Positions 1 through 32,296 of a stretch of 32,296 bases of DNA are shown here, piece after piece. The DNA is from a virus, in the IMG/VR virus record IMGVR_UViG_3300001683_000165, positions 1 to 32,296 of that record; one strand, given 5' to 3'. The position numbers and the translations under genes were made by a program. Under the pieces are notes generated by a model. It ran no database searches and was not told the origin of the DNA. It was given only the letters and a program-made list of their open reading frames with translations. Within the stretch, counting starts at the first letter, position 1, and every line of letters begins with the position of its first letter.

Positions 1-67
1 GGGGACAAGCGCGATTCGCGCGCGTCGCCTGGTTCTCGAGCTCGCCAACTATTTGAGGTTTCGGTTG

Positions 68-652
68 ATGGCAAAAGCGACCGAGGTCGGCGCCGCGATC
101 GTCAACCTCGAGGAAATGGCCGAGATCATGGCGACGACGGTCGTCACCCTGCGCGCCAAGATGCGCGAGCACGCCGACGATTTTCCGATTGTCGAGCGCG
201 GGAGCAACGGCCAGGCGTACAAATTCGACGCGGTCAAGGTTCGCGATTTTCTCGACGGCCTGGCGGCGGCCGACGCGGCCAAGGTCGACGCCCGCGCCGC
301 CGAGCTCAAAGCCTGGCGCCTCGAGCTTTTCCCTGGCACCGATCCGGCCGACGAGACGCTCGAGCTCTCGCCCTTGCAACGGCGCCAAGAGCTCGACGCG
401 ATCCGCGTCGCCGACCAGGTCTCCGAGCGGCGCGGTCAATTGACGCCGACCGACCAGGTCGCGAACGCCGTTCGCGATGCGCTCGCGGCGTTGCGCGGCC
501 AATTGCTCGCGCTGCCCGACGACGTTGCGCGCGAGCTCGACCTCGACCGCGAAACCCGCACGGCGATCCGCGATCGGATCGACACCGCCCTCGCCGACCT
601 GGCCTCGGCGCTCAAACGAAAAGAGACTTATGTCATTAACCGCGCTGCCTAA
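68..652 (+). CDS. terminase small subunit (Nu1-like)
   Basis: Predicted 194-residue DNA-recognition subunit of the packaging terminase, which would bind the packaging site and load the large subunit. The N-terminal third (VNLEEMAEIMATTVVTLRA) reads like the winged-helix DNA-binding domain of the Nu1/DUF1441 group; the rest is charged helix, as expected for oligomerisation and large-subunit contact. I chose ATG 68 because GAGG at 55-58 sits nine bases upstream; the reading frame is open to the window start, but the other nearby starts (TTG 53, TTG 65) lack a site. The 3' end overlaps the terminase large gene by 23 bases, so the two are probably translationally coupled. The call leans on position and the HTH; sequence similarity to lambda Nu1 is weak by eye. 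Confidence 0.8.
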   Translation: MAKATEVGAAIVNLEEMAEIMATTVVTLRAKMREHADDFPIVERGSNGQAYKFDAVKVRDFLDGLAAADAAKVDARAAELKAWRLELFPGTDPADETLELSPLQRRQELDAIRVADQVSERRGQLTPTDQVANAVRDALAALRGQLLALPDDVARELDLDRETRTAIRDRIDTALADLASALKRKETYVINRAA

Positions 653-2696
653 CGTTCCCGGTTTCGTGCCGGCCTGGTCGATCGTTGCCGAGGCCGCCGA
701 CGAGCTCGAGCCACCGCGCCGGCGCGGCGTCGTCGATTGCACGATTGAGAACCGAGTCCTCGCCAATCCCGGCGGCGGCTATTCGGGACCGTGGCAAATG
801 GAACGGGCGCCCTGGACCGAGGCGCCCATGGCGGCGCTTTCCTCCGAGCTTTACGAGCTCGTTGCGATCAAGGGTTCGGCGCAAGTAGCGAAAAGCGAAA
901 TCATTTTAAATTGGCTGGAGTGGACGGTGATAGACGATCCGGCGAATTTTATTTTGCTGCAACCGTCTAAAGAAATGGCGAAAGATTTTGTGCAGACCCG
1001 CGTCGAGCCGATGATTAGATCGACGCCGGCAATGGGCGCGCTACAACGCACCGACCGCTCGGCCGACAACATTTTCTCAAAACGCTTTCGCGGTTGTCAC
1101 TTCTGGGCCGTTTGGCCGGTGATCGAGCAACTCTCGAGCCGGCCGGCGCCTCGGTGGGCGATCGACGATAGCGATCGCGTTCCCGAGGATATCGGCGGCC
1201 AGGGCTCGGCCGAGCAATTGCTCGCCGGTCGTCAAACGACTTTCGAGGGCCGCGCCGTCGGCCTTAAATGCTCGACGCCGTCGCTCGGCGCCAGGCGCGG
1301 GATCGAGGCCGATTTCGATCGCGGCACCGCCGAGCGTTGGTTTATGCCTTGCCCGTCGTGCGGCGAATACTTCGCGCCGACGTTTGATGATCTCAACTAT
1401 GACCGGGAAGGGACGCCCGACCAGGCACGCGAAAGCGCCCGGCTTATCTGCCCGTCGAACGGTTGCGTTATCGACCACCGGGAAAAGCGCGCCATGAACC
1501 TCGCCGGGGTTTGGGCTGGTCCCGACCAGGTCGTCGACCAGGGCGGCCAGGTCACCGGCCCGGCCCGCGAAACCCGCGTCGCCTCTTTTCACTTTTCCGG
1601 GCTTCATGGTTTCGCGTCGTGGGGCAAGCTCGCCGAGCGCCACCGCGAGGCGGTGATCGCTTGGGAGACCACCGCCGACGAGGCGCCGTTGCGGGCGTAT
1701 TTCAACACGGCGATCGGGATCAACTACGTCGGCGAGCATGACGACGCCGCGCCGCTCGAGGCCGAGGGCGTTGGCGCCAGGCGCGCCGCCGCCGACTACA
1801 AGCTCGGCGAGGTTCCTGGCTGGGCGGTTTGTTTGACCGCCGCCGTCGATGTTCAAGGCAACCGATTCGAGGTCGGCGTTTTCGCCTGGGGGCCGGGGCT
1901 CGAGTGTGCGCTCGTCGATCGCTTCGCCATTATGGAGGCCGAGGGCGGCCGCTCGATCGCGCCGGCCAAGCTGCCCGAGCAATGGGGGTTAATTCTCGAT
2001 CGCGTGATTTGGCGAAAATATCCGATTAAAGGCCGCGACGGCGCCGAGGCGCGGATCGCAAACACCTCGATAGACACCGGCGGCCTCGACGGCGTCTCGG
2101 TCAACGCGACGACGTTCTGGCACACGGCCCGCGCGGCCGGCGTGGTCGACGGCGCGATCACCCTGGTCAAAGGCGGATCGCACCGATCCGCGCGATTGAT
2201 CTCGCGAACCTATCTCGAGGTCGACGCGCACGGCCGGCCGCGCAAGAGCGGCGCGACGGTTTGGATTTTAAACGTCACGCGATTCAAAGATATCGCCGAC
2301 GCCCGACTGCGCCGCGAGACGCCAGGCGCCGGTTTTATCCACCTGCCGCGCGACCTGGCCGACGACTACGTCGACGAGCTCGTCGCCGAGGAAAAGAAAG
2401 ACGGTCTGTGGGTTAAGACCCGGCCGCGAAACGAAACGCTCGATTTGCTGGTTTACGCCAACGCCGGCGTTGCTCGCCACGGCGGCGAGCGCCCCAACCT
2501 CTCTTGGGTTCCGCCGGCTTATCGGATCGCCGAGGCGGCGGCCGACGAGACCACCGACGGCGACGAGCTCGAGGCCGCCGATCACGCCGCTGACGACCAG
2601 GCGCCTGCGGCGCCGGTCGTGGTGCGGCGGCCTCGCTCGGCGCCACCGCGCCGCCCGGCTCGCGGCGGCGGCTTTGTCAACGGATGGAGAAACTAG
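630..2696 (+). CDS. terminase large subunit (GpA family)
   Basis: Packaging motor ATPase and nuclease, 688 residues, cutting concatemeric DNA and pumping it through the portal. A deviant Walker A, GSAQVAKSE, lies at residues 82-90 and matches the GpA-family form; WAIDDSD at 176-182 fits Walker B. A Cys pair (CPSCGE, 241-246) and a later Cys pair (CPSNGC) form the zinc-like insert typical of GpA proteins. The C-terminal nuclease half starts near AAVDVQGNRFEV. The length is slightly above lambda A (641). ATG 630 is preferred because AAAGAG lies just upstream and conserved-looking sequence starts soon after; the frame continues upstream only inside the small-subunit gene. The Ala/Arg-rich tail (about residues 640-688) looks disordered. 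A GpA-type enzyme implies cos packaging, but no cos site could be located with confidence. Confidence 0.95.
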   Translation: MSLTALPNVPGFVPAWSIVAEAADELEPPRRRGVVDCTIENRVLANPGGGYSGPWQMERAPWTEAPMAALSSELYELVAIKGSAQVAKSEIILNWLEWTVIDDPANFILLQPSKEMAKDFVQTRVEPMIRSTPAMGALQRTDRSADNIFSKRFRGCHFWAVWPVIEQLSSRPAPRWAIDDSDRVPEDIGGQGSAEQLLAGRQTTFEGRAVGLKCSTPSLGARRGIEADFDRGTAERWFMPCPSCGEYFAPTFDDLNYDREGTPDQARESARLICPSNGCVIDHREKRAMNLAGVWAGPDQVVDQGGQVTGPARETRVASFHFSGLHGFASWGKLAERHREAVIAWETTADEAPLRAYFNTAIGINYVGEHDDAAPLEAEGVGARRAAADYKLGEVPGWAVCLTAAVDVQGNRFEVGVFAWGPGLECALVDRFAIMEAEGGRSIAPAKLPEQWGLILDRVIWRKYPIKGRDGAEARIANTSIDTGGLDGVSVNATTFWHTARAAGVVDGAITLVKGGSHRSARLISRTYLEVDAHGRPRKSGATVWILNVTRFKDIADARLRRETPGAGFIHLPRDLADDYVDELVAEEKKDGLWVKTRPRNETLDLLVYANAGVARHGGERPNLSWVPPAYRIAEAAADETTDGDELEAADHAADDQAPAAPVVVRRPRSAPPRRPARGGGFVNGWRN

Positions 2697-2699
2697 GTT

Positions 2700-3281
2700 A
2701 TGGCCGCACCGATCCCGACCACCGAGCCGACCGAGTTTGTCCGAGGCGATACCCTGGCGTGGACGCGGGGCGATCTCTCGACCGACTACCCGGCGTCGAC
2801 CTGGACGCTGACCTATGAGTTTGTCCCGCTCGGCTCGCCGGGCGTGGCGTTTACGATCACCGCCTCGGCCGACGGCGACGACTACGCGGTCGCCGAGGTG
2901 GCGTCGGTTACGGCCGCCCTGGTCGCCGGCAATTACCGATGGGCCGCATTTGTCACCGCCGGCGCCGCTCGCCACCGAATCGACGCCGGCACGGTTAAAA
3001 TGCTCGAGGATCTCGCGAGCCCGGCAAGCGGCTATGAGGGCCGATCGCACGCCCGCGTCGTGGTCGACAATATTGAGGCGGTGATCGAGGGCCGGGCGAC
3101 CAAAGACCAAGAGTCCTACACCGTCGACGGCCGCTCGCTGCAACGCACGCCGCTCGCCGACCTGTTGACGCTACGCGACCGATACCTCGAGGAACTACGC
3201 CGCGAGGCCCAAGCCGAGGCGCTCGCCAATGGCAAGGCGTCCGGTCGAATGATTATGACGAGGTTCGCACGCCATGGCTGA
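2700..3281 (+). CDS. gpW-like head-tail connector fused to an N-terminal beta domain
   Basis: 193 residues between terminase and portal, exactly where lambda carries W. Residues 118-170 (VVVDNIEAVIEGRA, then TVDGRSLQRTPLADLLTLRD) follow the gpW pattern of helix, beta hairpin, helix; lambda W itself is 68 residues. The first ~105 residues form an unrelated beta-rich domain (FVRGDTLAW, WTLTYEF, AGNYRWAAFVTAG) that looks like the Ig-like domains many tailed phages encode as a separate small protein. gpW closes the head after packaging and offers the tail docking surface. The start follows the terminase stop by three bases; the end overlaps the portal start by eight bases. The gpW part is a pattern match by eye; the role of the extra domain is unknown. 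Confidence 0.75.
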   Translation: MAAPIPTTEPTEFVRGDTLAWTRGDLSTDYPASTWTLTYEFVPLGSPGVAFTITASADGDDYAVAEVASVTAALVAGNYRWAAFVTAGAARHRIDAGTVKMLEDLASPASGYEGRSHARVVVDNIEAVIEGRATKDQESYTVDGRSLQRTPLADLLTLRDRYLEELRREAQAEALANGKASGRMIMTRFARHG

Positions 3282-4746
3282 TCGCTTTATCGACCGCGTC
3301 GCTCGCCGCTTTGGTTTCACTCGCTCGACCGGCCGGCGCGCCTTTGACGCCGGCGCCGGCGGCCGCCTGTTCTCCGATTGGGTAACGGCTCCGCTCACCG
3401 CCGACGCCGAGCACAAGGCCGGGCTTCGCACGATCCGCGCCCGCGCTCGCGACCTCTCGGTTAATAACGATTACGCCCGGCGATTCCTGCACCTGGTCAA
3501 AGCCAACGTTCTCGGGCCGAGCGGGATCCGCTTGCAAATGCGGGTTAAGGATAACGCCGGCAACGCCGACAAGCAGGCAAACGAGGCGATCGAGGCCGCC
3601 TGGTCGGCGTGGGGGAAAAGGGGCGTCGCCACGGTTTGCGGTACTTTGTCATGGGCCGCCGTCGAGCGCCTGGTCGCCGAGTCCGTAGCACGCGACGGCG
3701 AGGTTTTGATCCGCCTGGTTCGCGGTTTCGATAATCCGTTCGGCTTCGCCCTGCAAATTATCGAGGCCGATCACCTCGACGAGCAACTAAACAAACCGCT
3801 CGGCGCCGGCGCCGAGATCCGCCTCGGCGTCGAGTTCAATGAATGGCGCCGGCCGATCGCCTATCACTTGACGGCGGCGCACCCTGGCGACGACCTGGCC
3901 GGCGTGCGCCGGCGTCACCACCGCGTCGAGGCGCCCGACCTGGTACACCTGTTTTCACGCGAGCGGGTTTCGCAATCGCGCGGCTGGTCGTGGTTCGTCT
4001 CGGCCGCGACGCGGGCCAAGATGATCGGCGGCTATGAGGAAGCGGCGTTAGTCGCGGCCCGCACCGGCGCCTCCAAGATGGGGTTTTACACCGAGACCAC
4101 GCCCGACGCCTACGGCGGCGACCAGGGCGAAAAAGACGCCGCCGGCAATCTATTGAGCGACGCCGAGCCTGGTCACTTCGAGCGGCTCCCGCCGGGCGTC
4201 GATTTCAAGGAATTTGACCCGACCTATCCGACCAATGATTTCGACCCGTTCGTGCGCCGCTCGCTGCAAGGCGTGGCGGCCGGTTTGAATGTTTCCTATA
4301 CCGCCCTGTCGGGCGATCTCTCCAACGTCAATTTCTCCTCGATCCGTCAAGGCGTGCTCGACGAGCGCGACGCCTGGCGCATGGTTCAAGGCTGGTTGAT
4401 CGAGAATTTGCACGCCGAGGTTTTCAAAGCCTGGTTGCCGCTTGCCATGGCGAGCGGCCAGGTCGGCCGTCTGCCCATGAGCAAGTTCGACAAATTCAAT
4501 TCGCCGATCTGGCGCGCGCGCGGCTGGTCATGGGTTGACCCGCTCAAAGATATGAAGGCGAACGATCTCGGCCTCGCCAATGGCTCGCGCTCGCTAACCG
4601 ATATCGCCGCCGAGCAAGGGATCGACCTCGAGGAACTATTCGAGCGGATCGTCGCCGAGCGCGAGCTCGCCGTTTCGCTCGGTCTCAATTTCACTAAGCC
4701 GGCGCCGGCGGCGCCAGTTCTCACCGTCGAGGCCGACGGCGAATAA
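3274..4746 (+). CDS. portal protein (lambda B family)
   Basis: 490-residue portal forming the dodecameric ring at the packaging vertex. The N-terminal arm has RTIRARARDLSVNNDYARRFLHL, characteristic of the lambda-type portals (early residues only cited for pattern), followed by the conserved LVRGFDNPFGFALQIIEADH and AYHLTAAHPGD segments, VVRSLQGVAAGL-like RRSLQGVAAGLNVSYTALS, and NFSSIRQGVLDERDAWR near residue 350. Length is close to lambda B (533). It starts at ATG 3274 inside the end of the preceding gene and is followed after 15 bases by the capsid gene. The short acidic C-terminus is ordinary for the family. No frameshift or missing block seen. Confidence 0.95.
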   Translation: MADRFIDRVARRFGFTRSTGRRAFDAGAGGRLFSDWVTAPLTADAEHKAGLRTIRARARDLSVNNDYARRFLHLVKANVLGPSGIRLQMRVKDNAGNADKQANEAIEAAWSAWGKRGVATVCGTLSWAAVERLVAESVARDGEVLIRLVRGFDNPFGFALQIIEADHLDEQLNKPLGAGAEIRLGVEFNEWRRPIAYHLTAAHPGDDLAGVRRRHHRVEAPDLVHLFSRERVSQSRGWSWFVSAATRAKMIGGYEEAALVAARTGASKMGFYTETTPDAYGGDQGEKDAAGNLLSDAEPGHFERLPPGVDFKEFDPTYPTNDFDPFVRRSLQGVAAGLNVSYTALSGDLSNVNFSSIRQGVLDERDAWRMVQGWLIENLHAEVFKAWLPLAMASGQVGRLPMSKFDKFNSPIWRARGWSWVDPLKDMKANDLGLANGSRSLTDIAAEQGIDLEELFERIVAERELAVSLGLNFTKPAPAAPVLTVEADGE

Positions 4747-4761
4747 AAAGGGGTTTTTGAT

Positions 4762-6693
4762 ATGCCACGGAAAATTGAGGTCGGAACGATGTTCCGATCG
4801 GCGACGATTACTCGCGACCATATCGACGAGCAATCTCGCACCGTCACGCTTTCGTTTTCTTCCGAGGTTCCTGTCCGCCGGTGGTTCGGCGACGAGATCC
4901 TCGACCACGATCCCGGCGCCGTCGACCTTGATCGGTTGAATGACGCCGGGCCGCTCCTGGTCGATCACGACCGGGGCGATCACGTTGGCGTCGTGGAATC
5001 CGCCGAGATCGGGAACGATCGACGCGGCCACGCTCGAGTCAGGTTCGGCCGCCAAGGGCGCGCCGATGAGATCTGGCGCGACGTCGTCGACGGGATCCGC
5101 TCGCACGTTTCCGTCGGCTATGAGATCCGCGAAATGAAACTCGCGGAATCCAGCGACGACGGCGACTCCTACCGAATTACCGAATGGGCGCCGCTCGAGA
5201 TCTCGATCACTTCCGTTCCGGCCGATCCGTCGGTCGGCATGGGCCGCGCCCATGAGGGCGACAACGTCCGCACTTTTACCTTTCATGAAAGGGGCTCTGA
5301 TATGCCCACCGAAAACACCACCGAGACCACGGCGCCCGCCGCCGAGGCCACCGCCGCCCGCGCCGCACCGGCGCCGGCACCCGCCACCGTCGCCGCCGTG
5401 CCGGCCGGCCCGTCGATCGCCGACGAGCGCGCCCGCGCCCTCGAGATCACCGAGACCGGCGTCCGTTTCAACATGGTCGAGGCCGCCGCGAACGCCGTTC
5501 GCGAGGGCGTCACCGTCGACGCTTTCAATCGCGTCTTGCTCGACCGCATGGCGGCCGCGCCTGGCGCCGCGCCGCTGGCGCTTCGCGGCGGCGACGAGGA
5601 TTCGCCCGAGATCGGTCTCACGCCGGCCGAGGCAAACCGCTTTTCATTTACCCGCGCGATCCAGGCGTCGTTGTCGGGCGATTGGTCGGCCGCCGGTTTC
5701 GAGCGCGAGGTTTCCGAGGCCGCCGTCGCCAAACTCAACATTGCTCAACGCGGGAGCTTTGTCGTTCCCTACGACGTTATGATCGCCTCGCGTGATCTCA
5801 CCGCCGGCACCGACGGCTCGGGCGGCTACCTGGTCGCCACCGACAACCTGGCCGAATCGTTTATCGGCCTGTTGCGAAACCGGATGATGGTTCAGCAACT
5901 CGGCGCCCGCGTTCTCGACGGCCTGGTCGGCGATATCTCGATCCCGTCGATCACCGCCGGCGCCGCCGGCTCTTGGGTTGCCGAGGGCTCGGCCGCTTCC
6001 GAGACCACGCAGACCACCGGCCAACTTGCCATGGCGCCCAAGACCGTCACGGCGTTTACCGATATGTCGCGCAAGCTTATTAAGCAGAGCTCGCCGGCTG
6101 TCGAGGTTTTGGTCCGCGAGGATCTCGCGAGCGCGCTCGCCCTGGCGATCGACGTCGGCGCGATCAACGGCTCGGGAGCGAGCAATCAGCCGACCGGGAT
6201 CCTGGCGACGACCGGGATCGGCGACGTCGCCGGCGGCACGAACGGGCTCTCGCCGACCTGGGGCAACGTGATTGAGCTCGAGACCGACGTCGCGGTCGCC
6301 AACGCCGACGTTGGCGCCATGGCATACCTGACGAACGCCAAGGTTCGCGGCGTGCTCAAGAACACCGACAAGGCAAGCGGTGCGGCGCAATTCGTTTGGG
6401 GCGACAACGCCGCCGAGCCTGGTTTCGGTATGCTCAACGGCTACCGCGCCGGCGTCTCGAACCAGGTTCCCGACAATCTGACCAAGGGCTCGGCCTCGGC
6501 GATTTGCTCGGCGATCGTGTTCGGCAATTGGGCCGACCTCGTAATCGGTATGTGGGGCGCACTCGACGTCCTGGTCGATCCCTACACCGGATCGACGACC
6601 GGCGCCGTTCGGATCGTCACTCACCAGGATGCCGATATCGGGATTCGCCACGCGGCGAGTTTCTCGGCGATGCTCGACGCGCTCACCGCGTAG
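4762..6693 (+). CDS. prohead protease-major capsid protein fusion (HK97 type)
   Basis: 643-residue fusion. Residues 1-170 are a prohead protease of the HK97 S78 group: His69 in LLVDHDR, a serine in RSHVSVGYE (114 or 117) and Glu146 in PLEISITSVPAD give the expected His/Ser/Glu set. An Ala/Pro-rich linker (about 181-225) leads into a delta-domain-like helical stretch and then the HK97-fold capsid protein (GTDGSGGYLVATD, GSWVAEGSAASET, ELETDVAVANADVGAMA). The protease trims the scaffold part and matures the shell. AAAAAGGGG at 4745-4753 serves ATG 4762. A second start at codon 181 has its own ribosome-binding site (5287-5304), so a free 463-residue capsid protein is probably made too. A hairpin terminator follows at 6756. 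Confidence 0.93.
   Translation: MPRKIEVGTMFRSATITRDHIDEQSRTVTLSFSSEVPVRRWFGDEILDHDPGAVDLDRLNDAGPLLVDHDRGDHVGVVESAEIGNDRRGHARVRFGRQGRADEIWRDVVDGIRSHVSVGYEIREMKLAESSDDGDSYRITEWAPLEISITSVPADPSVGMGRAHEGDNVRTFTFHERGSDMPTENTTETTAPAAEATAARAAPAPAPATVAAVPAGPSIADERARALEITETGVRFNMVEAAANAVREGVTVDAFNRVLLDRMAAAPGAAPLALRGGDEDSPEIGLTPAEANRFSFTRAIQASLSGDWSAAGFEREVSEAAVAKLNIAQRGSFVVPYDVMIASRDLTAGTDGSGGYLVATDNLAESFIGLLRNRMMVQQLGARVLDGLVGDISIPSITAGAAGSWVAEGSAASETTQTTGQLAMAPKTVTAFTDMSRKLIKQSSPAVEVLVREDLASALALAIDVGAINGSGASNQPTGILATTGIGDVAGGTNGLSPTWGNVIELETDVAVANADVGAMAYLTNAKVRGVLKNTDKASGAAQFVWGDNAAEPGFGMLNGYRAGVSNQVPDNLTKGSASAICSAIVFGNWADLVIGMWGALDVLVDPYTGSTTGAVRIVTHQDADIGIRHAASFSAMLDALTA
5287..5304 (+). promoter_or_regulatory. 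internal ribosome-binding site and start codon for free capsid protein
   Basis: GAAAGGGG at 5287-5294 followed, after seven bases, by ATG 5302, in frame with the fusion (codon 181). It is almost a copy of the site used by the fusion itself: AAAGGGG, a T-rich spacer, GATATGCC in both places. The position is exactly the border between the protease and the capsid part. Inference: initiation here gives capsid protein without protease, setting a high capsid-to-protease ratio. Confidence 0.7.
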
Positions 6694-6755
6694 ACGGTTA
6701 AAGAGGATTATCTCGAGCTCGGTCCCCTCCGCCTCCCTTACGAGCTCGATCAACT

Positions 6756-6791
6756 CGGCGCCGCCGGCTAATCCCGGCGGCGCCGCTTTTT
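6756..6791 (+). terminator. Rho-independent terminator after capsid gene
   Basis: Perfect 12-bp stem CGGCGCCGCCGG / CCGGCGGCGCCG (6756-6767 and 6774-6785) with a six-base loop, followed by CTTTTT. It lies 62 bases after the capsid stop codon and would limit transcription into the downstream head-completion genes. Confidence 0.9.
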
Positions 6792-6793
6792 AT

Positions 6794-7068
6794 ACGGCCA
6801 CGAAAGGCACCCCCACCGCACCCGCAAGGCGCCGGCCGAGCCGACCTCCGAGGTCTACGTCACCGCTAACACCGTCGCGCGCGACGGCAAGGGCGCCATG
6901 ACGTCGATCGGGCGTTTCACCGGATTCAAGGGGCCGGCCTCGTCGTGCCTCGCTCTGGTCGCCGCCGGCAAGGCTGTTGCCTGGGATCCCGACACACACA
7001 CGGCCGCTGTTAAGGCCGCCGCCGTGACGGCGAAAGCCGTCGCTAAACAACCCAATTTGGAGGTTTAA
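6794..7068 (+). pseudogene. small virion-region protein, 5' end frame-broken or unusual start
   Basis: A coding-like frame reads KAPAEPTSEVYVTANT, GAMTSIGRFTGFKGPAS, LVAAGKAVAWDPDTH and ends PNLEV-stop at 7066-7068. Codon third positions look like the neighbours, so this is probably a real small protein in the slot just after the capsid gene. The frame is open only from 6772 and has no ATG, GTG or TTG before ATG 6898. In another frame the DNA from 6794 reads ACG-GCC-ACG-AAA-GGC (TATKGTPTAPA), which would join smoothly if one base were added near 6825-6832. So either one base is missing and the start codon is altered, or the protein starts at ATG 6898 (56 residues, AAGGG upstream). Function unknown; GGAGG for the next gene lies in its last codons. 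Confidence 0.5.
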
Positions 7069-7072
7069 GGTC

Positions 7073-7450
7073 ATGTCGACAAACCTGTTTGATGGTCCGA
7101 CCCTGGTCGGCCTATTCGCCAACACCGAGCGCACCGCGACCGCGAACGGGACCGGCGTCGACGTTCGCGACTACGTCGGCAAGGGGATCGCAATTCTCGA
7201 CGCCGAGGCCGGCGGCGGGACCACGCCGACGCTCGACGTCAAGCTACAAGACTCGGCCGACAACTCGACGTTTACCGATATCTCGGGCGCGGCCTTTGCA
7301 CAACTCACCGACGCGGCCGACGCGCTCGAGGGGATCGCGATCGACTTCGACGAGCTCGACCGCTATGTGCGGGCCGTCGTGACGATCACCGGCTCGACGC
7401 CGACGTTTGTCTGCGCCGTGCATTTCCTCGGCCGGAAGCAACGGGTTTAG
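7073..7450 (+). CDS. small beta-rich phage virion protein
   Basis: 125 residues, no Cys-rich or membrane segments apart from a single late Cys. The pattern TPTLDVKLQDSADNSTFTDI and YVRAVVTITGSTPTFVCAVHFLGRK is familiar from small, beta-sandwich proteins encoded between capsid and tail genes of many siphoviruses; I cannot assign a named role. A decoration or head-completion protein is the likeliest reading. GGAGG at 7059-7063 precedes ATG 7073. The next gene follows after six bases. Confidence 0.7.
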   Translation: MSTNLFDGPTLVGLFANTERTATANGTGVDVRDYVGKGIAILDAEAGGGTTPTLDVKLQDSADNSTFTDISGAAFAQLTDAADALEGIAIDFDELDRYVRAVVTITGSTPTFVCAVHFLGRKQRV

Positions 7451-7456
7451 AGACCG

Positions 7457-7768
7457 ATGGCCGTCGAATCCGATAGCGACCGGGCCGCCATGTTTTCCTC
7501 GGATGACTGGGGCGAGGCGGCGACGTTTACGCCCGACGGCGGCTCGGCGGTTTCGGTGACGGTGATCTATTCCAAACCCGGCGCCGTTGCCGACCTCGGT
7601 TTCGGCGGCGTCTCGGCGCCGGCTCACCGCGCCTTGTTGCGGATCTCCGAGGTCGCCGCGCCGCTCGAGGGCGACGAGCTTGTGATCGGCGCGGTGACGT
7701 TTACCGTCGACCAGGTCGAGGGCGACGAGATCGGCGCGATCAACAAGCTCTGGCTGGCCGAGCAATGA
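7457..7768 (+). CDS. head-tail joining protein (FII-like)
   Basis: 103 residues with the pattern of the small head-tail attachment proteins (lambda FII-like; the family annotated after the Gifsy-2 protein): MFSSDDWGEAATF, a central VTVIYSKPG, LLRISEVAAPLEGDELVIG and a closing VEGDEIGAINKLWL. The size fits FII (117). Such proteins bind the connector end and receive the tail. Position between head and tail-completion genes agrees. It overlaps the next gene by four bases (ATGA), so coupled translation is likely. Confidence 0.7.
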   Translation: MAVESDSDRAAMFSSDDWGEAATFTPDGGSAVSVTVIYSKPGAVADLGFGGVSAPAHRALLRISEVAAPLEGDELVIGAVTFTVDQVEGDEIGAINKLWLAEQ

Positions 7769-8358
7769 GTTTTAAGCTGGCCGCCAAGGGGCTCGAGCGG
7801 TTACCGGCCGCGATCGAGAAAGCCAACAAGCGGGCGCACGGCGCCATGGTCGGCGGGATCAATCGCGGCTTTGTCGAGCCGGTCAAAAAGCGCGCCAGGT
7901 CGGCCGCGAAAAAGGCGTTTCCTAAACGCGGTTTCAGGATCGCGAACACAATTCGCGGGACGCTCATAAACAAGGGGCCGCACCACCGCGTCGTCGGCCT
8001 GGTTCGCACGACCTGGAAAGTTCGCCGGCGTGGCGGCCGTTTTGCCGATCCGATCGCGGCGCGGATTTTCGGCACCGATATCAAGGCGGCCGGCGGCGGC
8101 TATCTGGCGATAAGGAATAAGAAGGCGGCGCGGCAATTGACGATTCGAGAAACCCGCCGGATGCAAAAAACCTATTTCATCAAGGTCCGGCCCGGCGTGA
8201 TCGTTCTGATCGGTCGCGGTAAGACCGGGCGCGCCAAGCCGAAATTGCTTTTTACCCTGGTCAAGCGCGTCGCGGTGCGCCGGATCTCGTCGCCGCGCCG
8301 GATCCTCGGCGATTCGCGGCGCGCGATCCCGGTCGCCATGCGCCGGGCGCTGGTCTAA
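7765..8358 (+). CDS. tail-completion protein, minor tail Z / DUF6441-like
   Basis: 197 very basic residues (many Arg/Lys: KKRARSAAKKAFPKRGFRIAN, then ending RRAIPVAMRRALV). Gene order (FII-like, this gene, tail terminator) matches the Z position in lambda-like phages. The central FGTDIKAAGGGYLAIRNKKA block resembles alphaproteobacterial phage proteins I know as DUF6441; this is from memory, not a search. Likely role: completing the tail end or neck. It shares one base with the next gene's start and four with the previous gene, consistent with a tight operon. Confidence 0.55.
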   Translation: MSFKLAAKGLERLPAAIEKANKRAHGAMVGGINRGFVEPVKKRARSAAKKAFPKRGFRIANTIRGTLINKGPHHRVVGLVRTTWKVRRRGGRFADPIAARIFGTDIKAAGGGYLAIRNKKAARQLTIRETRRMQKTYFIKVRPGVIVLIGRGKTGRAKPKLLFTLVKRVAVRRISSPRRILGDSRRAIPVAMRRALV

Positions 8359-8822
8359 TGCCGACCGCCAGGCGCGAGCTCGTACTCGCGGCGCTCGCCA
8401 CGGCCCTCGCCACGATCACCGGCGTCGCCGGCGTCACCGTCGAGCGCAATCGCGCGGCGCCGGTCGACGGCGACAATGATCTCGACGCCGGCCCGCTTCT
8501 AGTCCTGGTCGACGGCGACCAGGTCGTCGGCGCCGAGCTCGCGACGTTCAAGCTCTATCGCGCGACGCCGACGATCGACGCCTATGTGCAAGCTGCCGGC
8601 GCCGCCGCCGGCTCGATCACGCTCGAGGCGCTGTTCGCCGAGGTCGTCACCGCGCTCGAGACCGACGCCGCGCTCGCCGCCTTGATCCACCGGATCCGGC
8701 CAGGCGAGCTCGAGCCTGGTCTCGACCTCGAGGCCGGCCACCGCGCCGTGGTCGGCTTCGGCCTACGCCCGGCGGTCGACTACTTGACCGATCGCGCCGA
8801 TCCCTACGCGGCGCCGGCCTGA
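8358..8822 (+). CDS. tail terminator-like protein, copy 1
   Basis: 154 residues of the gpU-like tail-terminator type: an N-terminal helix (RRELVLAALATALATI), a beta core (TVERNRAAPV, PLLVLVDGD, TPTIDAYVQAAG), a helix (LEALFAEVVTALETDAAL) and a final strand pair ending HRAVVGFGLRPAVDYLT. Tail terminators cap the tail tube as a hexamer and stop its growth. It lies directly before a second protein of the same plan (8822-9274) with matching positions for MPTxR, VTVER, PLLV, Y-V-A and the closing GHR-phrase, so the two arose by duplication. ATG 8358 shares a base with the preceding stop. Confidence 0.65.
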   Translation: MPTARRELVLAALATALATITGVAGVTVERNRAAPVDGDNDLDAGPLLVLVDGDQVVGAELATFKLYRATPTIDAYVQAAGAAAGSITLEALFAEVVTALETDAALAALIHRIRPGELEPGLDLEAGHRAVVGFGLRPAVDYLTDRADPYAAPA

Positions 8823-9274
8823 TGCCGACGTCGCGCCTCGAGACCGCGATCGCCGGCGTCGAGACCGCCCTCGGGACGGTCGCGGCGATCTCTGGCCTAA
8901 CCGTCGAGCGCGCCCGCGACCATGCGGTGACGCCCGCCGAAATGCCGCTTCTAGTGGTTTACGCCGGCGACGAGCGAAACGAACGCGAGCGGGTTGTCGG
9001 CCTCGGGATTTGGCGGGTTCCGATCCGCGTCGAGGGATACGTCAAGGCGTCGACCATCGACGCCCTCGGCGCCGCGCTAAACGATCTATACGGCCGCGCC
9101 CTCGAGGTACTCGAGGCCGACCAAACGCTCGGCGGCGCCGCGTTGCGCTGCCGCGAGATAAGCCTTTCGACGTCGGTCGATCGCGAGCGCGGTCACCGGC
9201 CGATAATGCAATTCGATCTCGGCCTCGACGTCGACGTCGAGGCCGCCGAGGGCGCTCCGTTCTCGGCACCGTAG
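8822..9274 (+). CDS. tail terminator-like protein, copy 2
   Basis: 150 residues, tandem paralogue of 8358-8822: MPTSRLETAIAGVETALGTV, LTVERARDHAV, MPLLVVYAGDE, VPIRVEGYVKAST, LNDLYGRALEVLEADQTL, and a closing RGHRPIMQFDLGLDV. Only one of the two is expected to be the actual terminator; the other may sit in the neck or act as stopper. It begins on the stop codon of copy 1 and is followed by a strong terminator at 9305, so it closes this small gene block. Confidence 0.65.
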   Translation: MPTSRLETAIAGVETALGTVAAISGLTVERARDHAVTPAEMPLLVVYAGDERNERERVVGLGIWRVPIRVEGYVKASTIDALGAALNDLYGRALEVLEADQTLGGAALRCREISLSTSVDRERGHRPIMQFDLGLDVDVEAAEGAPFSAP

Positions 9275-9304
9275 ACCACCGCGAGCGCCTGGCGCTCTAT
9301 CCCG

Positions 9305-9336
9305 GCCGCCCTGGAATCCCTGGGCGGCTTTTTTTT
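9305..9336 (+). terminator. Rho-independent terminator before major tail protein gene
   Basis: Seven-base-pair GC stem GCCGCCC / GGGCGGC (9305-9311, 9322-9328) with a ten-base loop, followed by eight T (9329-9336). It ends 22 bases before the start of the major tail protein gene; the Shine-Dalgarno of that gene (GGAAAGGA, 9342-9349) lies just past the T run. Confidence 0.9.
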
Positions 9337-9358
9337 GATCTCGGAAAGGATCAAGACT

Positions 9359-9754
9359 ATGGCCGCTGGAAAAGGCGAAGCGTTCCTACTCAAGCACGGC
9401 GACGACACGATCATTGCCGGTTGTCGTTCTAACAATATGACCATGAATAACGAGGCGGTCGACGTCACCACCAAGAGCTCGGCGGGTATGCGCGAGCTTC
9501 TGGCCGGCGGCGGCATCCAATCGTGGACGTTCGACGCCGAGGGCGTGTTTACCGATAGCGCGAGCGAGGAAACCTTGCGCTCGCAGGCCGCCGCCAATGG
9601 TCTCGATACTTACAAGATCGTCGCCGACAACGGCGATTCCTGGTCGGCCTCGTTCCTGGTGACGAACTACGTTCGCGGCGGCCAGCACAACGGCGAGGAA
9701 ACTTTTTCGGCGACCTTCGAGAGCTCGGGAACGGTGACCTACGCGGCCGCCTAG
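9359..9754 (+). CDS. major tail protein (tube)
   Basis: 131 residues in the Phage_tail_2 / TP901-1 tube pattern: KGEAFLLKHGDDTIIAGCRS, NNEAVDVTTKSSAGMRELLAGG, WTFDAEGVFTDSASEETL, and a final beta pair DSWSASFLVTNYVRGG, EETFSATFESSGTVTYAAA. Tube proteins stack as hexamer rings around the tape measure. ATG 9359 is chosen for GGAAAGGA nine bases upstream; an earlier frame-open codon at 9335 lies inside the terminator. Being preceded by a terminator suggests that its own or read-through transcription sets its level. Confidence 0.85.
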   Translation: MAAGKGEAFLLKHGDDTIIAGCRSNNMTMNNEAVDVTTKSSAGMRELLAGGGIQSWTFDAEGVFTDSASEETLRSQAAANGLDTYKIVADNGDSWSASFLVTNYVRGGQHNGEETFSATFESSGTVTYAAA

Positions 9755-9802
9755 ATTCTCGAGCTCGGCCACCCTGCAACGCCACAACCGGGAGTCCTCA
9801 CA

Positions 9803-10162
9803 ATGGCGGCTTTAAGTATTCAAACGATCGTCGAGGCCGGCGTGACGCCGTCCTATGCCTCATGCGCCGGCGGCGGCGACACCGCCGCGAACGCCATGGG
9901 CGACGTTTTACTGCACGTTAAGAACGGCTCGGGCGGCGCCTTGACCGTGACGGTCACCGCGCAAAAGACGACGGGCGAGGTTCCTGGTATGGGATCCCTC
10001 GCGAAAAGCAACGTCGCGGTTTCGGTCGGCGCCGGATCCGAGGAAATGATCGGGCCGTTCGGCCCGCTCGCGTTTAACAATTCGAGCGGCCTTTTGGCGA
10101 TTACCTACTCGGGCGTCACCTCGCTCACGATCGCCGCGATCAAGCTGCCGAGGGTCGCTTGA
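9803..10162 (+). CDS. small beta-rich virion protein
   Basis: 119 residues, Gly/Ser/Ala/Val-rich with regular beta alternation (LLHVKNGSGGALTVTVTAQ, NVAVSVGAGSEEMIGPFGPLAF, GLLAITYSGVTSLTIAAIKL). I recognise the pattern HVKNG..LTVTV...GPFGP..F from small proteins of phage structural operons, often unassigned or called decoration proteins. GGGAG at 9790-9794 serves ATG 9803. It ends on the first base of the next gene's ATG. Confidence 0.65.
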   Translation: MAALSIQTIVEAGVTPSYASCAGGGDTAANAMGDVLLHVKNGSGGALTVTVTAQKTTGEVPGMGSLAKSNVAVSVGAGSEEMIGPFGPLAFNNSSGLLAITYSGVTSLTIAAIKLPRVA

Positions 10163-10545
10163 TGGCGGCGCTTCATAAAATGCTTTTGACCGACGGCGAG
10201 CTCGCCGTCGTCAAAGGCTACCGCGACGACCACGCGGCGCAATGGTCGGCCGGGGACAAGGCGCTAAAGCGTTCGGTGACCATGGCGATTCTCAGGCGCG
10301 GCGGCTTGACCGTCGTCGAGATCGCTAGGCGTTACAAGCGAACCACGGCGGCCGACGTCGCGAACGCCGTTCGCGAGGCGACCGACGCGCTCGAGGTCTA
10401 CGCCGCCAAGCGGCCGCCCTCGACCTGGCCGGCCGATATGATGGCGCTCGCCGCCCTGGTCGCCAGGCCGCGCCCGAAACCTCGGCCGAAAAAGAAAGCG
10501 CCGGCCGCCAAGACCAAGACCGCGCGAGCTCGCCGGCGTGGCTAA
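10162..10545 (+). CDS. basic protein with DnaA-domain-IV-like HTH
   Basis: 127 residues, unknown function, in the tail operon just ahead of the tail chaperones. Residues 36-78 (KRSVTMAILRRGG, LTVVEIARRYKRTTAADV, REATDALE) run like the C-terminal DNA-binding domain of DnaA, in which a helix is followed by LSLPEIGRxFGRDHTTV and a closing helix. The last twenty residues are Lys/Arg/Pro/Ala-rich and look disordered and nucleic-acid-binding. ATG 10162 overlaps the previous stop. The HTH reading is by eye; a plain helical tail-assembly protein is the alternative. Confidence 0.5.
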   Translation: MAALHKMLLTDGELAVVKGYRDDHAAQWSAGDKALKRSVTMAILRRGGLTVVEIARRYKRTTAADVANAVREATDALEVYAAKRPPSTWPADMMALAALVARPRPKPRPKKKAPAAKTKTARARRRG

Positions 10546-10945
10546 CCGGCTACGCGGCGAGGTCGAGCTCGAGATCGCCGGCAAAACCTGGACCTTGCGC
10601 CCGAGCTTCGCGGCGATCTGCGAGATCGAGGATCAAACCCGCATGACGATCGAAGACGTTTTCGGGATCGGCCTCGCGCGCAACCTCGGTGTCGGTATGA
10701 CCGCGATCATAATTCACGCCGGGATCCGCGCGGCTCATGGCGACGACGCGCCGAGCTTCGCCGAGCTCGGCGACGCCCTGGTCGAGCACGGTTACAAAAA
10801 GACGCACGCGCCGCTCGTCGAGCCCGGCGCCGCCAACTATCTCGGTTATGGCGGCCTGGTTCTGTTTCTAACCGGCGCTATGGGATTTGATCCGGCCGCC
10901 GCCGACGAGCTCGTCGACGGCGTCGACCTCGAAAAAAAAGCCTAA
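10538..10945 (+). CDS. tail assembly chaperone, upstream part (GTA/TAC_11-like)
   Basis: 135 residues from GTG 10538, overlapping the previous gene by eight bases. The opening GEVELEIAGKTWTLRPSFAAICEIEDQT is the hallmark of the gene-transfer-agent-type tail chaperone (Phage_TAC_11). Function by analogy with lambda G: coats the tape measure before the tube forms. The reading frame ends in LEKKA-stop, where an eight-A run allows a -1 shift into the following chaperone frame. Confidence 0.8.
   Translation: MANRLRGEVELEIAGKTWTLRPSFAAICEIEDQTRMTIEDVFGIGLARNLGVGMTAIIIHAGIRAAHGDDAPSFAELGDALVEHGYKKTHAPLVEPGAANYLGYGGLVLFLTGAMGFDPAAADELVDGVDLEKKA
10932..10939 (+). other. -1 ribosomal frameshift site (A8)
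   Basis: CTCGAAAAAAAAGCCTAA: eight A in a row, read in frame zero as GAA-AAA-AAA, two codons before the stop. A shift back by one base reads AGC-CTA-AAC-GCC-GAT and stays open into the frame of the next chaperone part (ATG 10972). This is the A-AAA-AAA(G) form used by many G/GT pairs. The A run stands out in such GC-rich DNA. Confidence 0.8.
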
Positions 10946-11214
10946 ACGCCGATCGCACCTGGCTCGAGGCGATGCGCGAAAATGCTTTCGCCTTGGGCTG
11001 GTCGCCGGCCGAGTTCTATCCGGCGACGGCCCGCGACCTTAACGCCGCCGTTCGCGGTTTCAATCGCCGCCACGGCGGCGGCAAGTCAACCAAACCCGGC
11101 GCCAACGCGCCGAGCCGACCCGACCTCGACGCCATGATCGCTCGCGACAAAGAGCGCCAGGCGCAAAAGACGGCCGACCTGGCCGCCGTTGAACCGCAAG
11201 GGGATTCTGACTGA
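10939..11214 (+). CDS. tail assembly chaperone, frameshift extension (TAC_6-like)
   Basis: Second half of the chaperone pair. After the -1 shift the frame reads SLNADRTWLEAMRENAFALG, then WSPAEFYPATARDLNAAVRGF, the signature of the alphaproteobacterial Phage_TAC_6 group (WxxAxxxALGxxPxEFWxLTPREL). The domain signature begins before ATG 10972, so the natural product is the fused protein of about 225 residues (134 from the upstream frame plus 91), not a free 80-residue protein. The tail is rich in Lys, Asp and Gln. It ends on the first base of the tape-measure ATG at 11214. In lambda the equivalent T part recruits the tube protein to the tape measure. Confidence 0.75.
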   Translation, partial: SLNADRTWLEAMRENAFALGWSPAEFYPATARDLNAAVRGFNRRHGGGKSTKPGANAPSRPDLDAMIARDKERQAQKTADLAAVEPQGDSD

Positions 11215-13808
11215 TGGCGCAAGTTCTCGAGAAGCTTCTCTATGTAGTCGAGGGCGACACTAAGAAAATGCGTACCGAGCTCAAAAAAGCCGAGGGCGTT
11301 GCAAAACGATCCGGCGACAATATGGGCCGCTCGTTCGCCGGCCTAAATAACCGGATCCGCGCCGGCGAGGCGGCCATGACCGGCTTTCGCTTTTCCATGG
11401 CGGCCGCCGCCGGGATCGCCGGCGTCGGCGCCCTGGTCAAATCTCAAATCCTCGCCGCCGACCTGATCGGCAAAACCGCCGACGCGATCGGGATCGGCAC
11501 CGACGCCCTGCAAGAGTACCGCCACGCCGCGAGCCTGGCCGGCGTCGAGCAAGGCAAGCTCGACGGCGCCCTAAAGAAAGCGACGAAGAATATAGGCGAG
11601 CTCGAAAAGAGCTCGAGCGAGCTCGAGACCACGCTCGGCGACCTGGCGCCCGCGTTGCTCGAGGATATGCGCGCCGTGGATTCCGTCGAGGCGGCCCTCG
11701 CGCTCGCGTTTCGCGCCATGGCCGAGATGGAAGATCAAACCCGCCGCGCGGCCGTCGCCGCCGCCCTGTTCGGCCGGGCTGGCATTGATATGACGCTGAT
11801 CGTTCGCAATGGATCCAAGGCGTTTGACGAGACCCGCGAGGCGGCGCACCGGCTCGGCCTGGTTCTCGACGAGGCGCTGATTCGCAAGGCCGAGGTGATT
11901 AACGATAAGTGGACGATTTTTACCGACGGGCTCGCGGTTAAGTTTCAGGATTTTGTTTTACGCTCAGTTAGTGGCTGGCAATTCTTGCTCGACGCCCTCG
12001 AGAATGGATTGCCCGGCGCGGTGCTATCCGACGTCGAGCGCCTGGCCGCCGACGCCGATCGCCTGGCCGACGCCTTTCGCGAGCTCGTCGAGGTCCGCGC
12101 CCGCCTGGCCGCCGGCGGTCAAAGCATGGGCGAGGAAATGGCCGACCTCGATTCCGAGTTCACTCTCTCGGCCGAGGTTCGCAAGCTCGCCACCGCCCAA
12201 GGGCTCGGCCGGGGCCAACGCCCGCCCGCCGCCTTCGCGCCCTCGAGCTCGTCGCCGGCCGAGGATGCGCCGCCGGCGCGAGGCGCCGACGTCACCACAA
12301 GCAAAAGTAAATTGCCTGGCGCCTCGGCGACGGCGCGCCTGGTCCCGCCCGAGCTCGGCTTGACGCCAATCGTTCGCGAGATCAATCGCGAGCTCGGCCG
12401 GCTCTACGCCGAGCGGATCGCCGCCGAGAAAAAGCTCGACGAGGAAGCGGCGGCCGATCGCCTCGAGCAATTCGACGCCGCGATCAAGGCCGAGGAAGCG
12501 GCGGCCGTCGCCCGCCTGGCCGCCCTCGATCACTTGCACGCCGAGGAATTACGCGGCGACGAGTTCGTGTTTTCACAGCAAGAGCTCATGGCGCGCGAGG
12601 CCGATCGCCGGCGCAAAGAGATCGACGAGCTCGTCGAGGCCGGCGTCGTCACCGAGCGCGAGGCGGCCAAGGCTAAACTCGCTATTAGCGTTGAATACAA
12701 CGACAAGGTCATTGACCTCGAGCGCGAGCGCACCGAGGAACTAGCGAGCTCGATCGAGGATAGCTATCGGCGCATGGACGACGTCCTGGTCGATAGCCTG
12801 TCGCGCGGCAAGTTCCAATGGCGCGATTTTGCCAGGGTGGCGATTGAATCGGTCGCCGATATAGCGCGTTCGTGGTTGCGGGTTTCGGCCGGGCCGTCGG
12901 CGACGGCGACGACCGGCTCGCTGGTCGGCTCGATCGCTAGCTCGCTCTTTGGTTTTCAACACGGCGGCAAGGTCAAGGGCGGCGCGGCGATTATCGTCGG
13001 CGAGGCCGGCGAGGAAGTTTTCATTCCGCCGAGCGACGGCGAGATCATTCCCAATCACAAGCTGCGCGGCTTTACCGGCGGCGGCGCCGGCGCCGCCCGC
13101 GACCGCTTCGACCACGCGGCGCCGCACGCCGTGCACCTCGACGCCGACGTCGATCCCGCGCTCGCCGGCTTCATGGGGATCACCGCGCCGCCTGGTTCCG
13201 GCCTCATGTTCGCGATCGCTCGCGCCCTCGGCCGCTTCGGCGTGGTCGGGAGTCCAAAGGGTAAGCCAATGGGCAAGCTCCCTGGTATGGATATGGCGGC
13301 GAGCGACCTGGTCCGCGACGGTTGGGATAATGCCAAGGCCGACGCCGCCGCCATGGGCAAGGCGGCCGACTCCGCCGTCGCCGCCGGCCAGGGCCGGCTC
13401 GCGCGGCACGGAAATCTCGAATCTCTCGGATTTTCGACCAACGATCAAAACCGGGCCGGCGGCGGCGGAATGTTTAGCGGCCACAACGCGCCCGCCGGCC
13501 CGATCGGCCACGGCGCCGGCGGCGTCGATCGGGCAACCGGCGGCAAGCTGCTGCGCGGCCAGGTCGCCAACGTCGGTGAGGCTGGTATTGAGGTTTTCGC
13601 GCCGCGCGTGCCGGCCCTGGGCGGCGGCGGCGGCGGCGGATCCGCCGCGTCGATGACGATCGTGCAACATTTCGATTTCACCGGCGCGAGCCTCGAGGCC
13701 GAGGCCAAACTCAGGAACACCGCCGACGCGATCAAGCGCGACACCCTGGCCGCCGTTCAAGCGAGCTCGGCGCTCGGCGGCGAGTTCGCTCGCATGCGTA
13801 GGGTTTAG
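11214..13808 (+). CDS. tail tape measure protein
   Basis: 864 residues directly after the chaperones. N-terminal coiled-coil (VEGDTKKMRTELKKAEGVAKRS), then a hydrophobic Ala/Gly stretch (MAAAAGIAGVGALV), ADLIGKTADAIGIGTDAL as in the family, helical Glu/Ala-rich middle (residues 395-520) and a glycine-rich C-terminal part. Two related C-terminal motifs, IVGEAGEEVFIPPSDG (near 600) and NVGEAGIEVFAPRVP (near 785), are the usual tape-measure end signature, here present twice. Using the usual 0.15 nm per residue, the tail would be about 130 nm. Starts by ATG overlap with the chaperone stop. Confidence 0.92.
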   Translation: MAQVLEKLLYVVEGDTKKMRTELKKAEGVAKRSGDNMGRSFAGLNNRIRAGEAAMTGFRFSMAAAAGIAGVGALVKSQILAADLIGKTADAIGIGTDALQEYRHAASLAGVEQGKLDGALKKATKNIGELEKSSSELETTLGDLAPALLEDMRAVDSVEAALALAFRAMAEMEDQTRRAAVAAALFGRAGIDMTLIVRNGSKAFDETREAAHRLGLVLDEALIRKAEVINDKWTIFTDGLAVKFQDFVLRSVSGWQFLLDALENGLPGAVLSDVERLAADADRLADAFRELVEVRARLAAGGQSMGEEMADLDSEFTLSAEVRKLATAQGLGRGQRPPAAFAPSSSSPAEDAPPARGADVTTSKSKLPGASATARLVPPELGLTPIVREINRELGRLYAERIAAEKKLDEEAAADRLEQFDAAIKAEEAAAVARLAALDHLHAEELRGDEFVFSQQELMAREADRRRKEIDELVEAGVVTEREAAKAKLAISVEYNDKVIDLERERTEELASSIEDSYRRMDDVLVDSLSRGKFQWRDFARVAIESVADIARSWLRVSAGPSATATTGSLVGSIASSLFGFQHGGKVKGGAAIIVGEAGEEVFIPPSDGEIIPNHKLRGFTGGGAGAARDRFDHAAPHAVHLDADVDPALAGFMGITAPPGSGLMFAIARALGRFGVVGSPKGKPMGKLPGMDMAASDLVRDGWDNAKADAAAMGKAADSAVAAGQGRLARHGNLESLGFSTNDQNRAGGGGMFSGHNAPAGPIGHGAGGVDRATGGKLLRGQVANVGEAGIEVFAPRVPALGGGGGGGSAASMTIVQHFDFTGASLEAEAKLRNTADAIKRDTLAAVQASSALGGEFARMRRV

Positions 13809-13817
13809 GGGACCGCC

Positions 13818-14410
13818 ATGACAACGATCTATCTCCCGGCCGCGCCGGGCTTTGTCGAGTCCAGTTTCTCGCTCAAGTATGCGACGCAGTCATTCCGCTC
13901 GACCTTGAATCCTGGCGCCGTGCAAACCGTCGAGCTACCTGGCGCCCTGTGGAACGCGCGCTACACCCTGCCGGCTATGTCGGCCGGCCAGGCCGCCGCC
14001 TGGCCGCCGGGCGGTTCTATGGTTTCGATCCCGACCACCGGGCGCCGCGCGGCGCCTATGACGCCGGCCAAGATACGCCGCTCGTCGACGGCGCCGCGCA
14101 AACCGGCAACGCGCTCGCCCTCGACGGTTTCCGCGCCGCCGCGACGGTCGGGATCCTCGAGCCTGGCGATTATTTCCAAGTAGGCGACGAGCTCAAGATT
14201 ATCACCGAGCGCCTCGATTGCGATTCCTCGGGCGACGCGACGGTGACTTTCGAGCCGGCCCTTGTGGCGGCGCCGGCCGACGATGCGCCGTTGATCCTGG
14301 TCAACCCGGTCGCGATCATGCAACTCGCCGGCGACGGCGCGGCGGCCTGGTCGGGCAACCTTAACCGGATCACCGTCGGCTTTTCATTCGCCGCCCTCGA
14401 GGCGTTCTAA
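13818..14410 (+). pseudogene. distal tail protein gene, frame-broken
   Basis: One gene seen in two frames. From ATG 13818 (GGGGACCGCC upstream): TIYLPAAPGFVESSFSLKYA, TLNPGAVQTVELPGALWNARYT up to QAAAW at about 14003. From about 14003, in the -1 frame, AAGRFYGFDPDHRAPRGAYD, LVDGAAQTGNALALDGF, LEPGDYFQVGDELKIITE and AAAWSGNLNRITVGFSF to a stop at 14408. Proteins of this family (distal tail-like, D3-type siphophages) carry about ten further residues between W and the GRF block, so a short out-of-frame deletion is likely. No slippery sequence is visible. As it would attach fibre/hub to tube, loss should block tail assembly; an assembly or sequencing error is just as plausible. Confidence 0.75.
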
Positions 14411-14985
14411 TGGCGCGCACACTCACCGTTGGCGCCAAAACCGAATCCTTGCTCGCCGACGGCGCCAAGGCGGTTTTCCTGGTCAAGCTCGAATTTGATA
14501 GCGGCGCGGTCCGCACCTGGTCGGGCCGGGGATCCCTGACATTCGATAGCGAGGTTTATACCGGGACCGGCGACGTCGGCTCGCTGTCGCCGGCCGAGGA
14601 AGGTCGCGAGCTTCGCGCGTTCTCGATCACCTATCTACTGTCGGGCGTGCCGGCGACAAATCTCTCGCTGGCGCTCACCGAGGATATTGTCGGCCGGCCG
14701 GGGACGGTTTGGCTCGGCTTCCTTGATTCCAACTATGACCTGGTCGCCGATCCGGCGGTTATCTTTCGCGGCCGCATGGATACCATGACCGTTCGCCTCG
14801 GCGAGACTGCCGAGGTCGCAGTTACGTTGCTCAATCGCTCGGCCGATTGGGATGTGGTGCGCGAGCGGCTTTATACCGACGCCGGGCAACGCTCGCGCAA
14901 CGGCGGCCAGTTCGCCGACGATACCGCCCTCCGCTTTGTCTCTCAGGTTATCGAGCGAACGATTATATGGGGCGTCGCGCCATGA
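14410..14985 (+). CDS. tail-tip / baseplate hub protein (DUF2163-like)
   Basis: 191 residues between the distal-tail gene and gpJ. The pattern LVKLEFDSGAVRTWSGRGSL, YTGTGDVGSLSP, then RLGETAEVAVTLLNRSADWD and a final ADDTALRFVSQVIERTIIWG resembles the tail-hub proteins of D3-like and GTA-like tails (DUF2163 neighbourhood), equivalent in place to lambda L/K. It starts one base into the preceding stop and overlaps the gpJ gene by four bases (ATGA). No peptidase residues (NlpC/P60 Cys-His) are visible in this tail-tip set. Confidence 0.65.
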   Translation: MARTLTVGAKTESLLADGAKAVFLVKLEFDSGAVRTWSGRGSLTFDSEVYTGTGDVGSLSPAEEGRELRAFSITYLLSGVPATNLSLALTEDIVGRPGTVWLGFLDSNYDLVADPAVIFRGRMDTMTVRLGETAEVAVTLLNRSADWDVVRERLYTDAGQRSRNGGQFADDTALRFVSQVIERTIIWGVAP

Positions 14986-17651
14986 CCAGGCACGACCAGG
15001 CGGCCGACCAGGTCAATCGCGAACGGCTCGGCACGATCGTCTCGTCGATCTCGAGTCTATTCTCGGGCGGCTCGGCGATCGCCTCGGCGCTTGCTTTCAC
15101 GGCGATCACCGTCGGCGCCTCGCTGATCTCTCAGGCGCTCACCGCTAAACCAAAGCCGGCCGCCGGCGGATCCTTCGAGGCCGAGGAATCCGGTTTCACG
15201 CGGGTTACCCGGTCGTCGACGGCGCCTCATGTTTGGATTCATGGCGAGCGCCTGGTCGCCGGGACGATCCTCTACGAAGGCACCACCGGCACCGACGGCG
15301 AATATTATCACCAGGTTCTCGAGCTCGCCGGCCACGCTTGCCATGGCGTCGGCGAGATCTGGTTCGGCGACGAGCTCGTCGGCACGCGCGAGGATCTCGA
15401 CGGCTCGGGCAACGTCACAAGCGGGCGGTATAGCGGCAAGGCGAGAATCAAGATCGCCCTTGGTTCGGATTTTCAAGCCACCGACGCGGATCTATTGGCC
15501 GACGTCGCCGAGATCGTGGCGACCGATCGGTTTCGCGGGATCACTTACGTTTATGTCCGCCTCGAGTTTGACCGGGCGGTTTATCCGACGGGAGTCCCGC
15601 CGATCCGCTGCCTGGTCAAAGGCCGCTTGGTCGTCGACTACGCCGACACCGCGATTGTAATCTCGACCTCGGCCACGGCGCTCACCACGACGGCGAGCGG
15701 CGGCCGCACCTTGACCTTTAGCGCCGCCGCCGGAACGATCGCCGCGAGCTCGGGCGACTTCGCCGCCGACGGCTACGTCGCCGGGATCGGGATCACCGTC
15801 GCCGGCACCTCGAGCAACGACGGCTCGGTCACCGTGGCGACCGTGGCGGCGACCACCTTGACGCTGGTCCCAGATGACAATCTGACCGACGAGGGGCCGA
15901 TCTCGTCGACCGCGACGCTCGAGTCGCGGTGCACCCTGGTCACCGCCTCGCCGCACGGCCTGGTCGCCGGCGGCCGCGCGTTCGTTTCCGGCCATACGGG
16001 CGCGACGCCGGCGGTCGCCGGCGAGCTCGAGGTCATAGCGGCGCCGACGACCACGACGCTCACCGTCGACGTTGACGTCACCACGGCCGGCACCGGCGGC
16101 AAGCTGCGCGAAATGAAGTGGACCGACAACGCCGCCTTGTGCAACGCCGACGTTCTCACGGCGCCGATCGGGCTCGAGGCCGATATCGCCCTCGAGGTCG
16201 ACGAGACCGCGATCGCCACGGCGGCCGCCGTCTGCGACGAGCTCGTCGCCTATCCCGCCGCCCTGGCGACCTTTGATTTCACCGCCGACGCCTCGACCGA
16301 TTGGCTCGACCAGGTCGTCGCCGGCACCGATCGCCCGGCGCCGTTGCACTTCGGCGACGCCGTGCAGTTGACCACGACCGACACCCTGCCGGCCGGCCTT
16401 TCGGTTTCGACGACGTACTACCCGATCCCGCTCACAGCGACCAGGTACGAGCTCGCGACGTCGCTCGCTAACGCTCGAGCCGGCACGGTGATTGATATCA
16501 CCGACGCCGGCACCGGAACGCACACGCTCGACCGCCAAAGCCAAACGCGATTCACCGCCAACATGATCAACGCTTTCAATCAACGGCCGCTGGTACTCGC
16601 CGAGAAATTTATCTCGGCCATGTTCGGCGCCTTGGTCTATTCGCAGGGCAACTATGTCTTGGTCGCCGGCGAATACACCGGCGCGCCCTCGGTGACCTTG
16701 ACGACCGCCAACATGCGCGCGGGCAATCTCGAGATAGTGCCGCGACCAGGCGCGCAAAATATATTTAACTCGGTCGCCGGCGTATTCACCGATCGCGATC
16801 ACTTCTGGCAACCGTCGGATTTCAAGCCGGTCACCAATGCGACTTATGAGGCGCTCGACTTTGGGCGGCGGATCACCAAGGCGATCAACCTGCCGGGCGT
16901 CACCGAGCAACACCGAGCGCAACGGCTCGCCAAATTGACAAACGAGCGGGCGCGGCAAGGGCTGATCGTGGCGTTTCCCGGCAATCTAACGCTGTTGCAA
17001 TTGCGCCCGACCGACCTCGTCTATCTCGACGTCGACCGAGGATCCGATTCGATTTTCTCGAGTAAGATTTTCGAGGTCGTCGACTGGCAATTCGCGCCAG
17101 GCGGCGGCATTGATATCGTCATGCAAGAGACCGCTTCGGCGGTTTACGATTGGGACCCCGACACCGACGCCGAGGTCGCCGACCTGGCGCCCAACTCAAA
17201 CCTGCCCGATGCGTTCTCGGTCGACCCGCCGACCGCGCTCGTCCTGGCGACCGATATCCTGGCCGGCCCGGATGGCACCGAGTCCGCGCGGATCGAGGTC
17301 ACCTGGACGGCGCCGGCCGACGCCTCGGTTTTGCAACGCGGCGGTTTCGAGGTTCAATTTAAGAAGGCGGCCGACGCCAATTATGAACCGACGTTCCAGG
17401 TCGCCGGCGACGAGGCGACGGCGTTTATCGGGCCGGCCGCCGCCGGCCTGGCCTACGACGTTCGCGTGCGCGCCTTCAATGGCATCGGCGTGCGCTCGAG
17501 CTTTGTCGGCGAAACCAATTTTCTAGTTGGCGACGCCGCCGCCGTCGGCCTCGATTATGGCGCCGTGGCGGGGATTCATTCGGCCGCGAAAGCCTATGGA
17601 TCGGTCGCCGGATCCGCGACGCAATCTTTTGATTATGGGGGGCTCGTCTAG
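14982..17651 (+). CDS. tail tip protein J-like, with inserted beta modules
   Basis: 889 residues from ATG 14982. A hydrophobic stretch (SAIASALAFTAITVGASLIS) precedes the J-type core: RSSTAPHVWIHGERLVAG, YYHQVLELAGHACHGVGEIW, then TDNAALCNADVLTAPIGL and IATAAAVCDELV, later RFTANMINAFNQRPLVLAEK. A fibronectin-III-like domain covers about residues 749-846 (RIEVTWTAPAD, YDVRVRAFNGIGVRSSF). Three Thr/Ala-rich beta modules interrupt the core, two at about 15655-16110 and one at 16255-16545. The protein forms the tail-tip complex and probably contacts the receptor. It overlaps the next gene by one base. Confidence 0.88.
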   Translation: MTRHDQAADQVNRERLGTIVSSISSLFSGGSAIASALAFTAITVGASLISQALTAKPKPAAGGSFEAEESGFTRVTRSSTAPHVWIHGERLVAGTILYEGTTGTDGEYYHQVLELAGHACHGVGEIWFGDELVGTREDLDGSGNVTSGRYSGKARIKIALGSDFQATDADLLADVAEIVATDRFRGITYVYVRLEFDRAVYPTGVPPIRCLVKGRLVVDYADTAIVISTSATALTTTASGGRTLTFSAAAGTIAASSGDFAADGYVAGIGITVAGTSSNDGSVTVATVAATTLTLVPDDNLTDEGPISSTATLESRCTLVTASPHGLVAGGRAFVSGHTGATPAVAGELEVIAAPTTTTLTVDVDVTTAGTGGKLREMKWTDNAALCNADVLTAPIGLEADIALEVDETAIATAAAVCDELVAYPAALATFDFTADASTDWLDQVVAGTDRPAPLHFGDAVQLTTTDTLPAGLSVSTTYYPIPLTATRYELATSLANARAGTVIDITDAGTGTHTLDRQSQTRFTANMINAFNQRPLVLAEKFISAMFGALVYSQGNYVLVAGEYTGAPSVTLTTANMRAGNLEIVPRPGAQNIFNSVAGVFTDRDHFWQPSDFKPVTNATYEALDFGRRITKAINLPGVTEQHRAQRLAKLTNERARQGLIVAFPGNLTLLQLRPTDLVYLDVDRGSDSIFSSKIFEVVDWQFAPGGGIDIVMQETASAVYDWDPDTDAEVADLAPNSNLPDAFSVDPPTALVLATDILAGPDGTESARIEVTWTAPADASVLQRGGFEVQFKKAADANYEPTFQVAGDEATAFIGPAAAGLAYDVRVRAFNGIGVRSSFVGETNFLVGDAAAVGLDYGAVAGIHSAAKAYGSVAGSATQSFDYGGLV

Positions 17652-18640
17652 TGCCTGACACACAGTTACAGCTACGCGGCGGGACCAAGGCCGAGAATGA
17701 CGTTTTTACCGGCGCCGCTCGCGAGGTCACGGTCGACACCTCGAGCAACTCGCTACGGGCTCACGACGGCGCGACCGCCGGCGGGATGCCGATCGGCGCC
17801 GCGCCGGCGAGCGCCAAGACCGGCGACTATACCGCCCTGTTGACCGACCGGGGCCGCCACCTGATCTTCAATAAGGCGAGCGCCGTGACGTTCAATCTCA
17901 CCGCCGCCGCGACGCTCGGTGATGGCTGGTTCTGCTACGTCTCGAATATTGGCGCCGGCGCCTTGACCGTCGATCCGAATAGCTCGGAAACGATCGACGC
18001 CGCCGCGACGATCGAGCTCGCGCAAGCCACCGGTAAAATGATCGTTTGCGACGGCACGAAGTTTGAAACGATCGGCGGCGGCGGCGGATCCGCCGGCCTC
18101 ACCCATATCGCGACGATCACCGCCGCCGCCGCCTCGAGCGTTGATTTCGACGGCTCACTAGATGGCACGTATGACCGCTATGTGGTGATTGGCACCGACG
18201 TCCACCCGGCGACCGACAACGTCGAGCTATGGATTAGGACCGATAGCTCGGGCGGCGCGAGCTACGATTCCGGCGCCTCGGATTATTCCTGGTCGACGGC
18301 GGGGAAAAACGCCGGCGGCGGTTCGGTAAGCGGCACCTCGAGCAATACGGCCGACGCCCAAATCAATGCTACCGGCACGGCGTCGGAGTCCAATATGGGC
18401 AACGTCGCCGCCGAGGTCGGAATGATAACCGTCGAAATCAACAACCCGGCCGGCACGACTTACAACAAATGGATTACTTGGTTATTTGGCTGGCAGGGGA
18501 TAAGCGGCGGCCCGCAACTCGCCGTGGTGGCTGGCGGCGCGTGCCGATTGAACACGGCCGCAATTGATTCAATTCAATTTTTAATGTCGTCGGGAAATAT
18601 CAGCGGCGTTTTCCGCCTTTACGGCATTAACAACGGGTAG
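17651..18640 (+). CDS. tail fibre / receptor-binding protein
   Basis: 329 residues from GTG 17651, which shares a base with the gpJ stop; GGGG lies ten bases upstream. Residues 3-42 (TQLQLRGGTKAENDVFTGAA, VDTSSNSLRAHDGATAGG) match the small N-terminal attachment repeat of Mtd-like and other fibres. A middle beta section (NLTAAATLGDGWFCYVSNIGAG) leads through GGGGGS to a C-terminal domain with SSVDFDGSLDGTYDRYVVIG, WIRTDSSGGASYDSGASDYS and FRLYGINNG, a pattern frequent at the ends of phage fibres. Probable receptor-binding domain. No chaperone gene follows. Confidence 0.75.
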   Translation: MPDTQLQLRGGTKAENDVFTGAAREVTVDTSSNSLRAHDGATAGGMPIGAAPASAKTGDYTALLTDRGRHLIFNKASAVTFNLTAAATLGDGWFCYVSNIGAGALTVDPNSSETIDAAATIELAQATGKMIVCDGTKFETIGGGGGSAGLTHIATITAAAASSVDFDGSLDGTYDRYVVIGTDVHPATDNVELWIRTDSSGGASYDSGASDYSWSTAGKNAGGGSVSGTSSNTADAQINATGTASESNMGNVAAEVGMITVEINNPAGTTYNKWITWLFGWQGISGGPQLAVVAGGACRLNTAAIDSIQFLMSSGNISGVFRLYGINNG

Positions 18641-18649
18641 GGGGAAACC

Positions 18650-19039
18650 ATGGCAAGGGAACGCGCGACGCCGACCGGCGTCAAAAAACTGACCGCCGCC
18701 GCCAATCGACAACGCGACGCCGAGGAATCTGATTTTGATCGCCCTGGTCGCCGCCGGCGCACACCTCGGGCAAAGTTCCGTCGGATCGCGCTCGAGCGGA
18801 TCGCCGCCGTGTCGCCCGACCTGGCGGATCCGGTAGTGCTTCGCACAATCCGCGCCCTATGGCCGGCGCTCGACCAGGCCGCTTTGCCGCCGTCAATTAA
18901 GCTGGCGCGCCGAATTTTCAACTACGCCCGCCAGGCCGAGGCCAAGCTCGAGACAATCGACGACCGCGACGCGCTCGAGGCGGTCGATCCCGAGGCGGCG
19001 GATCCGTTCGCCGACGGCGACCAATGGCCGACGTCGTGA
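18650..19039 (+). CDS. hypothetical helical protein
   Basis: 129 residues; not recognised. N-terminus very basic (DRPGRRRRTPRAKFRRIALE), middle helical (VVLRTIRALWPALDQAALPP, KLARRIFNYARQAEAKLETI), acidic end (DPEAADPFADGDQ). Soluble, no signal or membrane segment. GGGGGAAACC precedes ATG 18650. It lies between fibre and lysis genes and overlaps the next gene by 16 bases. Could be a fibre-related or early lysis-timing protein; no evidence for either. Confidence 0.6.
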   Translation: MARERATPTGVKKLTAAANRQRDAEESDFDRPGRRRRTPRAKFRRIALERIAAVSPDLADPVVLRTIRALWPALDQAALPPSIKLARRIFNYARQAEAKLETIDDRDALEAVDPEAADPFADGDQWPTS

Positions 19040-19374
19040 CGGCCGCTCGCGTCTACCTGGTCGCCGCCGGCGCCCTGGCCGTCGCCGGCCTGGTCTCGGC
19101 GGCGGCGGACGCCGGCGGCCCGATCTGTGGCGCTTATACCCGGCTCGCCGCCGAGCTCGATCGCTATTTCGGCGAGGCGCCCATATTCCGTTGGCCGACC
19201 GCCGGCGGCGCTCATGTTGCCGAATTTTGGTATTCGGCCGAGGGCCGCACGTTCTCGATTTTGGCGCGCGATACGGCCGGCCGTGGTTGCGTGATCTCGA
19301 GCGGCCATCATGTCGAGCCGGTCGCCGCGCCGGCGCCAGGCGAGCGCGGCGCCGAGCTCGAGGGCGCGCCGTGA
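19024..19374 (+). CDS. small exported protein of the lysis block
   Basis: 116 residues with an N-terminal hydrophobic segment (residues 8-26, VYLVAAGALAVAGLVSAA) followed by a plausible signal-peptidase site in the Ala run. The exported part has two cysteines (35 and 89), which could pair in the periplasm, and a beta core (VAEFWYSAEGRTFSILARD). I do not recognise the family. Its place before the holin-like gene and its signal-peptide form suggest a periplasmic helper of lysis or superinfection control. It overlaps genes on both sides. Confidence 0.55.
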   Translation: MADVVTAARVYLVAAGALAVAGLVSAAADAGGPICGAYTRLAAELDRYFGEAPIFRWPTAGGAHVAEFWYSAEGRTFSILARDTAGRGCVISSGHHVEPVAAPAPGERGAELEGAP

Positions 19375-19628
19375 CACCCGACGAGCTCGCCGAGCTCGCG
19401 CGCCTATCGACCCGCGTCGAGGGGCTCGAGCATCGAATCGACCGGGCCGAGGTCAAGAGCGACGAGCATTTCGATAAGATTTTCGGCCGTATGGATTCGA
19501 TCGACGCGGCGATAAATATCGGCAAGGGCAAGGCGTCAATGATCGGCTGGATCGCGAGCTCAATCGCGCTCGCGATCTCGGCCGCCGTTGGCGCGATCGC
19601 GTCGCAGATGTTCGGCCCGCCGTCGTGA
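19371..19628 (+). CDS. holin-like membrane protein (XhlA-like plan)
   Basis: 85 residues from GTG 19371, overlapping the previous stop by four bases. N-terminal coiled-coil with heptads (ELARLSTRVEGLEHRIDRAE, KIFGRMDSID) and one C-terminal transmembrane helix at about 58-79 (IGWIASSIALAISAAVGAIA). This is the plan of haemolysin XhlA-like holin partners. Placed directly before the muralytic enzyme, it is the best holin candidate here. It could also be a spanin-like or antiholin component. Confidence 0.6.
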   Translation: MTPDELAELARLSTRVEGLEHRIDRAEVKSDEHFDKIFGRMDSIDAAINIGKGKASMIGWIASSIALAISAAVGAIASQMFGPPS

Positions 19629-20149
19629 TCGTCGGCGAGTTTCGCCGCGAGGTCGTCCGCCCGACGCTCGAGCGCCTCGGCGCCTGGTCGCTGCCGGCCG
19701 AGGAATTGTTGATCGGGACCGCGCTACATGAATCGCGCGGCCTTCGCCATATCAGGCAAAAGCTCAAAGGCGGTCGACCAGGTCGCGCGGTTTCGTTCTT
19801 TCAAATCGAGCCGGCCACGGCGGCCGACGTCGCGGTGCGCTACCTCGGCTTGCGGCCGGATCTGCGCGACCGCCTCGGCGCCGCCGTTTGGATCCTCTCG
19901 ACGCCCGAGATCGAATGGCACGCGATCGACCACGGTGCCCTCGAGGTCAAGCTACTTTGCGATATGGCGTTCGCCGTGGCGATCGCCCGGCTCAAGTATT
20001 GGATGATCCCGGCGCCGCTGCCCGAGGCCGACGACCTGGTCGGCCTAGCCGCCTATTGGAAGGCTCACTACAACACCGCCGCCGGCAAGGGATCGACGGC
20101 CGCGTGGCTCAAAGATTACCGCCGCTATACCGATCGAAAGGATTGTTAG
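19625..20149 (+). CDS. endolysin-like transglycosylase/muramidase
   Basis: 174 residues from GTG 19625. LLIGTALHESRGLRHIRQ places a catalytic Glu36 in the ESxxL context of lytic transglycosylase-type folds, and VSFFQIEPATAADVAVRYLG is the expected (G)xFQIxP follow-up. AAYWKAHYNTAAGKGSTAAW near the end is typical of a phage group usually listed as hypothetical but with a lysozyme-like fold. It would cut peptidoglycan in the periplasm; no signal peptide is seen, so release needs the holin. It overlaps the holin-like gene by four bases. Confidence 0.7.
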   Translation: MIVGEFRREVVRPTLERLGAWSLPAEELLIGTALHESRGLRHIRQKLKGGRPGRAVSFFQIEPATAADVAVRYLGLRPDLRDRLGAAVWILSTPEIEWHAIDHGALEVKLLCDMAFAVAIARLKYWMIPAPLPEADDLVGLAAYWKAHYNTAAGKGSTAAWLKDYRRYTDRKDC

Positions 20150-20151
20150 AT

Positions 20152-20604
20152 ATGGCCGACACCTGGTTTAGACAATCGCACGCCCTGGCGCCGCTCGCCG
20201 TCGTGCTCGCGTTCGCGTTCCTGGTCTCTGGATGCGGCTCGACGGGCGAGGGCGAACGCCGTTCGCAATCCTTGGCCGGGACGTTTGTCGAGCTCGAGAC
20301 CGTGATCGTCACCGACGCCGGCGTCGAGATCCCGGTGCGCCTGGCGTGGGATAGCGGCACCGACAAGGGCGCGGTGACGATCGAGGTCTATCACCCGACC
20401 ACCGCCGAGCTCTTGTTCCGTTACCACGCCGACCAGGTCGGCCACGTTGAATCCGTGCTCGATACCCTGGCGAAAGTTAAAGGCGAGATCGCGGCCAAGC
20501 AAAACGAGCTCGGCGCCGACGTCGCCGCCGGCTTGATCGACGCGATCGCCGGCGCCGTGCTGCCTGGCGCCGGCGTCCTGGTCGAGCCGGCCGCCGCGCC
20601 GTGA
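20152..20604 (+). CDS. outer-membrane lipoprotein of the lysis block
   Basis: 150 residues from ATG 20152; GAAAGGA lies nine bases upstream, inside the end of the previous gene. A signal peptide (HALAPLAVVLAFAFLVSGC) ends in a clear lipobox LVSGC with Cys28. The mature part is soluble with a beta section (VELETVIVTDAGVEIPVRLA) and a helical, Ala-rich end. Lipoproteins here are often o-spanins, but this one is long and not Pro-rich, and no overlapping i-spanin frame was found. It overlaps the lipase gene by four bases, so the two may work together at the outer membrane. Confidence 0.7.
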   Translation: MADTWFRQSHALAPLAVVLAFAFLVSGCGSTGEGERRSQSLAGTFVELETVIVTDAGVEIPVRLAWDSGTDKGAVTIEVYHPTTAELLFRYHADQVGHVESVLDTLAKVKGEIAAKQNELGADVAAGLIDAIAGAVLPGAGVLVEPAAAP

Positions 20605-21251
20605 CACCGCTCGAGCTCGCCGGCGTCGCGCGCCTGGCCTATGAGCAAGCGCCGACCGTCGAGGCCGGCGGCGTCGAGGTTCTTGAAGTACTGGTCGACG
20701 GTGACCAGGGCGGCGCCGAGGCGGCGATCTATGGTTTCCGTGGCACGACCTTCGACGGCGCCGACATTCTCAAAGACTTGCGCGCCCTGCCGCGCCGCGA
20801 TCCCGAGCTCGGGCTCATTCACCGAGGATTCGGCGACGGCGTGCGCCGGATTTGGCCGGTGTTGCACGCCTTGCTCGCGGTCGCCGCCGCCGAGGAACGC
20901 TCGATACACTTTTGCGGTCATAGTAAGGGCGGCGCCGAGGCGGCGATCGCGGTCGGCCTGGCGCTCGCCGAGGGTTATCGCGTCGCGAGCCTGGTCACTT
21001 TGGGCGCGCCTCGGCCTGGTTTCGCCGGCCTGGCGCGACGCCTCGAGGCGTCGCCGACGAGGATCCTCCGTTATGTGCGCGGCCGCGACGCCGTGCCTGT
21101 TCACCCATGGCCGTTGTGGGGGTTTCGCCACCCTGGCGCGGCGATTCGGATCGGCCGCCCGCGTCACCGCTACCGCGACCATGAGATTGATGGCTATATC
21201 GACGAGCTCGGCCGCTTGACCAGGTCTGGCCGAGGCGGCGGCCGGATTTAA
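20601..21251 (+). CDS. class 3 lipase-like alpha/beta hydrolase
   Basis: 216 residues from GTG 20601 on the lipoprotein stop. Class 3 lipase features in order: YGFRGTTFDG (residues 45-54, oxyanion region), LGLIHRGFGDGV (70-81), nucleophile elbow GHSKG with Ser108, LVTLGAPRPG (131-140), Asp163 in GRDAVPVHPW, and a late His194 in YRDHEIDGYI. This is a complete Ser/Asp/His set. No signal peptide; the basic C-terminal tail is RSGRGGGRI. Last gene of the + strand operon, before the convergent terminators. Likely substrate: phospholipid or other membrane ester, at lysis. Alternatively it is a moron gene unrelated to lysis. Confidence 0.8.
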   Translation: MTPLELAGVARLAYEQAPTVEAGGVEVLEVLVDGDQGGAEAAIYGFRGTTFDGADILKDLRALPRRDPELGLIHRGFGDGVRRIWPVLHALLAVAAAEERSIHFCGHSKGGAEAAIAVGLALAEGYRVASLVTLGAPRPGFAGLARRLEASPTRILRYVRGRDAVPVHPWPLWGFRHPGAAIRIGRPRHRYRDHEIDGYIDELGRLTRSGRGGGRI

Positions 21252-21253
21252 CC

Positions 21254-21270
21254 GGCCGCCGCCGGCGGCC
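21254..21270 (+). terminator. GC hairpin after lipase gene
   Basis: GGCCGCC-GCC-GGCGGCC right after the lipase stop codon. It lacks a T run on the + strand, so termination here may be weak or depend on Rho. Confidence 0.45.
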
Positions 21271-21280
21271 ATAAAGAAAA

Positions 21281-21306
21281 CGGGCCGGCGATTTCTCGCC
21301 GGCCCG
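21281..21306 (-). terminator. Rho-independent terminator of the leftward operon
   Basis: Perfect 11-bp stem CGGGCCGGCGA / TCGCCGGCCCG with a TTTC loop. On the - strand it is followed by TTTTCTTTAT, so it ends the partition-gene transcript; on the + strand the stem may also stop the convergent late operon. Confidence 0.8.
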
Positions 21307-21328
21307 AGGTCATTCCCCCAACGATTAT

Positions 21329-23263
21329 CTAGTCGCCGGCGGCCGCCTGGTCGCAACTCGCCGCCTCGATTTCCTCGCGCGTTCCGAAACCGAGCTCGGG
21401 AATTTTGTACGCCGCCGCGTCGAGCTTCATATTCGCCGCCCGATCCTTGATCTCGGCCCGTAGTGCCTTGCCCGACGCCGTGGCGATCGCCTTGCCGTCG
21501 ACCTTGTCGATCCCGCCGGCGGCCGCGATCCGGCGAAGCTGGTACGGCCGCGCCGTTTCCATAAACTCGACCAGGGCGTCGGCGTTGAAAGTTTGCCAGG
21601 CGTCGGCTTTGAAATCGCTCGCCAGGGCGGCGGCGATCCCGTTGTCGCCGAGCGTTGCCCGAAACCCGTTCCAAGTACCGACTTGCGTCGCGACCAGGAC
21701 GCCCAAGAGCTCGACCAGGTCGTCGGCTTTGAGCTTGCCGATCGCCCGCCAGGCGGGAACGGCGGCGGCGTCGACGTCGCGGCGCCATTGTTGACCGGCA
21801 CTCCCTTTGATCCGCAACACCGGCCGCGCATTGAGGGCGAGCTCGAGCGATTTGATCCGCTTCGCCCAAGCGGCCGCCTTTTCCGCGATCACCGGCGCGA
21901 GGGCCATATCGTCGCGACCGATCTCGCCGGCGTTTATTTCCACCTGGCCGCCGCCGAGCAAGGCGAACACGGCGACGCGAAGGCCGCCGAGCGGATCCTC
22001 GATCACGGCGGCTTGCAACGCCGCCGTTTTGCGCCGGGCGACGTCGGCCATATTCAATTGCGTCGGCAACAATTTTGCGGCCTTTGCCTCGGCCGCCGCC
22101 GCCGCGCTCATGGGGATCGTCACCGCGCTACGCACGATCGCGGCCTCGAGCTCGTCGCTCGGCCGCAAGCGATCCTCGAGGACCACGATATGGCCGCCGT
22201 GCTGAATGACGATCACGGCGCCGGCCTGGTGACCTTTGCCGATTCCATAATCGCCGGCGTAGAACGCCCGATCGTCGCCGCTGTTGTAGTCGAGGACGTC
22301 GACGAACGCGCATTTTTTCCCGAGCTTGATTTTGAGCGCCTCGAGGGCGGCCGCTTGCAAGCGGTCGTATTGCTCGACGTCGGCGGCCCGGCGATCGCGA
22401 TCGTCGCCGACGATTTCGCCCTTGTAATGGGCGCGATCGAAAATGCGATGTTCCATGGCCGGCAATTTGCGAAGGATCTCGCGGCGCACGCTTTCATAAG
22501 TGAGCAAGTAGGGATTGCTGGCGCCGCCGGCGATCGTGCCGGCGATCACCTTGTCTTGCACCGACGGCGGCGCGATCGCGAGCGCCCTGGCGGCGGCGAG
22601 GGGGATCTCGCCGGCGTCGAGCGCCGTGGTCGCTTTGGCGCCGAGCTTGTCGACCAGGGCGAAGCGCAACAAAACATGGCGCCGGCTTTTGCCGATCGCT
22701 TTGGCGATCGCCGCCGGCGACCAGCGTTTCGGATCGGCGTCGCGCAACCTGGCGAACGCCCGGCCCTCGTCGAGCGCCGATAGATCCTCGCGCTGGACGT
22801 TCTCAACGATCGCGGCACTAAGCGCCGCCTGGTCGCCGTCGCCGGCCTCGAGCTCGGGCTCGAGGATCCGGCAAGGGATCAAGCGCGCCTGGTCCCAATC
22901 GCCGGCCAGGGCGAGGGCGGTCACCGCCCGAAACCGCCGCTCGCCGGCGATCACTTCAAAGCCGGCCACGCACCGCCGCACGGTAATAGATTGAAGAATC
23001 CCGTTCGCGGCGATCGACGCCTCGAGCTCGGCCATGGCGGCGGCGTCAAACGTCGAGCGCGGGTTAATGCCGGCGGTATGAAGGTCGCCGAGGGCGAGCA
23101 TGGCGACGCCGGTCTCGAGGTTGGCGGTCGGCGCCGGCGCGGCGCGCTTGGTCGCGTTCTTTGTCTTGGTCATGGTCTCCCCCTTGCCAGGTTTCGCGGT
23201 CGCCGGATTGGCGGCCGCTTTGGTCGTGCGCTTGGTGGTGGTCGCTGTCTTGGTCGTGGTCAT
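21329..23263 (-). CDS. large ParB/RepB/Spo0J-family partition protein
   Basis: 644 residues counted from the ATG at 23263 (AGGAG eight bases upstream). ParB core: INPRSTFD at 66-73, GFEVIAGERRFRA at 101-113 (GERR box of the CTP-binding N-domain), ENVQREDLSALDEG at 154-167, and an HTH at 182-200 (WSPAAIAKAIGKSRRHVLLR). A 400-residue Ala-rich, mostly helical C-terminal region replaces the short ParB dimer domain, as in some plasmid and phage ParB proteins. The Thr/Lys-rich N-terminus contains a second start, ATG 23173, with a better site (AAGGGGGAG). Role: binding centromere-like sites for segregation or regulation. No ParA ATPase gene is present in the window. Confidence 0.85.
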   Translation of the reverse strand: MTTTKTATTTKRTTKAAANPATAKPGKGETMTKTKNATKRAAPAPTANLETGVAMLALGDLHTAGINPRSTFDAAAMAELEASIAANGILQSITVRRCVAGFEVIAGERRFRAVTALALAGDWDQARLIPCRILEPELEAGDGDQAALSAAIVENVQREDLSALDEGRAFARLRDADPKRWSPAAIAKAIGKSRRHVLLRFALVDKLGAKATTALDAGEIPLAAARALAIAPPSVQDKVIAGTIAGGASNPYLLTYESVRREILRKLPAMEHRIFDRAHYKGEIVGDDRDRRAADVEQYDRLQAAALEALKIKLGKKCAFVDVLDYNSGDDRAFYAGDYGIGKGHQAGAVIVIQHGGHIVVLEDRLRPSDELEAAIVRSAVTIPMSAAAAAEAKAAKLLPTQLNMADVARRKTAALQAAVIEDPLGGLRVAVFALLGGGQVEINAGEIGRDDMALAPVIAEKAAAWAKRIKSLELALNARPVLRIKGSAGQQWRRDVDAAAVPAWRAIGKLKADDLVELLGVLVATQVGTWNGFRATLGDNGIAAALASDFKADAWQTFNADALVEFMETARPYQLRRIAAAGGIDKVDGKAIATASGKALRAEIKDRAANMKLDAAAYKIPELGFGTREEIEAASCDQAAAGD

Positions 23264-23287
23264 TTCCTGCACTCCTACCAGGTCGGT

Positions 23288-23596
23288 TTACTGAATTTTG
23301 GCGGCGGCCTCGACGGCCGCGACCAGGCGTTTAGTCTTGCGTTTGAATTTTGATTGACCGGCGCCGGCGTCGAGCCGATCGAGCTCGCGCCACCGCCGCC
23401 GCATACGCCGGGCGACGCGGCCGAGCGGGACGTCGATCGGCTTGGCGCCGCGCCATTGCTCGCGGCCGATCTTGCGCGATCGCAGGGACGCCGGATCAAT
23501 GACGGTGACGTAACTCCGGCCGCTTGTAATGACGACCAGGCCGCGCGTGCCGCACCCGATCACTGGATCGTCGAGCCATATCTCAACGTAGCTCAT
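23288..23596 (-). CDS. small basic hypothetical protein
   Basis: 102 residues from ATG 23596, eleven bases after the stop of the HTH gene upstream. An N-terminal beta part (SYVEIWLDDPVIG, GLVVITSGRSYVTVIDP) is followed by an Arg-rich helical part (VARRMRRRWRELDRL) and a Lys-rich end. Not recognised; the basic half could bind nucleic acid. Co-transcribed with parB, which starts 25 bases further on. No strong ribosome-binding site, so coupling to the upstream gene is likely. The frame is open farther upstream, but only in Arg-rich shadow sequence. Confidence 0.6.
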   Translation of the reverse strand: MSYVEIWLDDPVIGCGTRGLVVITSGRSYVTVIDPASLRSRKIGREQWRGAKPIDVPLGRVARRMRRRWRELDRLDAGAGQSKFKRKTKRLVAAVEAAAKIQ

Positions 23597-23607
23597 GGCG
23601 GCGCCGG

Positions 23608-23874
23608 TCAATGTATCACCGGGGCGCCGGCCTCGAGGGCGACGATCTCGTCGAGCTCTTGGCGCAGTGTGGCAATATCGACGCCGAGGTCGGCCAGGGT
23701 TTCCGTGGCAATGCAAAGCCTGGCGATTGTCCCGGGAACGTCGCGCCTCGAGCTCGACGTCGCCGGCGCCTGGTACATGGCGACGGCGCGCCGGCTCACG
23801 CCGAGAAGCTCGGCGGCGCCGGTCAAGGAAAGGCCGAGGCGGATCCGCCAGGCGCGGAATTGATCGGGGCTCAT
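23608..23874 (-). CDS. HTH transcription regulator (Cro/CI-like)
   Basis: 88 residues from ATG 23874, which overlaps the preceding stop as ATGA. Residues 4-35 (DQFRAWRIRLGLSLTGAAEL, LGVSRRAVAMYQ) form a typical HTH_3 domain: RxxLGLS, AAELLGVSRRAVxxY. The rest is a helical dimerisation-like tail (LADLGVDIATLRQELDEI). Probably a DNA-binding regulator of the leftward operon or of the divergent control region; operator candidates lie at 24414-24489 and 26169-26182. Small size fits Cro-like repressors. Confidence 0.75.
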   Translation of the reverse strand: MSPDQFRAWRIRLGLSLTGAAELLGVSRRAVAMYQAPATSSSRRDVPGTIARLCIATETLADLGVDIATLRQELDEIVALEAGAPVIH

Positions 23875-24401
23875 GACGTCACCGCCCGCGCGACGACCGA
23901 GGCCCGCGACCAGCGTTTCAAGATCCGGCTTTTGATAACGCCAAAGGGCGCCGCTGTCCGCGAGCGGCCAGGGCACCCGGGCAACGTCGAGGTAAAGAGC
24001 CACCCACCGAGCGCCAGGCAATAGTGAACGCCGCCGATATCCTCGCCGTCGAGCTCGACGTCGAAAGTCACGCCGGCCTGGATCAACGCGGCCTCGTCGC
24101 GCTCGTCGAGCGGCGCCGGCTCGTCGACCAGGCGCGCCGCCGGGGAATAGGCGCCGCGCGAATAGCGGCCATAAACGAACGGCCCGAGGTCATGGCCGGC
24201 GCGCTCGAGCACGGTGGCGAATTCCTCGAAAGGCCGCTCGACCAGGCCGGTCAAATCGCGGCTCGCGTCGTGGAAGTGATAACCGGCCTCGGTGACGGTG
24301 ATCTCGAGCACCTGGTCGCCGTCGTAATAGTTGCCGGTGCGGTATTCGATGACGGGGGCCGAGGCCGCCGCCGCCGTTGCGGTCGTCGTCGAATTCAACA
24401 T
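23871..24401 (-). CDS. hypothetical protein, first gene of the parB operon
   Basis: 176 residues. ATG 24401 is chosen for GGGAGA nine bases upstream; the frame stays open upstream (MPMVNLVPYID...) but through promoter-like DNA. Features: Thr/Ala-rich start, a beta stretch (YYDGDQVLEITVTEAGYHFH), acidic middle, basic end (KSRILKRWSRASVVARAV). Not recognised; no membrane segment. Position as promoter-proximal gene ahead of an HTH regulator and parB suggests a regulatory or partition-linked role, unproven. Confidence 0.6.
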   Translation of the reverse strand: MLNSTTTATAAAASAPVIEYRTGNYYDGDQVLEITVTEAGYHFHDASRDLTGLVERPFEEFATVLERAGHDLGPFVYGRYSRGAYSPAARLVDEPAPLDERDEAALIQAGVTFDVELDGEDIGGVHYCLALGGWLFTSTLPGCPGRSRTAAPFGVIKSRILKRWSRASVVARAVTS

Positions 24402-24452
24402 ATCAAGCAATCTCCCTATATGAATAATGACTAGTGACGTAGAGCGAACGTC

Positions 24453-24482
24453 AATATAGGGAACAAGGTTCACCATTGGCAA
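24453..24482 (-). promoter_or_regulatory. leftward promoter of the parB operon
   Basis: On the - strand, -35 TTGCCA (24482-24477), 18-base spacer, -10 TATATT (24458-24453); both five of six to consensus. Transcription would start near 24446 and reach the ribosome-binding site at about 24416-24410. The -35 lies in a palindrome (24472-24486) and the start region lies in an inverted repeat (TGACGT 24435-24440, ACGTCA 24448-24453), so repression is likely. CCCTATAT (24414-24421) and ATATAGGG (24454-24461) form an outer inverted repeat. Confidence 0.6.
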
Positions 24483-24486
24483 TGGT
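24472..24486. promoter_or_regulatory. palindromic operator candidate
   Basis: ACCATTGGCAATGGT, perfect seven-base arms around one G, with further symmetry outside (TT / AA) after one mismatch. It covers the -35 box of the leftward promoter and is unusually AT-rich for this DNA. Candidate binding site for one of the HTH proteins encoded next to it. Confidence 0.55.
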
Positions 24487-24563
24487 TAATTTCGCCAGGG
24501 CAGGGGGCTCAATCCGAGAAAATCGAGGACCAGACCCGGCTTTTATTCGAGGGGGTTCGCTCC

Positions 24564-24989
24564 CTACCTCGACGCCGCCGACTTGATCGCCCGGCTCACG
24601 GTCGCGCGGTTGACGCCGAGCCGGGCGGCGGCCTCGGTCATGGTCATGGTTTCGGCGAGTTTCACGGCCTCGGCGTCGCGCGCCTTGACGGCGGCCGCCT
24701 TCGCCTGGCGGCGCGCCTGGCGCGTGAAATACGCGATCGCCTCGGCGCCGAAACCGAGCGCCGCGACCTGGTCGGCGACCGCCTGGTCGCCGGCGCCGGC
24801 GTCGACCAGGGCGCCGATCACCTGGCGCAAGCCGGCGACGTTGCTTAATTGTTTGTTTGTTATTTGACGTACTTCGAGCGTCACTTGATGGATCTCGGTG
24901 CGCGCCTCGAGCGCCTCGGCGGCGGCGCCGAAAAACGCCGCCGTCGGCGCCCGGGCGCCCGGCGGGATCGCCGCGACCAGGCGCACCAT
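24564..24989 (-). CDS. HTH protein, tandem paralogue B
   Basis: 141 residues from ATG 24989, but the similarity to its neighbour starts earlier (PYGGAIDRD before the ATG), and no ribosome-binding site precedes 24989. Order of parts: helical N-domain (FFGAAAEALEARTE), middle (GLRQVIGALVDAGAGDQAVA), basic linker (FTRQARRQAKAAAVKARDAE), and C-terminal HTH (MTEAAARLGVNRATVSRAIK). All match paralogue A (25038-25562) in the same order. The frame continues without break, through 16 sense codons, from the TAG that ends paralogue A. Probably a DNA-binding regulator; the real start is uncertain. Confidence 0.65.
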   Translation of the reverse strand: MVRLVAAIPPGARAPTAAFFGAAAEALEARTEIHQVTLEVRQITNKQLSNVAGLRQVIGALVDAGAGDQAVADQVAALGFGAEAIAYFTRQARRQAKAAAVKARDAEAVKLAETMTMTEAAARLGVNRATVSRAIKSAASR

Positions 24990-25037
24990 GTCGCGGTCGA
25001 TCGCGCCGCCGTAGGGCGCCGCCCTTGACCGGCCAGA

Positions 25038-25562
25038 CTAGGGTCCGACCGGCGCCTCGGTGTGATCGCGAACGCCGTTCGCGGCCTTTGCCCGCGACCT
25101 GGTGACGATCCGGCTCACGGTCGAGCGATGGACGCCGAGGCGCTTGGCGATCTCAGCCGTGGTCATGGCGAGGGCGAGTTCGGCGATCTCGCGATCGCGG
25201 GCCGCGCGGCGGCTGGCGACGGCTTGCCGCTTGGCCTCGGCGATGAAATGATCGACGGTTACGGCCGGGACGTCCTGACTTGCTAATTGCCGGCGGATCT
25301 CGTCGGGCTCACGGCCCTGGTCGACCAGGGTGCGGATCACCAGGCGAAGGCTTTGCAGGTCGTCAAACCGCTCGCTCGATTGGCGTTGTGCTTGGCGGGT
25401 TTCGCTATGAGTCCGGGCGCGCGCTTCAAGCGCGTTGCCGACGGCATAAAAAAACTGGGCCGCCGGATCGAGCGCGTCGCGCGGCATTTGCCCGAGTAAT
25501 CGCAAAAGCTCGCGGTGCTCTGCAAGCGGGTAGTGATAGGGCTCGTAGAGGGGGCCGGCCAT
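25038..25562 (-). CDS. HTH protein, tandem paralogue A
   Basis: 174 residues from ATG 25562; GGAGG lies 13 bases upstream, longer than usual. Helical N-domain (AQFFYAVGNALEARARTHSE), a middle part (LRLVIRTLVDQGREPDEIRR), basic linker (FIAEAKRQAVASRRAARDRE) and C-terminal HTH (MTTAEIAKRLGVHRSTVSRI), with a short tail. It ends at TAG 25040-25038, after which paralogue B is in the same frame. HTH of the kind seen in resolvase-like and IS30-like regulators; no catalytic domain. Regulatory or origin-binding role is an inference. Confidence 0.7.
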   Translation of the reverse strand: MAGPLYEPYHYPLAEHRELLRLLGQMPRDALDPAAQFFYAVGNALEARARTHSETRQAQRQSSERFDDLQSLRLVIRTLVDQGREPDEIRRQLASQDVPAVTVDHFIAEAKRQAVASRRAARDREIAELALAMTTAEIAKRLGVHRSTVSRIVTRSRAKAANGVRDHTEAPVGP

Positions 25563-25585
25563 GGCGCAAAATTAGCCTCCAGCAA

Positions 25586-26053
25586 TTAAGCGCGGATTAA
25601 GAACGGGCGATAAGTTAGTGTCAATAATCGTTTAACGGCCGGGACAATAGCGTGCGCCACAATTTCCCATAATATATCGTAGGCGGTCGCCGATGCGCGC
25701 TCGGATGCGCGCTCGGGCGCACGATCGAGGGCCGCCGCCGAGGCCGGGACCGCGAGGCCGCCGACCATGATCGCGATCGCCGCCGCCGCCGCTAAAGCCA
25801 TGCGGATCTTCTCATAAGCGAGGCGAACGTCGGTCGATTCGCTGCGCCATAGATTCAAATCGCATAATCCCGCGCGCGGATCCTCGCCGGCGAGCTCGCA
25901 AAGATCGACCATGGTTTGATCGCTCGGCCAGGTTCGCTTTGTGCGCCAGTTTGAAATTGCCGAGCCGACCAGGCCCAAGCGCCGAGTCAATTCTCTGTCT
26001 GATTTCAATTTGTTACGCCGTTTTGCTAGGTCGCAATAATCGTCGATAAACAT
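25586..26053 (-). CDS. HTH protein with a membrane segment (DUF3693-like)
   Basis: 155 residues from ATG 26053 with AAAGG nine bases upstream. Residues 1-80 (DYCDLAKRRNKLKSDRELTR, LGLVGSAISNWRTKRTWPSD) resemble the phage HTH group DUF3693, in which an HTH is followed by an acidic helix. Residues 85-108 (MALAAAAAIAIMVGGLAVPA) form a likely transmembrane helix, followed by an amphipathic tail with an Arg/Glu segment. First gene of the leftward unit from the divergent control region. Membrane-bound DNA binding would be unusual; an alternative is a hydrophobic core helix. Confidence 0.65.
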   Translation of the reverse strand: MFIDDYCDLAKRRNKLKSDRELTRRLGLVGSAISNWRTKRTWPSDQTMVDLCELAGEDPRAGLCDLNLWRSESTDVRLAYEKIRMALAAAAAIAIMVGGLAVPASAAALDRAPERASERASATAYDILWEIVAHAIVPAVKRLLTLTYRPFLIRA

Positions 26054-26312
26054 GGGCTCGCCTTTCTGACTGCCAGGTCGTGACGGCCGGCAAAAGCGCC
26101 GGCCGGCGTGACGCGCATTATAGGTCGAAATAGGCACTTGACTAGCGTTGCGGCCTGGTTAATGACCTGTGACGTCGGTCACTGATATGTGATCGGCGCG
26201 CCCTGCTGCCAGGTAGGTACGGGGGTGGCGACCGATCGGCCCGATTGCACCGGCTCGATCGGCGCCGCCTTCGAGCGCGGGGCGCCCTGTAACCTGGCAA
26301 GGGGCGACCGTT
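26054..26312. promoter_or_regulatory. divergent control region
   Basis: 258 bases without a gene, between the leftward and the rightward units. A perfect -10 TATAAT lies on the - strand at 26122-26117, with no good -35. An inverted repeat CGGCCGGC / GCCGGCCG (26084-26091, 26098-26105) would form a hairpin in the leftward leader. GTGAC-GTCG-GTCAC at 26169-26182 is a palindrome that also fits TGTGA-N6-TCAC spacing of CRP-like sites. GTGACG also occurs at 26080 and 26108. On the + strand TTGACT at 26138 could be a -35, but no matching -10 is clear. The structured leader of the rightward unit is listed separately. Confidence 0.55.
26201..26304 (+). promoter_or_regulatory. structured 5' leader of the rightward operon
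   Basis: Inner stem: GGTGGCG-A-CCGATCG (26224-26238) pairs with CGATCGG-CGCCGCC (26256-26269), 14 pairs with one bulged A and one G-U, 17-base loop. Outer stem: TGCCAGGT (26207-26214) pairs with ACCTGGCA (26292-26299), and CCCT (26201-26204) can pair with AGGG of the ribosome-binding site AAGGGG (26299-26304) for ATG 26313. The fold would hide the site, so translation of the first early gene may be controlled by RNA structure. Not a riboswitch class I know. Confidence 0.45.
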
Positions 26313-26711
26313 ATGAACACCACCACCACCACCGCAAAATTTCCGCCGGGGCGACCGTTTTTGATTTCGGTCGCGCCGAATGTCCTGGCGCTTCGCCTCG
26401 AGGCGAGCGCCTCGGGCGTCTATCGTATGAGCTACGACGGCGTCGACCTGATCGTGCGCCTGGCGACCAATGTCGTCACCGCACGGTGGCAAGTTCTCGA
26501 GGTCACCGACGGCCGCCACCTCGACGGCCTGGTCGAGTTCCGCGAGCTCGCCGATGCGGCGCATTGGGCCGGCGCCTTTGTCGCGCCCGACGATCGCTCG
26601 CCGCTGATTATCCTGGCCGATGGTCCCGACGATAGCGGCCGGTTCCTACCGGCGCCGCGTCAACGGCCGGCTTACCTGCCGGCGATCGACGCGATCGAGG
26701 GCCGACCATGA
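26313..26711 (+). CDS. hypothetical protein, first gene of the rightward early operon
   Basis: 132 residues; AAGGGG nine bases before ATG 26313. Thr-rich start, then beta-alpha pattern (PNVLALRLEASASGVYRMSY, LIVRLATNVVTARWQVLEV, HWAGAFVAPDD) and a Pro-rich end. Soluble, not recognised. Its position right after the control region and structured leader suggests an early regulator or antirepressor; no motif supports this. It overlaps the following small frame by four bases (ATGA). Confidence 0.6.
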   Translation: MNTTTTTAKFPPGRPFLISVAPNVLALRLEASASGVYRMSYDGVDLIVRLATNVVTARWQVLEVTDGRHLDGLVEFRELADAAHWAGAFVAPDDRSPLIILADGPDDSGRFLPAPRQRPAYLPAIDAIEGRP

Positions 26712-26803
26712 GGTCGCGCGCCGGGGAAACCGCCGAGCTACGCCGGATCGCCGAGGTTCACCGCCTGGTCGTGCTCAACGAGGGCCGAGGGGCTTGGTTA
26801 TGA
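26708..26803 (+). CDS. 31-residue small protein, coupled
   Basis: ATG 26708 overlaps the preceding stop as ATGA, and its own stop overlaps the next ATG (26800) the same way. Product: an Arg/Glu-rich helix (TAELRRIAEVHRLVVLNEGR) ending GAWL. Double ATGA coupling and codon use like its neighbours support real translation. It may mainly serve to carry ribosomes to the next gene. Confidence 0.45.
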   Translation: MRSRAGETAELRRIAEVHRLVVLNEGRGAWL

Positions 26804-27246
26804 ACGGCGAGCGAGATCCCGACCCTGGCGAGGCCGTCGCCTCGCGCCGGCTTTGGCTCAACGTCCTACACCTGGCCTTTCACGACGCCCTGGTCGAGCG
26901 CCCGAAAATGAGCTCGGCGGTGATGCGCGAGCGCGCCGAGGCGCGTACCTGGTTAATCGGTTTCGGCCGCGATTTTATAAACGTCTGCGATTCCGCCGGC
27001 ATGGACGCGAACTATATTCGCGAGCGGGCGAAGCGGATCGCCGCCGGCGGCTGGAAATTGACCGGCGCGGCTGGCTGGTCGCGGCCTGGCGCGCGTTCCA
27101 CCGCGCCAACCCCCGCGTTTATGAGTTATTCGAGCAATACACTTTCGAGGCCGCCCGGCGCCGCGCGCACTACTCGGCGAAAGCGATTTTTGAGCGGATC
27201 CGGTGGCATACCGAGATCGAGACAACCGGCGCCGATTTCAAGCTAA
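26800..27246 (+). CDS. hypothetical phage early protein, 3' part suspect
   Basis: Open to a stop at 27244-27246 (148 residues), but only the first ~93 look coding: ASRRLWLNVLHLAFHDALVE, EARTWLIGFGRDFINVCDSA, ANYIRERAKRIAAGGWKLTG. This helical pattern (TWLxxxDFxxVCxxAGxDxxxIRxR) is common in small early proteins of alphaproteobacterial phages. After about 27080 the sequence becomes Arg/Pro/Ser-rich (a shadow of the next gene). So either the gene simply runs on, or a one-base change joined or separated two genes here. Function unknown; no enzymatic motif. Confidence 0.55.
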   Translation: MNGERDPDPGEAVASRRLWLNVLHLAFHDALVERPKMSSAVMRERAEARTWLIGFGRDFINVCDSAGMDANYIRERAKRIAAGGWKLTGAAGWSRPGARSTAPTPAFMSYSSNTLSRPPGAARTTRRKRFLSGSGGIPRSRQPAPISS

Positions 27247-27356
27247 ACAATAATTTTCACGCCTATTACGCCCGGTTATTTATGAAGCGGCACCCGCGTC
27301 ACGACGGCTTTTTTAGGACGCGGGACGTCACTCGCGTCGACCAGGTCGCGGCATGA
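27057..27356 (+). CDS. conserved phage protein, start not found
   Basis: From about 27070 this frame reads WLVAAWRAFHRANPRVYELF, FEAARRRAHYSAKAIFERIR, WHTEIETTGADFKLNNNFHA, YYARLFMKRHPRHDGFFRTR. The run NPxVYxLFExxTFEA, HYSAxxIxxRIRWHTxxET, KxNNNxxAYYARLFMxxHPxxxGFFxTR is a well-known small phage and prophage protein, so the gene is real. No ATG, GTG or TTG exists in frame near its beginning; ATT 27057 is the only near-start, without a ribosome-binding site. The start may have been lost by an indel shared with the preceding gene. It overlaps the next gene by four bases. Confidence 0.6.
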   Translation: MDRRGWLVAAWRAFHRANPRVYELFEQYTFEAARRRAHYSAKAIFERIRWHTEIETTGADFKLNNNFHAYYARLFMKRHPRHDGFFRTRDVTRVDQVAA

Positions 27357-27742
27357 GCGGCGCCGCCTTCCGTCTCACCGGCGAGCCGCGATTTCAATCG
27401 CGCAAGTTTCCGACGACGCCGCCCGACCTGGTCCCGATCCGCGTCTCGTCGCCGAAAGCCTGGCCGGCCCTCGAGGTTCTCGCCGATAGTTATCGGCCTT
27501 TCGCGCCGGCGTTCGTCGACGAGCTCGAGGCCGCCATGGTCGCCGCCGGTTGGCAAAAAGACGGCCCGGCGAAAAAGGTAATCATTCACGACGCCGATCC
27601 CGGCTCGCCGCTTCGCCTGATTATGTACGGCGACCACGGCGACCAGGCGATCGCCGAGATCACGCCGCGCCGGGCGCTCGACCTGGCGGTGCAATTACTC
27701 AAAACCGCGCGAGCGCGTTGGCCGGGGGATTCTTCGCCATGA
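27353..27742 (+). CDS. hypothetical protein
   Basis: 129 residues from ATG 27353 (ATGA overlap with the preceding stop). Pro-rich start, a short helix (AFVDELEAAMVAAGW), a beta pair (KKVIIHDADPGSPLRLIMYG, DQAIAEITPRRALDLAVQLL). Soluble. Not recognised. Sits in the early operon; the stop overlaps the next gene by four bases, so it is translated as part of the coupled series. Confidence 0.6.
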   Translation: MSGAAFRLTGEPRFQSRKFPTTPPDLVPIRVSSPKAWPALEVLADSYRPFAPAFVDELEAAMVAAGWQKDGPAKKVIIHDADPGSPLRLIMYGDHGDQAIAEITPRRALDLAVQLLKTARARWPGDSSP

Positions 27743-28260
27743 CCGCGACGACAACCTATGGCCGCCATTTTTCCTGGCCCGAGGGCCGCGAGCTCACGCC
27801 GCCGATCGAGCGGCGGTGCGAGCCTGGCGCCGTCGCCGGCCTGGTCGACTATCTGCGCTCTTGCGGCGACGAGGTTGTCCCGCTCGGCCTCGGTCAATTC
27901 CGTTTTAATATGGTCGCGATCCCGCTCGACGAGCTCGGCGCGATCGCCAACACTCGGCGCACCCGGCACGACCTGGCGCGCCTCGAGATCGGCGAGGGCG
28001 ATTTCGAGCGGGCCATGGCGGCGCCGTCGACGTTGCGAGAAAGCGGGTATCGACTGTGGACCGCCGCCGCCGACGCCGAGCTCGCGCGGCTTCGCGCCCT
28101 CGAGCTAACAAACAATCAAATCGCCGGGCTCATAGGGCGCACCGGCTCGGCCGTCCAAACCCGCGTCGGCGTCCTAGATCTACCGCGCCGGATCCCGCCC
28201 TCGGTCGAGTCCACCGCCTCGCGGCGCACGTTGTCGCCGCGCCTCGAGATTGTCCGTTGA
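27739..28260 (+). CDS. protein with GcrA/SANT-like HTH
   Basis: 173 residues from ATG 27739. The N-terminal half is not recognised (YGRHFSWPEGRELTPPIERR, FRFNMVAIPLDELGAIANTR). Residues ~104-145 (YRLWTAAADAELARLRALEL, TNNQIAGLIGRTGSAVQTRV) follow the Trp-start, three-helix plan of GcrA/SANT DNA-binding domains, W...D..L..L...GL...IA..IGRT..AV..R. GcrA-like domains are frequent in alphaproteobacteria and their phages. Probable early regulator. Its stop overlaps the next gene, which starts at TTG 28257. Confidence 0.6.
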   Translation: MTATTTYGRHFSWPEGRELTPPIERRCEPGAVAGLVDYLRSCGDEVVPLGLGQFRFNMVAIPLDELGAIANTRRTRHDLARLEIGEGDFERAMAAPSTLRESGYRLWTAAADAELARLRALELTNNQIAGLIGRTGSAVQTRVGVLDLPRRIPPSVESTASRRTLSPRLEIVR

Positions 28261-28838
28261 CCGGCGCGCTCGACGACCAGGTCGGCGGTTATTGTAAATC
28301 GCTTATGACGACCGGCGGCGAGCGCGTGCGCGAGCGCCTCGGCGTCGCCGGGCCGCGCCTGGTCGAGCGATGGATCGGCACGACGCGCGCCGAGTTCCAT
28401 GGCGCCGCCTGGTCGCCGGCCGAGGATGGTCGGCGGGTTATCACGGCGCCGATTTTCACAATGCCGCGCCGGCTTCGCCATGTATTCCAAACCTGGAACG
28501 GCGCGACCGATATCCTCGCGTTTCGGCTCGACGATCCGAGCCGGTGGGCGCTTCGCAAAGGCACCGCCGACGCGCTCGGCTTTGCCCACCCGGCCGCGGA
28601 TCCCGATCACGGTTTTACCTTGCACCTGGTCGGCGATCCGCTCGCCTGGTTGCGGGCCGACGATCGTCACTTTATGGCGCTCGATTGGCCGGCCCTTGAT
28701 TACCTTTGGGAAGGCACGCCGGCCCGCGTGGTTTGCGATACCGCCGCGACCGCCGAGGCGGCGACGGCGGCGAGGGCGGCGGCGATGCTCGCCCGGCGCC
28801 TGGCGCCGCCGCGTTTCCTGGTCCCGAGGGCCGCGTGA
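28257..28838 (+). CDS. hypothetical replication-region protein
   Basis: 193 residues if TTG 28257 (four-base overlap with preceding stop) is used; ATG 28305 is a second option, 177 residues. Pattern: RLVERWIGTTRAEFHGAAWS, TDILAFRLDDPSRWALRKGT, LVGDPLAWLRADDRHFMALD, LWEGTPARVVCDT. This resembles proteins found near phage primase and helicase genes, without a known activity; I see no complete catalytic motif. Ala-rich helical C-terminus. It shares one base with the methyltransferase start. Confidence 0.6.
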   Translation: MTGALDDQVGGYCKSLMTTGGERVRERLGVAGPRLVERWIGTTRAEFHGAAWSPAEDGRRVITAPIFTMPRRLRHVFQTWNGATDILAFRLDDPSRWALRKGTADALGFAHPAADPDHGFTLHLVGDPLAWLRADDRHFMALDWPALDYLWEGTPARVVCDTAATAEAATAARAAAMLARRLAPPRFLVPRAA

Positions 28839-29452
28839 TGAATATGACGACCTCGCACCGGCTCATGGGCGCCACCGGCACGATCACTGGCGAGCGCCAG
28901 GTCGACGACTTCTATACCACGCCGCCCGAGGCGGTGCGCGCCTTGCTCGATTGTGAAATGCGCGCCGGCCGGCGGATACCGGGAACGATCCTCGAGCCGG
29001 CCGCCGGGCGCGGCGATATCTCGCTCGAGCTCGAGGCGTGGGGCTTCTCTGTGATCTCGAGCGACCTGGTTGATCGCGGCTATGGTCGGCCGGGCGTCGA
29101 TTTCCTCGAGACGACCGAGCTCGAGGCGCCGGGAATAATTACGAATCCGCCCTACCGCCACGCCGCCGCGTTTTGCCGGCACGCGCTCGAGCTCGGCGCC
29201 GATTACGTCGCGATGCTTTTGCGCGTCACGTTCCTCGCCTCGGCCGAGCGCCGGCGCCTGTTTGACGATCACCCGCTCGCGCGCTGCCTGGTGATCTCCG
29301 ATCGGATCGCAACGCCGCGCAACGGCCAGGCTCAAACCGCCGGCGGCGTGATGGATTTCGCGTGGTTCGTTTGGGATCGCAATCACAACGCCGCGCCGTC
29401 GATCTACTGGATCACCGCCGGCGCCTACAAATCGAAAGGCTCGACACCATGA
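28838..29452 (+). CDS. N6-adenine DNA methyltransferase
   Basis: 204 residues from ATG 28838. FYTTPPEAVRALL at 25-37 (motif X region), SAM-binding motif I ILEPAAGRGDISLELEAW at 51-68, and catalytic motif IV TNPPY at 102-106 define an amino-methyltransferase. No restriction partner or obvious long target-recognition domain; the length suggests an orphan enzyme. Likely roles: protecting phage DNA or marking the origin, whose iteron array lies 1.9 kb downstream. Target sequence cannot be read from the gene. It overlaps the following ATPase gene by four bases. Confidence 0.85.
   Translation: MNMTTSHRLMGATGTITGERQVDDFYTTPPEAVRALLDCEMRAGRRIPGTILEPAAGRGDISLELEAWGFSVISSDLVDRGYGRPGVDFLETTELEAPGIITNPPYRHAAAFCRHALELGADYVAMLLRVTFLASAERRRLFDDHPLARCLVISDRIATPRNGQAQTAGGVMDFAWFVWDRNHNAAPSIYWITAGAYKSKGSTP

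Positions 29453-32296: not shown

Follow-up and report, generated by a model that had tools for sequence, protein, structure and literature searches.

The window, that is the whole stretch of DNA analysed, corresponds to a 32,296-base virus record. It carries a portal protein gene whose end lies 15 bases 5' of the ATG of a protease-delta-capsid fusion gene. Further neighbours encode a GpA-type terminase large subunit and a head-tail joining protein, and head-tail attachment and tail genes lie downstream of the fusion gene. The features discussed below are:

3274..4746, + strand: portal protein gene, lambda-type (TIGR01539, 361.6 bits, cut-off 172.7; PF05136)
4747..4753, + strand: Shine-Dalgarno (SD) sequence of the first start, AAAGGGG (pattern match 4747-4766; SD energy -7.3 kcal/mol)
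4762..6693, + strand: protease-delta-capsid fusion ORF, 643 aa (phrog_617 over residues 8-637, E 1.4e-160, 537 bits)
4762..5247, + strand: S78 prohead protease domain and conserved block to R162 (PF04586, residues 59-156)
5248..5415, + strand: linker, residues 163-218, fast-evolving, predicted disordered, containing the internal start
5288..5294, + strand: SD sequence of the internal start, AAAGGGG, 7 bases 5' of the ATG (pattern match 5288-5306)
5302..5304, + strand: internal in-frame ATG, codon 181, predicted to give a 463-aa product (5302-6693)
5416..5736, + strand: putative delta domain, helical and scaffold-like, residues 219-325 (AlphaFold model)
5821..6669, + strand: predicted HK97-fold major capsid domain (PF05065, residues 354-636, 146.7 bits)

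The phrog_617 profile spans nearly the whole 643-residue protein, which places the window among the phrog_617 fusions. The S78 domain (Peptidase_S78, 33.7 bits, cut-off 21) and the HK97 capsid domain (cut-off 24.2 for PF05065) are both carried by this single ORF. The NCBIfam profile for prohead protease/MCP fusions, NF045541, matched residues 21-271 only, with 177.2 bits, under its curated cut-off of 525. His69 and Ser117, which we take to be the catalytic pair of the S78 protease, are unchanged in all 65 aligned sequences, and a conserved PADxxVGxGR block closes at R162. The AlphaFold model, built from 65 sequences (mean pLDDT 85.1, pTM 0.58), exhibits block means above 90 over residues 11-150 of the protease and in the delta helices except 261-280. 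Values are mostly below 50 over residues 156-215, and a second short stretch of low confidence occurs at 349-363. The top PDB match of the model is 8gta, the capsid of the marine phage R4C (E 3.5e-20), followed by GTA, with HK97 (2ft1, 1ohg) lower down; the capsid part is modelled with the HK97 fold. By analogy with HK97 gp5, residues 219-325 may serve the delta (scaffold-like) function.

Two start sites in one reading frame

A previous sequence-only reading of this DNA had placed two starts in the same frame, ATG 4762 and ATG 5302 (codon 181), with products of 643 and 463 residues, and these coordinates were verified. The second start had been located precisely where the protease ends. This is nearly the case: the S78 match stops at residue 156, the conserved block at R162, and Met181 lies inside the low-pLDDT region 156-215.

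The first site (4747-4766) reads AAAGGGG-TTTTTGAT-ATGCC and the internal site (5288-5306) AAAGGGG-CTCTGAT-ATGCC. They had been described as near-copies, and indeed the loose pattern RRRGGRG-N3-9-ATATGNC matches only these two places in the 32,296-base record, with no match on the reverse strand and none in the control. The SD energy is -7.0 kcal/mol at the internal start compared with -7.3 at the first, and folding of the 70 nt around each start gives an MFE of -12.7 compared with -16.8. The internal site is therefore about as strong as the first and less structured.

The contexts of the two sites agree at 17 of 20 scored positions, a likeness seen in 0.02% of cross-genome pairs; among 174 own pairs, no other attains it. 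The proposal that they are duplicates of one another thus holds as a resemblance in this genome. As a mechanism it is not supported: across the family, the average likeness of own pairs (10.2) is barely above that of cross pairs (9.7), and copying of one site from the other was rejected. A comparable SD plus ATG occurs in 13.5% of equal-length stretches drawn elsewhere in the ORFs of the family (7,312 draws), so that the internal site in one genome alone is unremarkable.

Conservation of the internal start in the family

Relatives (72 and 77 viral contigs, 80 genome contigs and 21 named phages, 250 in all) were collected by similarity to the fused protein. Protease and capsid lie in one open frame in 243 of the 250, a proportion biased upward by this mode of collection and not an estimate of frequency. 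No split protease and capsid genes were found among the seven remaining loci (L059, L061, L063, L065, L066, L068 and L070), which are incomplete or partial matches and were left out since their match does not show both domains on one frame. The 243 relatives and the window (244 sequences) were reduced to 181 representatives at 80% identity. The linker was taken as the region between the PADxxVGxGR block and the delta domain, and an SD energy of -5 kcal/mol or lower was used as the criterion. Linkers range from 27 to 99 codons with a mean identity of 21%, compared with 51% for the protease and 42% for the capsid.

An in-frame linker ATG is present in 180 of the 181 representatives and has an SD energy of -5 or lower in 153. 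Shuffling the codon order within each linker gave 37.8 ± 5.2 of 181 (maximum 50, 200 trials). Across the family, unlike in one genome, the site stands out. After clustering at 50% identity the site is found in 48 of 57 representatives (shuffled 12.7, maximum 19), and with a stricter limit of -7 in 27 of 57 (shuffled 3.4, maximum 7); the family result is independent of thresholds. The proportion with an SD energy of -5 or lower is 72% for the 225 in-frame linker ATGs, compared with 18% for the 231 out of frame in the linker, 17% for the 388 inside the protease and 11.5% for the 1,927 inside the capsid part. Where the linker has a single ATG, and no best one was selected, the proportion is 122/139.

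Positional profiles were drawn on the ATG with the best SD in each representative, which inflates the SD profile but leaves the single-ATG subset unaffected; in these, SD cores start 10-15 bases 5' of the internal ATG. In 50-nt windows the MFE climbs to -5.6 at the internal ATG from flanking values of about -12 to -14. In 167 of 180 cases this ATG is followed by S, P, T, E, D, N or K as residue 2. When synonyms were resampled from the same ORF with the amino acids fixed, the mean SD energy was -4.67 (sd of the mean 0.18) compared with an observed value of -6.65. Ordinary linker positions, with a median of -2.2, are weaker than this resampled null, suggesting that residue choice is also bent to the RNA signal. 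In 382 related pairs, where the residue is kept, the same synonym is kept at codons -7 to -1 with a frequency of 0.68-0.90 compared with 0.49-0.68 expected.

Chance, or a side effect of a linker rich in Glu, Lys and Gly, would suffice for a single site, which about 13% of equal stretches contain. At the family level this explanation, like codon composition, is contradicted by the shuffles, the synonymous resampling and the out-of-frame ATGs, and its probability is negligible. A protein motif in place of an RNA signal was also rejected, the linkers being 21% identical and their synonymous codons constrained. Alternatively, an SD-like stretch at the domain border could make ribosomes pause and let the protease fold first, the ATG being incidental. 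The stretch does sit between folded domains. However, pausing needs no ATG, yet an in-frame ATG is found in 180/181 representatives at start-like spacing, residue 2 is start-like and mRNA structure is low near the ATG, so that we regard pausing as very improbable.

Fusions without the internal site, which the sequence-only reading had regarded as evidence against a built-in start, exist as a minority. One representative, L117, has no linker ATG and carries an apparent GTG start behind AAGGAG (SD -8.8). In 23 of 181 the linker contains no ATG, GTG or TTG with an SD energy of -5 or lower, although in many of these an ATG still follows a weaker stretch rich in A and G. Seven of the 23 are cultured phages (MQ-4, Alexa, S-CBS3, Mica, Mano, S-LBS1 and M29). 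The cyanophage members S-LBS1 (L089) and S-CBS3 (L084) have linker ATGs with little or no SD pairing. On a FastTree tree calculated with the linker removed, the weak-site label changes 18 times, which indicates that weak sites are scattered.

According to a further explanation, the capsid gene was once separate, and loss of the intervening stop left its former ribosome-binding site in place without a function. The site does resemble the start of any ordinary gene, and HK97 has its protease and capsid in separate genes, as described in PMC8508860. Against this, the site persists in a linker of 21% identity and 27-99 codons, the synonymous codons 5' of the ATG are constrained, and weak sites are few and scattered whereas a relic would decay. 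Persistence in a diverged linker together with synonym constraint fits neither a useless relic nor a protein motif. A functionless relic is therefore improbable; the loss of a stop may nevertheless describe the origin of the site. What is directly observed is the pair of start sites, the domain border and the conservation of the internal site across the family, and a built-in second start giving a capsid precursor without protease, as proposed from the single genome, is strongly supported by this comparative evidence.

A candidate two-start mechanism

The reading that we prefer, with a probability of about 80%, is that of a two-start cistron which yields protease-delta-capsid and delta-capsid and sets the protease dose per shell. 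Ribosomes starting at 4762 would produce the 643-aa protease-delta-capsid and those starting at 5302 the 463-aa delta-capsid. As both products carry the delta and capsid domains, they would co-assemble. The protease would enter the procapsid covalently on a fraction of the subunits, this fraction being set by the two start sites. Once the procapsid has closed, it would cut off itself and the delta domains to give the mature shell. We infer from sequence comparison that the gene gives rise to both proteins, that these assemble together and that protease dosage is what the phage gains, which would provide space within the shell and avoid premature cleavage. That the internal start sets the capsid:protease ratio is our best inference.

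Full-length protein alone would place one protease on every procapsid subunit. HK97 has far fewer proteases than capsid proteins. The shell of R4C, a member of the family, is T=7 with 415 capsid copies according to PMC10276861. The R4C CDS comprises 629 codons, with an internal ATG at residue 189 (SD -9.5). In the solved structure the capsid chain does not begin until residue 362, which implies a mature shell without protease, linker and delta domain. Since maturation removes the region of the internal start, virion N-termini cannot reveal this start, and the N-terminal mass spectrometry of virions suggested in the sequence-only reading would miss it. If correct, the two-start reading explains how fusion phages avoid one protease per subunit (415 in R4C), a point not addressed in the available text of the papers on fused genes.

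In 177 pairs the mean SD energy is -6.69 at the internal start and -6.52 at the first. This near-equal strength does not by itself predict an excess of the short product, and ribosomes arriving from the upstream start could mask the internal site. Internal initiation might also be real and serve to provide more capsid, or a nucleating delta-capsid pool, instead of a protease dose. A shell requires hundreds of capsid copies (415 in R4C), and across the family RNA structure is weaker at internal sites (MFE70 of -9.7) than at the first start (-12.5). However, it is exactly the protease that is left out of the short product throughout the family, and we consider it unlikely that capsid output is the role. 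The two roles are not exclusive: they are compatible, and no result separates them.

Internal starts in protease-scaffold genes are already known, as are single genes for protease, scaffold and capsid. In lambda C/Nu3, Nu3 is made from an internal start, and the corresponding protease-scaffold gene of Mu is I/Z. An in-frame internal start inside the Mu gene, and a putative one in PaMx73 (P. aeruginosa, Mu-like gene 27), are described in PMC4378225. All three resemble the window in having an in-frame SD start after an N-terminal protease and a short product free of protease. However, the short product of Mu I/Z and lambda C/Nu3 is the scaffold and the capsid gene is separate, whereas that of the window would include PF05065. 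Retroviral Gag and Gag-Pol likewise place the protease on a minority of the shell precursors, but do so through readthrough or a frameshift where gag ends, whereas the window has a second start.

Among members of phrog_617, VP882, phiHAP-1, RcCronus, R4C and the ep3-like phages share the full-length domain order of the window. Public annotations of the 21 phrog_617-type records fetched give a single product per fusion gene and no internal start. If the two-start reading is correct, a second, unannotated product is expected for hundreds of database entries.

Other protease-capsid fusion types

NCBI names two further fusion families, NF045541 (S78 with PF25209) and NF045540 (ClpP-like with PF25209). 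Collapsing at 80% reduced the former from 121 ORFs to 21 and the latter from 98 to 13. In the S78-PF25209 type, 20 of 21 representatives have an in-frame ATG with an SD energy of -5 or lower no more than 90 codons beyond the protease (shuffles 6.6 ± 2.0, maximum 13). In the ClpP-PF25209 type, such an ATG lies within 60 codons after the protease in 13 of 13 (shuffles 3.6 ± 1.5, maximum 8); holders include Salmonella phage Gifsy-2, cdtI and Pseudomonas phage F10. The ATG occupies an identical position, +19, in 9 of these 13, mostly in a similar context, so that in the ClpP type conservation at the protein level is inseparable from an RNA signal.

The protease and first delta residues of the window match the S78-PF25209 profile (177 bits, residues 21-271), and the capsid half is common to S78-PF25209 and ClpP-PF25209. 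Since halves are shared among the three types, modules may have been exchanged along with the start site; three separate origins were considered and are unsupported for the same reason. It seems probable that, as a general rule, selection keeps an in-frame internal start at the border wherever a prohead protease and the major capsid protein form one covalent fusion. The rule holds in the three combinations S78-PF05065, S78-PF25209 and ClpP-PF25209, and we lean towards viewing it as a prokaryotic counterpart of Gag versus Gag-Pol.

Effantin et al. 2010 reportedly found protease, scaffold and capsid of Gifsy-2 in one gene (tripartite), and an in-frame SD plus ATG is present at its border (L450). 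In gp5 of Pseudomonas phage MD8, protease, scaffold-like domain and capsid also lie in one ORF, and a word search of the paper (PMC8508860) found no 'internal'. Both phages resemble the window in this single-ORF arrangement but differ in the ClpP-type protease and the capsid family PF25209. In the open-licence PMC papers searched, no previous account of such a start within a fused protease-capsid gene was recognised, nor one of an internal start, kept in three fusion types, whose product is the capsid precursor itself; Effantin et al. 2010 may mention one for Gifsy-2. If true, the two-start reading provides a rule for annotators and makes procapsid protease dosage testable through a single start-site change in laboratory phages.

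One further locus, L258, encodes on the + strand (frame 1-2424) a PF25209 capsid behind an N-terminal half without Pfam match. Between the two halves, at residue 300, it carries CAGGAGGAAAGC-ATG (SD -10.3), and it is perhaps a fourth fusion kind following the border-start rule. A blastn search with its first 300 bases, which do not include the border, gave no match.

Seven S78-PF25209 members (L264, L267, L268, L269, L262, L261 and L474) exhibit two in-frame SD plus ATG sites in the linker, at residues 199 and 230 (counted from 0) in the case of L264. These pairs might correspond to a third product or to start-site turnover. Finally, the fusion genes of phiHAP-1 (L087), Gifsy-2 (L450), cdtI (L451) and yong2 (L452) have annotated starts well 3' of where similarity sets in, by up to about 90-100 codons in cdtI, suggesting that the first starts in these families deserve re-annotation.
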